In this document: positions 1 to 64,000 of the stretch, piece by piece
Layout of the letters: every line of letters starts with the position of its first letter
Position numbering within the stretch: position 1 is the stretch's first letter
Source: Natronobacterium gregoryi SP2
GTDB lineage: Archaea > Halobacteriota > Halobacteria > Halobacteriales > Natrialbaceae
Direction of reading: 5' to 3'
DNA length: 64,000 nucleotides
Assembly: GCF_000230715.2 (NCBI RefSeq)
Contig: NC_019792.1
Coordinates: 1,240,001-1,304,000 of the forward strand
Position numbers and translations under genes: made by a program
Notes under the pieces: generated by a model
Databases searched by the model: none
What the model saw: the letters and a program-made list of their open reading frames with translations, nothing else
What the model was told of the DNA's origin: nothing

Positions 1-118
1 ACCGTTTCAGGCCCGGCAGTTCGCGAGCGATCTCGGCGTGGTCGGCCTGCCAGCGCTCGACGAACTCCTCGTGGCTGTACTCGTCCTTGCGAACGAGTAA
101 CTCTACCAGCTTGAGCAT
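1..118 (-). CDS. EthD-domain protein, N-terminal part (runs off the left edge)
   Basis: The reverse strand reads MLKLVELLVRKDEYSHEEFV and continues through a WQADHAEIAREL-type stretch to the window edge, so only about 39 residues are present. The pattern (hydrophobic N-terminal strand, then S-H-E-E-F-V-x-x-W and D/E-H-x-x-I-A-R) is the start of the dimeric alpha/beta-barrel EthD fold. The same pattern recurs twice in the protein at 10164-10880, so this is a paralogue. EthD proteins accompany ring-cleavage or acyl-CoA catabolic genes in many organisms, but their own chemistry is usually unknown. Start chosen at the only ATG. Confidence 0.7.
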   Translation of the reverse strand, partial: MLKLVELLVRKDEYSHEEFVERWQADHAEIARELPGLKR

Positions 119-227
119 ACACGTCCTCTGTCGGACGCGGGTGACTTTGTTCTATCGGTGTGTTCACATGCCTATCGATGGGTGAGAACGAGTTACACAC
201 TACGAGGGTTCGGTTCGCGTAGCCAGT

Positions 228-440
228 ATGGGCGACCTGCCAGCACTGCGTGTCGACCATGCAGGTATCACGGTCGAGTCGATGGAAGCGGCCGAACTGC
301 TCCTGTTCGCACTGGGATGCGAGAAGAGCCACGAAGAACGAAGCGAGTGCGGGAAGTTCACCTGGGCGGCGGACGTGCTCGGCGACGCCGAGAGCCCCCA
401 AAGCAGGGACAGGACTGTTCGTCGACGGCGAGCGGCTATG
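228..440 (+). pseudogene. VOC/glyoxalase-family gene remnant
   Basis: From an ATG at 228 the sequence encodes about 53 residues typical of the first beta-alpha-beta module of a vicinal-oxygen-chelate protein (R-V-D-H-A-G-I-T-V-E-S, then A-L-G-C-E-K-S-H-E-E). The homology then ends, the frame breaks near 395, and a degenerate family A repeat begins at 439. Full-length VOC proteins are 120-150 residues. I read this as a truncated, frameshifted gene whose 3' part was lost. A short functional protein is unlikely. Confidence 0.45.
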
Positions 441-536
441 ATACGGGCTGCTGTCGGTCGCACGGACTTGTTGTACCGTTCTACCGGTGCAACTGCCGGA
501 CGAGTCGCGGTCGCTTCGGTACAGCGTCCGTCTGAG
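439..536. repeat. Degenerate family A palindromic element
   Basis: It begins TGATACGGGCTGCTGTC and ends GGTACAGCGTCCGTCTGAG, with an imperfect inner arm around CCGGTGCAACTGCCGG. It has the outer-arm/inner-arm layout of the better preserved copies at 15108, 24715, 35448, 45694, 50720 and 56294 but has drifted. It lies between the VOC remnant and the HD-domain gene. Confidence 0.55.
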
Positions 537-633
537 ACGACGACCTCATAATTTATTGGATCGCGCCAGAAAGCTACTGACGGGAACGACGGCACCGAGC
601 TACTCGAGTCGCCGTCCAGACGACACACAGACT

Positions 634-1227
634 ATGTCCGAATCCGATTACGACACGCAAGTCCGCGACGCGTTTCCCGAACTCGAGCGGATCGACGACT
701 CCACCCTCGCCGACCGGGTCGTCGAGGCCTGGAGCCTCGGCCTGCGGCGAGGTGGCTGGCGACACGTCGAGGACGTCCCCTACGCCTGGAACATCCACGA
801 GGTTACGAACGTCGAACACGTCCGTGGCGTCACCCGGATCGCCCTGGAGAGTGCGAGAGAGCAACGCGAGTTCCACGGGGCCGACCCGGACATCGATACG
901 ACCGTCGCGGCCTGTCTCCTCCACGACGTGGGCAAGTGCTACGAGTACACCGACCACGTCGACGACGACATCCTCGCCGACACCGATCCGCGGTACGGCG
1001 GCGAGACGATCCCGCACTCTATCTCGGGGTACGCGCTGGCCCACGAGGTCGGCTGTCCACTGTCTGTCCAGCGGGCGATCCCACACTTCCTCGGTGAAAT
1101 TCCCGACCGGACGCTCGAGGCCGAACTGGTACAGAGCGCGAACTCGGCCTCTTCGAACGCCATCACGCAGGCGACGATGGGTATTACGCTCCAGGAGTGG
1201 GTCGACGAGTACTCCCAGACGACGTAG
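634..1227 (+). CDS. HD-domain phosphohydrolase
   Basis: A 197-residue protein with an HD superfamily metal site. A histidine in the N-V-E-H-V-R-G segment (about residue 65) is followed by H-D-V-G-K (about residue 101) in C-L-L-H-D-V-G-K-C-Y, and then by conserved-looking H residues in the I-P-H-S-I-S-G-Y-A-L-A-H-E region. This family hydrolyses nucleotides or phosphomonoesters in the cytoplasm; the substrate cannot be told. An upstream in-frame ATG at 487 lies inside repeat sequence, so the ATG at 634 is preferred. The gene stands alone between the VOC remnant and the acyl-CoA cluster. Confidence 0.75.
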   Translation: MSESDYDTQVRDAFPELERIDDSTLADRVVEAWSLGLRRGGWRHVEDVPYAWNIHEVTNVEHVRGVTRIALESAREQREFHGADPDIDTTVAACLLHDVGKCYEYTDHVDDDILADTDPRYGGETIPHSISGYALAHEVGCPLSVQRAIPHFLGEIPDRTLEAELVQSANSASSNAITQATMGITLQEWVDEYSQTT

Positions 1228-1629
1228 GGATGGATGTCGAGGTCGTTCGACTAGCGGAAACGACCTCGTTCTCGAGCGACCGAACCGCACCCCGTTCGTC
1301 CGCTAATTCGAGCAATCTTTGATCGAAATCAGAAAATTCCGGCCGATAGCAGCGGGTGCGTTCGAGTAGTTCGAACGTTATTCGCTACCGAACGGAGATC
1401 GGAACGACGGTCAACCACCCATTATTTACAGTAGTACTTCTGTAAACTCTCGGTGGACGGACGTGTATATGACTGTCAGATACTGAGAGATGTCGGCGAA
1501 CGCCGGGCACGCCTACGTTCGAACAGCTCGAACGAAGCGACAATCGTTCGAGCCAGTAGCACAGGCGTGACAGAGAAACGAGCTTCACGACGGTGAGGAC
1601 AGCGGTTGGAAACGCGAGGACGGCAAAGA
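1228..1629. other. Intergenic, no gene seen
   Basis: About 400 bp between the HD gene and the end of the convergent HMG-CoA-synthase-like gene. No coding-like frame, RNA gene or repeat copy was recognised. A short AT-richer patch lies near 1420-1446. Confidence 0.5.
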
Positions 1630-3042
1630 CTACTCGAGCAGTTGCATCTTGAACCCGTACCGAATCACGTCTTCCTGGGTGTAGATTCGGCGGATCGTCG
1701 CCTCGACGCGGTCGCCGGGCGAGACCGACTCCTCGCCGACGGTACGGACCTGGGCTGGCGTCGAGACCGTGTCGTCGCCTGCGGGACCGTCGAGGGCGAC
1801 GATTGCGCTGACGTACGCCCCTTCTCGTGCCTGCTGTTCGACGAACTCGGGGGGTGCACCGCCCTGGCCGATGACCGTCGCCGCCTCGACCGTCCCCGTT
1901 CCCGGCAGTGAGACCGTCTCGTCGGCCTCGAACGCACCACAGTCGGTACAGGCCCCCTCGGGCGGGAACGCGAGCACGCCACACTCCCGGCAACGCCCGG
2001 CGACGAGGCGATGGCGCTGAGGAAGGGTGCGTTTCCAGCTCGGGACGCTGACGTACGCGCCGCCACCTGCCGGCTCGCCTGGCGTGACGTCGCCGCGCAT
2101 CCGCAGATACTCGCCGTAGGACAGCGTCTCCGCACCCTCGAGATCGGTCGCGACCGAAACGTCCGTCCCCGCGAGGGCGATCGCCGTCCCGCCACCGGGG
2201 CCGTAGCCGATCAGGACGACGTCGGTGTGGCCGGCCTCGAGCGCGCTGGCGAATCCGAGAAGCGCACTCGCCGCGCCGGTGTCGCCGAGGTCGTGGACGG
2301 TCGTCCCGGCTTGGAGGGCGTCGGTCTCGACGCCGAGCGGACCGGCGGCCCGGTAGGGGAGTTTCCCGTTCGGCGACTGGAGCGCGACGGCGTCGGCCGT
2401 CGCGAGGTCGTACTCGAGGTCGTCGGCGACGGCCGCGACGGTCTCCGTGAACGCCGACCGATCGTAGGCGGTGATCCCGAGGTCCGTCGTCTCCCCGGAG
2501 CCGGCAGGACGAAATCGCGTGCCGGGAAACGTCGTCGTCCGTTCGGCCCGGTCGACGACCGAGCCGGGGCCGTCGTCAGTCACCACCAGCGCGGCCGCGC
2601 CTGCACCGCCAGCGTGTTCGCGTTCGTCGTCCGGAGCACCGCGTGGTGCGTCGCTGGCGACCACGAGCGCGGGGCTACCGCCCTCGAGTGTCGTCGCCAG
2701 TGCGTCGACGCCGGCACGCGTGGTCGCGGAAAACGTTCGCGTCTCGACCGTCTCCGCGAGCCCGAGGAAGCTGGCGAGCCGTGCACCGATCGCGCCCTCC
2801 TCTAACGGTGGCGTCGTCGTCGCGACGAACAGCCGGCTCACGTCGGCCGACGCGAGGTCGCTGTCGGTCAGCACCATCGTCGCGGCCTCGCCCGCCATCG
2901 TCAGCGTATCTTCGTCCGCCGCAGGAACCGCCGTCTCGGAGATACCCACGCCGTGGAACTGGCCCCAGGCGTTCTCGACGGTCGCTGCCGTGATCCGGTA
3001 GCGCGGGGCGTAGGCCGCGACGGCGTCGATTCCGAGCGTCAT
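1630..3042 (-). CDS. HMG-CoA-synthase-like protein fused to a DUF35 zinc-ribbon/OB domain
   Basis: 470 residues. Residues 1-330 follow the HMG-CoA synthase/KAS III-like thiolase fold (M-T-L-G-I-D-A-V-A-A-Y start, H-A-G-G-A-G-A-A-A-L-V-V near 140, G-Y-G-P-G-G-G near 300). Residues 345-470 are a DUF35 module with C-R-E-C and C-T-D-C zinc knuckles followed by an OB fold. In true archaeal HMG-CoA synthase the nucleophile lies in A-C-K-A-G; here that segment reads A-T-T-R-A-G (about 106-111), so the catalytic Cys appears replaced by Thr108. It overlaps the thiolase gene upstream by 4 bp (ATGA), implying translational coupling. Likely role: scaffold or CoA-channelling partner of that thiolase rather than a mevalonate-pathway synthase. 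Confidence 0.8.
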   Translation of the reverse strand: MTLGIDAVAAYAPRYRITAATVENAWGQFHGVGISETAVPAADEDTLTMAGEAATMVLTDSDLASADVSRLFVATTTPPLEEGAIGARLASFLGLAETVETRTFSATTRAGVDALATTLEGGSPALVVASDAPRGAPDDEREHAGGAGAAALVVTDDGPGSVVDRAERTTTFPGTRFRPAGSGETTDLGITAYDRSAFTETVAAVADDLEYDLATADAVALQSPNGKLPYRAAGPLGVETDALQAGTTVHDLGDTGAASALLGFASALEAGHTDVVLIGYGPGGGTAIALAGTDVSVATDLEGAETLSYGEYLRMRGDVTPGEPAGGGAYVSVPSWKRTLPQRHRLVAGRCRECGVLAFPPEGACTDCGAFEADETVSLPGTGTVEAATVIGQGGAPPEFVEQQAREGAYVSAIVALDGPAGDDTVSTPAQVRTVGEESVSPGDRVEATIRRIYTQEDVIRYGFKMQLLE

Positions 3043-4214
3043 CCTGTCACCCCCTCGCGCTCGAAGACGTGAACGACCGACGCGCCGCCGCTGCCGCCGA
3101 CGTTGTGGGTCAGGCCACAGTGGGGGTTCTCGAGCTGCCGGTCGTCCGCCCGTCCCGTCAACTGCTCGAAGGCCTCGACGACCTGGCCGGTTCCGGTCGC
3201 TCCGATGGGGTGGCCCTTCGACTTGAGTCCGCCGGAGGTGTTGACCGGGAGGTCGCCATCGGGGTCGGCCCGTCCCTCGCGGAGCAGGTCGGGGGCCGAT
3301 CCCGGCGCACAGAAGCCCAGGTCCTCGTAGGCGACCAGTTCCGCGATCGCAAAGCAGTCGTGGACCTCCGCGAAGTCGAGGTCGTTGGGGACGACGCCGG
3401 CACGCTCGTAGGCCGTCTCGGCGGCGACCTGCGAGGCCGAAATGGCGGTGTAGCTGTCCCGCTGGGCCAGCCCGACCCGTTCGCTGGCCGCGCCGACGCC
3501 GGCGACCCGCACCCGCTCGTCGCTGTACTCGCCCACGACGTCCTCGCTGGCGAGGATCGCGACCGCAGCCCCGTCGGAGGTCGGACAGCAGTGATAGAGG
3601 GTGAGGGGATCGGCGACGGTCGGCGCTTCCACGGCGTCCTCGAGCGAACACTCGAACCCCAGGTGGGCCTTCGGATTCTTCGCGCCGTTCGCGTGGTTCT
3701 TCACGGCGACCCGCGAGAGGTCCTCGTTCGTCGCGTCGTACTCGTTCATGTACGCACTCGCCATCTGGGCGTAGACGCCAGAGAAGGTCGTCCCGGTCAG
3801 TCGCTCCCACTCGGTCTCGCCGCTGACGCCGAGCCAGTACGTGGTCACGTCCTCGGAGAGGTCGGTCATCACCTCGTAACCGCCAGCGACAGCGACGTCG
3901 GCGAACCCACTCTTGATCGCCTGGACGGCCTGACGCACGGCGAATCCGCCTGCAGCGCAGGCGTTCTCGACTCTCGAGCAGGGGACGTTGTGGAGGCCGA
4001 CGTGTTCGGTCACGGCCGGCCCCGACAGGCCGAGCTGGCGGCCGCCGACGCCGAGCGTGCCGACGACGGCCTCGTCGACGTCTCCGGTATCAATTCCGTG
4101 ATCGACGCTGTCGCAGGCGGCCGCGTAGGCCTCCGCGAACAGGTCCCGGTAGCTCTCGTCCGGAAACGCCCCGAACGGCGACTGACCGGCACCGACGAGA
4201 TAGACGTCTCGCAT
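3039..4214 (-). CDS. Thiolase, SCP2-type acyl-CoA acetyltransferase family
   Basis: 391 residues, the usual thiolase length. The nucleophile Cys86 sits in V-E-N-A-C-A-A-G-G, followed by E-V-H-D-C-F-A and G-H-P-I-G-A-T-G motifs in the C-terminal half. The last motif region (H-C-G-L-T-H-N-V-G-G-S-G) is of the SCP2/archaeal type. It would condense or cleave 3-ketoacyl-CoA in the cytoplasm. Its stop overlaps the start of the HMG-CoA-synthase-like/DUF35 gene, matching archaeal thiolase-DUF35-HMGCS complexes. A beta-oxidation dehydrogenase and hydratase lie just beyond, suggesting fatty acid or branched-chain acid breakdown. Confidence 0.88.
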   Translation of the reverse strand: MRDVYLVGAGQSPFGAFPDESYRDLFAEAYAAACDSVDHGIDTGDVDEAVVGTLGVGGRQLGLSGPAVTEHVGLHNVPCSRVENACAAGGFAVRQAVQAIKSGFADVAVAGGYEVMTDLSEDVTTYWLGVSGETEWERLTGTTFSGVYAQMASAYMNEYDATNEDLSRVAVKNHANGAKNPKAHLGFECSLEDAVEAPTVADPLTLYHCCPTSDGAAVAILASEDVVGEYSDERVRVAGVGAASERVGLAQRDSYTAISASQVAAETAYERAGVVPNDLDFAEVHDCFAIAELVAYEDLGFCAPGSAPDLLREGRADPDGDLPVNTSGGLKSKGHPIGATGTGQVVEAFEQLTGRADDRQLENPHCGLTHNVGGSGGASVVHVFEREGVTG

Positions 4215-4267
4215 GGGCTCACGTTTTCGGCGGAATCATATATGTGTGCTGTTGACTTCCACACTCT

Positions 4268-5412
4268 CTCACGACGATCGTTCGAACACCGTCGCCACAC
4301 CCTGCCCGAAGCCGACACACATCGTCGCGAGGCCGTACCGGTCGTCCTGCCGCCGGAGTTCGTGCAACAGCGTCGTCGCGATCCGAGCGCCCGAACAGCG
4401 AAGCAGGTGGCCGAGCACGATCGCGCCACCGTTGACGGTGAGTCGGTCGTCGTCGACCCGAGTGCCCGCTTGCAGTAGAGACTCTGGGAGGCAAACGCCT
4501 CGTTGAGTTCGACCAGGTCAAGGTCGCCGACGTTGATCCCTGCCGTCTCGAGTGCCGCTCGCGTCGCGGGCACCGGCCCGACCTCCATCACGCGCGGATC
4601 GACGCCAGCGACGGCCCGCGATCGGACGGTCGCGAGCACGTCCAGATCGTTCCGGGAGGCGTACTCGGGGCTCGTGACGAACAGCCCCGCTGCGCCGTCG
4701 GTCAGTGGCGAGGCGTTGCCCGGCGTCACCGTCGCCGCCTCGTCGTCGGCGAAGACGGTCGGCAGGTCCGCCAGGTCCTCGAGCGAGGTCTCGGGTCGCG
4801 GCCCCTCGTCGCGCTCGAGGGGATCGTCGGCGTCGACGGGGACGACCTCGTCGTCGAACCGACCCTCCTCCCAGGCGTCGATCGCCCACCGATGTGAGCG
4901 GAGGGCGAACCGGTCCTGTTCCTCGCGGCCGACGTCGTGTTCCCTGGCGACTCGCTCGGCGGTCGCCCCCATCGGCAGTTCGTCGCTGTCGTACCGCTTC
5001 TCGATCCCGGGATGGAGCCAATCCGAGAACGGGATGGGGCTCATGTGTTCGACGCCCGCGACGGGGACGACGTCGGCGTCGCCGGCCTCGATCGACCGCG
5101 TCGCGTCGACCAGCGTCGTCAGCGACGAGCCACAGAGTCGCGTCAGCGTCGCCCCGGGGACCGACTCGGGGAACCCACCTGCCAGCAGCGACTGCCGGGC
5201 GAGATTCCGTCCCTGTTCGCTCTCCTGGTTCGCACAGCCCAGACGGAAATCGTCTCACTCCCCCGCCGGAACGTCCGTCCGCTCGACCAGCGCCTCGAGG
5301 ACTTCGATCACGAGGTCCTCGGGGTAGGGGTCGGCGAAGGCACCGTCCTTCCGGGCCTGTGGCGTCCGTACTGCGTCGACGATAACGGACTCTCTGCCAG
5401 CCGTCGAGCGTC
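4268..5412 (-). pseudogene. Decayed acetyl-CoA acyltransferase (thiolase)
   Basis: Reading the reverse strand from about 5412, thiolase sequence appears as I-V-D-A-V-R-T-P-Q-A-R-K-D-G-A-F-A without a recognisable start codon (an ATA lies where the ATG is expected). An in-frame TGA follows near 5257, then good homology around the nucleophile (T-L-T-R-L-C-G-S-S-L). Homology continues to [11 protein letters not shown], a frame shift occurs near 4460-4480, and the tail resumes as [10 protein letters not shown]. The GHPxG motif has become G-H-L-L-R-C-S. The terminal C-V-G-F-G-Q-G-V-A block and stop at 4268 are preserved. The gene is clearly dead. The intact relative is at 22699-23835. Confidence 0.8.
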
Positions 5413-5503
5413 GTATCGTGGCGTCTCGAGTGAAGTATCCTCCCGAGAACGTGTCGGAAATAGATTAGTAACGGCTTTGAGGATCGTCCCGATTGTGTGA
5501 CGT

Positions 5504-6388
5504 ATGCACGTCACAGTACTAGGAGCCGGTACCATGGGACACGGCATCGCACAGGTGACGGCGACGGCCGGACACGACGTCGTCGTCAGGGACATCGAAT
5601 CCGAGTACGTCGAGGAAGGAATCACAGCGATCGAGGACAACCTCGAGGGCGGGGTCGAACGCGACAAACTCACCCGCGAGGAGGCCGACGCGACGCTGTC
5701 CCAGATCGAGGGAACGACCGATCTCGAGGCGGCCCTCGAGGGAGCCGACGTGGTAATCGAGGCAGTGCCAGAAGACCTCGAACTCAAACAGCGCACGCTC
5801 GAGGACGTCGAGGCGGTCGTCGACGAGGAGACGATCGTCGCGACGAACACGTCGTCGCTGTCGGTCACCGAAATCGCGAGCGCAGCCGACCACGACGACC
5901 GCGTGATCGGGCTGCACTTTTTCAACCCGGTCCACGTCATGGAACTGGTCGAGATCGTCGTCCCCGAGCAGGCCAGCGAAGCGACGGTCGCGTCCGCCCA
6001 CGAGTTCGTCGCGGACGTCGAGAAGACCCCCGTCGAGGTCACCGACTCGCCCGGCTTCGCCTCCTCGAGACTCGGCGTCGCACTCGGCGTCGAGGCGATG
6101 CGGATGGTCGAGGAAGGCGTCGCCGATCCCCGCGACGTCGACACCGCGATGGAACTGGGGTACAACCACCCGATGGGGCCGATCGAACTCGGCGACGTCG
6201 TCGGCCTCGACGTTCGGCTGGATATCCTCGAGTACCTGCGGGAGGAACTCGGCGAACGGTTCAGGCCACCACAGGCCCTCAAGCGCAAGGTGCGTGCGGG
6301 TAACCTCGGCAAGAAGACCGGCGAAGGGTTCTACGTCTGGGAGGACGGCGAGATCGTCGGCGTCAGCGGGGGCGAAGGCGATGAGTGA
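5504..6388 (+). CDS. 3-hydroxyacyl-CoA dehydrogenase
   Basis: 294 residues. An N-terminal Rossmann fold starts G-A-G-T-M-G-H-G-I-A (7-16). The NAD domain includes E-A-V-P-E (about 86) and N-T-S-S-L-S-V-T-E-I (about 114), and the catalytic-dyad His is in H-F-F-N-P-V. The C-terminal helical domain ends N-L-G-K-K-T-G-E-G-F-Y. It oxidises 3-hydroxyacyl-CoA to 3-ketoacyl-CoA with NAD in beta-oxidation. It is the single-function form, not fused to a hydratase. Its stop overlaps the enoyl-CoA hydratase start by 8 bp, so the two form an operon supplying consecutive steps. The thiolase next to it on the other strand is a pseudogene. Confidence 0.92.
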   Translation: MHVTVLGAGTMGHGIAQVTATAGHDVVVRDIESEYVEEGITAIEDNLEGGVERDKLTREEADATLSQIEGTTDLEAALEGADVVIEAVPEDLELKQRTLEDVEAVVDEETIVATNTSSLSVTEIASAADHDDRVIGLHFFNPVHVMELVEIVVPEQASEATVASAHEFVADVEKTPVEVTDSPGFASSRLGVALGVEAMRMVEEGVADPRDVDTAMELGYNHPMGPIELGDVVGLDVRLDILEYLREELGERFRPPQALKRKVRAGNLGKKTGEGFYVWEDGEIVGVSGGEGDE

Positions 6389-7220
6389 CGACCGGGTCGA
6401 CGGAGCCGGCGAAATCGAAGCGGTCGCAACGAACAGCGAGACGATCCGCGTCTCGGTTGGCGACCGCGTCGACGGCGTCGCGACGGTGACGATGGACCGG
6501 CCAGACGCCAGAAACGCCCTCGACGCGACGTTGCGAGCCGAGCTGAAGAAGATACTCGGTGCCATCGAGGATAGCGACGTCCGCGTCGTCGTGCTGACCG
6601 GTGCCGACGAGGCCAAGGCGTTCGTCGCCGGGGCCGACGTGAGCGAGTTGCGCGAGCGAGACGCATTAGAACAGCGCGAGGCCTCGAAACGGCCACGCGT
6701 CTACGAGGTCGTCGACGACCTCCGGCAGCCGGTCATCGGCCGGCTCAACGGCCACGCGCTGGGCGGCGGCTGCGAACTCGCGACGGCGTGTGACGTCCGG
6801 ATCGCCCACGAGCGAGCGAAGGTCGGCCAGCCCGAGATCGCCCTCGGGATCATGCCCGGCGGCGGCGGCACCCAGCGACTTCCCCGCCTGGTCGGCGAAG
6901 GACAGGCGATGCGACTGATCCTCTCCGGCGAACTCCTCGAGGCCCGGGAAGCCCGCGATATCGGCCTCGTCGATGTCGTCTGTGCGGACAACGAGGAACT
7001 CGACGAGGAGGTCTACGGCCTCGCCGAGTCGATGGCCCAAAAGAGCCCCGTCGCCCTCGAGTTCGCAAAGCAATCGGTGAAAGCGGCCTCGAGGATGGAC
7101 TTAGAGAGTGGCATCGAGTACGAGGCCGAACTGTTCGCCCAGCTGTTTGCGACCGCGGACAAAAACGAGGGGATCGACGCCTTCCTCGAGGACCGCGATC
7201 CGGAGTGGCAGGGACGATAG
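6381..7220 (+). CDS. Enoyl-CoA hydratase/isomerase (crotonase family)
   Basis: 279 residues of crotonase fold. The oxyanion-hole segments are visible as A-F-V-A-G-A-D-V and G-H-A-L-G-G-G-C-E-L. The two catalytic acids of hydratases fall in G-G-G-C-E-L-A (Glu) and in the P-E-I-A-L-G-I-M-P-G-G-G-G-T-Q-R-L block (Glu). Compared with the usual family length of about 260 it carries a 20-residue acidic N-terminal extension. It hydrates enoyl-CoA to 3-hydroxyacyl-CoA, feeding the dehydrogenase just upstream, which it overlaps by 8 bp. Confidence 0.92.
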   Translation: MSDDRVDGAGEIEAVATNSETIRVSVGDRVDGVATVTMDRPDARNALDATLRAELKKILGAIEDSDVRVVVLTGADEAKAFVAGADVSELRERDALEQREASKRPRVYEVVDDLRQPVIGRLNGHALGGGCELATACDVRIAHERAKVGQPEIALGIMPGGGGTQRLPRLVGEGQAMRLILSGELLEAREARDIGLVDVVCADNEELDEEVYGLAESMAQKSPVALEFAKQSVKAASRMDLESGIEYEAELFAQLFATADKNEGIDAFLEDRDPEWQGR

Positions 7221-7232
7221 CGGCGGCCTGCA

Positions 7233-7243
7233 CTTTTATTATT
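7233..7243 (+). promoter_or_regulatory. TATA box of the thioesterase gene
   Basis: CTTTTATTATT lies about 25 nt upstream of the ATG at 7264 in otherwise GC-rich DNA, the spacing expected of a leaderless haloarchaeal transcript. It suggests the thioesterase has its own promoter separate from the dehydrogenase-hydratase pair. Confidence 0.6.
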
Positions 7244-7263
7244 TGCCAACAGGGAGTGTGTGT

Positions 7264-7650
7264 ATGGATGTCGAAGCCTTCTTCGAGGGGATGCCGTTTG
7301 CCTCCCTGCTGGGTATCGAGATCACCGAGTGTGCCGACGGGCACGCCGAGGGTCACCTCGAGATGACCGAGGAACTCTCCTGGAACGAAGCGGAGTTGCT
7401 GGCCCACGGCGGCGTCACGTTCACCCTCGCGGACACCGTCGGCGGCGCGGCCCTAGTCTCGGAGGTCGAACAGCCGGTGCCGACGATCGACATGCGGATC
7501 GACTACCTCAGCGCCGGGACGGGCGATCTCTACGCCGAGGCCGACGTCGTCCGGTGTGGCGGTGACGTCGGGACGGTCGACGTCGAGGTGTACGCCACAG
7601 AGGAGGAGACGCTGATCGCGGACGCTCGAGGCGTCTACAAGACCGGATAA
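7264..7650 (+). CDS. PaaI-type hotdog thioesterase
   Basis: 128 residues with the hotdog fold. It opens F-F-E-G-M-P-F-A-S-L-L-G-I-E, has the catalytic-helix pattern H-G-G-V-T-F-T-L-A-D-T-V-G-G-A-A, and then the R-I-D-Y-L-S-A-G strand. Such enzymes release free acids from aryl- or acyl-CoA and often rescue CoA in catabolic clusters, which fits the neighbouring beta-oxidation genes. The frame is open further upstream, but the ATG at 7264 follows the TATA box at leaderless spacing and gives the normal family length. A paralogue is at 28160-28642. Confidence 0.85.
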   Translation: MDVEAFFEGMPFASLLGIEITECADGHAEGHLEMTEELSWNEAELLAHGGVTFTLADTVGGAALVSEVEQPVPTIDMRIDYLSAGTGDLYAEADVVRCGGDVGTVDVEVYATEEETLIADARGVYKTG

Positions 7651-7657
7651 GAGCTGA

Positions 7658-8665
7658 CTATCGCAGTGCCGGCGCGACCTCGTCGCCGAGCTGGTGGACG
7701 CACTCTACCATCTCCTCGGTGCCGACGCCGGGGTGGTAGGTCCGGAAGATGACGTGGACGTCGTCGCCCAGCGCCTCGCGGTACGCCTCGAGTTCCTCGA
7801 TCACCTGTTCGGGCGTGCCGAAGATCGCCTGCTCTTTCAGTTCCTGCTTGCGCTCGTCGTCGAGTTCGTCGACCGACTCGCCCGAGAAGATTTCCTCGTA
7901 GCGACGCTGGATGTAGAGGTAGCCGTCTTTCATCGTCTCCCAGGCCTCTTCGCGGGAGTCGCCGACCCAGCCGTGCTGGAGGACGTAGATCGTAAAGTCG
8001 TCCTCGAGGCCTGCCTCGTCGCGAACTCGCCGAACGTCTTCGACCCGTTTCCGGACGCCCTCGACCGAGAGCGACGAGGGGGCACACCAGCCGTCGGCGA
8101 TCCTGGCTGCCCGCCGGACGGCTGGTTTTGCTGCTCCGCCGAGCATAATCGGCACGTCGCCGTCGACGGGTGTGGGCGTGATCGAGACGTCCGTCGGCAC
8201 GTCGTGAAAGTCGGAGTCGTACGCGAGATCGCCCTCGCTCCAGGCACCCCGGAGGAACGGAACGAGATCGCCGAGTCGCTCGGCTCGCTCCTCTCGAGGG
8301 ACGCCGAAGACGTCGAACTCCCGGGGATTCGAGCCGATCGCGAGCCCGAGCGTGAGTCGGCCGTCCGCGAGCGCGTCGACGGTCGCGGCGTCCTCGGCCA
8401 GCCGAATGGGATCGTACAGCGGGCCGAGCGCGACGCAGCTTCCGATCTCGAGGTCGTCGGAGACGGCGGCCATCGCGCCGAGGGCCGGCATCGTTCCGGC
8501 GAGGTACTCGTCCTCGGCGAAGTGGTGTTCGGAGACCCACGCGCTGTCCAGTCCCGCGGCATCGATCTCACGGGTCACCGCGAGGAGTTCGTCGTAGCGG
8601 TCGGCGGTGTCGCGGTCGTCGTCCGGCCGCTGCTGGGCGGTAAACAGGCCAGTACCGAGTTGCAT
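7658..8665 (-). CDS. LLM-class (F420-type) flavin-dependent oxidoreductase
   Basis: 335 residues of luciferase-like monooxygenase TIM-barrel. Visible segments are the opening M-Q-L-G-T-G-L-F, W-V-S-E-H-H-F-A-E-D-E-Y (45-56), the L-T-L-G-L-A-I-G-S-N-P-R-E-F block and the P-I-M-L-G-G-A-A-K-P-A-V-R-R-A-A cofactor-phosphate region. Haloarchaea make F420, so either F420 or FMN is possible; the substrate is unknown. It is convergent with the thioesterase (7 bp between stops). A spacer of 129 bp separates it from the M24 gene on the same strand. Confidence 0.82.
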   Translation of the reverse strand: MQLGTGLFTAQQRPDDDRDTADRYDELLAVTREIDAAGLDSAWVSEHHFAEDEYLAGTMPALGAMAAVSDDLEIGSCVALGPLYDPIRLAEDAATVDALADGRLTLGLAIGSNPREFDVFGVPREERAERLGDLVPFLRGAWSEGDLAYDSDFHDVPTDVSITPTPVDGDVPIMLGGAAKPAVRRAARIADGWCAPSSLSVEGVRKRVEDVRRVRDEAGLEDDFTIYVLQHGWVGDSREEAWETMKDGYLYIQRRYEEIFSGESVDELDDERKQELKEQAIFGTPEQVIEELEAYREALGDDVHVIFRTYHPGVGTEEMVECVHQLGDEVAPALR

Positions 8666-8794
8666 ACTCGTTTACATCCAGCGCGACCGTCTTAATCTTT
8701 GGCGAAGTGACGAAACGCAACTGGCTGACGCGGCAGGCAGCCGTCACGGCGACGCGAACTCGGCAATAGCGCTCGAGTGGTGGCGTCGACTCGA

Positions 8795-10069
8795 TTACTG
8801 ATCGACGACCGTGATCTCCTCGACTGGCCACTGGCTCAGGATCTCGACGCCGTTCTCGCGGACGACGACCATCTCTTCGACGCGGACGCCCTGCCGACCG
8901 GCCGGTTCCTGGGTCTCGACGGCCATCGTCATCCCCTCCTCGATCTCGATGGGGTGGTCGGGCGAGAGCCCCCGCCAGATCAGCGGCACCTCGTATAGCT
9001 GGAGGCCCAGTCCGTGGGCCCAGTGGTTGGTCGTCAGTTGCCAGTGTTCGTCGGCGTCGTAGTAGTCGGCGTGCTCGCCTGCCATGTCCGGGAACCCCCG
9101 GGCGATCTCGTCGGTGGTTGCACCCGGTTCGATCCGCTCCAAGACGTCGTAGAGGTTGTCGCGGGCAGCCTCGTAGGCCTCTTTCTGTTCCTGGGTGGGT
9201 TCGCCCATCGAGAACGTGCGGTAGTAACAGGAGCGATAGCCCAGATAGCCGACGTTGTAGAAGTCGGCGTAAACGAGGTCGCCGGGCCGGATCGTCCGGT
9301 CGGTCGTGTTCGCCTGGTGTTTCGGCCAGGTGTTCGGTCCCGACGTGAGGTAGCCGCCGCCGACGAACGCGCCGTGTCGCCACAGTTCCCGGACCGCCTC
9401 GCCCCACAGTTCGTTCTCGCGCCTCCCAGGCTTCGCGGCGTCTTTGATCCGCTGGAAGCCAGCCTCACAGATCGCCGCGACCATCCGCAGACACTCGATC
9501 TCGTCTTCGGTCTTGACCTTGCGGGCGTCCTCCATGACCGCGTTGGCCGTCTCGACGTCCGTCTCGAGGCCCTGCCCCCCGAGTGCCTCGAGCAGTCCGC
9601 GGTTGCCGACGTCGACGCCGAGTTTCTCGTCGGCGACGCCGTACTCCGTGGCCGCCTCGGCGACGCCCTCGGCCATCGTCTCGAGCAGAAACTGCCGTGC
9701 CGAGTCGCGACCGGACGCTCGCGGGACGTTCCCGAGTCCGGGGCAGGCGTACCGGATGTCGTGGAGCCACGGACAGTTGAACCGCTGGTTGCTCGCGTGG
9801 TCGGCGGTGTCCCAGTGGACGATATCGCCCTCCTCGGTCAGCAACGTGTAGTGGTCGGCACCGCTGCCGCCGGTCATCGCCAGCCCGGTGACGTACCGGA
9901 TGTTCGGGTCCGATACCAGGAGCATCGCACCTAGCTCCGTCTCCTGGAGTCGCTCGAGTGCCCGCTCCCTGCGCCGTTCCCGGAGTCGCCGCGTATCGAT
10001 GCGTCCTTCCCAGTCGACGGCCTGCGTGCCGCGGGTCCCCTCCATGAAGCTCCGCTCGTAGAAGGCCAT
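8795..10069 (-). CDS. M24 (Xaa-Pro dipeptidase-like) family protein with altered metal site
   Basis: 424 residues. A creatinase-type N-terminal domain (D-P-N-I-R-Y-V-T-G near 54) is followed by a pita-bread domain. The catalytic His (N-H-W-A-H-G-L-G) and both Glu ligands (M-A-V-E-T-Q and R-V-E-E-M) are present. At the metal-bridging position the first Asp (A-D-F, Asp269) is followed by G-Y-L-G-Y-R-S-C-Y-Y-R-T, putting Cys281 where peptidases have the second Asp. That makes ordinary dinuclear peptidase activity doubtful. Related non-peptidase M24 proteins include DddP DMSP lyases and creatinases. Start at 10069 follows a TATA-like ATAAATT near 10098-10106 read on this strand. Confidence 0.8.
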   Translation of the reverse strand: MAFYERSFMEGTRGTQAVDWEGRIDTRRLRERRRERALERLQETELGAMLLVSDPNIRYVTGLAMTGGSGADHYTLLTEEGDIVHWDTADHASNQRFNCPWLHDIRYACPGLGNVPRASGRDSARQFLLETMAEGVAEAATEYGVADEKLGVDVGNRGLLEALGGQGLETDVETANAVMEDARKVKTEDEIECLRMVAAICEAGFQRIKDAAKPGRRENELWGEAVRELWRHGAFVGGGYLTSGPNTWPKHQANTTDRTIRPGDLVYADFYNVGYLGYRSCYYRTFSMGEPTQEQKEAYEAARDNLYDVLERIEPGATTDEIARGFPDMAGEHADYYDADEHWQLTTNHWAHGLGLQLYEVPLIWRGLSPDHPIEIEEGMTMAVETQEPAGRQGVRVEEMVVVRENGVEILSQWPVEEITVVDQ

Positions 10070-10130
10070 GGTCACTCGTACCAACCAAATCGACGCACAT
10101 AAATTGTGGCCTGTGATACACTCACCCACA

Positions 10131-10140
10131 CGTTTATTGG
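10131..10140 (+). promoter_or_regulatory. TATA box for the tandem EthD gene
   Basis: CGTTTATTGG is about 25 nt upstream of the ATG at 10164, consistent with leaderless transcription. The divergent M24 gene has its own ATAAATT box 30 bp away, so the two promoters share a short intergenic region of 94 bp. Confidence 0.5.
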
Positions 10141-10163
10141 ACTGTGTGAACAATTCAGGCGTG

Positions 10164-10880
10164 ATGTACAAGCACGTCGCGTTGCTGGTTCGACAGGACG
10201 GACTCTCTCACGAGGAGTTCGTCGACTACTGGCAGACCGAACACACCCCGATCGCCAGAGAGATCGACGGCGTCGTCAGGTACCAGCAGGTCCTGCCGAC
10301 CGATCCCGAGAACGCCGAGTTCGACGGACTGGCGGAGCTGTACTTCGAGGACCTCGAGGAGCTCCACGACGCGCTGGGCAGTCCCGGGTCCCGGGATTAC
10401 GACCCGACGAAGGAGGTGGCGACACGCGCCCGCGAGGACGTCGACAACTTCCTCGCCGTCGAAAAGCGGCCTCGATTTATCGGCGAGGAACTCGTTCAGA
10501 AAGACGAACTCGGCGGTGATACCGACGACCTCTACAAACACTCGGCGTTTCTCGTCCGACGGGACGGGATGAGCCACGAGGAGTTCGTCGACTACTGGCA
10601 GACCGAACACACCCCGATCGCCAGAGAGATCGACGGCGTCGTAAAGTACAACACGATTCTGCCGACCGATCCCGAGAACGCCGAGTTCGACGGCGTCGCA
10701 GAGTTGTACTTCGAGGACCTCGAGAAACTCTACGACGCGCTGGGCAGCGAGGGCTCCCGGGACTACGATCCCGACAGAGGCAAAGCCAAGGAGGCCCGCG
10801 AAGATGTCGACGACTTTCTCGCGATCGACGAGCGGCCCCGCTTCATCGGCCGGGAACGACTCGTCAAAGGCGAGCGATAG
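10164..10880 (+). CDS. Tandemly duplicated EthD-domain protein
   Basis: 238 residues made of two EthD domains of about 120 each. Both contain S-H-E-E-F-V-D-Y-W-Q-T-E-H and I-A-R-E-I-D-G-V-V, then a P-T-D-P-E-N-A-E-F-D-G block and a Y-D-x-D/P-P region. At DNA level the stretches around 10217-10283 and 10576-10642 are essentially identical, so the duplication is recent or kept uniform by gene conversion. EthD folds normally dimerise; a tandem protein would make an internal pseudo-dimer. It sits between the divergent M24 gene and the IclR regulator. Function is unknown, probably catabolic. Confidence 0.8.
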   Translation: MYKHVALLVRQDGLSHEEFVDYWQTEHTPIAREIDGVVRYQQVLPTDPENAEFDGLAELYFEDLEELHDALGSPGSRDYDPTKEVATRAREDVDNFLAVEKRPRFIGEELVQKDELGGDTDDLYKHSAFLVRRDGMSHEEFVDYWQTEHTPIAREIDGVVKYNTILPTDPENAEFDGVAELYFEDLEKLYDALGSEGSRDYDPDRGKAKEAREDVDDFLAIDERPRFIGRERLVKGER

Positions 10881-10980
10881 CGTTGCACCATCCAGAGAGA
10901 TCCGTGGCAGTCTTCGAACTATCGAAACGAACACGAGACACGTTCGAATAGCGGGAACAAACTTTTGTGCTGGTCGTGGA

Positions 10981-11757
10981 ATGATACCCATGGCATCCAG
11001 ATCGAGCCATCGGCCGGTCGAAACCGTCGAGACGGCGTTCGACATCGTCGATACGCTCAAACGGACGGAGGGAGGTGGCGTCTCCGAACTCGCGGACGAA
11101 CTCGGTCTCGCAAAGAGCACGGTCCACAGACACCTCAAGACCCTCGAGTCTCGAGGGCTGGTCGTCCAGGAGGGCAACAGCTACCACCTCAGCACGTGGT
11201 TTCTCGACTACGGCGTCCACGTCAGGAACCGCCATCCGCTGTACGACCTCGCGAAACCGAAGGTCGACGAACTCGCCGACGTGACCGACGAGAAGGTCTG
11301 GTGTGTCGTCGAAGAACACGGGATGGGCGTCCACGTCTACGGCGCACAGGGTCGCCACTCGGTGAAGACCCACGCCCGGATCGGCAAGCGCACGCCGCTA
11401 CACCAGTACGCCGCCGGCAAAGCCATCCTGGCGTCGCTCCCCGACGAGCGCGTCGAGTCCATCCGCGAGCGGTACGGCTTGTCAGCAAAGACGGCACAGA
11501 CGATCACCGATCGAGAAGAACTGTTCGAGCAACTCGAGACCATCCGCGAGCGTGGCTACGCGTTCAACCGCGAAGAGTCGGTCACCGGCGTCCACGCCGT
11601 CGGAGCACCGATCGAAGACGAGACGGGGACGGCGATCGGCGCGTTGAGCGTCGCTGGTCCAGCCAACCGGTTGCGGGGTGACGTGATGACCGACGAGCTA
11701 CCGGAGTTGCTCCTCGGGGCGACAAACGAAATCGAGATCAATCTGGCACACTCGTAA
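10981..11757 (+). CDS. IclR-family transcriptional regulator
   Basis: About 258 residues. The N-terminal winged helix contains G-V-S-E-L-A-D-E-L-G-L-A-K-S-T-V-H-R-H-L (about 35-55), the classical IclR recognition helix. The C-terminal ligand domain shows the H-A-R-I-G-K-R-T-P-L-H-Q-Y-A-A-G-K-A-I-L-A block and E-E-S-V-T-G-V-H-A-V-G-A-P. IclR proteins typically control aromatic or acyl-acid degradation genes close by; candidates are the EthD/M24 genes upstream and the amidohydrolase downstream. A second start at 10990 is equally possible. Confidence 0.88.
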   Translation: MIPMASRSSHRPVETVETAFDIVDTLKRTEGGGVSELADELGLAKSTVHRHLKTLESRGLVVQEGNSYHLSTWFLDYGVHVRNRHPLYDLAKPKVDELADVTDEKVWCVVEEHGMGVHVYGAQGRHSVKTHARIGKRTPLHQYAAGKAILASLPDERVESIRERYGLSAKTAQTITDREELFEQLETIRERGYAFNREESVTGVHAVGAPIEDETGTAIGALSVAGPANRLRGDVMTDELPELLLGATNEIEINLAHS

Positions 11758-11839
11758 CGAGGTTCGAGCGAGTCGAACGACACCGACGGTGTTTCGACCG
11801 AATTGCTGTACTGCTTTCTCGTCGCTCGAACGGGCGTCA

Positions 11840-12712
11840 CTACGTGAGTCCCAGAAACTCCTCGGCGTTCTCCCAGAGAATCTTCCGCTGAATCTCCTCG
11901 TCGTAGCCGAGTTCCGCGAACTGCTCGAGCCACGGCCCCGGCTCGAGCATGGGATAGTCGGTCCCGAACATGACCTTGTCCGTGAGCAGGGTCTTCGCGT
12001 AGTGTAACACCTGATCGTCGATGTACCTCGGCATCCAGCCCGAGAGGTCCATGTAGACGTTGCCTTTCTGCTGGCAGATGGCGAGTTGTTCTTTCTCCCA
12101 CGGGTACGCTGGGTGGGCGATGAGGATCTGCAGGTCGGGGTAGTTGGCGGCCACGTCGTCGATCAGCATCGGATTTCCGTACTTGATCTGCAGCCCGCGG
12201 CCGCCCGGCGAACACGCACCGAGCGTGGAGTTGCCGCCGTGGAAGACAACCGGGACGCCCAGATCCTCGATCGTCGTCCACAGCTCCTCGTGGTCGGGCG
12301 CGGACGGATCGAACCCTTGTGCGATCTGCTGGAACTTGAATCCCGACAGATCCAGGTCCGCGACACAGCGAATAGCCTCCTCGACGCAGTCGTCCTTGAG
12401 CGGGTCGACGGAGCCGAACCCGACGAAGAACTCGTCGTACTCGTCGCGGACCTCGGCGACGTAGTCGTTGGGAACCGGCGGGTTGCCGGTGTTGGTCTCG
12501 GCATCCCACCCAAGCAGAACGGCCCGGTCGACGCCTGCGTCGCGATACGCCTCGAGCATGTTCTCGTAGGTGTCGGGCTCGAGGTCGGTGCCGAACCGGT
12601 CGGCAGCGTCTCGCATCAGCTGGCCGCCAGCGTCGTGGAGGAACTCACTGGTCGGCTGGTGTGCGTGCATGTCGATCGCCCGTGGCTCCTCGAGGACAGA
12701 GGGAGAACCCAT
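11840..12712 (-). CDS. Amidohydrolase-2 family metal-dependent hydrolase/decarboxylase
   Basis: 290 residues with the metal-binding D-M-H-A-H (about 14-18), a G-F-K-F-Q-Q segment, V-F-H-G-G-N near 158, H-P-A-Y-P-W-E near 197 and F-G-T-D-Y-P near 249. These are the ordered features of COG2159 amidohydrolases. The family includes gamma-resorcylate and ACMS decarboxylases, so decarboxylation or hydrolysis of an aromatic-ring fission product is plausible. It converges on the IclR gene with 82 bp between. The exact substrate cannot be read from sequence. Confidence 0.82.
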   Translation of the reverse strand: MGSPSVLEEPRAIDMHAHQPTSEFLHDAGGQLMRDAADRFGTDLEPDTYENMLEAYRDAGVDRAVLLGWDAETNTGNPPVPNDYVAEVRDEYDEFFVGFGSVDPLKDDCVEEAIRCVADLDLSGFKFQQIAQGFDPSAPDHEELWTTIEDLGVPVVFHGGNSTLGACSPGGRGLQIKYGNPMLIDDVAANYPDLQILIAHPAYPWEKEQLAICQQKGNVYMDLSGWMPRYIDDQVLHYAKTLLTDKVMFGTDYPMLEPGPWLEQFAELGYDEEIQRKILWENAEEFLGLT

Positions 12713-12847
12713 AGACGAGTGTACGGCGTTCTGATATATGTATGTTTACTGTTCGCATAGTGCGACGGGAGTGGGGGCTGGCGTTCTCAAAACACAAGTT
12801 ACACTATCTTTTCTATATCTAAACAATAATCCTACACTACTGAATAG

Positions 12848-12985
12848 CTATTGGGAGGCGTAGATTCGAGGCCATATCGTATCTTTCTCACCGTACAACT
12901 CTTGAATCTGTGTCCGATAGTCGTCGAGTGGTATCCATCCGCGACGAATTGAGCTGTATGTTAAAAATACCAATAGTATATTATT
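12848..12985 (-). pseudogene. Possible C-terminal gene fragment in AT-rich DNA
   Basis: Within the AT-rich spacer 12713-13069 the reverse strand has 45 open codons ending at a TAG (12848-12850) with a protein-like composition (R-R-G-W-I-P-L-D-D-Y-R, then Q-E-L-Y-G-E-K-D-T-I-W-P-R). No start codon precedes it. It may be the 3' end of a lost gene; the family was not recognised. The rest of this spacer holds only AT-rich promoter-like sequence. Confidence 0.25.
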
Positions 12986-13069
12986 CTAGTATAAATCGGT
13001 GATTCTGCCGGACACCGCGATCGCTGCAACCGGTATCGTTTTGCGATAGGGCGTGTCACACCAACTCAT

Positions 13070-14755
13070 ATGAAACACGTCCGAGGGCCGCTGTGTACGA
13101 TCGACGTCGGGGAACGAACCGTCGACGCCGAAGAGGTCGACGACGTCCTCGAGTCGTTTCTCGGCGGGCGCGGCGTGGGGACGAAACTGGCACACGATCG
13201 GATTCCGTTCGACGCCGATCCACTCGGCCCCGAGAACCGACTCGCCCTGGCGACAGGGCCGCTCCAGCACTCGAGGATGAGCTTTACAGGACGAATGTCT
13301 GCAACGGGACTCTCGCCGCTCACCGACGGCTTGCTCTCCTCGAATGCCGGCGGCTTCCTCTCGCGGAACTTCACCGCGACGGGGTACAGCGCCGTCGAGA
13401 TTACCGGCGAAAGCGACGAACTCGTGATCGTCCACGTGAGAGACGGCGGCGTCGAGTTCGAACCCGTGCCCGACCTCGAGGAGGCGACCGTCTCCGAGAC
13501 CTGCGACTACGTCGCCCAAGAGCACGGCCTCGAGTCCGAACACACGGCCGTCGTCGGTCCCGCTGGAGAGAACGAGGTCCGGTTCGCGTCGATCATGACC
13601 TCGAGAGAACGGGCGTTCGGCCGTGGCGGCCTCGGCGCAGTCCTGGGCTCGAAGCACGTGAAGGCGATCACCTTCGACGGTGACTCGACGCGGGAGGTCG
13701 AGATTCCACCGCTCCAGACGGACGTCCACGGCGAGGCCGCCCAGACCGACCACATCATGAAACGCCAGGGGACGACCTCGGTCACCGAGTACGCGAACAC
13801 GGTCGAGGCCCTGCCGACGCGGTACTTCTCGGAACTGTCCTACGAGCACATCGACGACATCAGCGGCGACCGCGTCGAAGAGAAGAAGTACCAGAAAGGG
13901 ACCTGCTCGGCGTGTGCCTTTGCCTGCAAGCTCCCGACGAGAGACGAGGAAACCGGCCTCGAGACCGAAGGCCCCGAATACGAGACGCTGATGGCGTTCG
14001 GCCCGAACTCGGGTGTCGACGACATCGTCGACGTGATGCAGTCGAACGAACTCTGTGACGAGTTCGGCCTCGACACCATCTCGGCCGGCGACGTGGTCGC
14101 AGCCTACCTCGCAAGCGAGGACGAGTTCGGCAACGTCGAATTGATCCACGACCTCGTCGAGAAGATTGCCTACCGAGAGGGAATCGGCGACCAGCTCGCA
14201 GACGGCATCGACCGCATCCACGACGACCTCGGCGTCGAGAACTGGACGGTAAAAGGAATGGAGTTTGCCGCCCACGACGGCCGGACGCTCAACGGTCAGG
14301 GACTGGCATTCGCCACCGCAAACCGCGGTGCAGACCACATGTACGGCGAGTTCTATCCCTACGAGTACCCACTGGTCGACGCCGACGACGCCTTCGACAA
14401 GACGGGACTCGAGGGCAAGCCACCGAAACTCGTCGACCTCGAGAACGGCAACGCCGTCAAAGACAGCGCCGTCCTCTGTAAGTTCTCGCGGGACTTCGTG
14501 GGCCCGGACCGACTCGAGACGCTACTGGACGCCGACTACGAACGATTACTCGAGGTCGGCGGCGAAGTCGTCACGCTCGAGCGTCACTTCAACAACCAGC
14601 GCGGCTTCGATCGTGAAGACGATCGGGTCCCCTACGAGATTCCTGGTTTCGAAGACGGACTGGACGAGTACTACGTCGAACGCGGCTGGAACGAGGACGG
14701 CACGGTCCCGGACGAACAGGTCGGCGGTGAAGACACAACACTGGCCGACGACTAA
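13070..14755 (+). CDS. Aldehyde ferredoxin oxidoreductase (tungsten/molybdopterin)
   Basis: 561 residues of the AOR family. The N-terminal domain includes L-G-G-R-G-V-G-T-K (31-39) and R-A-F-G-R-G-G-L-G-A-V-L-G-S-K. The 4Fe-4S cluster ligands are C-S-A-C-A-F-A-C (Cys279, 282, 286) plus a distal Cys near 470 in A-V-L-C-K-F. The enzyme oxidises aldehydes to acids with ferredoxin as acceptor, using a bis-pterin tungsten or molybdenum cofactor, in the cytoplasm. No dedicated ferredoxin or cofactor gene adjoins it. Its TAA stop is the first triplet of a family A2 repeat (TAATACGG), so the 3' UTR is repeat-derived. Confidence 0.93.
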   Translation: MKHVRGPLCTIDVGERTVDAEEVDDVLESFLGGRGVGTKLAHDRIPFDADPLGPENRLALATGPLQHSRMSFTGRMSATGLSPLTDGLLSSNAGGFLSRNFTATGYSAVEITGESDELVIVHVRDGGVEFEPVPDLEEATVSETCDYVAQEHGLESEHTAVVGPAGENEVRFASIMTSRERAFGRGGLGAVLGSKHVKAITFDGDSTREVEIPPLQTDVHGEAAQTDHIMKRQGTTSVTEYANTVEALPTRYFSELSYEHIDDISGDRVEEKKYQKGTCSACAFACKLPTRDEETGLETEGPEYETLMAFGPNSGVDDIVDVMQSNELCDEFGLDTISAGDVVAAYLASEDEFGNVELIHDLVEKIAYREGIGDQLADGIDRIHDDLGVENWTVKGMEFAAHDGRTLNGQGLAFATANRGADHMYGEFYPYEYPLVDADDAFDKTGLEGKPPKLVDLENGNAVKDSAVLCKFSRDFVGPDRLETLLDADYERLLEVGGEVVTLERHFNNQRGFDREDDRVPYEIPGFEDGLDEYYVERGWNEDGTVPDEQVGGEDTTLADD

Positions 14756-14816
14756 TACGGATTGCTGTAAGTAGTTACTGCCGATCGCCAGTAATTGGCG
14801 GCAGTAACTGTATGAG
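14753..14816. repeat. Family A element, alternative core (A2)
   Basis: TAATACGGATTGCTGTAA, then inner arms around AGTTACTGCCGATCGCCA and TTGGCGGCAGTAACTGTAT. The outer arm equals the other A copies but the core differs. It starts on the stop codon of the aldehyde oxidoreductase gene. Confidence 0.7.
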
Positions 14817-15107
14817 GGGTTTCCTGTCGATCAGTGCCGGCACACTAGCGATCCGAAGCAGTTGCACCGGTACATCGGGGCAGCAATCCGTCTACGTGCA
14901 CGAAAACGCGCGACTCCGGTTGGGTCGTCGAAAGGAACCGGGTGAGACGGAACTGATTGCACGTCGATTGTCCATCTTCCTTCGGCTCTGGCTTACACGG
15001 ACCGCATCCCTCGTGCGATGGGGTCGCCCACTGTTTCCCGCGTCGAATCCTTCGCGTCAAGGAATCGGACGGTACCGTCCGTCAGCCTATCGGAATCGGC
15101 GGGCAGT
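14817..15107. other. Intergenic with possible gene debris
   Basis: Half of a family A outer arm (CGGGGCAGCAATCCGTC) appears at 14878-14894. On the reverse strand near 14993-15080 there is a protein-like open tail (R-L-T-D-G-T-V-R-F-L-D-A-K-D-S-T-R-E-T-V-G) ending in TAA-type context without a start. It may be a decayed gene end; not identified. Confidence 0.35.
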
Positions 15108-15194
15108 CTCAGACGGTTTGCTGTACCGATGTCCCGGCACGACCGCAGGAGGGCTCGCGGTCGCGCCGGACATGACCGACAGCAAACCGTATCA
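15108..15194. repeat. Family A palindromic element (reference copy)
   Basis: 87 bp, almost perfectly palindromic. Outer arms are CTCAGACGGTTTGCTGT and ACAGCAAACCGTATCA. Inner arms are CCGGCACGACCGC and GCGGTCGCGCCGG around a short loop. Its last three bases (TCA on the plus strand) are the TGA stop of the geranylgeranyl reductase gene. Confidence 0.85.
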
Positions 15195-16583
15195 ATACTT
15201 CGGCTCAGCACCGGTGATCTCGTAGACGCGCTCCATCACCGCGTCACGTTCTTTCTGCCAGCCGTCGTATCGAGCCGGGTCGTCGGGATAGCCATCGTAG
15301 ACGTCTTTGAGCGTGGCCGCTTTCTTCTGGATCGTGTAGAGATCGTAGAGGGCACCCCAGTGACCGACAGTCTTCAGGAGCGTCTCGAGTGTGAGACCGA
15401 AACTCATCTCGATCGTTCCTTTCTTACCGATTGCGTCGACGATTTGCTCGCCGGGAAGGGACGTGATGACCGACACGAGGGAGTCGACACCACGTGCCGT
15501 CCCGAAGATGTTGTACAGATCCATCGCAGCGAACCGCTTCCCAAAGTCAGTCTGGACGCGGTGGTTGTACTCCCACAGGCTCGCTTCACTCACGTCACCG
15601 TCGGCAATGGCTTCGGCCGCGATTTCGGCGGCCCAGTGGCCAGCCATCGCCGCCCCAGGGATACCGCCACCAGTACAGGGGTTGACGTGCGCTGCCGCGT
15701 CGCCGACGGCCATGTAGCCGGGGTGAACGGCCGAATCGTACGGTCGTCGGGTCGGAAGCGTCGCGCCCAGTTTGTTCTCGACCGTCGCACCATCGAACTC
15801 TGGCCGGTTCGCGATATCATCTGCGAGCACGTCGACCAGTTTCATCGGCTCCTCGGTCATCTGGAACCCCAACCCGACGTTAATCTCGGTCCCCGATCGG
15901 GGGAAATACCAGAGATAGCCGAGTTCCTCGGTCGGCTTGAACACGAGCGCATCGTCCCACTCGACGGGTTCTGGTAGTTCGAGCACTTCGCGATAGGCCG
16001 AACAGAACTGTGAGTAGTCGACGTTGGTGTCGAACGCCGACCCGGAGAAATCGGCCTTGTCCTGCAGGATCGACAGTGCGCCGGCCCCATCGATTACGAC
16101 CTCCGCCTCGTAATCGACGGGGTCACCCTCACGAATTGCGCGAACACCGTCGATTCGCCCGTTCGGCTGGATGACGTCGTTGACGACGGTATCGTAATGG
16201 ATTTCGGCACCGGCCCGGTCAGTCTCGTCGAGCAGTACCTGTCCGTACCGGTAGCGGTCGACGACGGCACCCGTCTCGCCGAACTCGATCTCGAGCGTCT
16301 CGCCGGTTCGGGGGTTCTCGAAGATGCCACGACCGATGCTGTCGTTCGTGAACGCCTCCGCACGCAGCCGATCGCAGTCGACGACATCGGGGAACTTGCT
16401 CGTTCCCTTGATACCGTCTCCGCAGGCGATGTAACCTGCTTGCTCAGCGGACTTGCGCTCGAGGAGAACGACCTCGAGGCCCGCTCGTGCTGCCGTTGCA
16501 GCGGCGAAGCAACCGGCCGTTCCCCCGCCGACTACGACGACGTCAGCAGTTTCTATACCTGATGCCATCCGTGTGTAATCCAT
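15192..16583 (-). CDS. Geranylgeranyl reductase family FAD-dependent oxidoreductase
   Basis: 463 residues. The FAD-binding Rossmann motif V-V-V-G-G-G-T-A-G-C-F-A-A lies at 15-27, followed by E-R-K. The second FAD motif is Y-M-A-V-G-D-A-A-A-H-V-N-P-C-T-G-G-G-I near 290-308, as in geranylgeranyl reductases. These enzymes saturate the isoprenoid chains of archaeal ether lipids or menaquinone at the membrane. GGGP synthase 2.8 kb away supports a lipid role. A second in-frame ATG at 16568 would shorten it by five residues. The stop codon is contributed by the family A element at 15108-15194. Confidence 0.88.
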   Translation of the reverse strand: MDYTRMASGIETADVVVVGGGTAGCFAAATAARAGLEVVLLERKSAEQAGYIACGDGIKGTSKFPDVVDCDRLRAEAFTNDSIGRGIFENPRTGETLEIEFGETGAVVDRYRYGQVLLDETDRAGAEIHYDTVVNDVIQPNGRIDGVRAIREGDPVDYEAEVVIDGAGALSILQDKADFSGSAFDTNVDYSQFCSAYREVLELPEPVEWDDALVFKPTEELGYLWYFPRSGTEINVGLGFQMTEEPMKLVDVLADDIANRPEFDGATVENKLGATLPTRRPYDSAVHPGYMAVGDAAAHVNPCTGGGIPGAAMAGHWAAEIAAEAIADGDVSEASLWEYNHRVQTDFGKRFAAMDLYNIFGTARGVDSLVSVITSLPGEQIVDAIGKKGTIEMSFGLTLETLLKTVGHWGALYDLYTIQKKAATLKDVYDGYPDDPARYDGWQKERDAVMERVYEITGAEPKY

Positions 16584-16661
16584 CTAGCACCAGAATAAAA
16601 AACACGATGATATGCGCTGGCGGTCGTCGGGTCGTGAGACAGAAAGCTTATGATAGTGCTG

Positions 16662-16675
16662 ACTGAATGGTCAGT
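16662..16675. promoter_or_regulatory. Palindromic operator, probable TetR site
   Basis: ACTGAATGGTCAGT, an inverted repeat ACTGA/TCAGT, follows a TATA-like CTTATGATA at 16648. The same half-sites recur at 17621, 20786 and 20821. It is 258 bp upstream of the TetR-family gene. Confidence 0.5.
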
Positions 16676-16901
16676 TGGCGGGAGCGCAACGAATTCACCT
16701 GCCGTAACCACCAACTCTCCACACTGACTTTGGCTCCCGTCGTCGCATCCACCACACCCTGCACCCTGACTCCTGTCGTGCGGTCGCCCCAGAATGTTCC
16801 CGGGGGCGACGTTTCTGGAGACGCTGTGTATGGGACCACGACGTATCAGTACGGTAGAACGAACTGACGAACGTCGGAAAGCGGGCGGATCGGTCCCTGG
16901 A
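16676..16901. other. Intergenic, no gene recognised
   Basis: Between the operator at 16662 and the TetR promoter. Neither strand gives a convincing protein; it could be a relic of a gene once driven by the promoter at 16648. Confidence 0.35.
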
Positions 16902-16910
16902 ATATTTACG
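16902..16910 (+). promoter_or_regulatory. TATA box of the TetR gene
   Basis: GAATATTTA lies about 25 nt upstream of the ATG at 16933, the leaderless spacing seen elsewhere in the window, and fixes the start choice. Confidence 0.6.
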
Positions 16911-16932
16911 ACCGAGCATCGATGGTACGTCT

Positions 16933-17556
16933 ATGGCAGACACGCCGGGGGCGGGCTGGGTATCGACGTCGACGGACGAGTTCGACGAGACGACCGAAGA
17001 AATCATGCGAGCGGTGTATCGAGCCCTGTCCAAGAACGGCTACCCGGAAACTACGATGGCGGAAATCGCCTCGGAGTTCGAAAAGAGCAAGGGGCTGCTC
17101 TACTACCACTACGACAGTAAAGAGGCGATTCTGAACGACTTCTTCACGTATCTCTGTCAACGACTCCAGTCGTCGCTCATCGAAGAATCCTACGAAGACC
17201 CCTACGAAAGACTCCTTGCGGTGGTCGATCGAATCCTGCCAGCAGCGATCGACGACGAACAACTCGAGTTTCGACAGGCGCTTTTCGAGGTTCGATCGCA
17301 AGCGCCGCACAACCGCTCGTACTACGAACAGATCCGTCGTTCGGATCGGATCATCCTCGAGACGTTGACGGAGACGATCCAGCAGGGCGTCGAAACCGGC
17401 CGATTCGCCGATGTCGATCCGGAACGACGGGCCGAACTGTTGTTCTCGACGCTGTACGGGATTATGGAACGCGGGGCTGCACTCGGCGACCGTGACCTCG
17501 TCGAACGCAACCGGGAGATGGTTCGAGTCCGCCTCGAGCGAACGTTACTCGCCTAA
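16933..17556 (+). CDS. TetR/AcrR-family transcriptional regulator
   Basis: 207 residues. The helix-turn-helix runs through T-T-M-A-E-I-A-S-E-F-E-K-S-K-G-L-L-Y-Y-H-Y-D-S-K-E-A-I (about 38-64), the signature of the family. The rest is the helical ligand/dimer domain, with F-S-T-L-Y-G-I-M-E-R near 175. Ligands are often acyl-CoAs or hydrophobic compounds. Four palindromes with ACTGA/TCAGT half-sites lie within 4.2 kb (16662, 17621, 20786, 20821), one directly at the promoter of the next gene, so a local regulon including the zinc-ribbon membrane protein is likely. That link is inference. Confidence 0.88.
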   Translation: MADTPGAGWVSTSTDEFDETTEEIMRAVYRALSKNGYPETTMAEIASEFEKSKGLLYYHYDSKEAILNDFFTYLCQRLQSSLIEESYEDPYERLLAVVDRILPAAIDDEQLEFRQALFEVRSQAPHNRSYYEQIRRSDRIILETLTETIQQGVETGRFADVDPERRAELLFSTLYGIMERGAALGDRDLVERNREMVRVRLERTLLA

Positions 17557-17620
17557 CATTGCAGTTGGCGAGATCGCCACCGGGTGATCCCGGAGGCGAG
17601 ATAGACGGAAGACTTACTAC

Positions 17621-17638
17621 TGACTAACCGTTCAGTCA
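17621..17638. promoter_or_regulatory. TetR-type operator at the zinc-ribbon membrane-protein promoter
   Basis: TGACTAACCGTTCAGTCA is an 18-bp near-palindrome lying just 4 bp before the ATG at 17643 and directly after a CTTACTAC TATA-like box. Binding there would cover the transcription start site, as expected for a repressor. Confidence 0.6.
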
Positions 17639-17642
17639 ATGC

Positions 17643-18062
17643 ATGAGCCGACAATCATCGCAGAAACGGCCGTGGCTCGCCGCCGGACTAACCCTGCTCG
17701 TGGTGGGTCTCGGACAGTTCTACCTCCGGCGGTGGCTACGCGCACTCGGGTGGGTCAGTCTCGCTGTGGTGACCACGCTCGTGTTTGTCCCCCAGTCGGT
17801 ACTGACGGACCCGGCAGCAGCGTCTTTCTGGGACGGTGCGCCGCTGGCCTTCGTCGGGCTACTGAGCGTCTTCGACGCGTACGTTCTCGCCACACAGCAC
17901 AACGTCCGTCTCGAGTCACAGAACCCGGAGACGCCCCGATGTCCAGCCTGCCACCGCGAACTCGAGGCAAACCTGACGTTCTGTCAGTGGTGTGCAAACG
18001 AACTCCCCGAGGGGGAGGCGGCGAATTTCGCGACCACGGACGAAACTGACGGCGATTCGTAA
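17643..18062 (+). CDS. Membrane protein with C-terminal zinc ribbon
   Basis: 139 residues. Two to three hydrophobic helices occupy about 10-90 (L-A-A-G-L-T-L-L-V-V-G-L-G-Q-F-Y-L-R-R-W opening, then W-V-S-L-A-V-V-T-T-L-V-F). A cytosolic zinc ribbon follows with C-P-A-C-H and C-Q-W-C (about 100-118) and an acidic tail. The G-Q-F-Y-L-R-R-W segment is typical of small TM2-like haloarchaeal proteins. Its function is unknown. A TetR-type operator covers the promoter, so expression is probably repressor controlled. Confidence 0.75.
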   Translation: MSRQSSQKRPWLAAGLTLLVVGLGQFYLRRWLRALGWVSLAVVTTLVFVPQSVLTDPAAASFWDGAPLAFVGLLSVFDAYVLATQHNVRLESQNPETPRCPACHRELEANLTFCQWCANELPEGEAANFATTDETDGDS

Positions 18063-18428
18063 CTACCGAAAGGCAGTGCCTGCGCGATCGCGGACAGACG
18101 AGCCGAATACTCGATGTGAGCCGGAACCCAGCCAGCGAGTGGGGGTGCGATGGCGCGTTCCGTTTCGAGTTACTGTTTCTGCGAGAAGGATGTCGTCCGG
18201 CCCGCTCCAGGTCCGGCGAGGCGATCGGCCGGCCGGCAACCCAGGCCGGAGATCGGTCAGGACACCCGATAGTTCGAGCAGACGGGAACGAAACACAAGA
18301 TTGAGTAACAGCTACTCGCTCGGTTCGAGTATGCACTTCGGGGAGAGTCGACTGGCGAGCAGTTGGACAGTCGTCACGCTGTCGAACAAAACGATACACA
18401 CGCCGAGCGCAAGTACGGAGAGAACAGC
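18063..18428. other. Intergenic, nothing recognised
   Basis: About 365 bp between the zinc-ribbon protein and GGGP synthase. No RNA, repeat copy or coding-like frame was found. Confidence 0.45.
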
Positions 18429-19157
18429 ATGACGGCGCGACCGACTCGACCGTGGGCCGACTGGACTCACGTCTTAAAGGTCGATCCTGACCGCGAACTC
18501 GTCTCCGACGATACGTTCGACGATCTCTTTGGGTGTGGGACCGACGCAATCTTGCTCGGCGGCACGACCGGTGTGACCGAATCGAAAGTCGAGCGCATTC
18601 TCGAGGCGTGTGCTGCCGCCGAGGTTCCCGTCTATCAGGAGCCGAGCAATCTCGACAACGTCGTCGACGCTCCGCGTGTCGACGGCTATCTCGTGCCGAC
18701 GGTCCTGAACGCAGGTGACCCGTTCTGGCTCGTCGGCGCACACAAAGAGAGTATGCGACGCTATCCGGATCATCCGTGGGAGCGAACGACGACGGAAGCG
18801 TACATCGTTCTCAACCCCGACGCGACAGTCGCGACGTACACGGACGCAGACTGCGATCAGACGCCAGCCGACGTGGCGGCATACGCACGCACCGCCGAGC
18901 ACCTGTTCGGACAGGAAATCGTCTATCTCGAGTACTCGGGAACGCTCGGTGATTCCGCCGTCCTCGAAGCAGCGAGTGATGCACTCGAGGATGCGACGCT
19001 TTTCTACGGCGGTGGGATCGGAAGCTACGAATCTGCACGGCAGATGGCAACACTCGCAGACGTCGTCGTCGTCGGTGATCTCCTGCACGAAGAGGGCGTC
19101 GATGCGGTCGAGCGAACGGTCGAGGGGGCACGCGACGGTCAGCGTGAAAACGACTGA
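18429..19157 (+). CDS. Phosphoglycerol geranylgeranyltransferase (GGGP synthase)
   Basis: 242 residues, a TIM-barrel of the PcrB/GGGPS group I type. Recognisable in order are [11 protein letters not shown] (14-24), [22 protein letters not shown] (about 165), F-Y-G-G-G-I-G-S and V-V-V-G-D-L-L-H-E. It attaches geranylgeranyl to sn-glycerol-1-phosphate, the first ether bond of archaeal membrane lipids. The neighbouring geranylgeranyl reductase and polyprenyl-synthetase-like gene make this a lipid locus. The ATG at 18429 gives the normal length. Confidence 0.92.
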
Positions 19158-19169
19158 ACGAGTTACTGT

Positions 19170-19253
19170 CAGGCAGTTTGCTGTGGTCACTTACCGCCGA
19201 TCGTCAGAACGGGTCGGCGATCGGCGGTAACTAGTTACAGCAATCCGTTCGAG
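19170..19253. repeat. Family A2 palindromic element
   Basis: Outer arms GGCAGTTTGCTGT and ACAGCAATCCGTTCGAG enclose cores TTACCGCCGATCG and CGATCGGCGGTAA, the latter followed by CTAG. It lies downstream of GGGP synthase and has the same core type as 14753 and 21966. Confidence 0.75.
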
Positions 19254-19392
19254 ACGGTCCGCCGTCACCGTGGAGCAGTGATAGCCATCATACAGTTGTG
19301 GCGAAACCGTCGGAACGGCGCTCCGGATGGGTCGGCTCGGCGCGCTTCTCGAGGGTCACACTGTCGCCATGCAACCGGATTGACACTGGCCA
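19254..19392. other. Short spacer
   Basis: Between the A2 element and the end of the convergent gene at 19393. Nothing recognised. Confidence 0.3.
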
Positions 19393-20187
19393 CTAGCGAC
19401 TCTCAGGTAGGTCCGCGATCGAGTCAGGAGACTCGTAGTCGAGCGACAGTTCGAGAAACGCGGTGAGTTGCTCGTCGACGAGATCCCGCGAGCGGGACGG
19501 CCAACACTCGACGAGGCTGTCGAGTTGCTTCGAGGGAGCCGATGGACGAGTCGATATCTCGGTCGTATCCACCTGCTGACTCTGTCCGGTCGTCCGGTAC
19601 CAGACGTGAAATCCGAACGTATTTGCTCGCCGTATCAGCTCCGAAGAGACGCTGTCGACAGCGGCGAGCGTCCCGGCGAGTTCGATGCCACATCCAGTCA
19701 GTGCACCGAGTCGTTGCACGACCTCGGATCGTGAGTGCTGCCCGTCTGCGTCCACACCGGACACGATTGCATACCCCTCCTGGACTCGTCTGGTTGCCCG
19801 GGTAAAACGCTCGAGACACTGCTCGAGACGGACTGGCGGTGCATCGTATCCGGCCAGCACTTCGAACGTGCTCGACTCGAGGAGATCTCCACGGAGAATG
19901 GTGTGGGTGAGATCGGTAACCGACGACGGGCCAGATTCGAGGGCTTGCCGATGAACAGTCGACTGGAGCGAGGCGAGCTCGAGGGCAACAGCGACTGGTA
20001 ACACCTCGTCGACCAGCCGAGATGACGGCGTGAATCCATCGAACGCCGTCAGAAACACGTGTCCGGCCGTCCTGGGCCGACCGACCGACGGTATGCGATC
20101 GTGTTCGAACGTGACGACCGTTGAGAGGATTTCCTGAAGTAACTCCTCGAGTATCTGTCTCCGGTGTAGTATCGTATCCGACGTCAT
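19393..20187 (-). CDS. Polyprenyl-synthetase-like protein lacking both Asp-rich motifs
   Basis: 264 residues. The all-helical pattern follows trans-isoprenyl diphosphate synthases. G-R-P-R-T-A (36-41) is at the G-K-R-x-R position. A-L-E-L-A-S-L-Q-S-T-V-H-R-Q-A-L-E-S-G (68-86) lies where the first D-D-x-x-D should be. T-I-L-R-G-D-L-L-E matches A-I-L-A-G-D-x-L, and the segment near F-G-F-H-V-W-Y-R-T-T-G-Q replaces F-Q-x-x-D-D. No Asp-rich motif survives, so Mg-diphosphate catalysis is unlikely. It is convergent with GGGP synthase and may be a regulatory or substrate-binding partner. Start taken at the ATG beginning M-T-S-D-T-I-L; an upstream ATG (20250) would run through the B repeat. Confidence 0.6.
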   Translation of the reverse strand: MTSDTILHRRQILEELLQEILSTVVTFEHDRIPSVGRPRTAGHVFLTAFDGFTPSSRLVDEVLPVAVALELASLQSTVHRQALESGPSSVTDLTHTILRGDLLESSTFEVLAGYDAPPVRLEQCLERFTRATRRVQEGYAIVSGVDADGQHSRSEVVQRLGALTGCGIELAGTLAAVDSVSSELIRRANTFGFHVWYRTTGQSQQVDTTEISTRPSAPSKQLDSLVECWPSRSRDLVDEQLTAFLELSLDYESPDSIADLPESR

Positions 20188-20206
20188 CTGTGACGGTCTC
20201 TCGTAT

Positions 20207-20294
20207 CTAGTACCGTCCCAACCGTCGACTGATGGGTCGAATCGGGCCACACCGCCAGATTCGACCCATCAGTTCAGGCTTGGGCCACCACTAG
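20207..20294. repeat. Family B element, core type 1
   Basis: Bounded by CTAG on both sides. CTAGTACCGTCCCAACCGTC opens it and CTTGGGCCACCACTAG closes it. The inner arms are GATGGGTCGAATC and GATTCGACCCATC. It occupies the region 20-107 bp upstream of the polyprenyl-synthetase-like start and so forms that gene's promoter region. Confidence 0.8.
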
Positions 20295-20523
20295 TCGTCT
20301 GTCAGGGCGTTCTCCTAAATCGGGAGTGTCCGTCAGTATGAACACTTTGGCTTCGGCCAGCCACAGGGAGTCCCCACTCGACTCGAGAGACATCCGGTCG
20401 GACGAGAAACGAGAAGCAAACGAGGGACGCGGCCGGTGATCCGGGCTGTCGAAAGTCAGTTGTGAGACAGCGGCGGTCGACTGTGCAGTTGGCCCGGAAC
20501 ACAGTTGCAGTCCGCACGAACTG

Positions 20524-20680
20524 TGAACTGCCTCGGGAAAGTGGTCGAGACGCCGAAAGCGTCTCGTTACCGAGCGAGAACAGCGGTCTCACGGACATCG
20601 TGAAGTTTTGGTCCGCTCAGTCACGGAAATCGTGGCTTTCCGTACGACCTCGAGGCACTCGGCCTGCTCCACCTGTAGAC
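20524..20680. repeat. Family C repeat, long copy
   Basis: Opens TGAACTGCCTCGGG, has a hairpin GAGACGCCGAAAGCGTCTC, and ends TTCCGTACGACCTCGAGGCA then CTCGGCCTGCTC and CCTGTAGAC. The same landmarks in the same order occur at 28640-28746, with a shorter middle. Confidence 0.6.
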
Positions 20681-20785
20681 GTCCCGTGTACATCGGCTCG
20701 GGCCGTATCGTGTCGGTGGCCAGTCACGTAGCGCCTTCCGTAGATAATTACAGCAGTACAGGTGTAATCAGCACGGCACGCTCTC

Positions 20786-20834
20786 TGACTGACTAGTTAG
20801 TCAGCACCGGTAAAAGTCTTACTGATCATTCAGT
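20786..20834. promoter_or_regulatory. Two TetR-type operators without a downstream gene
   Basis: TGACTGACTAGTTAGTCA (20786-20803) and ACTGATCATTCAGT (20821-20834) flank a GGTAAAAGTCTTACTG segment. The layout copies the promoter at 17612-17638. Neither strand downstream carries an intact gene, so this looks like an orphan promoter left by a deleted gene. Confidence 0.5.
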
Positions 20835-20863
20835 TAGCAGCGACGATCGAACGAGAGACGCAC

Positions 20864-21070
20864 TTAACAGTAGTTACCCATGGACAGATTGGAGTAACGA
20901 CTGAAATCATCCGTGTACCGATTCTCCCGCTCACGAATCGATTCTCTCCGTTCGACGACCGTGATTCCCGCGTCGACCAGTCGAACCGCGTCCTCCTCGT
21001 CGGCCCCAGTAACCGCTAGCTTACAGTGGAGACCGTTTCCGAAATCTGTTCTGGTCATCCACTTCCCCAT
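20864..21070 (-). CDS. Small hypothetical protein
   Basis: 68 codons from an ATG at 21070 (a second ATG at 21058), acidic and charge-rich (V-T-G-A-D-E-E-D-A-V-R-L-V-D-A-G-I-T-V-V-E-R-R-E-S-I). The composition looks like a real haloarchaeal protein and not an antisense shadow, but no family was recognised. It lies in a decayed, AT-richer zone next to a frameshifted remnant, so it may itself be a 3' fragment. Confidence 0.4.
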   Translation of the reverse strand: MGKWMTRTDFGNGLHCKLAVTGADEEDAVRLVDAGITVVERRESIRERENRYTDDFSRYSNLSMGNYC

Positions 21071-21113
21071 ATTCTCTTATTTCCACATATCAAAGCATAT
21101 ATCGGAATTCGTA

Positions 21114-21316
21114 TCATTCTCGCTCATCGCGGCGAAATCCGAGTCCGTGCTCACGAATCTCGGCAACAGCCCACGAGAATACATCGGCAAAAAACACGGG
21201 ATTGCGACGCTCGTTCTCGAAATACACCACTCGAGGCGTTTACTGTATCCTGAATCGAACGACGTGTAGCGCCAACCCACCGAGCACCGAGTTGAAGACG
21301 GTCTCGTTCCATCCAA
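21114..21316 (-). pseudogene. Frameshifted gene remnant
   Basis: The reverse strand from 21239 to 21114 is open with protein-like sequence (R-V-V-Y-F-E-N-E-R-R-N-P-V-F-F-A-D-V-F-S, then A-E-I-R-E-H-G-L-G-F-R-R-D-E). The preceding part (W-R-Y-T-S-F-D-S-G-Y) continues in another frame after a break near 21243. No start or family was identified. I read it as the decayed end of a gene lost from this repeat-rich zone. Confidence 0.35.
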
Positions 21317-21537
21317 CGTGTTCGCGCTATTTCTCGCCTGGTGAGTGTGGATCGCCCCTCGGCACGTCGCTATCCTCGCTCGTTCGCCACTATTTTCTAT
21401 TTTCGTACCAGTATTGGAAAGTGATATTTTGGAGGCGTCGATGCACGATCACACCAGCTCGCGCCGTGTCGTCCCACACGCCAGGCGCTACTTCTATCAC
21501 GAGAAGCGGAAAAGTGACCGACGACTGCTAGTACCGT
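21317..21537. other. AT-richer spacer, nothing recognised
   Basis: Part of the low-GC decayed zone; no gene, RNA or repeat arm seen. Confidence 0.3.
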
Positions 21538-21615
21538 CCCAACCGTCGACTGACGGGTCGAATCGAGCCACACCGCCAGGTTCGACCCATCAGTTCAGAC
21601 TTGGAACGCCACTAG
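21538..21615. repeat. Family B element, core type 1
   Basis: CTAGTACCGTCCCAACCGTC at the left, the GGGTCGAAT/ATTCGACCC-type core, and CTTGGAACGCCACTAG at the right. Its right CTAG is shared with the next unit. Confidence 0.8.
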
Positions 21616-21721
21616 TAGCGTCCCAACCGTCGACCGACTAGTTGAGAGTTGGCCCAAACCGATCACGATTCTCGATCAGAAGTGGAGTACACTAGTCAGA
21701 GTAGACTTGGGACGCTACTAG
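21612..21721. repeat. Family B element, core type 3
   Basis: 110 bp starting and ending in CTAG. The core has CCGACTAGTTGAGAGTTGG and the AAACCGATCACGATTCTCG stretch. It is the same unit as 62248-62359 and the reverse of 40501-40610. A degenerate half-unit continues to about 21760. Confidence 0.8.
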
Positions 21722-21890
21722 TGGCGGTCTGCACCTGCACTGCTGGTTCGAATCCGGTCGTGTCGACCGAGTCACCTCGCCAGTCGGCGATCGGAACGGT
21801 ACCAGAGCGACTGGTCGAGACGACGAGCCAGTCGACGGCCGTGTTAAAACGTCGAGACGGAGTCGGTCTCGAGCCTGACCGGACTAGTTT

Positions 21891-21962
21891 TGTAGGCTGT
21901 CCCGATGTCCCAGTGCAACCGCTTCGGTCGCGGTTGCACCGGCAATGACGGACGGGAAACCG
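21891..21962. repeat. Family A element, partly degraded
   Basis: TGTAGGCTGTCCCGATGTCC, inner arms GTGCAACCGC and GCGGTTGCAC, and a decayed right arm GGACGGGAAACCG. It is followed within 4 bp by an A2 element. Confidence 0.6.
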
Positions 21963-21965
21963 CCT

Positions 21966-22041
21966 TATACGGATTGCTGTAACTAGTCACCGCTGATCGC
22001 CAGAGGAACCGGCAATCTGCGGTAAGTAACTACAGTCTCAG
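21966..22041. repeat. Family A2 element at a gene 3' end
   Basis: TATACGGATTGCTGTAACTA opens it, and TAACTACAGTCTCAG closes it after a CGCTGATCGCC/GGCAATCTGCG core. The TCA at 22038-22040 is the stop codon (TGA) of the membrane protein on the opposite strand. Confidence 0.75.
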
Positions 22042-22355
22042 TCGGAGCCACGATCCTCGTCGTCCGGCTCGAGTCGGTCGTCCTCCCGGGGTCGAAGCGG
22101 TGAATCGTCGGCTCGTGACGGATGGATGTTGAAGTTGTTTCCCCTGTACGGATCGGTTTCCGGATCGTAGGACAGTTCGCTGCGCTCGAACAGGTAAATG
22201 AAAAAGCCAAACAGCGGGATACAGAACGTGATCGCCGTCCACTTCAGCGGCGGCTCGAGGCCGACGCGGCCTGCGTCGTAGTAGGTCGCGACGGTGAGGC
22301 CGAGATGCCAGGCCAGCGGAATCCCGACGATCACTGCAAGCAAGAGATTGCTCAT
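22038..22355 (-). CDS. Small haloarchaeal membrane protein
   Basis: 105 residues. An N-terminal helix (L-L-L-A-V-I-V-G-I-P-L-A-W-H-L-G) and a second one (W-T-A-I-T-F-C-I-P-L-F-G-F-F-I-Y-L-F-E-R) resemble the two-helix PLDc_N-like arrangement with a P-L-F-G-F core and trailing E-R. A 45-residue acidic, R/D-rich cytosolic tail follows. Function unknown. The stop codon lies in the terminus of the A2 repeat at 21966-22041, so the repeat was probably inserted at, or selected at, this gene's end. Confidence 0.72.
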   Translation of the reverse strand: MSNLLLAVIVGIPLAWHLGLTVATYYDAGRVGLEPPLKWTAITFCIPLFGFFIYLFERSELSYDPETDPYRGNNFNIHPSRADDSPLRPREDDRLEPDDEDRGSD

Positions 22356-22593
22356 GAGAAGTGTAGAGGCCGAGGGTACTAAATGCCCAGCAAATCGAGG
22401 GTCGTAGCCGACCGTTCAGTCGTCGTATCGTACTCCGACGCCCGGGTTTCGGCTACGTGAACGACAAACGCACAATCGAGGCATCGAAATGTTCCGTTCG
22501 AAACGGAACGATTACGATCGTTTATGAAACGTCACACCGGACGAATTGCCACTTCCCGCAGGAGGAGAACGGACGGAAGTGGTCAACTTAGTT

Positions 22594-22731
22594 GACCTCG
22601 AACTCGATCGCTGCACCCTGACACGACCACCTTTTGTCTCGCTCGTCACTCCGTTCCTCCCTCGCAAAATCTGGACCAAAAAACCCAGACTAACCGTCTC
22701 AAGCGACCTCGAACTCGATCGCTGCACCCTG
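22594..22731. repeat. 27-bp direct repeat duplicating the thiolase 3' end
   Basis: The 27 bases at 22594-22620 are repeated exactly at 22705-22731, where they encode the last residues of the thiolase gene (A-A-I-E-F-E-V). The extra copy lies 111 bp downstream of the gene end, outside any gene. It could mark an insertion that duplicated its target or a slipped duplication. Nothing coding lies between. Confidence 0.7.
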
Positions 22732-23835
22732 GCCGAAGCCGACACACAGCGTCGCCAGACCGAGCCCGCCGCCACGTTTCTGCAGTTCGTGAATCAGCGT
22801 CACCGGCAGGCGAGCGCCGGAGGCACCCAGTGGGTGGCCGATCGCGATCGCACCGCCGTTGACGTTGAAAATCTCCGGATCGACACCGAGCTGGTCGCGC
22901 GAGTAGATCGTCTGGCTGGCAAAGGCCTCGTTGAGTTCGACGAGGTCGTAGTCGTCGATGTCGCGGCCGTTTCGCTCGAGCAGTCCTTCGGTCGCCGGGA
23001 CCGGACCGACGCCCATGACGGTGGGATCGACGCCGGCGACGTTGTTCGTGCCGATCTCTGCGAGGATCTCGAGGTCGTGTTCTTCGGCGAACGCCTCGCT
23101 GGTGACCAGCAGTGCGGAGGCACCGTCGGAGATCTGTGATGCGTTGCCCGGTGTGACGCTGCCGTCGGACTTGAAGACGGTCGGGAGGTCGCCCAGTTTC
23201 TCGGGAGTCGTTCCCGGACGGATGCCCTCGTCTTCGGAGATGGTGCCGTCTTCAGTCTCGATCGGGACGATCTCGTCGTCGAACCGGCCCTCTTCGGTCG
23301 CTTCGGCGGCGCGTTGCTGGCTCCGTGCGGCGTACTCGTCTTGCTGTTCGCGGCTGATGTCGAACTCCTCGGCGACCTTCTCGGCGGTCATCCCCATCTG
23401 GAGTTCGCCCATGTTGTACAACTGGGCCATCTTGGGGTGGACGTTGTGGGTGTTCTCGCCCATCGGGACGCGGCTCATGTTCTCGACGCCGCCGGCGACG
23501 ATGGCGTCGCGGTTGCCAGCCGCGATCGCGTCCGCGGCGGAGATGACTGCCTGCATCGAGGAGGCACACCAGCGGTTGATCGTCGTTGCCGGAACCGACT
23601 CGCCCAGTTCGGAGAGCAAGGCGACGACGCGGGCCACGTTGTTGCCCTGTTCGCCGCGCTGCTGGGCACACCCCCACATCAGATCGTCGATTTCCTCGCC
23701 CGAAAGACCGGTCTCGGCGAGGATTTCGTCGATCAGCGGCACCGAGAGGTCCTCGCTGCGGAGGTCAGCGAACGCGCCGTCTTCTTTCCCCTGTGGAGTC
23801 CGTACGGCCTTGGCTACGACTGGCGTCTGTGTCAT
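22699..23835 (-). CDS. Acetyl-CoA C-acyltransferase (thiolase)
   Basis: 378 residues from the ATG at 23835. The nucleophile region is [10 protein letters not shown] (about 87-96), with [25 protein letters not shown] and the terminal C-V-G-F-G-Q-G-A-A, all complete. It catalyses the last step of beta-oxidation or acetoacetyl-CoA formation. This is the intact counterpart of the dead thiolase at 4268-5412 and could supply the missing step for the dehydrogenase/hydratase pair. No operon partner is adjacent. Confidence 0.93.
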
Positions 23836-23991
23836 ATCCTGACGAACAGGCCTCATAGACTTAAATCCCGGTAGAACGGCGGGTGACTGACTCGAAGTTT
23901 ACGGGTGGCTGCCAGCCTTGCAAGCGGTTTCGAGTTCGGTACGGCGCGCTCGAGAACAATCCTTATCTCTCACCTGTCGAAATAAGCGGTC

Positions 23992-24699
23992 ATGGACGAG
24001 GACGGACTGGACGTCGCCGATTCCGACGCCAGCGAGGGCCACAAAGCGGGAGCCGATGATCACGACGACGCCGAGAGCGTTGGCGAGTCGAGCCCGGTTG
24101 ACGAAGAGGGAGGGGGAAAAGAGGACGAAAAGAAAGAACAAAGAGAGAACGAAGGCGACGGACCAATGCCAGGCGTCCCCGACGCCGAGCGCGAAGAGTC
24201 AGACGTCCCGGAAGACGTACAGAAGTACGCCCGGTTCAAGAAGATGGACGGGGCCCAGTACGAGCGAGTCAACGAGTTCCTGCGGGATCGCACCTACGTC
24301 ACTGCACGCGAGTGGGCGATCGCTCGTCTCTGTTCGGACTTTCGAACCGAGACGGGTGTCGAGATGACGAAGATCGGTGAGAACCTCCCCGAACTCGTCC
24401 CGTTCATGACTGACACCTACACCCCACAAGCGGTCAATCAGGCCCGGTCGTCGTTCGAGGAGAAGGTCAGGAAAGCCGGCGCAACTTTCCTCTACGGCGC
24501 GATGTGTGACTTCTTCACCGCCGAGGAACTCGACGACGTGATGTACGAGTCGACGGAAGTCGCGAAGTTCCTGCTCGAGGTCGAGGGCGTCGATCTCTCC
24601 GTCGAGGAGGAACTCGAGGCCGAAGACCGGATCTCCTCGGTGATGCGGGAAGTGCGAGAGGCAAGCGAGGAGCTACGAGAACAGGAACAGTCGGAGTAA
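23992..24699 (+). CDS. DUF5806-type haloarchaeal protein
   Basis: 235 residues. About 65 N-terminal residues are low-complexity and highly acidic (runs of D/E with K-E-D-E-K-K-E-Q). A compact helical domain (75-215) begins D-V-Q-K-Y-A-R-F-K-K-M-D-G and includes F-L-R-D-R-T-Y-V-T-A-R-E-W-A-I-A-R-L-C. This domain is widely conserved in haloarchaea and I match it to DUF5806 from memory. No enzymatic motif is visible. It follows a TATA-like TCCTTATCT near 23960. Confidence 0.7.
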   Translation: MDEDGLDVADSDASEGHKAGADDHDDAESVGESSPVDEEGGGKEDEKKEQRENEGDGPMPGVPDAEREESDVPEDVQKYARFKKMDGAQYERVNEFLRDRTYVTAREWAIARLCSDFRTETGVEMTKIGENLPELVPFMTDTYTPQAVNQARSSFEEKVRKAGATFLYGAMCDFFTAEELDDVMYESTEVAKFLLEVEGVDLSVEEELEAEDRISSVMREVREASEELREQEQSE

Positions 24700-24714
24700 C
24701 GAGCAGGAGTCGTT

Positions 24715-24801
24715 CTCAGACGGAAAGCTGTCCCGCTGTACTGGTGTGACCGCGAGCCTCCTGCGGTCGCGCCGGAACTGACTGACAGCAAACCGTCTCA
24801 G
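24715..24801. repeat. Family A element between convergent genes
   Basis: 87 bp. CTCAGACGGAAAGCTGTCC and TGACAGCAAACCGTCTCAG are the outer arms; GTGACCGCGAG and CTGCGGTCGC form the inner arms. Its TCA at 24798-24800 is the stop codon of the lipoate-ligase-like gene; the DUF5806 gene ends 15 bp before it. Confidence 0.85.
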
Positions 24802-25535
24802 TCGTGCTTGCTCGAGTCCTCGAGTAAATTCCCGGCGGGTTCGACCGTCGGCTCCGCGTCGCCGACGAGTGTCTCTTCGACGGTCCGGCGAACGACGTCG
24901 GGGTCCGACGGCCCGCCGGCAACCGCGACGGTGCCCACTGAATCGGGATCGAACGGGATTGCAAGTGCGTCGTAAACCACCTCGAGCACCGTGAGGAGTT
25001 CCGTCCGCCCGTCGACAAGGAGGATACCAGCCGTGATCGCCGCGTCCTGGCGTACGCGCTGGGCGAGGCCGGCGACTTTCCGGAGGCGTCCGTCCTCGAC
25101 GGCCGTCGACAGTGAGTGTGTGCCGGGACAGAACGCGTTCTCGGGTTCGTCGTGAGTGAGCCGGTTTCGGTCGACTCCCGAAAGTGAAACGAGGGCGTCT
25201 GCGATGTCGGCGGCGAGGTGTTCGTACCGTTCTCCCGTCTCGCGTCGGAAGTCGTCGATCGGTTCGGCACGGGCGAACGCGATCGCCGTCTCGCCGTCGT
25301 AGGCGACGGCGCGGCCACCGACGTCGCGCTCGATCGGTGGGAACCCTAGTTCGGCGGCGGCGTCACGAGCACGGTCGTACCCATCCTGCTGTCGGTCTCG
25401 CCTGCCGAAAGCCAGCTGTCGGTGTGGCGTCCAGACCCGTACCGCCCGCTCGCCGTCGGCGGCGACCTCGAGCAGGCCAGTACTCGCTTCCCGGTCGGCG
25501 GCGATAGTCGGCTCGCGCCCTCGGAACACGCGCAT
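24798..25535 (-). CDS. Lipoate-protein ligase A-like (BPL/LPL fold) protein
   Basis: 245 residues. It has the BPL/LPL catalytic domain order R-V-W-T-P-H-R-Q-L-A-F-G-R-R-D, then V-G-G-R-A-V-A-Y-D-G-E-T-A-I-A-F-A (around 92-108) and later C-P-G-T-H-S-L-S and K-V-A-G-L-A-Q-R-V-R. The V-G-G-R-A-V and K-V-A-G-L-A-Q-R pair are the family's ligand and Lys motifs. It would bind or transfer lipoate or octanoate; no lipoyl-dependent dehydrogenase is near. Haloarchaea often encode several such proteins with unclear substrates. The stop lies in the family A element. Confidence 0.75.
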   Translation of the reverse strand: MRVFRGREPTIAADREASTGLLEVAADGERAVRVWTPHRQLAFGRRDRQQDGYDRARDAAAELGFPPIERDVGGRAVAYDGETAIAFARAEPIDDFRRETGERYEHLAADIADALVSLSGVDRNRLTHDEPENAFCPGTHSLSTAVEDGRLRKVAGLAQRVRQDAAITAGILLVDGRTELLTVLEVVYDALAIPFDPDSVGTVAVAGGPSDPDVVRRTVEETLVGDAEPTVEPAGNLLEDSSKHD

Positions 25536-25700
25536 TGACAGACCGTTGGTCCGACGGGACTAATACTGTCGGTCGGAGCGACGAGGACGGACGACGGAAC
25601 AGCGCCGGCGACAGTGTTCGAGAGTCGGGTCGTGTCCTGTTCGGTCACGGGTCCACGACCGATAGTATAACTACTCTCGCCCTCGACTCGAACACAGGAG

Positions 25701-26582
25701 ATGGCTGTCACGCTTCCCGACGAGTCGGCGTCCGAGTACGCCCGGTTCTCACTATACAACTCGCCGTACGCCGCCCACGACGGTGGCTGTGCGATCGACT
25801 GCTATCCCGGGACGCTTCGCGACGGCCGGACGGAAGTCGCACCGAGTCCCGTCTCTGGAACCGTCCTCGAGACGAAGACAGTCCGGGCACCGCCGAAACC
25901 GTACGCCCCTGCAGACGACTACCTACTCCTGCTCGAGTGCGACGGCCCCGGCGACCTCGAGGGACTCGTGGCTCGCGTGCTCCACGTCGATCCGACGGTC
26001 TCGGCCGGCGGCCGGATCGAGCGTGGCGACTCGCTCGGACGGCTCGTCCGGGCGGGCTTTTTCGCTCCCTGGGTCGACAACCACCTCCACGTCGGCTTCC
26101 GTCGGCCCGACCAGAACCCCTACCGGGCGTCGGGGTCGCTACCGATCGAACTCGAGAGCGAACTGAGGTCGCTCGAGTGGGACGGCACGGGAACCGTCGT
26201 CGCGACGGGGAAGACCTACGTCGTCCTCGATTCGCCGATCCACCCCGCGCCCGGCGAGTACTTCGTCGGCGTCCGCGCAGACGAAGGAGAAATTCTCGAC
26301 GGCGGACTCTCCCACTACGAGGGCGGTGGCGTACTCGGACGTTCCGGGGTCGGCGAGACGGTCGTCTCGCTGAACGGCGACCGCCTCGGCGTCGCGGACG
26401 GCCGAACGATCGCGTGGGACGATGTCGTCGTCACCGCGAACGGCGACCCGATCACGGGTCTCTCGCTGTTCTGTGCTCGAGACGGCGACTTCGGTGCGAA
26501 GCTGATCTGTCCGGACCGTGAGTTCGAGGTCGGCGAGCACGTGAAAGTACGGGTTCGCTCGAGCGACGCAGTCGGTCGCTGA
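25701..26582 (+). CDS. M23/LytM-like domain protein of unknown function
   Basis: 293 residues. The first half shows A-H-D-G-G-C-A-I-D-C-Y-P-G (25-37), A-P-S-P-V-S-G-T-V and, near 132, D-N-H-L-H-V-G-F-R-R-P. That is the spaced H-x-x-x-A-I-D ... P-V-x-G-x-V ... H-x-H-V pattern of the LytM/peptidase M23 barrel. Archaea of this group have no peptidoglycan, so a different role is likely. The second half (160-293) is beta-rich with no recognised motif. A TATA-like ATAGTATAACT near 25662 supports the ATG at 25701. Confidence 0.55.
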   Translation: MAVTLPDESASEYARFSLYNSPYAAHDGGCAIDCYPGTLRDGRTEVAPSPVSGTVLETKTVRAPPKPYAPADDYLLLLECDGPGDLEGLVARVLHVDPTVSAGGRIERGDSLGRLVRAGFFAPWVDNHLHVGFRRPDQNPYRASGSLPIELESELRSLEWDGTGTVVATGKTYVVLDSPIHPAPGEYFVGVRADEGEILDGGLSHYEGGGVLGRSGVGETVVSLNGDRLGVADGRTIAWDDVVVTANGDPITGLSLFCARDGDFGAKLICPDREFEVGEHVKVRVRSSDAVGR

Positions 26583-26586
26583 CCGA

Positions 26587-27996
26587 TCAGTCGTCCTGTA
26601 AGGTCTCGCCGTCGACGACTCGACCGACGAACAGCGGCGTCTCGGTGGGTCGATCACGGATGTAAAAGAGGAACGGCCGGTCGACAGTCATCTCGACGTG
26701 ATCCGGTGGTCCGGACTCCTCCATGACGACCGCCGTCGCCGCCGCGGCCTCGGTTCCCTCCTCGTCGACCTCGACGAAACTCTGGTGGATCACCTCGTCG
26801 ATCGCCAGACGACCATCGTCCTCGACCATCCCGCTAAAATCCGCGCCGCCGCCGAAGGCTCGTTCCATGCCCAACTGCTCGAGCGTCTCGACGAGGCTGA
26901 ACTTCGACTCGATCCCGAACTTCGGCATCGCCAGGTCGACCGCCGGCCGGGAGGTCTCCTCGAGCATCGTCGCGAGCCGATCGATCGTAAACGACTCCTC
27001 GAAGGACTCGAACTCGCCTTCCGTAGGCAAGACGACGATCATGCTCGTCTCGCCGTTGGCGTAGGGGAGTTCGACGAGCTGGTGGCCGTCGATCTCGGCG
27101 TACCGCAGTTCCGCGCTCTGGTGCATCAACTCGACGTCGGTCTCGGTGCCGTCGAGTCCCGTGAACGTCCCGGGTTCGGTCGCCGCGGGATCGAAGTCGT
27201 ACTCCCAGGCTGCGAGGAAATAGACGGCGTTGGTGAGCACGAGCCGAGTCATGGAATCGATCGATTCCTCCGGGAGGAGGTCTTCGATTCGGTCGTTCGT
27301 CCGCTCTTCGACCCACGCGTTGATCTCCTGGCGGGCTGTCTCTGGATTTCCAGCGAAGTCGACGACGTGCTCGCTCGCCCCGTAGTAGGCCTCGAGTAGC
27401 TCGAAGTACGCCTCGTCGAAGGGGTAGTCCTCGGCTGCTCAGACGGCGTTGGCCCTCGAGAGCTGGAACCCGAGGTCGTCCTCGTCGCCCTCGTCTTCAG
27501 CCCACTCCGGCCGCTCGCCCTCCTCGCCGTCCTCGTTGCGTCGCTCGAACTCGTTCTCGAGCGCGCCGAAGGCGGCGTGGAGGGCGTCGTCCTCGAGTTC
27601 GTACCGAAGCGCGTCGGCCATCTCGGTGGCCGTCTCCCCGCGTGCGCCGGCGTCGGTCATCGCGAGTGCGACCGAGATGCTGTACGGCGAAAAGAACACG
27701 TTCTCGTCTGGTCGGGCGGCTCGAATCTGGGCCAGGGCGACGAGCGAGAACGCAACGTTTCCACGGACTTGCTCGGCGAGGCGGTCGAGTTCGAGGTCGG
27801 GGTCAGTCACCGGATCGACTCGCGGGAAGTCGGGCACACCGTAGTTGTCGAAGCCGTTGCCGTCGGAATCGCTCGGTTCCGATCCCGACCCGTCTCCGTC
27901 TCCCGAGTCACCGTTCCCGTCGTCGGTCGTACAGCCGGCAGCCCCCGCGAGGAGTGCGCCGGTCAGGGCGACGAGCGTCCGTCTGTCGGTTTCCAT
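26587..27996 (-). pseudogene. Serpin lipoprotein interrupted by one in-frame UGA
   Basis: One frame from 27996 to 26587 encodes a serpin. It has a twin-arginine lipoprotein signal (T-D-R-R-T-L-V-A-L-T-G-A-L-L-A-G-A-A-G-C), an Asp/Gly linker, and N-V-F-F-S-P-Y-S-I-S-V-A-L-A-M. After R-A-N-A-V a TGA (27439-27441) stands where serpins carry a conserved Trp. The frame resumes as A-A-E-D-Y-P-F-D, then L-T-N-A-V-Y-F, the hinge V-D-E-E-G-T-E-A-A-A-A-T-A and F-L-F-Y-I-R-D. Everything else is intact. A recent nonsense mutation is likeliest; read-through or a sequencing error cannot be excluded. Confidence 0.8.
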
Positions 27997-28159
27997 ACGC
28001 GAAAACAATCGCGCACTGACAAATCCGTTCTCCTGGCTGAAACGGGTGTTTCAGCGTGGACAGGGGATCGAGCGACGATCCGCTCCCTTCACGCGACCGC
28101 TCTCTGCGCGTACTCCCGGAAACGCAGGGGTAAAGAGGGTCGATCGCAGACGGGTAGGC

Positions 28160-28642
28160 ATGACCGACGACGACTACCCGGGACCCGAGACGTTCGCGGG
28201 TCTCGAGGACTTTCTCCAGCACTACATCGACGAACACCAGGAGTTTCTCTCGTGGATTGGCACGTCCGTCGAGGACATCGACCAGGGGACGATGACCCTC
28301 GCTGTTCCCTACGACGAAAAGCTAACTAACACCCGTCCGAACACCGACGACGATCGGCGGGCAGACATCCACGGCGGTATCGCGGCGACGCTGATCGACA
28401 CCGTCGGCGGCCTCTCCTTGCGGACCGAACTCGCAGATCCGTTCGCTGCCAGCATCGCGACGATCAACCTGAACGTCAACTATCTGCGGCCGGCGACCGG
28501 CGATCTCGTGGCAACGGCGAACGTGATCAGGACGGGATCGACCGTCGGCGTGAGCGCGGTCACCGTCGAGAGCACGACGCCTGACGGCGAGACTCGAGAG
28601 GTCGCGACGGGCCAGGGCGCATACCGGATCTTCCGCGAGTGA
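28160..28642 (+). CDS. PaaI-type hotdog thioesterase
   Basis: 160 residues. The hotdog core includes D-I-H-G-G-I-A-A-T-L-I-D-T-V-G-G-L-S-L (about 74-92) and I-N-L-N-V-N-Y-L-R-P-A-T-G, with the family's H-G-G catalytic-helix signature. It hydrolyses acyl- or aryl-CoA thioesters in the cytoplasm. Compared with the paralogue at 7264 it has a 30-residue N-terminal extension and a loop with N-T-D-D-D-R-R-A. The stop TGA is the first triplet of the family C repeat at 28640. Confidence 0.85.
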   Translation: MTDDDYPGPETFAGLEDFLQHYIDEHQEFLSWIGTSVEDIDQGTMTLAVPYDEKLTNTRPNTDDDRRADIHGGIAATLIDTVGGLSLRTELADPFAASIATINLNVNYLRPATGDLVATANVIRTGSTVGVSAVTVESTTPDGETREVATGQGAYRIFRE

Positions 28643-28746
28643 ACCGCCTCGGGGTCACGTGGTTCGAGACGCAAAGCGTCTCGTCATCACGGACGACAAC
28701 GTCTTCCGTACGACCCCGAGACACTCGGCCTGCTCAGCCTGTAGAC
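28640..28746. repeat. Family C repeat, short copy
   Basis: TGAACCGCCTCGGGG, hairpin GAGACGCAAAGCGTCTC, then CTTCCGTACGACC, CTCGGCCTGCTC and CCTGTAGAC. It shares these blocks with 20524-20680 but lacks about 50 bp of that copy's middle. It begins on the stop codon of the thioesterase gene. Confidence 0.6.
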
Positions 28747-28875
28747 TCCCTCGAGTCGTCGGTTGCATCTCGAAGTCCGATGGACTCGGTTTCTCTTGTA
28801 TAACGTCCAGAGATGGGGAGCGGTCGCCGACGCTGGCGGCGAGGTTCTGTCCTGGGACAAACTGCCTGCCCAGCC

Positions 28876-29043
28876 CTAGTTGTTGCTCTGTGTCGTCGCC
28901 ACGGAGTCGCCGGTTTGCGTGTGACGGACGGAGAACCACAGCCTGCCGTAGAGAGAACAGCCGGCCATCGCGACGAGAGCGAAGTACCCGTAGATTGCCA
29001 GTTCGACGGCTGGCGGGACGACAGGAACCGACGCAGGGTCCAT
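28876..29043 (-). CDS. Small single-pass membrane protein
   Basis: 55 residues beginning M-D-P-A-S-V-P with one hydrophobic helix (E-L-A-I-Y-G-Y-F-A-L-V-A-M-A-G-C) followed by R-L-W-F-S-V-R-H and a polar tail. A longer in-frame start at 29064 is less likely. It follows another 55-residue membrane protein on the same strand (29098-29265) with 54 bp between, so they probably form a two-gene unit. Function unknown. Confidence 0.45.
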   Translation of the reverse strand: MDPASVPVVPPAVELAIYGYFALVAMAGCSLYGRLWFSVRHTQTGDSVATTQSNN

Positions 29044-29097
29044 ACGTCTCGCGTCGCTCTCCAAGGAAATATGTGCCTGCCTGCACGGGTTCGCGCT

Positions 29098-29265
29098 TTA
29101 GGGTCGCCCGGTGGCGACCATCCAGTACCGGGCCCCGAGATAGACGATGACGATCCCGAACGTCCCGGCAAACAGTATATCGCCGCTCATCGCCGCCGAG
29201 ATAAACGCGATAGAACAGAGAGCCATGCCGACGACGTAGAACACGCGAAGACGACGCCCGTTCAT
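29098..29265 (-). CDS. Small two-helix membrane protein
   Basis: 55 residues: M-N-G-R-R-L-R-V-F-Y-V-V-G-M-A-L then I-A-F-I-S-A-A-M-S-G-D-I-L-F-A and F-G-I-V-I-V-Y-L-G-A-R-Y-W. It has two transmembrane segments and a basic N-terminus, a composition strongly unlike noise. It precedes the small membrane protein at 28876-29043 on the same strand. No family was recognised. Confidence 0.5.
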   Translation of the reverse strand: MNGRRLRVFYVVGMALCSIAFISAAMSGDILFAGTFGIVIVYLGARYWMVATGRP

Positions 29266-29330
29266 CGACGCTCACCGTCTGCCCTAGGGGAAACACGCAT
29301 ATCGGAGTCTTCGAAGGAGAGGACAAAAAT

Positions 29331-29370
29331 CCTCGCCCTCACCCTCACCCTCACCCTCACCCTCGCCCTC
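29331..29370. repeat. Simple hexanucleotide tandem repeat
   Basis: CCTCRC is repeated six times plus CCTC: CCTCGC, four CCTCAC, CCTCGC. It lies 37 bp downstream of the isochorismatase-like gene's stop. Such runs are prone to slippage. Read on the reverse strand, it is a G-rich GAGGGT array. Confidence 0.8.
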
Positions 29371-29406
29371 AAGCGCGAACCGGTCCCCTCGCCCTCGGAC
29401 GGCTCC

Positions 29407-29985
29407 CTACGCGAACTCGAGGTCGTCGCTGGTCGCGACCTCGCCGAACAGCCAGTCGGCGTGTTCCAGGGCGTACTCTCGGTGGTCTTTCTCGATGTAT
29501 CCGATGCAGTCCTCGACGAGGATCGGCCGGAAGTCACGCAGTCCCGCGCTGCCGGCGCTGTGGAGGACACAGACGTTCGCGAGCGTCCCGCAGAACACCA
29601 AGTCTTTGATCCCGCGGGCGTTTAGCCACCCCTCGAGTTCGGTCTTCTGGAAGGCGTCGTAGGTGTGTTTTTCGACGACGTGATCGGCGTCCTCGACCGG
29701 CAGTTTCTCGACGACTTCGGCCTCCCAGGAGCCCTCGAGGACGTGTTCGCCCCACCGATCGAACTCGTCGTAGTAGTGGGCGTCCTCGAACTGGTCTGGC
29801 GGGTGGACGTCCCGCGTGTAGACGACGGAGACGCCGGCGTCGGCCGCCCAGTCGACGAGGTCGGAGACCGGATCGATCGCGTCCTCGCTACCCGGTGCGT
29901 ACAGCGCCCCATCGGGGTGGCAGAAGCCGTTTTGCATGTCGACTACGACGAGAGCCGTCCGCGTTGGGTCGAGTTCGATGGACAT
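29407..29985 (-). CDS. Isochorismatase-fold hydrolase, probable nicotinamidase
   Basis: 192 residues with the cysteine-hydrolase triad: Asp in V-V-V-D-M-Q-N-G-F (about 16), Lys in E-K-H-T-Y-D-A-F (about 105) and Cys in T-L-A-N-V-C-V-L-H-S-A (about 139). The N-terminal D-M-Q-N-G-F and cis-peptide region are standard. It would hydrolyse nicotinamide to nicotinate. A nicotinate phosphoribosyltransferase lies 1.9 kb away, supporting an NAD-salvage role, although the two are not in one operon. Other isochorismatase-like substrates remain possible. Confidence 0.85.
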   Translation of the reverse strand: MSIELDPTRTALVVVDMQNGFCHPDGALYAPGSEDAIDPVSDLVDWAADAGVSVVYTRDVHPPDQFEDAHYYDEFDRWGEHVLEGSWEAEVVEKLPVEDADHVVEKHTYDAFQKTELEGWLNARGIKDLVFCGTLANVCVLHSAGSAGLRDFRPILVEDCIGYIEKDHREYALEHADWLFGEVATSDDLEFA

Positions 29986-30097
29986 GTGTCGTCGTTCGCG
30001 CCGAAGCGTAAAAACGTTCGCTGGACGGTGTGGCGGTGGGAGAGGCGACCGCCGTGCTTTTTACGGTTCCTTTCGTACGACTTCGTAATTCGCCCCC

Positions 30098-31687
30098 ATG
30101 AAACCGACCCGAACGCAGTTGCTCGTCGCCCTTCTCGCGGCCACCACGATCGGGCTGCTCGCCGTCGTGGCGGCTGGCGTGGTCCCGTTTTCGCTGACTG
30201 AGGCGTCCCCGCTCGAGATCGACGAACGCTCCGACGACCCCTCGACGACCGACACCGTCGGCTACGTCGAGGGGTACTGGTACGACGACGAGTTGCCAGT
30301 CGACGACCGTAACGACGCCGTCCTCGGTGACAACGAACTCGAGGCTGTCGCCTACCGGTCGATGGCTCGCGTCGAGACGATTCGCGGGCTGACTTTCGAG
30401 GAAGAGGTGTCGGTCGAGGTGATCGACCGCGAGGAGTTCAACGAACGAGAAGACGTCTTCGTCGACTTCTCCGCAGACGAGGAACTCCACACGAGCGTCA
30501 CCTACGAGGCGCTTTTCATGGTCGATCGGGAGACCCCTGCCACCGAAGAGGTCGAATCCCTCTACGGTGGCACCGTCGACGGCTACTACGAACCCGGCAA
30601 AGACGAAATCGTACTCGTCTCGGACACGCCGACGAGGCCCGAACTCGACGAGGTCGTTCTCGGCCACGAGTTGCTCCACGCTCTGCAAGACCAGCACTTC
30701 GATCTCGCGAGCTACGACCGGGAGACGATCGACCAGGACAACGCCAAGAACGGCCTCATCGAGGGTGACGCCGTCTGGGTCGACCAGGCCTACGAGCAAC
30801 AATGTGGCGAGGAATGGGACTGCGTTCTCCCGGCGGGCGGTCTCTCGTCGGGTGGCGAGCCAAACTGGGGGCTGTACCTTACGATCTTCCAGCCGTACAA
30901 CGACGGGCCCGACTACGTCGACCACCTGCAGTCCCAGGGAGGCTGGGACGCCGTCGACGCAGCCTACGACGATCCGCCGGCGACGTCCTCGGAAGTGATC
31001 CGACCGGGAGACGACCGCGATCCCGACGCCACGATTCCAGACCGCTCGCGAAACGAGTGGGAGCAGTTCGAAATCGACGGCGACGTCGCAAGCGAGACGG
31101 TCGGCGAAGCCGGGATGGTCGCGATGTTCGTCAGCGGAAACTTCGACCACCAGCCGGCCGTCGTCGACCGCGACGAGTTCCTCACGGAAGACGCAGGCTA
31201 CGACTACGATCAGCCCTACACCGACGGCTGGGACGGCGACGAACTCGTCACCTACGTCGACGGCACAGCGAGCGCGAACGCGACCGACGACGCATTAGAG
31301 CACAGTGCATACGTCTGGCAGACCGAGTGGACCTCGAGAGAGAACGCCGCGGAGTTCGTCGACGGCTACCTCCAGTTGCTCGAGGGACACGACGCCGAAT
31401 CCGTCGAGGATCGCCAGGACACCTACGTGGTCGACGACGGCTATCCGGGTGCCTACTATCTCGACCGAAGCGACGACGGCGACGCAGTGACGATCGTTCG
31501 CGCGCCGTCGGTCGACGACCTCGGAGACGTTCATATCGGGGCAGCGCCCGAAGGCGAGGACGAACTCGAAATCGGGATGGCCGAGATGGCCGGTGGCGTG
31601 GTCGACGCGATACTGGGGGGTGGCGGCCCAGTTATCGGCTCGATGGGGCCAGAGTGGCAGCCGGTTCGGGAACCGATCTCTGGTTGA
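30098..31687 (+). CDS. Hvo_1808-type surface protein with HExxH-like motif
   Basis: 529 residues. The N-terminal signal anchor (L-L-V-A-L-L-A-A-T-T-I-G-L-L-A-V-V-A-A-G) is followed by a large acidic extracellular part. L-G-H-E-L-L-H-A-L-Q-D-Q-H-F (about 189-202) contains H-E-L-L-H, a zinc-metalloprotease motif, with E-G-D-A-V near 222 as a possible third-ligand region. The overall layout matches the haloarchaeal Hvo_1808 surface-protein family, placed outside the cell membrane. Proteolysis is an inference from the motif only. It sits between the two NAD-salvage genes. Confidence 0.78.
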   Translation: MKPTRTQLLVALLAATTIGLLAVVAAGVVPFSLTEASPLEIDERSDDPSTTDTVGYVEGYWYDDELPVDDRNDAVLGDNELEAVAYRSMARVETIRGLTFEEEVSVEVIDREEFNEREDVFVDFSADEELHTSVTYEALFMVDRETPATEEVESLYGGTVDGYYEPGKDEIVLVSDTPTRPELDEVVLGHELLHALQDQHFDLASYDRETIDQDNAKNGLIEGDAVWVDQAYEQQCGEEWDCVLPAGGLSSGGEPNWGLYLTIFQPYNDGPDYVDHLQSQGGWDAVDAAYDDPPATSSEVIRPGDDRDPDATIPDRSRNEWEQFEIDGDVASETVGEAGMVAMFVSGNFDHQPAVVDRDEFLTEDAGYDYDQPYTDGWDGDELVTYVDGTASANATDDALEHSAYVWQTEWTSRENAAEFVDGYLQLLEGHDAESVEDRQDTYVVDDGYPGAYYLDRSDDGDAVTIVRAPSVDDLGDVHIGAAPEGEDELEIGMAEMAGGVVDAILGGGGPVIGSMGPEWQPVREPISG

Positions 31688-31843
31688 CCGTTCGTCACTG
31701 ACGGAGTCTCCCGACGGGTTCGAAGTCGAGCAACCCGTCGCTGAGTTGCACCACGATCCACCAGTCGAGCGGCGGAGCCGACGACTGCGATGCGTGCAGC
31801 CACAGACGAGTACCTTTTTGACCCACCACGGGTAGTCAGCGAC

Positions 31844-32995
31844 ATGACGACTCCGTTCGGAACCATCCCCGCAGAAGCGATTCTCGAGGGGGACGCTACC
31901 GATGCCTACTTCGAACGCACCCACACGACACTCGAGAGCGCGGGAAAGAACCCCGACGTCGTCGCCGAGATCACGGCCGACCAGTTCCCGACCGGCGAGT
32001 TCGAGGTCTGGACGGGAATCGAAGATGTCGCGACGCTGCTCGAGGGACGGAACGTAGACGTCGACGCGCTGCCCGACGGCCAACTGTTCGACGGCGGTCC
32101 AGTACTGCGAATCGAGGGACCGTACCTCGAGTTCGCCGAGCTCGAGACCTCTCTTCTGGGGTTTCTCTCACAGCCAAGCGGCTTCGCGACGGCCGCACTC
32201 GAGGCGCGGGTTGCAGGGCCGGACTCGCTCGTTCTCTCGTTCGGTGCACGACACGTCCATCCCTCGATCACGGCGACGGTCGAACGCGCCGCGTTGCTCG
32301 CGGGACTGGACGGGTTCTCCCACGTGGCGGCGGGCGACGTTTTGGACCGCGAACCCGGCGGGACGATGCCCCACGCGCTCATGTTCTGTTTCGGTGAGGG
32401 CAATCAGGCCGAAGCCTGGCAGGCCTTCGACGAGGCTGTCCCCGTGGACGTCCCGCGGATCGCCCTGATCGACACCTTCTGGGACGAGGTCAGCGAGGGG
32501 TTGCTGGCCGCCGAGACGCTGGGCGACCGGCTGGACGGCGTCCGCATCGACACCACCAGTTCTCGGCGAGGCGACTTCCGACACATCGTCCGCGAAGTTC
32601 GGTGGGAACTCGATGCCCGCGGCTACGAGGACGTCGACGTCTTCTGCAGCGGTGGCATCGGCCCCGATGCCATCCGGACCCTCCGGGACGTCGCGGACGG
32701 GTTCGGCGTCGGCAGCTACATCACTGACGCGCCAAGCGTCGACTTCAGCCTCGACATCGTCGAGGTCGAAGGAGAGCCGGTCTCGAAGCGAGGCAAACTC
32801 TCGGGGACCAAGCAGGTCTACCGGACCCCCGACGGCGGCCACCACGTCGCGCTCGCCGACCGCGACGGCCCCGAGGGCGGCGACCCGCTGCTCGAACCCC
32901 TCATCCGCAACGGCGAGGTCGTCCGAGAGTTCGACCTCGAGGCGGCGAGCGAGCGGTGTCTGGCAGACGCCGAGACGGTCGGGTTCGACGAGTAA
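31844..32995 (+). CDS. Nicotinate phosphoribosyltransferase
   Basis: 383 residues from the ATG at 31844. Present in order are T-D-A-Y-F-E-R-T (18-25), S-F-G-A-R-H-V-H-P (the R-x-x-H-P active-site region), L-I-D-T-F-W-D-E (about 212), G-V-R-I-D-T-T-S-S-R-R-G and V-F-C-S-G-G-I-G-P (about 265). These match archaeal nicotinate phosphoribosyltransferases. It makes nicotinate mononucleotide from nicotinate and PRPP in NAD salvage. With the nicotinamidase-like gene at 29407 it completes a two-step route from nicotinamide. A decayed copy of its C-terminal codons lies at 33241-33303. Confidence 0.92.
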   Translation: MTTPFGTIPAEAILEGDATDAYFERTHTTLESAGKNPDVVAEITADQFPTGEFEVWTGIEDVATLLEGRNVDVDALPDGQLFDGGPVLRIEGPYLEFAELETSLLGFLSQPSGFATAALEARVAGPDSLVLSFGARHVHPSITATVERAALLAGLDGFSHVAAGDVLDREPGGTMPHALMFCFGEGNQAEAWQAFDEAVPVDVPRIALIDTFWDEVSEGLLAAETLGDRLDGVRIDTTSSRRGDFRHIVREVRWELDARGYEDVDVFCSGGIGPDAIRTLRDVADGFGVGSYITDAPSVDFSLDIVEVEGEPVSKRGKLSGTKQVYRTPDGGHHVALADRDGPEGGDPLLEPLIRNGEVVREFDLEAASERCLADAETVGFDE

Positions 32996-33000
32996 GCCGG

Positions 33001-33243
33001 CTACGGCGGCGCGGCCGTCCGCGCTTTCTCGAGTTCTCGTAACTCCACGAGCCGACACTCGAGTTGCGGGTGCGTCGCGAAGAACAGGTCCCGAATCGGA
33101 GCGGGGCGATCGTCGGGCACCGGTTCCGCGTCCGCTGGAGAGCGATCGTCCCGCCGCTCGAGCGGCAGGATCGACAGCGACGAGACGCTCGCGGCCTCGC
33201 GGAGGTCTTCCACCGGCGTGTCGTCGATGCGCTTCTCTACCTG
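33001..33243 (-). pseudogene. C-terminal fragment of an HtpX/M48 metalloprotease gene
   Basis: The reverse strand encodes V-E-K-R-I-D-D-T-P-V-E-D-L-R-E-A, then S-V-S-S-L-S-I-L-P and L-F-F-A-T-H-P-Q-L-E-C-R-L-V-E-L-R-E-L-E. This is the characteristic tail of HtpX-type M48 proteases (x-F-A-T-H-P-x-x-E-x-R-I-x-x-L). The zinc-site HExxH and membrane helices are missing because the homology stops where another gene fragment begins at 33241. A truncated relic. Confidence 0.6.
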
Positions 33244-33303
33244 GAGACGAGCGAGCGGTGTCTGACCGAGGCCGAACCCGTCGGATTCTGTTTACCAATT
33301 TGA
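33241..33303 (+). pseudogene. Relic copy of the nicotinate phosphoribosyltransferase 3' end
   Basis: L-E-T-S-E-R-C-L-T-E-A-E-P-V-G-F followed by a stop closely matches the true gene's tail (A-S-E-R-C-L-A-D-A-E-T-V-G-F), about 250 bp farther downstream. The shared GCGAGCGAGCGGTGTCTG-like bases show DNA-level duplication. It abuts the M48 fragment. Confidence 0.6.
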
Positions 33304-33413
33304 ATAGTTTGCGGGCGGACCGGTCCGGATGGGGCCCTCCACTGCCACGATGTATTCTCGAAGCGTCATCGTGAATCGCCTCTCAAGCCCCGGGGAATTC
33401 TCCTAGACCGCTT

Positions 33414-33641
33414 GTAAACCGGCTCACGGCCAAACTGGCTGCTATCGGCCTCTTCGCCCTGACCGTCAACGGAATCGTCACACTGGCCTCGAGTCCGATC
33501 AGTCCCGTGGGGAGCCTCGTTCTGATCTTTGGAACCGTCGCCGCTCTCTGGTTGCTCGTCGACGCCATCTTCACTGCATTGGACAATCTGCTCGAGTCGG
33601 AACTCGAGCGACGACTCGAGGACGAAGGACGATCATCGTGA
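33414..33641 (+). CDS. Small membrane protein with no standard start codon
   Basis: An open frame of 75 codons with two clear hydrophobic helices (L-A-A-I-G-L-F-A-L-T-V-N-G-I-V-T-L and G-S-L-V-L-I-F-G-T-V-A-A-L-W-L-L-V-D-A-I-F) and a charged E-S-E-L-E-R-R-L-E-D tail. The frame is closed upstream by a TGA at 33372 and contains no ATG, GTG or TTG before codon 32. GTA stands where a start would fit. Either the start was lost by mutation, making it a pseudogene, or a rare initiation codon is used. Its neighbour at 33687 is also a small membrane protein. Confidence 0.45.
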   Translation, partial: VNRLTAKLAAIGLFALTVNGIVTLASSPISPVGSLVLIFGTVAALWLLVDAIFTALDNLLESELERRLEDEGRSS

Positions 33642-33686
33642 CGAACCTATCGGAACCCTAATATTTTTCGGCGGCCGACCCCCGCT

Positions 33687-33950
33687 ATGGCAGCGTTTAC
33701 CCCCGAGCCGACGGCATCGACGTTCGACCTCGCGAACTGGCTGTTCGTCAGGCTCGTCGTCCTCGCCCTGGTGACGTTCTACGTCGCAATGGTCGTGACG
33801 ATGTTGCTCTCGGAGGTCGTCAGCGTTGCCGTCTCCCTCGCCGGACTCTGGATCGCCCTCCAGCTGTGGTTCGAGGCGACGCGCGTCCTCGTCGAGACGG
33901 CAGGGGCGAACGGCGGGAACGACGACAGTCAGGCCACCGCCGACGGTTGA
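33687..33950 (+). CDS. Small membrane protein
   Basis: 87 residues. Two adjacent transmembrane helices (W-L-F-V-R-L-V-V-L-A-L-V-T-F-Y-V-A-M-V-V and S-V-A-V-S-L-A-G-L-W-I-A-L-Q-L-W-F) are followed by a polar tail. A TATA-like CTAATATTTTT at 33658 is 25-30 nt upstream of the ATG. No family was recognised; such proteins are common and poorly characterised in haloarchaea. Confidence 0.65.
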   Translation: MAAFTPEPTASTFDLANWLFVRLVVLALVTFYVAMVVTMLLSEVVSVAVSLAGLWIALQLWFEATRVLVETAGANGGNDDSQATADG

Positions 33951-34103
33951 TCGACTGGTAACGCTGCCTGACTTCCTCCACGACTAAGATCGTGGGCTTT
34001 CGCGCTGCTTCCGCTGTCCCGACCGCTCGAGGACGGACGAAAAGACGGCGGTTCGAGTACCAACAGCTACACCGCGCGAGTGCTGTGACGTCTGTGTTGG
34101 AGA

Positions 34104-34706
34104 TTAGACCTCTTCGACGCTCCCGTCGGCCTCCCGCTCGCGGAAGACCTGGCCTTCGAACAGCGTGACGACGACGTCGTCGTCCTGCCAGGCTCCCGGC
34201 GCGAGTTTCGCCTTGCGGCAGGTTCGGTCGAGATACTCGCGCTCGCTCCAGCCGTTCTGGACCGGCACCGTGGGGTAGAGCCAGCCACCATCGCCACCGT
34301 CGATAGCGACGCCGTGAGTACCGAGTTCGAGGTCGGCTACCGGGTCGTCGGTCAGGACGACGTTGGTGACCGCACAGATGGAGACGGTGAGGTTCGGCAG
34401 TTCCGAGGGAGTGACTTCCGAACCACAAGAGTCCTCGCTTGCGGCTTCGATCGCCGCGTCGACGATCACGTGGCCGAGCTGGTCGTCCGATCGGTAGCCG
34501 CCAGCACAGCCTCGAAGGCTGCCTCGGCCGCGCGTCGACTCGAGGCGGACGAACGCGCCAGTGCGTTCGTAGAACGTTTCGCGCATACTCCCTGGTTGCT
34601 CTCGTTGGCCGTGTTCGACGTAGGATTCGACGGCTTCACGCGCGAGTTCGACTGCGCGTGCCCCGTCTTCGTAGGATAGGTCGACGCCCTGTCGCTGCTG
34701 GGACAT
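34104..34706 (-). CDS. AMMECR1-domain protein
   Basis: 200 residues. The domain is recognised by G-A-F-V-R-L-E-S, R-G-S-L-R-G-C-A-G-G (about 63-72, the LRGCIG signature) and later L-T-V-S-I-C-A-V-T-N, then L-Y-P-T-V-P-V-Q-N-G-W near 153. AMMECR1 proteins are conserved across archaea and eukaryotes; the fold suggests ligand binding, with biochemical function still open. A slightly earlier ATG (34718) is possible. It is divergent from the RNase P RNA gene, 94 bp away. Confidence 0.87.
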   Translation of the reverse strand: MSQQRQGVDLSYEDGARAVELAREAVESYVEHGQREQPGSMRETFYERTGAFVRLESTRGRGSLRGCAGGYRSDDQLGHVIVDAAIEAASEDSCGSEVTPSELPNLTVSICAVTNVVLTDDPVADLELGTHGVAIDGGDGGWLYPTVPVQNGWSEREYLDRTCRKAKLAPGAWQDDDVVVTLFEGQVFREREADGSVEEV

Positions 34707-34800
34707 ACGAATACACATGGGAGTACCGCTTCTAAAACGCTTCCATTCCGAGATGGTGGCGGTGACGACCGAGTGACTTATTCGGCCGAGGCTCGTATAG

Positions 34801-35275
34801 AAAGTGGGAGAGAGAGCCCGGCTGCCGCGGGCGTCGTGCGACGCGCGCGAGGAAAGTCCCCCCACCTGTTCGGGCAGGTGACCAGACGCAAGTCCGGGGC
34901 GGGAGACCGCTGGCTCTGGAACAGAAACGACACGTCTCGGCCCGACCGATGATGCGTGCGAACCCGACCGCGAGGAAGGGGAGTTGACCCGCAGAGGGAG
35001 TGTGGTCGGTATCCCGTGGTTCGAATCCACGGATTGCGAGCGCGGTTCGACGCGTCTCTGACGCGGGACCCGCGACCGAGTGCGACGGCACGAGCCGTCG
35101 AACACGCACGGCGCGATTGACCACACTGAGACGGCCGAGGAGCGATGGAACGGCGAACCCTCACCGGTGCAAGTCCGTGCCGTGGTAGCCCGAACATCTC
35201 GCGGCTCCGCCGCGAACGGCGCGGACGCTTAGCCGAATGCTGGGACGAACAGAAGGGGGCTTACTCCTCTCACCC
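34801..35275 (+). ncRNA. rnpB: RNase P RNA (archaeal type A)
   Basis: About 475 nt. The universally conserved block GAGGAAAGTCCCCCCAC is at 34847 onwards, GGAACAGAAACGACAC at 34918 onwards, and the 3' conserved ACAGAAGGGGGCTTAC at 35249 onwards, the expected order and spacing. The GGGAGAG near the 5' end can pair with CTCTCACCC at the 3' end (P1). A T-run (35277-35281) follows. It processes the 5' ends of pre-tRNAs with its protein subunits. Exact ends are estimated. Confidence 0.93.
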
Positions 35276-35447
35276 GTTTTTCGTGCGCGAGTGACGACGT
35301 TACCGGTAGCGACACACCGACCGCCAGCCGTCGTACAGTCAGGTGTGTATCGACTTGCAGTGGCCAGTGTCGTTCGTTCGGAGTCACCGATCAGTCGCGA
35401 CGCGCAACCGACGTCGGGTTTCGGGCAGTTCGTGATCGTCGACCGCG
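35276..35447. other. Spacer after RNase P RNA
   Basis: No gene or RNA recognised between the RNase P RNA terminator region and the family A element. Confidence 0.35.
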
Positions 35448-35534
35448 TCATACGGATTACTGTACCGATTTACCGGCGCAACCGCCGCCCGGGTCGCGGT
35501 TGTGCCGGAAATGACTTACAGTAAACCGTACCAG
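35448..35534. repeat. Family A element, nearly identical to the copy at 50720
   Basis: 87 bp with outer arms TCATACGGATTACTGTACC and TTACAGTAAACCGTACCAG and inner arms CCGGCGCAACCGC and GCGGTTGTGCCGG. It differs from the 50720 copy at only two positions. Confidence 0.9.
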
Positions 35535-35725
35535 TGACGGCAACATGATCGCCTTCGCGGCGGGAGTAGAGCGGATAGGTACAGCAAGCCGTATCAGCCA
35601 ACTCGAGGTGCCACGGAGCCAACGGTCCCGGCACGGTCGACGGCACTCGATCTGTGTCCCCGTTCGGCTCGACTGCTGACCGGGATCGACCTCACGGGCC
35701 CCGGTGTGGATATATGTACCCGTCA

Positions 35726-35764
35726 TTTGCGAGTACCACTTTGGTACTCGCAAAAGTATATAAA
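35726..35764 (+). promoter_or_regulatory. Perfect 12-bp inverted repeat next to a strong TATA box
   Basis: TTTGCGAGTACC and GGTACTCGCAAA form a perfect palindrome around ACTTT (35726-35754), covering the BRE position. AGTATATAAA follows directly (35755-35764), 26 nt before the ATG at 35790. A dimeric regulator bound here would block TBP/TFB, so autorepression by one of the two HTH genes downstream is likely. Confidence 0.75.
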
Positions 35765-35789
35765 CACAGTCACGCTAGTAGTGGACGTA

Positions 35790-36089
35790 ATGGCATCCGA
35801 ATGCGAGCGAGACGGTAGGGGAGAGAAACACCGATGTTGCAGACGGCGGAATCGAGAGCGCGACGAAGACGGACAGTTCGCCCGGCAGATCGAGGCAGGT
35901 GACGTCCTTGCCGTCTTCGAGGCCGTCGATGGACCGGTCGTGACGACGACCGATGTCTCGGACGTCCTCGGCATCACGACGGAAGCCGCACGCCAGAAAC
36001 TCAATCGGCTCGTCACCGAGGGCGAGTTGCAGCGCCGGAAGACCGGACGGACGGTCGTCTACTGGCAGGTGACTCCCCGTGACGAGTAG
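35790..36089 (+). CDS. Winged-helix DNA-binding protein
   Basis: 99 residues. A basic, Cys-containing N-terminus (C-E-R-D-G-R-G-E-K-H-R-C-C-R-R-R) precedes an HTH: V-L-A-V-F-E-A-V-D-G-P-V-V-T-T-T-D-V-S-D, then L-G-I-T-T-E-A-A-R-Q-K-L-N-R-L, with the wing G-R-T-V-V-Y-W. It overlaps the DtxR-type gene by 11 bp, so the two are translated from one mRNA. The perfect operator at the promoter suggests self-regulation, and the two Cys plus His may sense metal; that is inference. Confidence 0.75.
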   Translation: MASECERDGRGEKHRCCRRRNRERDEDGQFARQIEAGDVLAVFEAVDGPVVTTTDVSDVLGITTEAARQKLNRLVTEGELQRRKTGRTVVYWQVTPRDE

Positions 36090-36555
36090 GCTTCCGGACG
36101 ACGCGACGGCGGCGGCGGACGTGGCCGACGGCGAACGAACGATCAGCCTCAGCGAAGGACGCTACCTCTGTGGGTTATTGCAGCTAACGCTGGCCGGCGA
36201 GCCACCGGTCGGCACCACCGAACTCGCCGCCCATCTCGGCGTTAGTGCAGCGAGCGTCACCGAAACGATCGACGGCTTCGAACGGCGAGGACTTGTAGCA
36301 CACGAACCCTACTGCGGAGCCGAATTGACCGAGCGCGGCGAAAGCGCCGCCCGCGAATTCCGCTGGCGACAATGTACCGTCCAGCAGTTTTTCGAGCACA
36401 CGTCTGGTGTCCAGTTGCGCGACGACCAGGCCTATCGGATCGGCCGTCTCCTCTCGGAAGCGGACGTTCGGGCGCTCTGTGAGTTCGACGACCAACCGTG
36501 CCTGGGTCGCTGTGAGGAGACGAGTGTGGACGGCTGTCACGTGTTAGCGACGTAA
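36079..36555 (+). CDS. DtxR/MntR-family metal-dependent regulator
   Basis: 158 residues from a GTG start. The winged helix has V-G-T-T-E-L-A-A-H-L-G-V-S-A-A-S-V-T-E-T (about 42-61) and H-E-P-Y-C-G-A-E-L-T-E-R-G. A dimerisation domain with Q-F-F-E-H and a metal-site-like C-E-F-D-D-Q-P-C-L-G-R-C-E region follow. Such proteins sense Mn or Fe and repress uptake genes. It overlaps the small winged-helix gene upstream, an unusual pairing. No transporter is adjacent, so the targets are elsewhere or it regulates this operon via the 35726 palindrome. Confidence 0.82.
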   Translation: MTSRLPDDATAAADVADGERTISLSEGRYLCGLLQLTLAGEPPVGTTELAAHLGVSAASVTETIDGFERRGLVAHEPYCGAELTERGESAAREFRWRQCTVQQFFEHTSGVQLRDDQAYRIGRLLSEADVRALCEFDDQPCLGRCEETSVDGCHVLAT

Positions 36556-36586
36556 CGACCGAATTACCACGCTATTCTCAGACGGC

Positions 36587-36721
36587 TTACAGTCCGTCGC
36601 TGACGGTGTACTTGCGATCAGAAGCGGTCACACGGGACTCGAGGCGGCAATCCATCTCACAGTGGCGGCAGTAGACCTGCCGAACCACGACTTCGTCGTT
36701 CGGATCGGCGGAGAAAATCAC
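36587..36721 (-). CDS. Small putative zinc-binding protein
   Basis: 44 residues from a GTG at 36721: V-I-F-S-A-D-P-N-D-E-V-V-V-R-Q-V-Y-C-R-H-C, then C-R-L-E-S-R-V-T. C-R-H-C-E-M-D-C gives three clustered Cys and a His, typical of tiny haloarchaeal zinc-finger proteins. The open frame extends into the tRNA-Arg gene, where it cannot be coding. No family was recognised. Confidence 0.4.
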   Translation of the reverse strand: MIFSADPNDEVVVRQVYCRHCEMDCRLESRVTASDRKYTVSDGL

Positions 36722-36762
36722 CGGTACGGACTGCTCACTCGGCGTTGTTGTGTCGATGAAAA

Positions 36763-36835
36763 CGTCCTGGCGGAGATTTGAACTCCGGTCCCTGGCTCCG
36801 CAAGCCAAGAGGATAGTCCACTACCCTACCAGGAC
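36763..36835 (-). tRNA. tRNA-Arg (anticodon GCG)
   Basis: The reverse strand folds with acceptor GTCCTGG/CCAGGAC, anticodon stem TTGGC/GCCAG around loop TTGCGGA, and T-arm CGGAG/CTCCG with loop TTCAAAT. The anticodon GCG reads Arg CGC/CGU codons. CCA is not encoded. Confidence 0.93.
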
Positions 36836-37065
36836 TCATCTTCGAGTAGGCGGGTGAGTATTAAAGCCCTTTCGAAAGGGATCGGAGACGGGGCGACGAT
36901 CCCTGCTCGAGTGGGAGACTGTGCCGAGTCAGCCGACTTGCTGCAGTCAAGCACCGCCGAGCGGCGCTCTCGTCTCTATCGGCAGAACGGGCGTCGGCAA
37001 AGACACTGCACACGCGCCCCACGCTTGCTGTACGCACGGTATCGACGGTACCCGACACCAGCGAC
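36836..37065. other. Spacer, nothing recognised
   Basis: Between tRNA-Arg and the partial family A copy. No coding-like frame or RNA identified. Confidence 0.35.
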
Positions 37066-37123
37066 GTCGCGACCGCAGGAGCGCGCGGTCGCGCCGGGAC
37101 ATCGGTACAGCGTTCCGTATCAG
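37066..37123. repeat. Family A element, right half
   Basis: GACCGCAGGAGCGCGCGGTC and GCGCCGGGACATCGGTACAG followed by CGTTCCGTATCAG. The left outer arm is degraded or missing. Confidence 0.6.
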
Positions 37124-37190
37124 CCCCACGAGTCGACCTCGAGTTCGGCGACAGGACAGGACGCAGCGAGTGAGACACGTTCACTGCCAC

Positions 37191-37201
37191 GTATTTATAT
37201 A
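37191..37201 (+). promoter_or_regulatory. Strong TATA box
   Basis: GTATTTATATA stands 25-30 nt upstream of an ATG at 37224 that opens a 55-codon frame ending at 37391. It is about 165 nt upstream of the RPA start at 37393. It may drive RPA with a long leader or the short frame. Confidence 0.55.
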
Positions 37202-37392
37202 CGATCGCGGGACCAGACGGACCATGATTCGCCGATCGAGTTCGATCGAACTGCAGTCGTCCTTCGTGAGTCAGCGTCGGAAGACGAAGTCCCTTAGAGG
37301 CGTTTCAGCTGCTCTCCTCCGAGTATTCGGTCACTCGTTTCGACGCCGAATGGACAACGCTTATGCGCGGGCTACTCATGCACGAGTATAGA

Positions 37393-38808
37393 ATGAGCGA
37401 CATCGAGGGTGTCTACGAGGATCTCGAGGCCGACGTCTCTCTCGAGGAGTTTCGCGAGGCCGTCGAGGCGAAAGTCGAGCAGATGGGGGGACTCGCGGAC
37501 GAGGAGACGGCGGCGATGCTCGTCGCTCACGAGGTCGGCGAGAGCGAGGTCGGCGGCGTGACGGACATCGAGCCTGGCATGGAAGAGGCGAAGTTCGTCG
37601 CGAAGGTGATCTCGATCGGCGAGATGCGAACGTTCGAACGCGACGGCGAAGACGAGGACGGCCGCGTCGTCAACGTCGAAGTCGCCGACGAAACCGGCTC
37701 CGTGCGAGCGGCGTTCTGGGACGAGCAAGCCGAGGCAGCGACCGAGGAACTCGAGGAAGGCAACGTCTTGCGCATCAAGGGACGGCCCAAGGACGGCTTC
37801 TCGGGGGTCGAGGTCAGCGTCGACCAGGCCGAACCGGACGAGGACACCGAGATCGACGTCCAACTGTCGGACACCTACTCCGTCGAGGACCTCTCGCTCG
37901 GTCTCTCGAATGTCAACCTGGTCGGGCTCGTGCTCGACACCGACAGCGTCCGAACCTTCGACCGGGACGACGGCTCCGAGGGGAAGGTATCGAACGTCAC
38001 ACTCGGCGACTCGACGGGGCGCGTCCGGGTGACGCTGTGGGACGAGCAGGCGGAACTGGCCGAGGAGCTCGAGCCCGACGCGACCGTCGAGGTCGTCGAC
38101 GGCTACGTCCGCGAACGCGACGGTAACCTCGAACTCCACGTCGGCAACCGCGGCGCGATCGAGACGGTCGACGAAGAGGTCGAGTACGTCCCCGACAGCA
38201 CGCCGATCGAGGGCGTCGAGATCGGTCAGACGGTCGATCTCGCGGGCGTCGTTCGCTCGGCGGACCCGAAACGGACCTTCGACCGGGACGACGGCTCCGA
38301 GGGCCAGGTTCGAAACGTCCGAATCCAGGACGCAACTGACGACATCCGCGTCGCGCTTTGGGGCGAGAAGGCAGACCTCGATATCGGGCCCGGCGACGAA
38401 GTCGCGCTAGGCGACGTCGAGATCCAGGACGGCTGGCAGGACGATCTGGAGGCCTCCGCGGGCTGGCAGTCGACGATCACGGTGCTTGAGTCGGATTCGA
38501 GTCCCGCTGCAGAAGCCGGCGAGGGAAGCGACGACAACGCGGGGCTTTCCGACTTCGCCGGGGGCGAAAGCGACGGCGAGACCACGGACAACGACGACGG
38601 AACCGACGTGGACGACGAAGAGGGACTCGACGACGGCGAGGAACTCGAGTTCACCGGCGTCGTCGTCCAGGCCGGCGACCCGGTCGTGTTAGACGACGGT
38701 GAGACGACGACGAGCGTCGTGACCGACGCGGACGTCGTCCTCGGCGAGGAGGTAACCGCACGAGGGGTCGTCCGCGACGGACAACTCGAGGCAAACGACG
38801 TGTTCTGA
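37393..38808 (+). CDS. RPA-family single-stranded DNA-binding protein with three OB folds
   Basis: 471 residues. A short helical N-terminus (M-S-D-I-E-G-V-Y-E-D-L-E-A-D-V-S) is followed by three tandem OB folds (about 75-175, 180-265, 280-370), each with an R-T-F-D/E-R-D-G motif, G-x-V-x-N-V and L-W-D-E-Q-A or L-W-G-E-K-A. An Asp-rich linker and a short C-terminal beta domain end the protein. It protects ssDNA in replication and repair. Size and the following histone and deacetylase genes match the Haloferax rpa2 neighbourhood as I remember it. The ATG at 37393 is chosen over 37363, where the extra residues lack homology. Confidence 0.88.
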   Translation: MSDIEGVYEDLEADVSLEEFREAVEAKVEQMGGLADEETAAMLVAHEVGESEVGGVTDIEPGMEEAKFVAKVISIGEMRTFERDGEDEDGRVVNVEVADETGSVRAAFWDEQAEAATEELEEGNVLRIKGRPKDGFSGVEVSVDQAEPDEDTEIDVQLSDTYSVEDLSLGLSNVNLVGLVLDTDSVRTFDRDDGSEGKVSNVTLGDSTGRVRVTLWDEQAELAEELEPDATVEVVDGYVRERDGNLELHVGNRGAIETVDEEVEYVPDSTPIEGVEIGQTVDLAGVVRSADPKRTFDRDDGSEGQVRNVRIQDATDDIRVALWGEKADLDIGPGDEVALGDVEIQDGWQDDLEASAGWQSTITVLESDSSPAAEAGEGSDDNAGLSDFAGGESDGETTDNDDGTDVDDEEGLDDGEELEFTGVVVQAGDPVVLDDGETTTSVVTDADVVLGEEVTARGVVRDGQLEANDVF

Positions 38809-38874
38809 GAGGGCGAGCGATCGCTTCGGCCGGCTAGGAAAAGCGTTAAGGGCGTCAGTTCCGCCTATCATGAT

Positions 38875-39306
38875 ATGAACGTCGAACTCCCGTTTGCCCC
38901 GGTGGATACGATCATCCGGCGGAACGCGGGTGATCTTCGGGTAAGCGCCGATGCGTCGAAGGAACTCGCAACGCGGATTCAGGAACACGGGAGCGAACTC
39001 GCGATCGACGCTGCCGAGCGCGCGACCGAGGACGGCCGGAAGACGCTGATGGCCGCCGACTTCGGCGTCGAACAGGTCGTCGACAAGGACGACCTCGAGC
39101 TACCGGTCGCACCGGTCGACCGCATCGCACGACTCGAGATCGACGACCGGTACCGCGTCTCGATGGACGCCCGCGTCGCTCTCGCAGACATTCTCGAGGA
39201 TTACGCCGACAACGTCGCGGCTGCAGCGGCGATCCTCGCTCGACACGCCGATAGACGCACCATCACGGACGACGACATCAAGACGTACTTCTCGCTGTTC
39301 GAGTGA
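38875..39306 (+). CDS. Archaeal doublet histone (two fused histone folds)
   Basis: 143 residues containing two histone folds in one chain. The first runs L-P-F-A-P-V-D-T-I-I-R-R-N-A-G to about 68; the second starts L-P-V-A-P-V-D-R-I-A-R-L-E-I near 76 and ends T-D-D-D-I-K-T-Y-F-S-L-F. Such covalent dimers are the haloarchaeal form. It binds DNA or acts as a global regulator. It lies 66 bp after the RPA gene and 1 bp before a histone-deacetylase-like gene, with a TATA-like GCGTTAAGG at 38841. Confidence 0.93.
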   Translation: MNVELPFAPVDTIIRRNAGDLRVSADASKELATRIQEHGSELAIDAAERATEDGRKTLMAADFGVEQVVDKDDLELPVAPVDRIARLEIDDRYRVSMDARVALADILEDYADNVAAAAAILARHADRRTITDDDIKTYFSLFE

Positions 39307-39307
39307 G

Positions 39308-40336
39308 ATGCAATTTGGTTACAGCGAGGTCTGTGTCGAGCACGACCCCGGTCCCCGGCACCCGGAGTCGCCGGATCGTCTACGGGCGATCAGGGAGCGA
39401 CTGAAGCGCAAACACGGTGTCGAGTACGTCGAGGGCGATCCAGTCGGGATCGACGTGATCTCGACGGTCCACGACCGCTCGTACCTCGAGTCGATCGAGG
39501 AGTTCTGCGCCGAAGGAGGGGGCAACTGGGATCCGGATACGACCGCCGTCGAGGAGACCTGGGACGCGATCCGGTACAGCGCCGGACAGGCCTGCTGGGC
39601 GGTCGAGAAAGCACTCGAGGGTGCGACGGGGCGGAAGACGCCGTTCGCGATCGGTCGCCCACCGGGTCATCACGCGGTCGTCGACGACGCGATGGGATTT
39701 TGTTTTGCGAACAACGTTGCGGTGGCCGCCCAGCAAGCACTCGAGAGCGACGAGTACGACGTCGACCGGGTTGCGATCGTCGACTGGGACGTCCACCACG
39801 GCAACGGGACCCAGGATATCTTCTACGATCGTGACGATGTCTTTTTCGTCTCGGTCCACGAGCAGGGGCTCTATCCCGGAACCGGCGACCTCGGCGAGAG
39901 CGGCGAGGGAGACGGCGAAGGAGCGACGATGAACGTCCCGATGCCGGCCGGCACCGACGACACCGAGTACCTCGCGGTGATCGAAGGTCCGGTCGCTGCG
40001 GCGCTCGAGTCGTACGATCCGGATCTACTGATCGTCAGTGCAGGGTTCGACGCCCACCGACACGATCCGATCTCACGGATCCGTCTTTCGACCGAGGCTT
40101 ACGCACTGCTGACCGACCGAATTCGAGGTCTCGCGGACCGAATCGACGCCGCGCTGGCGTTCGTCCTGGAGGGTGGGTACGGACTGGAGCTTCTGGCTGA
40201 CAGCGTCGCGATCGTTCACGAGACGTTCGACGGGCGGGAACCGATCGAACCCGACGGCGAGGTCGGCGACAGGGCCGCGTCGGTGATAACGGACGTTCTC
40301 GTAGAACACGGCCTCGAAGACGAGGTCGACCTCTAG
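39308..40336 (+). CDS. Histone-deacetylase family (AcuC-like) protein
   Basis: 342 residues of the arginase/deacetylase fold. Active-site elements include G-R-P-P-G-H-H-A (about 116-123), D-W-D-V-H-H-G-N-G-T (about 158-167), S-A-G-F-D-A-H and E-G-G-Y. The paired His and the Asp/His zinc ligands are complete. It removes acetyl groups from lysine in proteins or small acetyl-amides. The start lies 1 bp after the histone stop, so the two are co-translated. The TAG stop lies inside the left CTAG of the family B array at 40333. Confidence 0.92.
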   Translation: MQFGYSEVCVEHDPGPRHPESPDRLRAIRERLKRKHGVEYVEGDPVGIDVISTVHDRSYLESIEEFCAEGGGNWDPDTTAVEETWDAIRYSAGQACWAVEKALEGATGRKTPFAIGRPPGHHAVVDDAMGFCFANNVAVAAQQALESDEYDVDRVAIVDWDVHHGNGTQDIFYDRDDVFFVSVHEQGLYPGTGDLGESGEGDGEGATMNVPMPAGTDDTEYLAVIEGPVAAALESYDPDLLIVSAGFDAHRHDPISRIRLSTEAYALLTDRIRGLADRIDAALAFVLEGGYGLELLADSVAIVHETFDGREPIEPDGEVGDRAASVITDVLVEHGLEDEVDL

Positions 40337-40610
40337 TGGCGGGCCAAGCCTGAACTGATGGGTCGAATCTGTCGGTGTCGGTCGATTCGACCCGTCAGTC
40401 GACGGTTGGGACGGTACTAGTACTCCGCCAAGCGTCGACTGGTGAGTGAACCCAGACGACTGCATTCGGTTTCACTCGTCCGTTCAGGCTTGCCAAAGCA
40501 CTAGTAGCGCCCCAAGTCTACTCTGACTAGTGCGCTTTACTCCTGATCGAGAATCGTGATTGGTTTGGGCCAACTCTCAACTAGTCGGTTCACGCTTGGG
40601 ATGGTACTAG
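40333..40610. repeat. Array of three family B units joined at shared CTAG sites
   Basis: Unit 1 (40333-40420, core type 1), unit 2 (40417-40504, core type 2 with GTGAACCCAGACGACTGCAT) and unit 3 (40501-40610, type 3, inverted relative to 21612). Each boundary is a single CTAG serving both neighbours. A degenerate half-unit follows to about 40650. The first CTAG contains the stop codon of the deacetylase gene. Confidence 0.85.
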
Positions 40611-40839
40611 CGGCGGTCCGAATCTGTACTGCTTGGTCGAGGTCGTATCGGCCGGTTCGTCGCGGCAGTCGACAGAAAACGGTAGTAGAGCTCGTGATCG
40701 ATCCGACCGACAGGACTCGCTGCCAGTCGGGCACGCTCGACTGGACGGCAGAAAGTGGTTCGGGTAACCGTCCGGGTGGAGTCAGGACGGCGAACGGGGA
40801 GGCTCCCCCACGGGAGACGCGATCGGTGTGCAAGCAGTG
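40611..40839. other. Spacer between the B array and the CCA-adding enzyme gene
   Basis: Contains B half-unit debris near 40611-40650; otherwise nothing recognised. Confidence 0.35.
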
Positions 40840-42255
40840 TCAGCCATTACTGTAGCGCCGAGGCGACGGTTCGAAGTACTGACGCAGCTCTCGCCCGAAC
40901 TCCTCGAGCAACACCGTCACTTCCTCGTTGACGAGTACCTGATACTCGGACTCGAGTGCCGTCTCGACGTGCGCGCCGAGTCCGACATCGAAGAGCCGGT
41001 CGCTCTCGAGAAACTCGCGTGCGGCGGTGAACTGGCGGTCGCGTTCGGTGACGTAGCGGCCGCCTTCGATGAACGGCCCGTACGCGTCCGGGTCGGCGGT
41101 GTAGGCGTCGTAGAAGCCTTCTGCGTGGCCGGGAACGTGTACCGGCGGTCCTTCGTGGCGTTCGACGATCGGCAGTTCGCTGACGGCGAGTTCGACGAAG
41201 ATAGCTGCGGTGTCGTCGGCGAGCGTCGTTCCGCGGAAGACCTCGAACCCGCGGTCGTCGAGTCCGCTGGTGATTCCCTCGATCGACTTCTCGAGTTGGG
41301 GGTAGAGTTGGTCGTCGACAAGATCAGGTGCGTCGAACCGGACCGCGATCGGTGTCGTGCCACGGTGCTCGAGGTGCTCTCGGAGTTCGGTTTCGGTCAG
41401 CGGTTCGGGATCGAGAGGCTCGAAGTACTCGACAGAGGGGGTGGCGAGGAACTCGCGGGCGTAGTGTTGGAGTCGTGCGACGTTCTCTCCGGAGCAGACG
41501 GCGGCGACGTTGCGCTCCGGATCGGTCGGATCGACGACGACGAGGGGGTCGCCGAACGTCTCCTGGCCGTGGTCCTCGGGATCGAGTTCGACCTGGGGGT
41601 GCCAGTCGCGTACAGCCTCGAGCAGTGCCTGGAAGCCGCCGTACTCGCAGACGAGCAATTCTGTGAGGAAGCCGCTGAAGCCCCGTGTCCGGAGGTCGCT
41701 GCCGTAGGAGCCGATTCCCCGGAGGAACTGCTTCGTGAGTCGAACGTCGGCAGCGAGGTCGTCGTCGAGTCGCTTTCGGAGGTACTCGTTGTGAAACGGC
41801 GTCCGGTCGACGGCCGACCGGATTTCGGTCGCCGATTCGAGGCGAAAACAGGGGACGACGTCGATGTCGAACCCCTCGACGGTACCCTTGACGTAGGGAT
41901 GTTCGGCGTACTCCTCGTGGCCCTCGGGGAGAGTGTCGTGGCCGACGGCGAGACCGTACTCCTCTAAGGTATCCCGATCGAGATTCGGCGGGAACCGGGC
42001 GAAGATGTCGATGTCGCGATTGCCGCTGGTCCAGGTTCCTCTGGCGGTCGAGCCGACCCGAATCACGTCGGCGTCGGCACAGCGGGCGGTCGCTGCGCGT
42101 TCGGCGCGGTCGGTGAGCCTGTCCGCTACCTCGCGGAGACGGGCCCGTTCGTCCGCGCCTGGGTCGACGCGTTCACGAACAGTGGCCACTACGGCCGCGA
42201 GGTCGTCCGGATCGTCGTCACGATCGCTCTCCTCGAGGTCGTCCGAGTCACTCAT
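40840..42255 (-). CDS. cca: CCA-adding tRNA nucleotidyltransferase (archaeal class I)
   Basis: 471 residues. The nucleotidyltransferase motif is V-G-S-T-A-R-G-T-W (about 67-75) followed by R-D-I-D-I-F-A-R-F, giving the D-x-D metal pair (D80, D82). Further on come G-F-S-G-F-L-T-E-L-L and a C-terminal tail domain. The enzyme adds or repairs the 3' CCA of tRNAs; none of the five tRNAs in this window encodes CCA, so it is essential here. It ends at a minus-strand stop 230 bp past the B array. It is transcribed away from tRNA-Asn. Confidence 0.93.
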   Translation of the reverse strand: MSDSDDLEESDRDDDPDDLAAVVATVRERVDPGADERARLREVADRLTDRAERAATARCADADVIRVGSTARGTWTSGNRDIDIFARFPPNLDRDTLEEYGLAVGHDTLPEGHEEYAEHPYVKGTVEGFDIDVVPCFRLESATEIRSAVDRTPFHNEYLRKRLDDDLAADVRLTKQFLRGIGSYGSDLRTRGFSGFLTELLVCEYGGFQALLEAVRDWHPQVELDPEDHGQETFGDPLVVVDPTDPERNVAAVCSGENVARLQHYAREFLATPSVEYFEPLDPEPLTETELREHLEHRGTTPIAVRFDAPDLVDDQLYPQLEKSIEGITSGLDDRGFEVFRGTTLADDTAAIFVELAVSELPIVERHEGPPVHVPGHAEGFYDAYTADPDAYGPFIEGGRYVTERDRQFTAAREFLESDRLFDVGLGAHVETALESEYQVLVNEEVTVLLEEFGRELRQYFEPSPRRYSNG

Positions 42256-42349
42256 TGGTGGTCTCTACTCGAGCGGTGCGTGAAAGGGTGTCGAACCGCG
42301 GGAAGCAAAACGAAAGCCCTATCAAATGCACTCGACTACTCGATGTTGA

Positions 42350-42422
42350 GCCGAAGTAGCTCAGATGGTAGAGCACCTCGCTGTTAACGAGGTTGTCCCA
42401 GGTTCGAGTCCTGGCTTCGGCG
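42350..42422 (+). tRNA. tRNA-Asn (anticodon GTT)
   Basis: Acceptor GCCGAAG/CTTCGGC, D-arm GCTCAGATGGTAGAGC, anticodon stem CTCGC/ACGAG-type with loop TGTTAAC, and T-arm CCAGG/CCTGG with loop TTCGAGT. CCA is not encoded. Confidence 0.95.
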
Positions 42423-42430
42423 CTCCTGTT

Positions 42431-43348
42431 CTACCGAACTCTGTTTCGACACTCGAGTCGCCGTTCCAGTTTGACCTCTATCCACTCTTCGAGATCACGT
42501 GCTGGCTCGACGCCGAGCGCCGAGCGAACGCGCTCGAGGTCGACATCGAACCGATCGACGACTGGCGAGTTCGGATTCGGTCGCTCTCGGAGTTCGATAC
42601 CGCCCGGAGAGCCAGTGCTGGCGTTGTGTGCGTGGGCGACCAGTCCCGCGATTTCGAGGACGCTGTAGGAGACGCCGCGTCCGAGTACGTACGACCGGGC
42701 GATGGAGTCGGCCTCGGCGAGTCGGTCGACGGCTGTGGCGATCCCCGAGGCGACGTCGTGGACGTGGATCAGGTCCCGTTCTTGTGTTCCCGGCCGGTGG
42801 ACTGGGAGGTCCTCGCCGGCGGCCGCTCGTTCGAGGAAGTAGTCGACGACCGACTCACCGTCGCCGTAGACGTTCGTCACGCAAAATGTGACCGAGGGGA
42901 CGCGTCCGTCGGTCAGCGTCCGGACGGCGCGTTCGCCGGCCAGTTTAGTTCGCCCGTAGGTCGTGGTCGGGTTTCTCGAAGTTGTTGCGGTGATCGGAAA
43001 CTCGTCGGGATCGCCGATGGTAGCGACACTCGAGAGGTGGACGAGTGGAACGTCGGCGCGGACACACGCCCAGGCAACGTTCGACGCCCCAGCAGCGTTG
43101 ATTTCGAAGGCGGCGTCGGGTCGACTCCGGCAGGCGTCGATCCCGACCAGTCCGGCAGCGTTGACGAGAGAGTCGACGTGCTCGAGGAACGGCTGGATCG
43201 CGCCTCGATTCCGGATGTCGACCGCAGGGTACTCTTCGTGAGCGGAGCCAGCAGCGGGGTAGACGTCGTAGCCGCGGTCCTCGAGCGTCTGGACGACTGC
43301 CTGCCCGACGGAGCCGGTTGCACCGAGGACGCCGACCCGATCACTCAT
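42431..43348 (-). CDS. NAD-dependent epimerase/dehydratase (extended SDR)
   Basis: 305 residues. The cofactor motif G-A-T-G-S-V-G-Q (9-16) opens a Rossmann fold. N-A-A-G-L-V-G is near 68, the Ser of S-S-V-A-T near 110, and catalytic Y-G-R-T-K near 129, i.e. the SDR Tyr-x-x-x-Lys pair. It is probably a nucleotide-sugar reductase or epimerase (RmlD/UDP-sugar type). It starts 8 bp inside the end of the UDP-sugar 4,6-dehydratase gene, so the two act consecutively, likely on the same sugar for surface glycans. Confidence 0.85.
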   Translation of the reverse strand: MSDRVGVLGATGSVGQAVVQTLEDRGYDVYPAAGSAHEEYPAVDIRNRGAIQPFLEHVDSLVNAAGLVGIDACRSRPDAAFEINAAGASNVAWACVRADVPLVHLSSVATIGDPDEFPITATTSRNPTTTYGRTKLAGERAVRTLTDGRVPSVTFCVTNVYGDGESVVDYFLERAAAGEDLPVHRPGTQERDLIHVHDVASGIATAVDRLAEADSIARSYVLGRGVSYSVLEIAGLVAHAHNASTGSPGGIELRERPNPNSPVVDRFDVDLERVRSALGVEPARDLEEWIEVKLERRLECRNRVR

Positions 43349-44450
43349 CGTTTGCAACGTCGTCCGTCGCGGACGGGCTGGCGTCGGTCGAAGTCGGTTC
43401 ACTACTCGGGCCGCCGTCGGCAGCGACCGTTCCCACGTCTTCTCTCTCGGCGTCGCCGATCGTTTCCCGGACTATCTCGACGATCTCGTCGTGGTGCATC
43501 TGCCGAGTGTTGGCGGATGTGTACTCGTTCTCGAGGTCGTTCGAAACGTCTGGGTTTTCGGCTTGCGGATAGAGGACGTATCGGTCCGCTCGTTCGTCTG
43601 CGTAGCGGATCTCGTCGCTGGCGACCAGTTTTTCGTGGTATCGTTCGCCCGGTTTCGGGCCGATGAGGTCGATCTCGATCTCGTCGGGGTCGTCGCCGAA
43701 CTGCGGCGCGAAGTGGTCGCACATTGCTTCCGCGAGGTCACCGACTGTCAGCGCGGGCATCTTCTTGACGAACACTTCGCCGCCGTCCATCTCGAGACAA
43801 GAGTCGATCGCAAAGCGGGCAGCTTCCTGGGGTCGCATGACGAACCGGGTCATCGAGGGGTCGGTGACGGTCAGCGGACCGCCGGAGCGAAGTTGGTCGT
43901 AGAACAGTGGGACGACCGATCCCGTCGTGCCGACGACGTTGCCGAAGCGGACGGAACCGAGCGTGAGGTCCTCGGGCGGCCGGTGTTTGTCGAACGAGGA
44001 GATGATTCGCTCGGCGATGAGTTTCGTCGACCCCATCGTCGAGGTCGGGTTCGCCGCCTTGTCCGTGCTGACACCGAGCAGTCGGTCGACGCCGGCCTCG
44101 GCTGCGGCCTCGACGACGTTTCTGGTTCCGGTGACGTTCGTCTGGACGGCCCCGTAGGGGTTGTCCTCGACCATCGGGACGTGTTTCATCGCCGCGACGT
44201 GGAAGACGACGTCGACATCGCTCATCGCGATCGCGAGCTGGTCTTTGTCGCGGATGTTTGCGAGGACGCAGTCGATCGTTGGCTCGACGCCGCCGAACGA
44301 TCCGCTAAACGCCGCCAGCCGCTGTTCGCTGTTGTCCACGATGCGGATCAGGTCGGGGTCGTCGTCGACCAGTTCCGAGACGACTTCGGCACCGATCGAG
44401 CCACAGCCGCCGGTAACGAGTACGTTCCGCCCTGCAAGCGTTGTCGACAT
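43341..44450 (-). CDS. UDP-N-acetylglucosamine 4,6-dehydratase-like (FlaA1/CapD) protein
   Basis: 369 residues. G-G-C-G-S-I-G-A-E (14-22) binds NAD(P). V-A-A-M-K-H-V-P near 90 and the catalytic region S-T-D-K-A-A-N-P-T-S-T-M-G-S-T-K-L-I-A-E (M-x-x-x-K instead of Y-x-x-x-K) are hallmarks of the inverting 4,6-dehydratases. G-P-K-P-G-E-R-Y-H-E-K-L near 285 is also conserved. The product would be a 4-keto-6-deoxy UDP-HexNAc. The gene overlaps the epimerase by 8 bp. A glycosyltransferase is divergent from it. The disordered T/S/D-rich tail is family-atypical. Confidence 0.88.
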   Translation of the reverse strand: MSTTLAGRNVLVTGGCGSIGAEVVSELVDDDPDLIRIVDNSEQRLAAFSGSFGGVEPTIDCVLANIRDKDQLAIAMSDVDVVFHVAAMKHVPMVEDNPYGAVQTNVTGTRNVVEAAAEAGVDRLLGVSTDKAANPTSTMGSTKLIAERIISSFDKHRPPEDLTLGSVRFGNVVGTTGSVVPLFYDQLRSGGPLTVTDPSMTRFVMRPQEAARFAIDSCLEMDGGEVFVKKMPALTVGDLAEAMCDHFAPQFGDDPDEIEIDLIGPKPGERYHEKLVASDEIRYADERADRYVLYPQAENPDVSNDLENEYTSANTRQMHHDEIVEIVRETIGDAEREDVGTVAADGGPSSEPTSTDASPSATDDVANDE

Positions 44451-44730
44451 GTAGCGTAGCCATCCTCCGGGCAGCCTTTGTAATCCGAACGCTACACTGG
44501 AGCGGGCGACGTTGGCTTGCCGTACAGCGGTCTCGAGTTGCATCCGGACGATCGGCGTCCGGTGTGGATCGCGGTCTGGGTGGCCGAGGTCGGCTGGAAT
44601 CGACGGCGAACCGACGAAGTCGGACCGAAAGCGCTGTTTGCTCTGCCTAACCGGTTGCGCGGCGTGACTGTCTCCGTGAGCGAACGAATTAACAATGTGT
44701 TCGACGACGGACCGCAGGCACGACGGACCG

Positions 44731-45696
44731 ATGACCGTGAACGTCCTCGTGTTGACGACCTACGACGAGTCACCGTTTCTGAACCAGCAGATCGTCGCCC
44801 TCGAGTCTCGCGGGCTCTCGGTCGACACACTCACCGTCTCTGGCAGCGTCTCCGCGGGCGAATCACGGGGTATACTCGACTATCTCCGATTTTTCCCCGA
44901 GGTGAGACGCGAAGTGCGACAGGGCGACTACGACCTTGTGCACGCCCATTACGGGCTGACCGCTCCGATGGCCCTCGCACAGCGAGCGGTCCCCGTCGTG
45001 CTCACGCTGTGGGGAACCGACCTCGAGGGGCCCGGCGGCCCGGTCAGCCAGTTCTGTGCGCCCCGCTGTGCGGAGGTGATCGTCATGACCGAGAGCATGC
45101 GCGAGGAACTCGCCAGCGACTGTACGGTCCTGCCGTTCGGGATCGACCTCGAGCGTTTCCGTCCCGAATCGACGGCCACAGCGAAAGCGCGAGTTGGCTG
45201 GGAGCTGGACGAACACCACGTCCTCTTCCCGTACCCCCCCGAGCGGACGGTCAAGAACTATCCGCGGGCAAAGCGGATCGTCGACGCAGTCGACGACCGG
45301 ATCGACTGCTCCGTTCGACTGCAGGTCGTCCACGGCGTCGATCACGAACAGGTGCCGACCTACATGAACGCCGCGGACGCGCTGTTGCTCACCTCCAAGC
45401 ACGAGGGGTCACCGACCGCCGTCAAGGAGGCTCTTGGCTGTAATCTCCCGATCGTCGCAACCGACGTCGGCGACGTCAGCGAACGACTCGAGGGGGTCGA
45501 TCCCTCCACGGTTGCGACGAGCGACGACGAACTCGTTCGTGGACTCGAGGCGGTGCTCGAGCGAGGCGAACGGTCGAACGGTCGACGGGCTGTAAGAGCG
45601 GTGAGTCAGCGGCAAGTCGTCGATCGGTTGCTTTCGGTCTATGGCCGGGCGATCGACGGGCGGCTGACGATCGAGCGGGACCCGGCGGCGGTGTGA
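44731..45696 (+). CDS. GT-B glycosyltransferase (group 1)
   Basis: About 321 residues. D-L-V-H-A-H-Y-G-L-T near 72, L-W-G-T-D near 100 and the C-terminal L-L-L-T-S-K-H-E-G-S-P-T-A-V-K-E-A-L-G (around 213-231, with the nucleotide-sugar-binding E-G-S-P ... E-A) are diagnostic of GT4. It transfers a sugar to a surface glycan or lipid. The ATG at 44731 opens the usual short N-terminal strand; an upstream ATG at 44695 would add 12 residues. The stop TGA is in the first bases of a family A element. Confidence 0.85.
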   Translation: MTVNVLVLTTYDESPFLNQQIVALESRGLSVDTLTVSGSVSAGESRGILDYLRFFPEVRREVRQGDYDLVHAHYGLTAPMALAQRAVPVVLTLWGTDLEGPGGPVSQFCAPRCAEVIVMTESMREELASDCTVLPFGIDLERFRPESTATAKARVGWELDEHHVLFPYPPERTVKNYPRAKRIVDAVDDRIDCSVRLQVVHGVDHEQVPTYMNAADALLLTSKHEGSPTAVKEALGCNLPIVATDVGDVSERLEGVDPSTVATSDDELVRGLEAVLERGERSNGRRAVRAVSQRQVVDRLLSVYGRAIDGRLTIERDPAAV

Positions 45697-45778
45697 TACG
45701 GTTCGTTGGAAGTCAGTTTCGGCGCAACCGCGCGCTCTTGCGGTCGCGCCGGGACATCGGGACAGCAGTCCGTCTGAG
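45694..45778. repeat. Family A element at the glycosyltransferase 3' end
   Basis: TGATACGGTTCGTTGG at the left, inner arms GGCGCAACCGC and GCGGTCGCGCC, and GGGACAGCAGTCCGTCTGAG at the right. TGA at 45694-45696 is the glycosyltransferase stop codon. Confidence 0.8.
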
Positions 45779-45992
45779 CTGTGACTGTCCTCGAGCGGTT
45801 CGGGACGCCCAGCGATACGACGGCAGGTCGCCGGCCCGGCGAAGGAGAGCAACAGTTCGATCGTCACTCGAGCGTGAAAACGCCGACGGCGGGAACACAC
45901 GAGGAATCTGGAGAGCTCGCCGCCCAGTATGAATCTACCACCTTATAATAGTCAGACTTAACAATATAGGAGTTTGTGTTCATAACAGTGCT
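45779..45992. other. Spacer and promoter of the COG0523 pair
   Basis: The last 60 bp are AT-rich (CTTATAATAG at 45942, TTAACAATATAGG at 45958), forming the promoter for the GTPase pair. Nothing coding was seen. Confidence 0.4.
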
Positions 45993-47198
45993 ATGGCTGA
46001 CCAACGCATCCCAGTGACCGTCCTGAGCGGGAGTCTCGGCGCAGGAAAGACGACCGTCCTGAACCACGTCCTGACCGCGGATCACGGCCTCGAGGTCGCC
46101 GTCGTGGTCAACGACATGGGCGAGGTCAACGTCGACGCGGAACACGTCACCCAGCAGTCGGATCTGGGCGGCGAGGAAGAAGTCGTCGAGATGTCCAACG
46201 GCTGTATCTGCTGTCGGCTGCGAGGCGACATGCTCGAGGAGATCGGCCGACTCGCCGACAGGCGGGAGTTCGACTACCTGCTGGTCGAGTCCTCGGGCAT
46301 CTCAGAACCGATCCCCGTCGCCCAGACGTTCGCGCTCGGGTTCGAGGACGCGGAGTTCGATCCGACCGACACCTATCGGCTGGACACGATGGTGACAGTC
46401 GTCAACGCCCACAGCTTCTGGGAGTCGTTCGACTCCGGATCGGCGCTGGCCGCGGATCGACTCGAGGAGCATTCGGGGCGCGTGCCCGAAGAAATCCTGC
46501 TCGATCAGATCGAGTTCTGTGACGTGCTCCTGTTGAACAAGCGCGACCTCGTTCCTGACGACGAGTTAGAAGAGATCGAGGCCGTCCTCGAACGACTCCA
46601 GCCGCGTGCGAAACTCGCTCGGACGGAGTTCGGGAACGTCGATCCCGGCGAGATACTCGGGACCGACCGGTTCGATTTCCAGCGCGCACAGAACGCTGCG
46701 GGCTGGAAACACGAACTCCAGCACGATCACCACCACGACCCACAGGAGGAACACGGCGTCACCTCCTTCGTCTACCATCGCCAGCGGCCGTTCCACCCCG
46801 AACGGATCGCCGCGCTGCTGTCGGACGTGCCCGACGAGGTCGTTCGAGCGAAGGGCTTTTTCTGGAGTGCAGGCCGGGAAGATGTCGCGATGGGCGTCGA
46901 CAAGGCCGGCACCTCCGTGCGTGCAGGGCCGGCCGGAACGTGGCTGGCGGACCTGCCGAAAGCCGAACGCGAACAGGACTTCGCTGCCCGCCCGGACCTG
47001 AAAGACGACTGGGACGAGGAGTACGGCGACCGCATGACCCGCCTCGTCTTCATCGCCCGCGAGTTCGACGAACACAGGTTGGTCGACCGGCTCGACGACT
47101 GCCTGCTGACCGACGCCGAGATGGACGAAGACTGGAACGCCTACACAGATCCGTTCGAACCGCAAGACAGACGTGAACTCGCGCTCTCGAACCAGTAA
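45993..47198 (+). CDS. COG0523-type P-loop GTPase (CobW/ZNG1-like metallochaperone)
   Basis: 401 residues. Walker A G-S-L-G-A-G-K-T-T (11-19) and the diagnostic C-I-C-C metal-binding motif (N-G-C-I-C-C-R-L, about 71) are present, along with N-K-R-D base specificity near 180. The CobW C-terminal domain begins G-V-T-S-F-V-Y-H-R-Q-R-P-F-H-P-E. A short D-H-H-H-D stretch near 247 may hold metal. These proteins hand zinc or cobalt to client enzymes. It abuts a second COG0523 gene with no space (stop, then ATG). Confidence 0.88.
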   Translation: MADQRIPVTVLSGSLGAGKTTVLNHVLTADHGLEVAVVVNDMGEVNVDAEHVTQQSDLGGEEEVVEMSNGCICCRLRGDMLEEIGRLADRREFDYLLVESSGISEPIPVAQTFALGFEDAEFDPTDTYRLDTMVTVVNAHSFWESFDSGSALAADRLEEHSGRVPEEILLDQIEFCDVLLLNKRDLVPDDELEEIEAVLERLQPRAKLARTEFGNVDPGEILGTDRFDFQRAQNAAGWKHELQHDHHHDPQEEHGVTSFVYHRQRPFHPERIAALLSDVPDEVVRAKGFFWSAGREDVAMGVDKAGTSVRAGPAGTWLADLPKAEREQDFAARPDLKDDWDEEYGDRMTRLVFIAREFDEHRLVDRLDDCLLTDAEMDEDWNAYTDPFEPQDRRELALSNQ

Positions 47199-48500
47199 AT
47201 GTCCGTTCCGGTCACCGTCCTCTGTGGCGAACTCGGCGCAGGAAAGACGACGCTGCTGTCGGGGTTGCTCGAGTCACCCGACACCGATACCGAGCGCGAA
47301 ATCGCCGTGCTCGTCAACGACGTCGGCGCTGTAAACGTCGACGCCGACCTGGTGGAAGCCCGAACCGATCTGGCGACCGGCGAGGAAGTCGTTGCCCTCG
47401 AGAACGGCTGTATCTGCTGTAGTCTCGGCGGCGAACTCTCGCGGGCGGTGATCCGGCTCTGGAAGGAACACGAGTTCGACCACCTCGTCGTCGAAGCCTC
47501 CGGCGTCGGCGAACCGGAGCCGATCGCCCGCCAATTCGTCCACGGCCCCGCCGGCGGCCCCTACGATCTCGAGGCTGTCGTGACGGTCGTCGACGCCCGG
47601 CGGTTCCACGATCGGTTCGCGGACGTCGACCTCGCGGCCGACGAAGTGCCCGCCGTTCGGGGCGGAAACGAAAGCGAGGACGGCGACGGTGACGGAACGC
47701 GACCGCTCACCGATCTCGTCCTCGAGCAAGTCGAGTTCTGCGACCTGCTGGTCGTCAACAAGTGCGACCTCGTCGACGACGCCGAACGGGAGCGGGTCGT
47801 CGCCCTGCTCGAGGCGCTCCAGCCCCGTGCCGACGTGCTGACGACCGAGTACGGCGCGATCGATCCGGCGGCGTTGCTCGGCGTCGACCGATTCGACCTC
47901 GAGGCAGCGAGCGAGGCCGCGGGATGGAAACGGGCGATCGAAGCCGACGTGGACGACGAGGCCGTACCTGAACACGACGACGATCACGAAGACGGACACG
48001 GCCACGACCACGATCACGACGAAGCGCACGACCACGCACATCCGCCCGAACGCTACGGTATCGCCGTCGACGCCTACCACCGCCGCCGCCCGTTCCACCC
48101 CGAACGCTTTGCCGCCGTCCTCGCGGACCTCCCGAACGGCCTCGTTCGCGTGAAAGGCCTGTGCTGGATCGCCGGCCGCGAAGACCAGGCTATCACGATG
48201 AGCTACGCCGGAACCGAAACGAGCCTCGAGGTCACCGGCCGCTGGATCGCCAGCTTCTCCGAAGAGCGCCAGGAGACCTACCGGCAGGGCCAGCCCGACC
48301 TCGAGTGGGACGAGGAGTGGGGCGACCGCGAAACGAGGCTGGCGGTGATCGGGCGCGATCTCGCATTCGACGCTCTCGAGGCGCGATTCGACGACTGTCT
48401 GTTGACCGACGCCGAGATGGACGAGGACTGGCACGAATACGACAACCGTGCGCCGACGGCAATGGGCGAGACGACCGTGGTCGACACGGACTCGCTCTGA
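47199..48500 (+). CDS. COG0523-type P-loop GTPase with His-rich loop
   Basis: 433 residues. Walker A G-E-L-G-A-G-K-T-T (9-17), C-I-C-C (N-G-C-I-C-C-S-L, about 71), N-K-C-D near 188 and a CobW domain at the end are visible. A remarkable His/Asp loop (about 261-286, H-E-D-G-H-G-H-D-H-D-H-D) fills the linker and is probably a metal reservoir. It is colinear with the upstream paralogue, the two starting one base apart, so they probably act as a pair with different affinity or client. No transporter or Zur-like gene is adjacent. Confidence 0.88.
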   Translation: MSVPVTVLCGELGAGKTTLLSGLLESPDTDTEREIAVLVNDVGAVNVDADLVEARTDLATGEEVVALENGCICCSLGGELSRAVIRLWKEHEFDHLVVEASGVGEPEPIARQFVHGPAGGPYDLEAVVTVVDARRFHDRFADVDLAADEVPAVRGGNESEDGDGDGTRPLTDLVLEQVEFCDLLVVNKCDLVDDAERERVVALLEALQPRADVLTTEYGAIDPAALLGVDRFDLEAASEAAGWKRAIEADVDDEAVPEHDDDHEDGHGHDHDHDEAHDHAHPPERYGIAVDAYHRRRPFHPERFAAVLADLPNGLVRVKGLCWIAGREDQAITMSYAGTETSLEVTGRWIASFSEERQETYRQGQPDLEWDEEWGDRETRLAVIGRDLAFDALEARFDDCLLTDAEMDEDWHEYDNRAPTAMGETTVVDTDSL

Positions 48501-48528
48501 CCGGCAAAGCGAGGTGAGGTCCTCGCAA

Positions 48529-49995
48529 CTACCCTGTGTCTGGGTACGCCTGCTGCCAGATTCCGTACAGCACGAAGGCGACAGCCGGCAGTCCGAAGAC
48601 GACGAACTGGATTACACTGATCACGGGCAACAGTCCGACGACGAACGCGGCGACAGCGACGGGAACCCCGGCGATCGGAGCGATTGCGATCGCAGCGATC
48701 CGTCGGTCGACCGCCGGCAGGTCCAACTCTGGCGCTGGCACCAGCAGTTCGAACGCCTCGACGAACGCCGGGGCGTCCTCGACGGGGCCGAGTTCGCGCA
48801 TCGTCTCCTCGTCGCCCCACCCCAGTTTTGCCTCGAACGTCCGAGTCCCGAACACCCGATCCGGGAGTCGGTCGGCGACGACCGTTACATCGCGGGTCGC
48901 ATTGCACGGAACACTCCACTGGGGTTCCTCGACCCAGGCGTCGTACGCGACGAGACGGTCGTCGTACCGACGATACTCGAGCGCGGCGTACTCGAGGACT
49001 CGTTCGGCGATCTTTATCGCCAGAAACGCGACGAGCGCGACGAAGGCGGCGAGACTGATGCCGACCGACAGCAAAACACCGGACCCGCTGCTTTCGCCGA
49101 GTACTGCGAAGGTGACGAGCCACGCGAGAACGACCATGCCGGCGTAGAAGGGAGCAGACTTCACGAGTGTGCGGAAAACGCCGGTGAGAACCACCGTCCG
49201 AGTATGCGTCTCGAACCGGGCATCCGGGTCGGCGTCGGGAATCCGTGGCTGCTCGGGGGCGTCACGTTCCCCTTCGTTTTCCGGTCCGGCGAGCCACCCC
49301 GTGAGCCGGCCACCACCGCCGTGGGTCGCACGAAACGCCGACCAGTCGACGAGCAGTTTGACGGCGACGAACGCCGCGAGCACGGCCATTCCGCCGGCTT
49401 CCGCGACGACGAGCAAGACGAACATCAAGAAAAACCCCTGACGGGCCGGCGTCTCGATGACAGCGTACGGCGACGTCGTCTCGTACCGGCCACCACGGAG
49501 GTACTCGTGCCAGGTCTCGAGTCCCTGGCCGAGCAACAATCCTGCGACGCTCAGCCAGACCACCGGCTGTGCGAGTGCGTCCCCGACCACGACTTCGGAC
49601 AATGCGCCCACGACGAAGAGGACGACCCAGACGGTCACAAAGAAGACAGCGCCGACGAACGGCAGGTTTCGCGGATACACCGGCGGGAGCCACGAAACGA
49701 CCCTGACGCTCCCGTGCTTTCTGGCGAGGTCGGTGTTCCCGACGTCGATCACGCTCGAGTCGCCCTCGTCCTCGTCGGTCTCTAGCTCCTCGACCTGTGG
49801 CGGCTGTCCAGCAAACAGCGCCTTCACCGCCGCCAACGGGAACGCGAGGATCACTTCGAGAGCGTAAATGACAACCAGCGTCGACGGTTTCCAGCCGTAC
49901 GCGAGAACGCCGACAAGCGGTACCAGGTTGGCCAGAACGATCGGCAAGAACCGCACAGCCGACGGAACGTCGTCGGAGACGCCACGAACGCGCAT
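48529..49995 (-). CDS. DUF6498-type multi-pass membrane protein
   Basis: 488 residues from the ATG at 49995. Several hydrophobic helices alternate with charged loops: F-L-P-I-V-L-A-N-L-V-P-L-V-G-V-L near 15, V-F-F-V-T-V-W-V-V-L-F-V-V-G near 115, and further pairs near 180-230 and 285-325. A cytosolic region follows, and a last pair of helices lies near 440-475. I place it in DUF6498 from the overall pattern. The role is unknown. Its gene is convergent with the GTPase pair. Confidence 0.65.
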   Translation of the reverse strand: MRVRGVSDDVPSAVRFLPIVLANLVPLVGVLAYGWKPSTLVVIYALEVILAFPLAAVKALFAGQPPQVEELETDEDEGDSSVIDVGNTDLARKHGSVRVVSWLPPVYPRNLPFVGAVFFVTVWVVLFVVGALSEVVVGDALAQPVVWLSVAGLLLGQGLETWHEYLRGGRYETTSPYAVIETPARQGFFLMFVLLVVAEAGGMAVLAAFVAVKLLVDWSAFRATHGGGGRLTGWLAGPENEGERDAPEQPRIPDADPDARFETHTRTVVLTGVFRTLVKSAPFYAGMVVLAWLVTFAVLGESSGSGVLLSVGISLAAFVALVAFLAIKIAERVLEYAALEYRRYDDRLVAYDAWVEEPQWSVPCNATRDVTVVADRLPDRVFGTRTFEAKLGWGDEETMRELGPVEDAPAFVEAFELLVPAPELDLPAVDRRIAAIAIAPIAGVPVAVAAFVVGLLPVISVIQFVVFGLPAVAFVLYGIWQQAYPDTG

Positions 49996-50086
49996 CTGCG
50001 ATGGAGGTAGCCCGAAGCACAGTAAAGCGTTCCGAAGAGAACGCTGACGCGATAGCTTATGGGAGTCGGCTGTAGATACGGTACAT

Positions 50087-50677
50087 ATGGCACCCGACCG
50101 CAGCGATCGACGCAGCACGGACGACCACGGCCACGACATCATCGACCCCCTCTACGTCGGAATCGTGACGGTCTCGAGTTCGCGTGCGCAGGCCGACGAG
50201 GCGGACCCCGCCGACCCCGGCGGCGACACTATTCAGGAGTGTTTCGAGGCCGAGGGCCACGAGATACGGGAGCGACTGCTCGTCCGAGACGACTACTCCT
50301 CGATCCGGACGACCATCCGGGGGCTCGTCGCTCGCCGAGACGTCGACGTCGTCGTGACGACTGGCGGAACCGGCGTGACGGCTGACGATGTCTCGCCCGA
50401 AGCCACCTCGTCGCTGTTCGAACGCGAACTCCCCGGCTTCGGCGAACGCTTCCGCGCGCTCTCGTGGGAGGAGATCGGTACTCGAGCCATCGCATCGCGT
50501 GCGACGGCCGGCATCGCCGTCGACACGCCGGTGTTCTGTATTCCCGGGAGCACGGGTGCATGTCAGACCGCCTGCGAGGAACTGATCGTGCCCGAAACAC
50601 CGCATCTCGCCGGGCTGGCGACGAGTCACCGCGCGGACGTGACCGACGGGACGTTGGCGGATTACGGCGAGGAGTGA
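50087..50677 (+). CDS. MoaB/MogA-type molybdopterin adenylyltransferase
   Basis: 196 residues. Y-V-G-I-V-T-V-S-S-S-R (23-33) opens the MoCF fold. D-V-V-V-T-T-G-G-T-G-V-T (about 84-95) is the molybdopterin-binding T-G-G-T-G motif, and I-P-G-S-T-G-A-C near 148 completes the active site. It adenylates molybdopterin in Mo/W-cofactor synthesis, the cofactor of the aldehyde oxidoreductase at 13070. It is divergent from the DUF6498 gene, with a TATA-like GATAGCTTAT near 50050. Confidence 0.9.
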   Translation: MAPDRSDRRSTDDHGHDIIDPLYVGIVTVSSSRAQADEADPADPGGDTIQECFEAEGHEIRERLLVRDDYSSIRTTIRGLVARRDVDVVVTTGGTGVTADDVSPEATSSLFERELPGFGERFRALSWEEIGTRAIASRATAGIAVDTPVFCIPGSTGACQTACEELIVPETPHLAGLATSHRADVTDGTLADYGEE

Positions 50678-50719
50678 ACTCCACGGACTATCGTACCTGG
50701 GTCGGTCGGAGAGACCCAG

Positions 50720-50806
50720 TCATACGGATTACTGTACCGATTTACCGGCGCAACCGCCGCCAGGGTCGCGGTTGTGCCGGAAATGACTTACAGTAAACCG
50801 TATCAG
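50720..50806. repeat. Family A element, twin of the copy at 35448
   Basis: 87 bp, 85 of which equal the element at 35448-35534. Its arms are complete. It lies between MoaB and the RPA operon promoter. Confidence 0.9.
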
Positions 50807-50913
50807 CCCCTCCCCCTCTCTCCCCGAGTCTGTACCACGCGACGACTCGAGATCCCCCACGACGGAACTCACAGTCACGACTGCGGGATTCACTTTCGCT
50901 CCGGTCACCGTAC

Positions 50914-50922
50914 TTTAAATAG
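50914..50922 (+). promoter_or_regulatory. TATA box of the RPA operon
   Basis: TTTAAATAG is 25 nt upstream of an ATG (50943) that opens a 10-codon leader ORF, and about 60 nt upstream of the RPA start. Confidence 0.65.
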
Positions 50923-50942
50923 GATCGGGCGCGAACAGCGGC

Positions 50943-50975
50943 ATGCCTCCCAGTGAAACCAAAGAGGAGGCGTGA
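50943..50975 (+). CDS. 10-codon leader ORF upstream of the RPA gene
   Basis: ATG to TGA encodes MPPSETKEEA. The ATG sits at leaderless spacing from the TATA box at 50914. The Shine-Dalgarno-like GGAGG (50966-50970) of the RPA gene lies within its last codons, and its stop is 4 bp before the RPA ATG at 50980. This architecture fits translational coupling or attenuation of RPA synthesis. Confidence 0.5.
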   Translation: MPPSETKEEA

Positions 50976-50979
50976 CACA

Positions 50980-51909
50980 ATGAGCGACGTACAACAGCAT
51001 GCCGAGGACGTACACGAGCAGTTTTCAGACCACATAGATGTCAGCGTCGACGAGATCGAAGACCGCCTGACGACGCTCGTCGACGAGTACAAAGTACCGA
51101 TCGACGAAGCCCGACGCAGCGTCACCAACCACTACCTCGAGGAAGCAGACCTCGAGCGAGACGAACTCGCTGGCGGTTCGAGCGACGACGCCAAGATCGA
51201 AGACGTCGACGAGCCAGAGGAGTGGATCGACCTCACCGCGAAGGTCATCGAACTCTGGGACCCGCGAAGCGACTCGGTCGCACAGGTCGGCCTACTGGGC
51301 GACCCCACCGGAACGATCAAGTTCACCAAGTGGGCCAAGTCCGAGCTCCCCGCACTCGAGGAGGGCAGCGTCTACGAACTTCGTAACGTCGTCACCGACG
51401 AGTACCAGGGACGATACTCGGTCAAACTCAACTCGACGACAGTGATCGAGGAACGCGAGGAAGACCTCGAAGTCGGCAACGACACGAGCGAGGTCGAAGG
51501 CGCGCTCGTCGACATGCAAAGCGGCAGCGGCCTGATCAAACGCTGCCCGAAAGCAGACTGTACCCGCGTCCTCCAGAACGGCCGCTGTAACGAACACGGC
51601 GAGGTCGAAGGAGAGTTCGATCTCCGGATCAAGGCCGTCGTCGACGACGGCATCGACGCCCACGAAGTCATCTTCGACAAGGAAGCCACGGAAGAGCTAA
51701 CGGGACTCAATCTCGAGGAGGCAAAAGAGATGGCGATGGACGCGCTGGACACGACGATCGTTGCCGACGAAATTCGTGAGGACATCGTCGGCACCTACTA
51801 CCGGATCGAGGGGCCGACGTTCGGCCGCTACGTGCTCGCCGACGACGTCGAGGAACTGGACGGACCAGCCGATGCAGAGGACCTGTTGATCAAAGCGAGG
51901 TCGATGTAA
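50980..51909 (+). CDS. RPA-family ssDNA-binding protein with zinc finger
   Basis: 309 residues. A helical N-terminus (D-V-S-V-D-E-I-E-D-R-L) is followed by an OB fold (W-I-D-L-T-A-K-V-I-E-L-W-D-P-R near 78, T-G-T-I-K-F-T-K-W). A zinc finger (K-R-C-P-K-A-D-C then G-R-C-N-E-H, around 190-207) and a C-terminal OB-like region follow. Size and the RPA-associated gene downstream match haloarchaeal Rpa3-type proteins. GGAGG precedes the ATG, rare here, and lies in the leader ORF. Likely roles: replication and UV repair. Confidence 0.9.
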   Translation: MSDVQQHAEDVHEQFSDHIDVSVDEIEDRLTTLVDEYKVPIDEARRSVTNHYLEEADLERDELAGGSSDDAKIEDVDEPEEWIDLTAKVIELWDPRSDSVAQVGLLGDPTGTIKFTKWAKSELPALEEGSVYELRNVVTDEYQGRYSVKLNSTTVIEEREEDLEVGNDTSEVEGALVDMQSGSGLIKRCPKADCTRVLQNGRCNEHGEVEGEFDLRIKAVVDDGIDAHEVIFDKEATEELTGLNLEEAKEMAMDALDTTIVADEIREDIVGTYYRIEGPTFGRYVLADDVEELDGPADAEDLLIKARSM

Positions 51910-51910
51910 C

Positions 51911-52543
51911 ATGAGCCAGACAGAACTCACCCGCGAAGTCGCACGGCGCGTCTTCGCTTCGGAATTCAACGACTCGACGTACTCGTTCAAGGAAAGTGAC
52001 GACGAGCGCGCGCCAAACTACGCGCTGCTCCCAACTGGCGACCGCGCGAACCGCGTGTTCGTCGTCGGCACGCTGACCGAGACCGAAGACGTCGGCGAAG
52101 ACAGCGAGTACTGGCGCGGTCGAGTCATCGATCCGACCGGGACGTTCTTCATCTATGCCGGCCAGTACCAGCCAGAAGCCGCCTCGACGCTTCGAGAGAC
52201 AGAACCGCCAGCCTACGTCTCCGTCGTCGGCAAGCCACGGACCTACGAGACCGAAGACGGGACGATCAACGTCTCCGTCCGTCCCGAATCCATCTCGGTC
52301 GTCGACGAAGCGACCCGCGATCGCTGGGTCGTCGAGACCGCCGAACGCACCCTAGATCGCATCGAAGCGTCCCAAGAGTGGGACGCCAATCAGGAAGCAC
52401 CCGAGAGCGGATCGACCGCGCCGACCAACGAGTACGCCCAGATGGCCCGCGAGCGCTACGACTCACCAGTCGAAAACTACCGTCGCAACGTCATCCAGGC
52501 CCTCGAGCAACTCGAGAAAGTCGACGACGAAGCGACGGCCTGA
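51911..52543 (+). CDS. RPA-associated protein (COG3390, RPAP)
   Basis: 210 residues. It starts T-R-E-V-A-R-R-V-F-A-S-E-F-N (6-19), has an OB-like core (R-A-N-R-V-F-V-V-G-T-L-T-E, V-I-D-P-T-G-T-F-F-I-Y-A-G-Q-Y-Q-P-E-A) and E-T-A-E-R-T-L-D-R-I near 136. This family is always encoded beside an RPA gene in haloarchaea and forms a complex with it. The ATG is 1 bp after the RPA stop, so they are co-translated. Confidence 0.9.
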   Translation: MSQTELTREVARRVFASEFNDSTYSFKESDDERAPNYALLPTGDRANRVFVVGTLTETEDVGEDSEYWRGRVIDPTGTFFIYAGQYQPEAASTLRETEPPAYVSVVGKPRTYETEDGTINVSVRPESISVVDEATRDRWVVETAERTLDRIEASQEWDANQEAPESGSTAPTNEYAQMARERYDSPVENYRRNVIQALEQLEKVDDEATA

Positions 52544-52637
52544 TCGGGCACCGTAACCACCGATTTTTGCGACGCGAGAACTCCTGCGTCTGACGAAACG
52601 TTAAGTACCGCGAACGAGAATCGAACTGACGAGACGA
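52544..52637. other. Promoter region of the RHH gene
   Basis: An AACGTTAAGTACC box near 52599 lies about 30 nt upstream of the ATG at 52638. Confidence 0.35.
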
Positions 52638-53048
52638 ATGGGCAACAAGAACAAGACCATCTCGTTTCGCGTGAACGAGGACGCCTTCGAGTCACTCCAA
52701 GACATTGCCGAGGAGCGCAACATCTCGTTGTCCGCCGTCTTCCGTGACTACGTCGACCTGCTCGTCGAACACGACGGCCAAGTCGAGGTCGTCCCGGAGT
52801 CGAAACTCGAGTCCCGAACGGTCGCCAGTGCTGACGAGGACGCCTCGTTCCCGCCGACCGTCGAGGTTCCCAAGAGCTTCATTCGGGAACACGAACGGCT
52901 AGAACTCGAAGCCGAACACCTCCGGGAACAACTCGACGAATACAATGCCTACGTCAACGCCCTCCAGGACCGACTAGAAGACGAAGAGGAAGAAGTCCTC
53001 CTGCTCGACGATCTGGACGAGGACGACGAACCCTACCAGCTTCGATAA
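52638..53048 (+). CDS. Ribbon-helix-helix/CopG-type protein with acidic coiled-coil tail
   Basis: 136 residues. The N-terminal 45 residues (T-I-S-F-R-V-N-E-D-A-F-E-S-L-Q-D-I-A-E-E, S-L-S-A-V-F-R-D-Y-V-D) look like a CopG/MetJ-type RHH domain. A linker and a long heptad helix (about 88-125, E-R-L-E-L-E-A-E-H-L-R-E-Q-L-D-E) with a run of D/E at the end follow. It may regulate or assemble with the RPA operon just upstream. That is an inference from position. Confidence 0.72.
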   Translation: MGNKNKTISFRVNEDAFESLQDIAEERNISLSAVFRDYVDLLVEHDGQVEVVPESKLESRTVASADEDASFPPTVEVPKSFIREHERLELEAEHLREQLDEYNAYVNALQDRLEDEEEEVLLLDDLDEDDEPYQLR

Positions 53049-53057
53049 CGAAGCAAA

Positions 53058-53513
53058 CTATCGCTCGAGATCCTGTTTTGTTCGCCGAATCTCGTCTCGC
53101 TTCCCGCCTGCGCCTTCGACATCTGCGAGTGCCTCTGCAGCCTCGAGCGTACGGACGGCATCGTCGAGAAACGAGAGGACGTCGCCAGGATAGGCATAGA
53201 CCATGTAGTCGTCGGTCATCACGTCCACGATCGCGTCGGGACCCAGCCCCTGCGCGCGCAAGTCTAGCAGGTACTGGGCGAACTTTCGTTCCGGACAGCC
53301 ACAGTATGGATTGTTGTCACACGCACAGTCCAGAAAGTCACTCGAGAAGTCGAGCACTCGCTCCTGAGTCGCGTCGTCTAACTTCTCTAAGCCCTCGCCC
53401 TGGAAGAGCACGTCGAGAGTCGCCCCCTTGAACGCGCCCTTGGGAATGTTCGTCTCGAGCTGAGAACTGAGCTGGCGGTGATTCTTGACGTAGATCTTGT
53501 CGGTGATAGCCAC
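53058..53513 (-). CDS. Conserved haloarchaeal protein with Cys cluster (DUF5814-like)
   Basis: 151 residues. The middle has D-C-A-C-D-N-N-P-Y-C-G-C-P-E (about 77-90), C-x-C-x5-C-x-C, probably a zinc site. It is flanked by helical segments with G-A-F-K-G-A-T-L-D-V-L-F-Q-G-E and Y-L-L-D-L-R-A-Q-G. I recall this as DUF5814; the assignment is moderate. It is convergent with the RHH gene (9 bp between). No known activity. Confidence 0.6.
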   Translation of the reverse strand: MAITDKIYVKNHRQLSSQLETNIPKGAFKGATLDVLFQGEGLEKLDDATQERVLDFSSDFLDCACDNNPYCGCPERKFAQYLLDLRAQGLGPDAIVDVMTDDYMVYAYPGDVLSFLDDAVRTLEAAEALADVEGAGGKRDEIRRTKQDLER

Positions 53514-53670
53514 GCGTTGAGAGGTCTAGCTGGCCTCGAACGAAAAACGTCTCGGTCGTCGGTCGTCCTCGAGCAACTGAAGAAAAATCACACGGTATGG
53601 ACTCCCACACCCCCGTGCTCGAGTCGTAACGTATTTCAGTCACACCTCTCGTAAAATGAGTTGCAAGCGT

Positions 53671-53743
53671 GTCCGGGTTGGGGTAGTGGTTATCCTTCAG
53701 CCTTGTGGAGGCTGAGACGCGGGTTCGATTCTCGCACCCGGAC
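53671..53743 (+). tRNA. tRNA-His (anticodon GTG)
   Basis: Eight-base-pair acceptor GTCCGGGT/ACCCGGAC including the encoded G-1, anticodon stem CAGCC/GGCTG with loop TTGTGGA, and T-arm GCGGG/CTCGC-type with loop TTCGATT. CCA is not encoded. The 3' half is duplicated downstream (53844). Confidence 0.93.
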
Positions 53744-53883
53744 TTTTTCACGACGAACGGACGTGAGAAGCGAAAAGTCCCGGGAGGGATCGAACCCTGC
53801 CAGTCGCAGCGGCCGAACGGAGTGAGGCTGACCGTCTGGCTACGGTTCGATTCTCGCACCCGGACTTTTTCACGACGAACGGA
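53722..53883. repeat. tRNA-His 3'-end direct repeat (40 bp) around an 82-bp spacer
   Basis: Bases 53722-53761 (22 nt of tRNA-His T-arm and acceptor plus 18 nt downstream) recur exactly at 53844-53883. The spacer contains a 39-bp cassette (53801-53839, beginning CAGTCGCAGCGGCC and ending GACCGTCTGG) found inverted behind tRNA-Val. The arrangement resembles attL/attR of an excised integrative element. Confidence 0.8.
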
Positions 53884-53957
53884 AGAGTCGACAGTCCACT
53901 CGAGAATCGAAGCCAGGAGTGTCGCCGAGCGTCGACCGGAGCCTCGAGAACCTGTAG

Positions 53958-54449
53958 TCAGGCCTCCGGCTCTTCGTCTTCCCAGTAGCTGACGGTCTCG
54001 CCCTCGCGGAAGTAGCCGTTGACGCTCCGCTCGCCGTCGCCACCGGGTGGCGAGCCCGCGAAGACGCCGACCTTCCCGGAGTCGGGGTAGACGGTGACGT
54101 CGGGGTCGTTCATCGTCGAGAGCAGCAGATAGCGCAACGCTCCCGGCGTGTCGTTGACGACCCGGTGTGCACCGTCTTCACCCGCCGGGAAGGCGACGTA
54201 GTCGCCGTCCTCGAGCGACAGCGTCTCGCCGTCGAGTCGCAGCGTGCCGGTCCCCTCGAGGACGAACAGCGCCTCCTCGTTGCCAGTGTGGTAGTGGTAG
54301 GGCCAGGAGCGCCGTCCTTCGGGCAGTTCGTAGAGGCTACAGCCGATGTCCTCGCCGCCGGCGGCCGCGGCCAGCTGTTTTCGCCGGAACTTCGTCTCGC
54401 CGCGCTCGAGAGTGGACCACTCGAGGGCGTCTGCGTTCGTCTTTCCCAT
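53958..54449 (-). CDS. Cupin-domain protein
   Basis: 163 residues. The conserved cupin motif 1 is P-Y-H-Y-H-T-G-N-E-E-A-L-F-V-L-E-G (about 49-65) with H-x-H-x5-E, and motif 2 is P-A-G-E-D-G-A-H-R-V-V-N near 89, giving the three metal-binding His/Glu. Cupins bind a divalent metal and act as dioxygenases, isomerases or sensors; the substrate cannot be inferred. The terminal G-E-T-V-S-Y-W-E-D-E is acidic. It is divergent from the SOUL-family gene. Confidence 0.82.
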   Translation of the reverse strand: MGKTNADALEWSTLERGETKFRRKQLAAAAGGEDIGCSLYELPEGRRSWPYHYHTGNEEALFVLEGTGTLRLDGETLSLEDGDYVAFPAGEDGAHRVVNDTPGALRYLLLSTMNDPDVTVYPDSGKVGVFAGSPPGGDGERSVNGYFREGETVSYWEDEEPEA

Positions 54450-54552
54450 ACGAAGGATCTCTCGCCGAGGCATCTTGGTTGCTTGCCGACGTATCGGACC
54501 ACTGTGTGTCGCTGGGCCAAGAACTATCGGTCCGGTCGTTCTACGAGCCTCG

Positions 54553-55209
54553 ATGGCCCGGAAATCGTCTCTCGACCTGGCGCTGGCTGGTGGTCTCGTC
54601 GGCGTCGCTGGTATGGTCACCGTCAGCGGTCTCTGGAGTCTCTACCAGCGGCGAACGACCGAAACCGTCCCGTATACGGTCGTCGATCGCGCAGGCGGTT
54701 TCGAACTCCGCCGGTATCCACCGACGGTGCTCGCCGAAACTACCGCCGATTCCGATCGGAAGGCTTTCCGCCGGCTGTTTCGCTACATCGGCGGCGAGAA
54801 CGAAAGCGCCGAGTCCGTCTCGATGACCACACCCGTCGAACTCGGGACCCGGAGCCAGAAGATATCGATGACCGCACCCGTCGAAACCGCCTCGAGCGAC
54901 GACGGCACAGTCCGAATGGCGTTTTATCTTCCACAGGAGCACGACCTCGAGTCGGCACCCCAACCCACGAGCGAGGAGGTCGAACTCGTTGCCGCTCCCG
55001 AACGACTCCTCGCCGTTCGCAGATTCTCCGGCCGTCGGACCGACGACCGCGTAACTCGCGAGAGCGAGCGACTCCTGGCATCGCTCGAGCGGGCGGGACT
55101 CACCGCTGCCCGGGAGCCGTTCTACATGGGCTACGACGCTCCCTGGACGCTGCCGTTTCTCCGGCGCAACGAGGTTGCCACTCGGGTCGCATCCGGCAAG
55201 AGCGTCTGA
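54553..55209 (+). CDS. SOUL-family haem-binding-type protein
   Basis: 218 residues with one N-terminal helix (L-A-L-A-G-G-L-V-G-V-A-G-M-V-T-V-S-G-L). SOUL/HBP features follow: F-E-L-R-R-Y-P-P near 50, S-M-T-T-P-V-E and S-M-T-A-P-V-E near 92 and 106, and F-S-G-R near 158. The paired M-T-x-P-V-E repeats are diagnostic. The helix suggests membrane anchoring. Members bind haem or other hydrophobic ligands. The ATG at 54553 is preferred; the upstream frame overlaps the cupin gene. Confidence 0.85.
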   Translation: MARKSSLDLALAGGLVGVAGMVTVSGLWSLYQRRTTETVPYTVVDRAGGFELRRYPPTVLAETTADSDRKAFRRLFRYIGGENESAESVSMTTPVELGTRSQKISMTAPVETASSDDGTVRMAFYLPQEHDLESAPQPTSEEVELVAAPERLLAVRRFSGRRTDDRVTRESERLLASLERAGLTAAREPFYMGYDAPWTLPFLRRNEVATRVASGKSV

Positions 55210-55450
55210 GCGTCCAGCGGTCCAGACGCTCGTCGTCTCTCGATGCGCAGCCGATCCTAGACAAACAGGTGACAGATTCGGGCAGATATAACTCTTCACG
55301 AGGCACGCAACTGATTACCGGTCCGACACGCGTGAACGGGCGACCGTCTCGCAAAACGTCGGAGCGACTTGGCCAGCGGTGCCAGTATCGACCACTGTCG
55401 GAAAGACGGAAACGATGAATTGATAACTGAACAACACATATAGGTGAAGT

Positions 55451-55762
55451 GTGAATCCAGACCTGTGGCTCGCCCGCAAGATTAAAACCCTCTCGTATAG
55501 AGAGGCTAGCGCAGTCGTTGTCGTTGCACTCGTCGCTGCCGTCCTGTACGGCAGACTCGGGTTTGCCTTCTTCGGTCCGCTAGCGGCTCTTCTCTGGATT
55601 CCGTTCGTCGGGATAGCCACGATCTGGATTCTATTCGACTCTCGAGAGCGCGGTTTCGAGTACCCATCAGTAGTCGCATTGACCGTCGCTATTCTGCTGT
55701 TAACTACCCTTCCAGGAATCGCAGCACTGGCAACGTACTACTACTATACACGACTCCGATAA
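55451..55762 (+). CDS. Small multi-pass membrane protein (GTG start)
   Basis: 103 residues with at least three hydrophobic segments: S-A-V-V-V-V-A-L-V-A-A-V-L-Y-G, F-G-P-L-A-A-L-L-W-I-P-F-V-G-I-A-T-I-W-I and V-V-A-L-T-V-A-I-L-L-L-T-T-L-P-G-I-A-A-L. An ACATATAGG box near 55436 is too close to be a normal leaderless promoter, leaving the start uncertain. No family was recognised; a short-lived lineage-specific protein is possible. Confidence 0.55.
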   Translation: MNPDLWLARKIKTLSYREASAVVVVALVAAVLYGRLGFAFFGPLAALLWIPFVGIATIWILFDSRERGFEYPSVVALTVAILLLTTLPGIAALATYYYYTRLR

Positions 55763-56063
55763 ACACGGTCTCGAGTACGAGCTACCCGGTCGCTTCGGTA
55801 ACCAGCATCGAGAACAGCGAGAGACAAACCTCGAGTGCGACGTGACAGGCAACGTGTGCCGGCCGCTACCGTTCGCTTCCAGAACGAAACGAAGTCAGCG
55901 AGGGCGTCCGAAACAGTCGATTACAGTGAGAACAGCAGAGAGTCGACGACTGCAGTCTGAGAGTAGTCAGCGAACGATCCTGATTGCCGCTTGCGGAGAG
56001 ACACACAAAGGACTGTTTCTCCGATGGATACGTTTCACTCGAAGGAGCTCTTTCGCGGAAAAG
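55763..56063. other. Intergenic, nothing recognised
   Basis: About 300 bp with no gene, RNA or clear repeat before the degraded tRNA-Phe copy. Confidence 0.4.
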
Positions 56064-56087
56064 TATGTCGACTCCCGGATCTGAGCC
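56064..56087. repeat. Degraded copy of the tRNA-Phe 3' end
   Basis: TATGTCGACTCCCGGATCTG and the following AGCC match 20 of 24 bases of 56493-56516, the 3' acceptor/T-arm of tRNA-Phe read on the plus strand. It lies 405 bp downstream of the tRNA in its transcription direction and is preceded by a GAACGAAGTGAG-type hairpin (56130-56160, reverse strand). Confidence 0.55.
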
Positions 56088-56183
56088 ACGCAAACACCGT
56101 CGCTCGCTTCGTTCACGGCTTCGCCGTTCGCATCGCGGCTCTCACTTCGTTCCGAACCGCGCCCCGCTCGCACTGTGTGTTCT

Positions 56184-56438
56184 CTAGTACTCCGCCAAGC
56201 GTCGACTGATAAGTGAACCCAGACGACCGCATTCGGTTTCACTCATCCGTTCAGGCTTGCCAAAGCACTAGTGGCGGGACAAGCCTGCACTGCTGATACG
56301 GACTGCTGTCCCGATGTCCCGGTGCAACCGCGAACCCTCCTGCGGTCGCGCCGGAACTGACTGACAGCAAACCGTATGAGTCGAATCCGGCCGCGTGGGC
56401 CGGTTCGACCCGTCGGTCGACGGTTGGAACGGGACTCG
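56184..56438. repeat. Two linked family B units, the second split by a family A insertion
   Basis: Unit 1 (56184-56271) is core type 2 with GTGAACCCAGACGACCGCAT. Unit 2 (56268-56438) is type 1: CTAGTGGCGGGACAAGCC at the left and GACGGTTGGAACGGGACTCG at the right. The junction CTAG is shared. An 87-bp family A element (56294-56380) sits inside unit 2 and interrupts its core. Confidence 0.85.
56294..56380. repeat. Family A element nested inside a family B unit
   Basis: TGATACGGACTGCTGTCCC to TGACAGCAAACCGTATGAG, with inner arms GGTGCAACCGC and GCGGTCGCGCC. Removing it restores a B type 1 core like 40333-40420, so A inserted after B. Confidence 0.85.
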
Positions 56439-56494
56439 TTCAAATCTGGCCGGAATAGCAGCGTCTCCGCTCACGGAGTTGTTCGCAGAAAATA

Positions 56495-56568
56495 TGCCGC
56501 CTCCCGGATTTGAACCGGGGACAGCTCGATCTTCAGTCGAGTGCTCTCCCAGTCTGAGCTAAGGCGGC
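56495..56568 (-). tRNA. tRNA-Phe (anticodon GAA)
   Basis: Reverse strand: acceptor GCCGCCT/AGGCGGC, anticodon stem CTCGA/TCGAG with loop CTGAAGA, and T-arm CCCGG/CCGGG with loop TTCAAAT. CCA is not encoded. A degraded copy of its 3' end is at 56064-56087. Confidence 0.95.
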
Positions 56569-56770
56569 CTACTTCTGTCTCGGGCCATCGTATAAAAAAG
56601 GATTTCGAATTGCGACGGCGACCAGTCTGTCCCATCGTGTTCGGGCCGACCGAACCGAAACAGACGAAGTATGCAACGAATACGACCAAGTGTCTGCGTG
56701 TTAACGGCTGCCTGTTGGAAATTCGGATATTCAAGTCACGCTTTTCCGCTCTGGCGGGTAACCAAGTGTT

Positions 56771-57217
56771 ATGGCGTCCCTTACCTCGAGCCAAACCGAA
56801 AAAAAACTCTCGGCCGACACAATCCTCGAGTTACTCGCCAACAGGCGTCGCCGTTACCTCCTCTATGCACTCCGAGGGCGGGAGGACCCGATCGAATTGT
56901 CGGCGCTCGCCGAGCAGATCGCAGGCTGGGAGCACGACGTCGATCCGGACGAGGTCGCGAAAAACGAGTACAAAAGCGTGTACGTCTCGTCAGTTCAATG
57001 CCATGTTCCGAAACTGGCTGATGCAGGCGTCGTCAACCACGACGAAGAGAACCACACCGTCGTGCTCTCGGACAATTTCGAACAGCTCGAGCCGTACCTC
57101 CGTATCGTAATCGAAGACGAACCCGAGAACTCGAAGCTCTACTCGGCCCTGCAGGCAGAGTCCCGAGACGGCTTTTTCAGCCAGATCCGGGAAAACGTCG
57201 CTCGACTCAAACACTGA
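56771..57217 (+). CDS. DUF7344-type winged-helix protein
   Basis: 148 residues. L-S-A-D-T-I-L-E-L-L-A-N-R-R-R-R-Y-L-L-Y-A-L (13-34) followed by L-S-A-L-A-E-Q-I-A, then S-V-Y-V-S-S-V-Q-C-H-V-P-K-L-A-D-A-G-V-V is the haloarchaeal DUF7344 helix-turn-helix pattern. The rest is an acidic tail. These are putative DNA-binding regulators without known ligand. It lies between tRNA-Phe and the tRNA-Val cassette. Confidence 0.75.
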   Translation: MASLTSSQTEKKLSADTILELLANRRRRYLLYALRGREDPIELSALAEQIAGWEHDVDPDEVAKNEYKSVYVSSVQCHVPKLADAGVVNHDEENHTVVLSDNFEQLEPYLRIVIEDEPENSKLYSALQAESRDGFFSQIRENVARLKH

Positions 57218-57423
57218 CGCCACACGGATTACAGGGACAGCGGCCTGGTGCTGGTTCGGTGTGGGGGCCCGAATCGGACGGGAACGGAGCTTCGCGCTGG
57301 TTGCTAGCTCCGCCGAGGATGGACGCCTCCCGTCTCGGTGTCACACATCGAGGAACGACCTGGCGAGTTCGAACCACTACTCGCAGACACGCCTCTGGCT
57401 CGCGGTGTTGATCGCTAGAGAAA

Positions 57424-57504
57424 TGGGCTCGAGCGGGTTCGAACAACGCCCAGACGGTCAGCCTCACTTCGTTCGGCCGCTGCGACTGATCTGGTTCGAA
57501 CCGT
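57424..57504. repeat. tRNA-Val 3'-end copy plus the shared 39-bp cassette
   Basis: Bases 57424-57445 copy the tRNA-Val 3' end (57553-57574) with two mismatches. Next to it, 57450-57488 on the reverse strand is the same 39-bp cassette found behind tRNA-His (one difference). T-loop-like GGTTCGAAC motifs also occur at 57367 and 57493. Confidence 0.7.
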
Positions 57505-57515
57505 CCTCGCGTAAC

Positions 57516-57550
57516 ATTGCTGCCGCTCACGCGTTGTTCGCGGCAGCAAT
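57516..57550. terminator. Hairpin behind tRNA-Val
   Basis: ATTGCTGCCG and CGGCAGCAAT form a perfect 10-bp stem with a 15-nt loop, 2 bp past the 3' end of tRNA-Val. It could help 3' processing or termination, or be repeat-derived; no T-run follows. Confidence 0.5.
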
Positions 57551-57552
57551 AG

Positions 57553-57626
57553 TGGGCTCGGGCGGGTTCGAACCACCGACCTCGGCCTTGTAAGGGCCGC
57601 GTCATGACCAGCTAGACCACGAGCCC
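57553..57626 (-). tRNA. tRNA-Val (anticodon TAC)
   Basis: Reverse strand: acceptor GGGCTCG/CGAGCCC, anticodon stem CGGCC/GGCCG with loop CTTACAA, and T-arm with loop TTCGAAC. CCA is not encoded. A partial 3' copy lies at 57424. Confidence 0.94.
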
Positions 57627-57686
57627 GCACCCGGACCAAGTCGCCCCGTCCGAATAACCTTTACTTTCTCGCGGTGCAGCCAATCT

Positions 57687-58181
57687 ATGGTCCTCGAGCG
57701 TGTCTGGAAACTGCTGCTTGTCGTTGCAACACTCTCGCTCGTCGGCGTTCTCCTGGTTCAGGCGGGCGTCGTCTCGGCACCCTGGGGTGAAGACCGCGCG
57801 AACGTCCACGTTCTCGAGAGCGACACGGGCGAGACGAGGGCTATCGTCGACGCCGAGGTTGCAGACACTGGCAGCGAACGCTACACGGGGTTGAGTGATC
57901 ACGACGCTCTCGAGGCTGGCGAGGGGATGCTGTTCGTCCACGACGACGAGGGCGAGCGGACTTACGTCATGCGCGACATGGACTTCGACATCGACATCGT
58001 CTTCGTCGACGGCGACGGCGAGATCACAGCGATCGAACACGCACGCGCGCCCGAACCCGGCGAGGACGGCGAAGCGTTACAGTACACAGGCCAGGCACAG
58101 TACGTCCTCGAGGTTCCCCGTGGCTATGCAAACGAGACCGGGATGGCGGTCGGCGACGAAGTCGAGATCGAGTACCAGTGA
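57687..58181 (+). CDS. DUF192-domain exported/membrane-anchored protein
   Basis: 164 residues. An N-terminal signal anchor (K-L-L-L-V-V-A-T-L-S-L-V-G-V-L-L-V) is followed by the DUF192 fold with E-R-Y-T-G-L-S-D-H (63-71), M-L-F-V-H-D-D-E-G (about 81-89), V-M-R-D-M-D-F-D-I-D-I-V-F-V-D and E-V-P-R-G-Y-A near 147. The Y-T-G-L and M-x-x-M-x-F-x-I-D segments are the conserved core. Function is unknown. The gene is divergent from tRNA-Val. Confidence 0.85.
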   Translation: MVLERVWKLLLVVATLSLVGVLLVQAGVVSAPWGEDRANVHVLESDTGETRAIVDAEVADTGSERYTGLSDHDALEAGEGMLFVHDDEGERTYVMRDMDFDIDIVFVDGDGEITAIEHARAPEPGEDGEALQYTGQAQYVLEVPRGYANETGMAVGDEVEIEYQ

Positions 58182-58242
58182 GAACCGGCGTGTTTCGGTT
58201 CGTAGCAAACCCTTATGAGCCACGGTCCCGGACGGCAAGGTA

Positions 58243-60192
58243 ATGGACGGCGTCGACTGGGACAAAGACGACCCGTTCGAAGAGCAACGTGAGGAAGTCG
58301 AGAGCCCGATGCGGCGGTTGCTCTTCGAGTACGGTCGTCCCTACTGGTTCTCCGTGACGGTTGGGTTGGTATCGAGCGTCTTCGCGCGTGCGCTGGATCT
58401 GTTGCCCGCGCTGTTGCTCGCGGTGGCGATCGACTCGATCTTCGGTAACCAGGTGTTTGCCGAGCAGGTGCCGCTGGTCGTGCTGCCAGAGGCCTGGCTG
58501 CCGGCGTCGCCTGACGACCAATTCTGGTTCGTCGTGATCGTGATCGCGGGTTCGTTCGCGTTCGGTGCGATCTTTCACTGGCTTCGCAACTGGGGGTTCA
58601 ATTCCTTCTCCCAGAGCGTCCAGCACGACGTCCGGACCGCGACCTACGACAAGATGCAGCGACTGGACATGGAGTTTTTCGCGAACAAGCAGACCGGCGA
58701 GATGATGTCGGTGCTCAGCAACGACGTCAACCAGTTAGAGCGGTTTCTGAACGAGGGGATGAACTCCGCGACGCGGCTGATCGTGATGGTCGTCGGGATC
58801 ACCGGCTTGTTGTTCTGGCTCAACCCGCAACTGGCGCTGGTCTCGCTTGCACCCGTGCCGCTGATCGCAGTTTTCACCTACGTCTTCGTCAAGAAGATCC
58901 AACCGAAGTACGCCGCCGTCCGCTCGTCGGTCGGCAAGGTAAACTCGCGCCTCGAGAACAACCTCGGCGGGATCAACGTCATCAAGTCTTCGAACACCGA
59001 GGAGTTCGAGTCCGACCGTGTCGAGGATGTCTCGCGGAAGTACTACGACAAGAACTGGGACGCGATTTGGCTTCGGATCAAGTTCTTCCCCGGCCTCCAG
59101 CTGATTTCGGGGATCGGGTTCGTCCTCACGTTCCTCGTTGGCGGTTACTGGGTGTTTACAGGTGCTGCTCCGGGCCCGTTCACCGGCACGCTCGAGACCG
59201 GCGTCTTCGTCGCCTTTATCATGTACACCCAGCAACTCGTCTGGCCGATGGCCCAGTTCGGCCAGGTCATCAACATGTACCAGCGCGCAGAGGCCTCGAG
59301 CGAGCGCATCTTCGGGTTGATGGACGAGGAAGGGCGGATCGAACGCGACGAAGAGGCGAACGAGCTCGAGGTCTACGAGGGTCGCGTCGAGTACCGACGC
59401 GTCAGTTTCGGGTACGACGAGAGCGAGCGGATCATCGACGATATTTCCTTCGAGGCCGACGGCGGCGACACGGTCGCGCTCGTCGGGCCGACCGGAGCCG
59501 GCAAGTCGACCGTGCTAAAGCTCCTGCTCCGGCTGTACGACGTCGACGAGGGCGAAATCCGGATCGATGGCCAGGACGTCCGGAACGTCTCGCTCTCGAG
59601 TCTGCGACGAAAGATGGGGTACGTCGGCCAGGATACGTTCCTGTTCTACGGTACCGTCGAAGAGAACATCACCTACGGTGCGTTCGACGCCGACCACGAG
59701 GAGGTGGTCGAGGCCGCGAAGATGGCAGAAGCCCATGACTTCATCCAGAACCTCCCCGACGGCTACGATACCGAGGTCGGCGAACGCGGCGTCAAGCTCT
59801 CGGGCGGGCAGCGCCAGCGGATATCGATCGCTCGTGCGATTCTGAAAGATCCCGATATTCTCGTCTTGGACGAGGCAACCAGCGACGTCGACACCGAAAC
59901 CGAGATGCTCATCCAGCGATCGATCGACGAACTCGCCGAGGATCGGACGACGTTCGCTATCGCCCACCGGTTGTCGACGATCAAAGACGCCGACACGATT
60001 CTCGTCTTGGAGGGCGGAGCGGTCGTCGAACGAGGCACGCACGAGGAACTGCTCGAGAACGAGGGACTCTACTCACACCTCTGGGGCGTCCAGGCCGGGG
60101 AGATCGACGAGTTACCACAGGAGTTCATCGAACGGGCCCAGCGCCGGCAGGCACGGACGGGGATCGACGTTGACGCCGGCGACGACGACTGA
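58243..60192 (+). CDS. ABC exporter, fused permease and ATPase
   Basis: 649 residues. Six transmembrane helices occupy about 20-320 (first near Y-G-R-P-Y-W-F-S-V-T-V-G-L-V). The ATPase has Walker A G-P-T-G-A-G-K-S-T (about 414), Q-loop Y-V-G-Q-D near 463, signature L-S-G-G-Q-R-Q-R near 521, Walker B I-L-V-L-D-E-A-T-S near 543 and an H-loop A-H-R-L. It is a half-transporter that dimerises to export lipids, drugs or peptides. Nothing adjacent indicates the cargo. Confidence 0.92.
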   Translation: MDGVDWDKDDPFEEQREEVESPMRRLLFEYGRPYWFSVTVGLVSSVFARALDLLPALLLAVAIDSIFGNQVFAEQVPLVVLPEAWLPASPDDQFWFVVIVIAGSFAFGAIFHWLRNWGFNSFSQSVQHDVRTATYDKMQRLDMEFFANKQTGEMMSVLSNDVNQLERFLNEGMNSATRLIVMVVGITGLLFWLNPQLALVSLAPVPLIAVFTYVFVKKIQPKYAAVRSSVGKVNSRLENNLGGINVIKSSNTEEFESDRVEDVSRKYYDKNWDAIWLRIKFFPGLQLISGIGFVLTFLVGGYWVFTGAAPGPFTGTLETGVFVAFIMYTQQLVWPMAQFGQVINMYQRAEASSERIFGLMDEEGRIERDEEANELEVYEGRVEYRRVSFGYDESERIIDDISFEADGGDTVALVGPTGAGKSTVLKLLLRLYDVDEGEIRIDGQDVRNVSLSSLRRKMGYVGQDTFLFYGTVEENITYGAFDADHEEVVEAAKMAEAHDFIQNLPDGYDTEVGERGVKLSGGQRQRISIARAILKDPDILVLDEATSDVDTETEMLIQRSIDELAEDRTTFAIAHRLSTIKDADTILVLEGGAVVERGTHEELLENEGLYSHLWGVQAGEIDELPQEFIERAQRRQARTGIDVDAGDDD

Positions 60193-60204
60193 TCGGGCCG
60201 GAAA

Positions 60205-60549
60205 CTAAAACGACTCCTGTTCGCGCTGTCCCTCTTGGTCCGGTGCACCCTCGTCCTGGCGATCTTCGCCAACCGCCGGTGGCGTCCGGTCGCTGTAGTT
60301 TTTCCGTCCGATCGCGTCGTCGCCGACCATGTTCATGATCGCCTGGTTGACTTCGTCGTAGGATCTGTACTCGTCTTCGTTCATCGGGCCAACGAGCTCT
60401 TCCAGAGTCATCGACTCCGCGCCGAACTCGATTTCGCGGTCGCCGTGTTCGTCGAACAGTTCGTCCTGGCTGATGGGGTACTCGAGCGCCTGGAGGTCGT
60501 CGTACAGGTCGCCGATCTCGACGCCGAGTTCGCGGCTCTCGTCTGTCAT
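60205..60549 (-). CDS. DUF5789-type small haloarchaeal protein
   Basis: 114 residues from the ATG at 60549. I recognise L-Q-A-L-E-Y-P-I-S-Q-D-E-L (about 18-30) followed by E-L-V-G-P-M-N-E-D-E-Y-R-S-Y-D-E-V-N-Q-A-I-M-N-M-V-G, as in DUF5789/DUF2795-like domains. The C-terminus is disordered (E-D-R-Q-D-E-G-A-P). Function unknown. It is convergent with the ABC exporter. Confidence 0.72.
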   Translation of the reverse strand: MTDESRELGVEIGDLYDDLQALEYPISQDELFDEHGDREIEFGAESMTLEELVGPMNEDEYRSYDEVNQAIMNMVGDDAIGRKNYSDRTPPAVGEDRQDEGAPDQEGQREQESF

Positions 60550-60621
60550 ACCCGGGTACAGATGGACCAGCCCCAAACCCGTTGAGCCTGCGCTCGCCAC
60601 GGTGCCCGGGTCGGTGGTTTC

Positions 60622-61386
60622 ATGTCCGCACGGCCGGAGTCCTCCCGTATGCACCTCATGGACGCAACCTGGAGTGACGTCCGCGACTGCGAGACCGACC
60701 TCGCGGTCGTCCCCGTCGGCAGTACCGAACAGCACGGCCCACACGCACCGCTTGGAACGGATGTCCTGACCGCCGAAGCGGTTGCCGACGCCGGCTGTGA
60801 GCAGTTCGATCGCGAGGTCGTTCGCACGCCAGCGATTCCCGTCGGCGTCGCCGAAGAACATCGTCAGTTTCCCGGGACGATGTGGGTCTCGGCAGACACC
60901 TTCCGGAGCTACGTCGGTGAGTCGGTCCGGAGTCTCGCTTCTCACGGCTTCGGTCGCGTCGTCCTCGTCAACGGCCACGGGGGCAACGTCGACGCACTGC
61001 GCGAGGTCGGCGCACGACTCACCAGGGACGGCGACGCCTACGCCGTCCCGTTTACCTGGTTCGACGCCGTCGGCGACCACTCGAGCGACATGGGTCACGG
61101 CGGCCCGCTCGAGACGGCACTGGTCCGGTGTGTCGCACCCGATCTCGTTCGCGAGGACAGAATCGACGAGGCGAGCGAGGGAGCAGCCAACGGTTGGGGC
61201 GAGTGGGTCAGTTACACGAACCTGGCCTACGACTCAACGGAGTTTTCCGATAATGGCGTCGTCGGCGACCCGCGGGAGGGGGACGCCGATCGGGGAGAAG
61301 AGTTGCTCGAGCTAGCGAGTTCGGCGCTTGCAGAGCTTCTCGAGGCGGTCGCCGAGCGGGACGCCTCGAGATCGGGCGAAACGTAG
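60622..61386 (+). CDS. Creatininase-family amidohydrolase
   Basis: 254 residues. The metal-site elements V-G-S-T-E-Q-H-G-P-H-A-P-L-G-T-D (about 32-47, E, H and D ligands), V-N-G-H-G-G-N (about 115-121) and G-D-H-S-S-D-M-G-H-G-G-P-L-E-T near 155 are complete. Archaeal members include ArfB, a formamide deformylase in riboflavin/F420 biosynthesis, which is a plausible role since haloarchaea make F420. Creatinine cleavage is unlikely. An internal ATG at 60649 is an alternative start. Confidence 0.85.
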   Translation: MSARPESSRMHLMDATWSDVRDCETDLAVVPVGSTEQHGPHAPLGTDVLTAEAVADAGCEQFDREVVRTPAIPVGVAEEHRQFPGTMWVSADTFRSYVGESVRSLASHGFGRVVLVNGHGGNVDALREVGARLTRDGDAYAVPFTWFDAVGDHSSDMGHGGPLETALVRCVAPDLVREDRIDEASEGAANGWGEWVSYTNLAYDSTEFSDNGVVGDPREGDADRGEELLELASSALAELLEAVAERDASRSGET

Positions 61387-61412
61387 TCGACGACGAGCGA
61401 GCGGGTGGTCAG

Positions 61413-61829
61413 TTATTCCCCGGCGTCGCTCTCGTCGGGGCCAGCCTCCTCGAGCGTGCCGCGAAGCGCGGGGATCGTCGAAGTGAGCACACCGACTTGC
61501 TCGCCGGCTGCAGCGATGTCCTCGATCGCGGTCTCGAGGTCGGCGATTTCCGCCTCGAGGTCGTCGGCGTCCTCGAAGGCGTCGGCCCGTTTGCCCATCG
61601 TGAACCACTTCTTGGCGTCCCGGAGGTGGGCCTCGGCGTCGCCGGCATCGAGCGCGGAGTTGAGGCCGTTGAGTACGCCCAGGACGTTGTCGGCGTCGGT
61701 CTCCCAGATGTCGTCGTCGTCGGGCAGGGCCGTCCAGGCTTTCTCGAGTGAGGCTTCGACGTCCTCACGCATTTCGTTGGCTGCTTCGCCGAACAGTTCG
61801 TCGTCGTCGCCGAGCGTCGCTTGACTCAT
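61413..61829 (-). CDS. DUF5790-type haloarchaeal protein
   Basis: 138 residues, all-alpha and strongly acidic. D-E-L-F-G-E-A-A-N-E-M-R and A-L-P-D-D-D-D-I-W (about 33-42) precede two long helices (D-A-E-A-H-L-R-D-A-K-K-W-F-T-M-G-K-R-A-D-A-F). I assign DUF5790 from memory of its composition. No motif suggests an activity. Confidence 0.7.
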   Translation of the reverse strand: MSQATLGDDDELFGEAANEMREDVEASLEKAWTALPDDDDIWETDADNVLGVLNGLNSALDAGDAEAHLRDAKKWFTMGKRADAFEDADDLEAEIADLETAIEDIAAAGEQVGVLTSTIPALRGTLEEAGPDESDAGE

Positions 61830-62015
61830 GTTATCACGTTTACCATCGCTGCGGTTAAAAGATTGCCCGAAAGTGAAAGTAAAAATCGGTTCCGGAGGGA
61901 AGCCGACGTGGGAGAGGAAACCGCCGAAGCTGTATGCGTATCCGAGACTCGAAGTCGACCGGAATGTAACCGCTATCCGGCGAATTTAAGTGAATAAGCA
62001 CTAACTATATCAACG
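61830..62015. other. Spacer with TATA-like sequence
   Basis: AATTTAAGTG at 61984 and ACTATATCA at 62003 lie before the start at 62016; nothing else recognised. Confidence 0.35.
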
Positions 62016-62231
62016 ATGGAAGACGTTAGCTCGATGGAGGTCGGGGACATCGTCCGAAACGTCGAGGGGAAAGACGTTGGGGGCGAGGGGAAAGCGTACA
62101 GGATCGTCGAGAAAGAAACGTCGTCCGTCGGAAAGATAAACGCGGTCGTGGTCGAACCGCTCGACGAGGAAGACGAACGAGAGCGGATTACGATCCCACA
62201 ATCGGAGTGGGGAGATACCTGGACCGCCTGA
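62016..62231 (+). CDS. Small hypothetical protein
   Basis: 71 residues, acidic, predicted beta-rich: M-E-V-G-D-I-V-R-N-V-E-G-K-D-V, then A-Y-R-I-V-E-K-E-T and A-V-V-V-E-P-L-D. The periodicity of G-D-I-V and I-V/V-V-V strands suggests a small SH3/KOW-like barrel. A TATA-like AATTTAAGTG is about 25 nt upstream. No family was recognised. It is followed 16 bp later by a family B element. Confidence 0.55.
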   Translation: MEDVSSMEVGDIVRNVEGKDVGGEGKAYRIVEKETSSVGKINAVVVEPLDEEDERERITIPQSEWGDTWTA

Positions 62232-62247
62232 CGGTGGCGGATCGTAA

Positions 62248-62359
62248 CTAGTACCGTCCCAAACGTGGACCGACTAGTTGAGAGTTGACCCAAACCGATC
62301 GCGATTCTCGATCAGGAGTAGAGCGCACTAGTCAGAGTCGACGGTTGGGACGGTACTAG
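62248..62359. repeat. Family B element, core type 3
   Basis: 112 bp bounded by CTAG. It opens CTAGTACCGTCCCAAACG and ends GACGGTTGGGACGGTACTAG; the core has GACTAGTTGAGAGTTGACCC. It is the cleanest type 3 copy, equal in layout to 21612-21721. Confidence 0.85.
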
Positions 62360-62401
62360 TTGCGTGTCGGTAAAGCGACGGGCGAAACTAGTTTTTCGAC
62401 C

Positions 62402-63877
62402 TCAGAACGCCAGTGCCTCGTACGGGAGCAGGTACAGGACTGCCGCGAGGAACGGGAACAGGGCGAGCAACAGCACGATGGCGTAGCCGAACATTTCGCG
62501 GGCCTTAATCCGTGTGATTGCCAGCAGCGGGATCGCCCAGAACGGGTTCAGTAGGTTCGTATGTGCGTCACCGACCGCGTAAGCCATCGTAGCGTGACCG
62601 AGGTCCACGCCGAGACCGTTTGCAGCCTCGAGTACTGGGGGTCCGAGAATGATCCACTCACCGCCGCCGGAGGGGACGAACGCGTTGACGATTGCAGCCG
62701 TCAGCCACGCGATCACGGGGAACGTCGACTCGGTCGCGAGTCCAATCATGACGTCGGCGATTTCGGCGGCAAGTCCGGAGCCAGCCATAATCCCCTGGAT
62801 GCCAGCGAAGAAGGGGAACAACAGGATGACGCCTGCGGCGGCTGTAGCCGCTTCGCCGAACTTGTCGCGGTACGCCGAGGGGTTCGTCCAGATGAGCAGT
62901 CCGGCCATCAGGAAGCCGAAGTTGACCACGTTGAGGTTCAGTGCATCGACACCGTGCGTGACGAGCAGATAGATAACGTAACCGAATCCGGTCAGTCCGA
63001 TGAGACTGCCGAGAAGGAGGCTGTTGTCGAGTCGTTCTGCCGGTGTGGGCGGCGCGGACGATTCGGACGCTACGTCGACGGCTTCGCCGCCGTCACTGGC
63101 GGTATCGAACAGTTCACTCTCGGGAATGTACTCCGTGATGTCGCGTGACCGTTCGCCGGACGGCGTGATGAAGTACAACACGAGAGCGGCGAACACGATA
63201 GAGAGGACAGTCAGCGTAATACCGTATCCGTGGACGATCGTCTGACTGAGCGGGATTCCCTCTTCGGGGACCATGTGGAAGGCCGTTCCCTCGCCGACCT
63301 GGCTGGCGTCCGTAAGCAAAAGCGGTGCAGAGCCGGACAGCCCCCAGTGCCAGGTGAGTCCAAGACCCATGTATCCCGACAGCGCGAGCAACGGATAGTG
63401 GACGTCGATCCCGTTCTGGTAAGCAACTTTCCCCATCTCGCGAGCGAAGATCGCCCCGAGAATGAGGCTAAAGCCCCAGTGAATCCAGGCGACCGCCATC
63501 GCGAACACGGCGACGAGCACGACTGCCTGCGGTCCCGTGTTGGGGACCTTGGCGAGTCGAACGAGCAAGTCGTTCGCTCGCGGATGGTACGCGAGCGCAA
63601 AGCCGGTCATCAAGATGAGCGTCATCTGCATCGCGAACTCGAGGAACTCCCAGAACCCGTCGTACCAGTGCTCGATCAGGTCGAACGGCCCGGCAGCCGC
63701 CCCCGTTGCAGGTTCTTCGATGAGTTCTAACTGTCCTAGAACGAGTGCTGCGGCGAAGACGAGATACGTCAGGACGATAGCAAACAGGAACGGACTCGGC
63801 ATCCACCGTTCGACCGTGTTCGCGAGTCGATAGCCGACCCGTTCGACCGTCCCAGACTGACTGGCACCTGTAGACAT
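62402..63877 (-). CDS. Short-chain fatty acid transporter (AtoE family)
   Basis: 491 residues, 10-12 hydrophobic helices throughout (first near W-M-P-S-P-F-L-F-A-I-V-L-T-Y-L). F-V-P-S-G-G-G-E-W (about 406-414) and W-I-H-W-G-F-S-L-I-L-G-A are the fingerprints of AtoE-type carriers, as is the N-L-L-N-P-F-W repeat near 449. It takes up short-chain fatty acids such as acetoacetate or butyrate. This suits the beta-oxidation genes at the other end of the window, though they are 55 kb apart. Confidence 0.88.
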   Translation of the reverse strand: MSTGASQSGTVERVGYRLANTVERWMPSPFLFAIVLTYLVFAAALVLGQLELIEEPATGAAAGPFDLIEHWYDGFWEFLEFAMQMTLILMTGFALAYHPRANDLLVRLAKVPNTGPQAVVLVAVFAMAVAWIHWGFSLILGAIFAREMGKVAYQNGIDVHYPLLALSGYMGLGLTWHWGLSGSAPLLLTDASQVGEGTAFHMVPEEGIPLSQTIVHGYGITLTVLSIVFAALVLYFITPSGERSRDITEYIPESELFDTASDGGEAVDVASESSAPPTPAERLDNSLLLGSLIGLTGFGYVIYLLVTHGVDALNLNVVNFGFLMAGLLIWTNPSAYRDKFGEAATAAAGVILLFPFFAGIQGIMAGSGLAAEIADVMIGLATESTFPVIAWLTAAIVNAFVPSGGGEWIILGPPVLEAANGLGVDLGHATMAYAVGDAHTNLLNPFWAIPLLAITRIKAREMFGYAIVLLLALFPFLAAVLYLLPYEALAF

Positions 63878-64000
63878 ACAAACGGGGAAACTTATTCGAT
63901 TCCAATGAATCTACTGGTAGATCTCGAGAGATCGGTACCAAAAACACTTCCCAATCCCGATTTGTTCGGAAAGTGACCGACGAAAGAAGGGTCGGCGACG
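63878..64000. other. Promoter region of the transporter; window end
   Basis: AT-richer sequence (AAACTTATTCGATTCCAATG, 63888-63907) contains a reverse-strand TATA-like element. No further gene starts before the edge. Confidence 0.3.

Follow-up and report, generated by a model that had tools for sequence, protein, structure and literature searches.

The window, a stretch of 64,000 nucleotides (positions 1240001-1304000 of a genome of 3.79 Mb that forms one contig), carries a tRNA-His(GTG) gene at 53671-53744 on the forward strand and a tRNA-Val(TAC) gene at 57552-57626 on the reverse strand, both called by ARAGORN. The last 23 nt of tRNA-His (53722-53744, repeat D2) form the first of two direct copies of its 3' end. 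They are followed on the forward strand by a spacer with a degenerate hairpin (53745-53777), an inverted, degenerate copy of the tRNA-His 3' end that reaches the tRNA end (53778-53796, with GATCGAACC at 53788-53796 as its T-loop part), a 39-bp cassette (53801-53839), and the second direct copy (53844-53866) with 17 bp of downstream DNA (53844-53883 in all, D2). The direct repeat (53722-53761 and 53844-53883) is 40 bp long and 100% identical, and therefore extends 17 bp beyond the tRNA. On the reverse strand, tRNA-Val is followed by a spacer (57504-57551) with a hairpin formed by ATTGCTGCCGC (57516-57526) and GCGGCAGCAAT (57540-57550; repeat I5), an inverted T-loop copy (57493-57503), a 39-bp cassette (57450-57488), and a T-loop box with a copy of the tRNA-Val 3' end (57424-57444). 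A decayed spacer with an inverted T-loop at its end (57366-57423, reverse strand) comes next, as the remnant of a second unit.

The first-pass annotation had described the two cassettes as nearly identical, and comparison of 53801-53839 with the reverse complement of 57450-57488 indeed gave one difference in 39 bases. The order it claimed for both loci (tRNA, spacer, T-loop-like motif, cassette, and a 3' end copy of that same tRNA) also holds; the 'T-loop-like' motif is present at both and, more exactly, repeats the T-loop region of the host tRNA in inverted orientation. The wider similarity between the His and Val loci (repeat I1) covers 68 nt at 82% identity, and is a BLAST match of E 6e-14 in the whole genome. 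When the His unit was compared with the whole genome, a third copy was found behind tRNA-Ala(CGC) (G000:C1:887947-887991), again as tRNA, spacer, inverted T-loop, core, and then a copy of the tRNA-Ala 3' end. Either an exchange of cores between units or independent conservation may account for the near identity of the His and Val cores.

Read in the tRNA direction, a unit follows the stretch from the T-loop to the 3' end of the tRNA gene and consists of a spacer of ~30-60 nt, frequently with a hairpin; R'', the inverted T-loop of the host tRNA; L'', one half of a short variable stem; AGTC-GCAG; a variable stem-loop; ACC-GTCT; L'; and, after a few nucleotides, R', which is the T-loop plus the 3' end again. 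The R' box reads GTTC(G/A)A, like the T-loop of the tRNA. Most units are 110-145 bp long and gene-less, within a range of ~90-290 bp that holds no evident genes. The 39-bp cassette forms the apex of a conserved hairpin of ~75 nt, in which the inverted T-loop is followed by the short variable stem, a GCAG/ACC internal loop, a variable apical stem-loop, and the direct T-loop with the tRNA 3' end, the two T-loop copies pairing as the outer stem. The cassette itself thus holds the inner stem, the internal loop and the apical stem-loop, an arrangement that we refer to as the type I core.

The cassette is placed in the inner part of the hairpin because RNA folding, pairing and covariation data give a nested hairpin. 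RNA folding of the His and Val units yielded this structure with z-scores of -3.2 and -1.8, respectively; folded as DNA, the His, Val and Ala units had z-scores of -2.5, -0.1 and -3.5. In an alignment of 32 type I hairpins, 94.4% of the cells were paired, compared with 79.0% after shuffling and 18-50% after sliding. Moreover, 98 cells had changed on both sides, and the covariation score was 0.427 as against 0.163 for the control. The first two inner-stem pairs were Watson-Crick in 51 and 47 of 51 units, compared with ~18 for shuffled partners, and the apical stem varies yet stays paired (CGGCC/GGCCG, CGCC/GGCG, TCCG/CGGA, CGC/GCG).

A decayed unit lies behind the tRNA-Phe(GAA) gene (56495-56568, reverse strand), where a copy of the tRNA-Phe 3' end with 4 mismatches in 22 is found 408 nt downstream of the tRNA (56065-56087, reverse strand). 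This unit is interrupted by a dispersed, MITE-like, imperfect palindrome of ~87 bp (TGATACGGACTGCTGT...ACAGCAAACCGTATGA, 56294-56379), of which this genome has at least 40 copies at 85-93% identity; similar sequence occurs behind other tRNAs too (L049, L050, L065). A spacer-type hairpin (CGAAC..CGTGAG) was also seen directly behind 15 of the 43 tRNAs of this genome (for example, L040 and L049), even where no unit remains; at control sites 1 kb from the tRNAs, the same regular expression matched 4 of 43.

A matched R''..R' pair was present at 12 of the 43 tRNA loci of this genome, compared with 2 of ~200 controls, and ~11 of 45 tRNA loci had their own 3' end copied downstream. The hairpins fall into at least three types, the type III core (TCAGAGAG...CGACCGTGG) having been recognised by eye. 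Only the count for this genome is unbiased; loci elsewhere were mostly chosen by pattern, and frequencies outside this genome are therefore biased.

The first-pass annotation had proposed searching haloarchaeal genomes with the cassette. The strict core gave 37 matches in 31 of 295 haloarchaeal genomes and no control match, and at all 30 strict-core loci that were read, the T-loop and tRNA 3' end came directly after the core, with the upstream tRNA copy recognisable at nearly all of them. A looser type I motif (a GTCGCAG...ACCGTC hairpin) occurred in 161 of 196 genomes, well above the reversed control, although these matches include non-tRNA sites. For the type II core, ~95 matches were obtained in 53 of 196 genomes (2 in the control), and 27 of the 30 type II loci read lay behind tRNAs. 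In a set of 207 tRNA loci, mostly picked for holding a pattern, 109 had units, 158 in total, with a median spacing of 126 bp (IQR 117-144), at 30 isoacceptors and with up to 4 in tandem; arrays often held 2-4 units. Each unit fits its own tRNA, and the units at one tRNA are alike across genera.

Words resembling GAACGNAGTGAG are recurrent in haloarchaeal intergenic DNA, and the looser pattern is sometimes found off tRNAs, as chance similarity or membership of a general dispersed haloarchaeal repeat would have it. We regard such an origin as extremely improbable; for the strict core, it is refuted by the 37 matches against none in the control, by the tRNA 3'-end copy at every strict match read, and by the matched inverted T-loop and the covariation. 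The refuting outcome named in the first-pass annotation, with most hits away from tRNA genes, did not materialise for the strict core; the looser core does occur off tRNAs in a single family, and a protein gene also has it at its back.

In that haloarchaeal family, GTCGCAG...ACCGTC hairpins with the stem CGGAAGTC/GTCTTCCG stand in intergenic DNA away from tRNAs, and these non-tRNA hairpins (L524, L527, L532, L534, L536-L540) frequently precede GGGGCTTTC. The protein-gene case is a unit of the same design behind a long ORF (...ISGDD*) in G090, with a tandem pair in G157; the 3' end of the ORF (TTTCCGGCGATGACTGA) is copied after the hairpin (L550 at ~5694; L551 at ~5873, reverse strand, in tandem in L551). 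Elsewhere, the downstream tRNA copy has GTTCACAATCC in place of GTTCAAATCC, an identical one-base insertion at several tRNAs and in several genera (L492, L495, L505, L507, L509, L512, L513, L522, L523).

When orthologous tRNAs of congeners were compared, the units differed in number, order and spacer-core combination. With letters for the Val units, the arrays read A-B here (B decayed), D-B-A in G224, B-C in G233, E-C in G295 and C in G242; unit A is common to four genomes at tRNA-Val, and Val spacers are combined with differing cores. Gapped pairwise identities of such short spacers are too permissive alone, and the key Val case was therefore compared ungapped. Beyond the Val unit of this genome, the DNA agreed at 46 of 58 positions with the first Val spacer of congener G233; for the first Val spacer of this genome, the value was 18 of 58. 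One 129-bp unit thus stands here between tRNA-Val and the G233-matching spacer and is absent in G233. The alignment indicates that one Val unit is precisely added relative to this congener. At tRNA-His, congeners have one or two units, with cores swapped or private. Private sequences go beyond what duplication alone would give, and loss in other congeners could leave them. Identical tandem units were found in G103 (tRNA-Gln) and G167; from identical-unit arrays such as that of G103, it follows that tandem duplication also acts.

Larger elements (2.9-28 kb) were found in four tRNAs; a tyrosine recombinase gene stands at the end of three of them, and a type II hairpin marks the att site of three, two of which also have the recombinase. 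The G118 element, of 23.7 kb, separates tRNA-Val(TAC) from a mini-unit, which is Val unit A. On the side away from the tRNA it ends in a type II hairpin and a 3'-end copy, with a tyrosine recombinase gene (PF00589, PF02899) ~100 bp further in. The layout is the same at tRNA-Val(CAC) of G119, with a 27.7-kb element, a PF00589 recombinase, a type II hairpin at the att site and an adjoining mini-unit. In G263, a 17.6-kb element in tRNA-Tyr has a recombinase at its end and adjoins four mini-units, and no recognisable hairpin of its own was seen at that end. The 2.9-kb element in tRNA-Arg of G153 has a type II hairpin at its end, and no recombinase was found in it. Where left ends of full-size elements were read, they had no match among the mini-unit spacers. 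Genes of virus families are present in the G118 element (an ATPase-like phrog_1979 protein; L548/L095) and in the G119 element (phrog_2231 and phrog_21165 proteins; L546/L547), and these two elements are therefore probably proviruses.

The G118 recombinase is 38-39% identical to the integrases of SNJ2, HHPV4 and HRPV9. Of 245 genomes, 144 have relatives at E <= 1e-70; a close relative is absent from this genome. At 10 of 30 related int loci read, the 5' flank of int held tRNA 3' copies in antiparallel orientation to the gene. The hairpin was sought in pleolipovirus att sites and was absent from those read, which belong to the best-known recombinase relatives (SNJ2, Halfgib1, Harhisp1 and LSV-48N). 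DNA searches of plasmids and phages gave no match, and short gapped patterns run against the viral collection gave mostly chance matches, none followed by a credible tRNA end. The genome sequences analysed showed no excised circle, no active helper and no presence/absence pair within one species.

Taken together, we consider it somewhat probable that the units are miniature non-autonomous integrative elements, targeted to tRNAs and moved in trans by haloarchaeal tyrosine recombinases. Each gene-less unit would be closed by a folded site of the attachment type, and the cassette would form the conserved interior of that site. Units would enter and leave at the T-loop and 3' end of the tRNA through site-specific recombination for which haloarchaeal tyrosine recombinases act in trans, with the crossover presumably at the T-loop and the hairpin folded as single-stranded DNA. 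Insertion beside the T-loop would swap the 3' end of the tRNA for the copy in the unit and shift the old end downstream; the unit would bring its own 3' end copy, and the tRNA would therefore remain whole. Tandem arrays would arise from repeated insertion or from unequal exchange between copies. The first-pass annotation had suggested a small element that captures or rebuilds the tRNA end. Since all 30 strict-core loci read lie at tRNA ends, a small tRNA-end-associated unit stands, and an integration-type origin is its best reading; the capture or rebuilding of any tRNA end encountered is not supported, as each unit fits its own tRNA and units at one tRNA are alike across genera.

The same hairpins could be structured RNA elements transcribed behind the tRNA (a trailer, a terminator or a small RNA), the tRNA 3' ends having been copied and the arrays resized by ordinary tandem duplication and gene conversion. 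The strong covariation of the stems, the reproduction of the hairpin by RNA folding and the existence of identical tandem units all agree with this, as does the excess of G.T over A.C departures on the tRNA-sense strand (29 to 5). That excess reflects site variability equally well, the transition/transversion ratios being equal on both sides. An RNA origin also fits poorly with a distribution that is patchy by tRNA and by genome, with the variation in number, order and core among congeners at one tRNA, with the use of the same sites by larger recombinase elements, with the unit behind a protein gene, and with the lack of an Rfam match; we rate it as unlikely, if worth keeping in mind. With Rfam 15, only the tRNAs reached a gathering score over 53640-57640. 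A known Rfam RNA and a tRNA pseudogene were considered as readings and dropped. That the units are passive scars of full-size elements, immobile and unconstrained after internal deletion, would agree with the finding that such elements occupy the same tRNAs and end in the type II hairpin, and with decayed units such as that at tRNA-Phe. Independent decay would hardly give sizes as narrow as those found (median 126 bp, IQR 117-144), and the scar origin is further opposed by the presence of the same unit A at tRNA-Val in four genomes, by the covarying stems, and by spacers that match none of the left ends read from full-size elements; we find it quite improbable.

Miniature elements moved in trans remain the preferred reading. 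A haloarchaeal integron-like cassette system, in which a tyrosine recombinase acts on folded single-stranded sites and tRNA T-loops are the insertion point of arrays, seems to us rather unlikely; if it exists, tRNA genes would be platforms at which gene-less and proviral cassettes are added, lost and reordered. On the preferred reading, about a quarter of the tRNA genes here, and tRNA genes in most sampled haloarchaea, would be accompanied by undescribed miniature elements in which the fold of a recombination site is preserved and which mark the entry points of integrative elements and proviruses. An uncharacterised tyrosine recombinase would then have many natural substrates in these units, and an origin of structure-based recombination outside integrons would become testable. 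They explain partial tRNA copies beside haloarchaeal tRNA genes, and probably some spurious ORFs too. The units are real, widespread and apparently undescribed: the sections consulted of the open-licence literature (including PMC8371274, PMC3119063, PMC9897764 and PMC9668308) contain no ~125-bp hairpin units or arrays of this kind; the first-pass annotation knew of no described element with such an arrangement.

The SNJ2 archaeal integrase family is reported, in the part of PMC8371274 consulted, as restricted to Halobacteria. Like SNJ2-type elements, the units target the 3' part of a tRNA, whose 3' end is then found copied on the far side, and related recombinases head full-size elements in the same tRNAs. 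A tRNA 3' direct repeat at both ends, as in tyrosine-integrase elements, is present as well (40 bp, identical, for His). In contrast, the units are ~125 bp long and have no gene or recombinase of their own, which only the larger neighbours in G118, G119 and G263 encode. The SNJ2 att core is ~14 bp of the acceptor end, whereas the unit repeat begins at the T-loop, and the SNJ2-type viral att sites read lack the hairpin of the units.

Cis-mobilizable elements (CIMEs) are kilobase-sized, gene-bearing, att-flanked stretches of DNA with no recombinase gene. The units resemble them as att-flanked DNA that lacks a recombinase gene and lies in tandem with a recombinase-bearing element at one site, as where they adjoin the full-size elements of G118, G119 and G263. 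They differ in size, in the absence of genes and in their conserved covarying hairpin; a unit corresponds roughly to the att region alone, at 30 isoacceptors. Formation of CIMEs from integrative conjugative elements is discussed in PMC5704250. Partial tRNA copies left by prophage integration in Haloquadratum (PMC3119063, consulted in part) and archaeal tRNA fragments and partial copies (PMC9897764, likewise) are also comparable, in that a partial copy lies downstream of a complete tRNA gene. Prophage-left copies mark kilobase-sized islands, and the sections consulted describe no ~125-bp hairpin unit or array. MITEs share with the units their shortness, lack of genes, multiple copies and ability to fold back, but have fixed terminal inverted repeats and a short target-site duplication. 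The ends of a unit are instead set by the host tRNA, and a MITE reading was dropped.

Archaeal integrons with attC arrays have been described (PMC9668308, as far as consulted). As in an attC, the folded site of a unit is variable in sequence, with paired outer (R) and inner (L) boxes and a variable apex, and as in integron arrays, tandem units change in order and number. Nevertheless, the units are not an integron: no integron integrase IntI (TIGR02249) scored over the cut-off in any of 99 haloarchaeal genomes, and R' is GTTC(G/A)A rather than the GTTRRRY of integrons. Integron cassettes have ORFs, whereas the units have none, and the platform of the units is a tRNA gene. The units are best filed with tRNA-targeted tyrosine-recombinase elements, as a variant that is laid out like an attC array.
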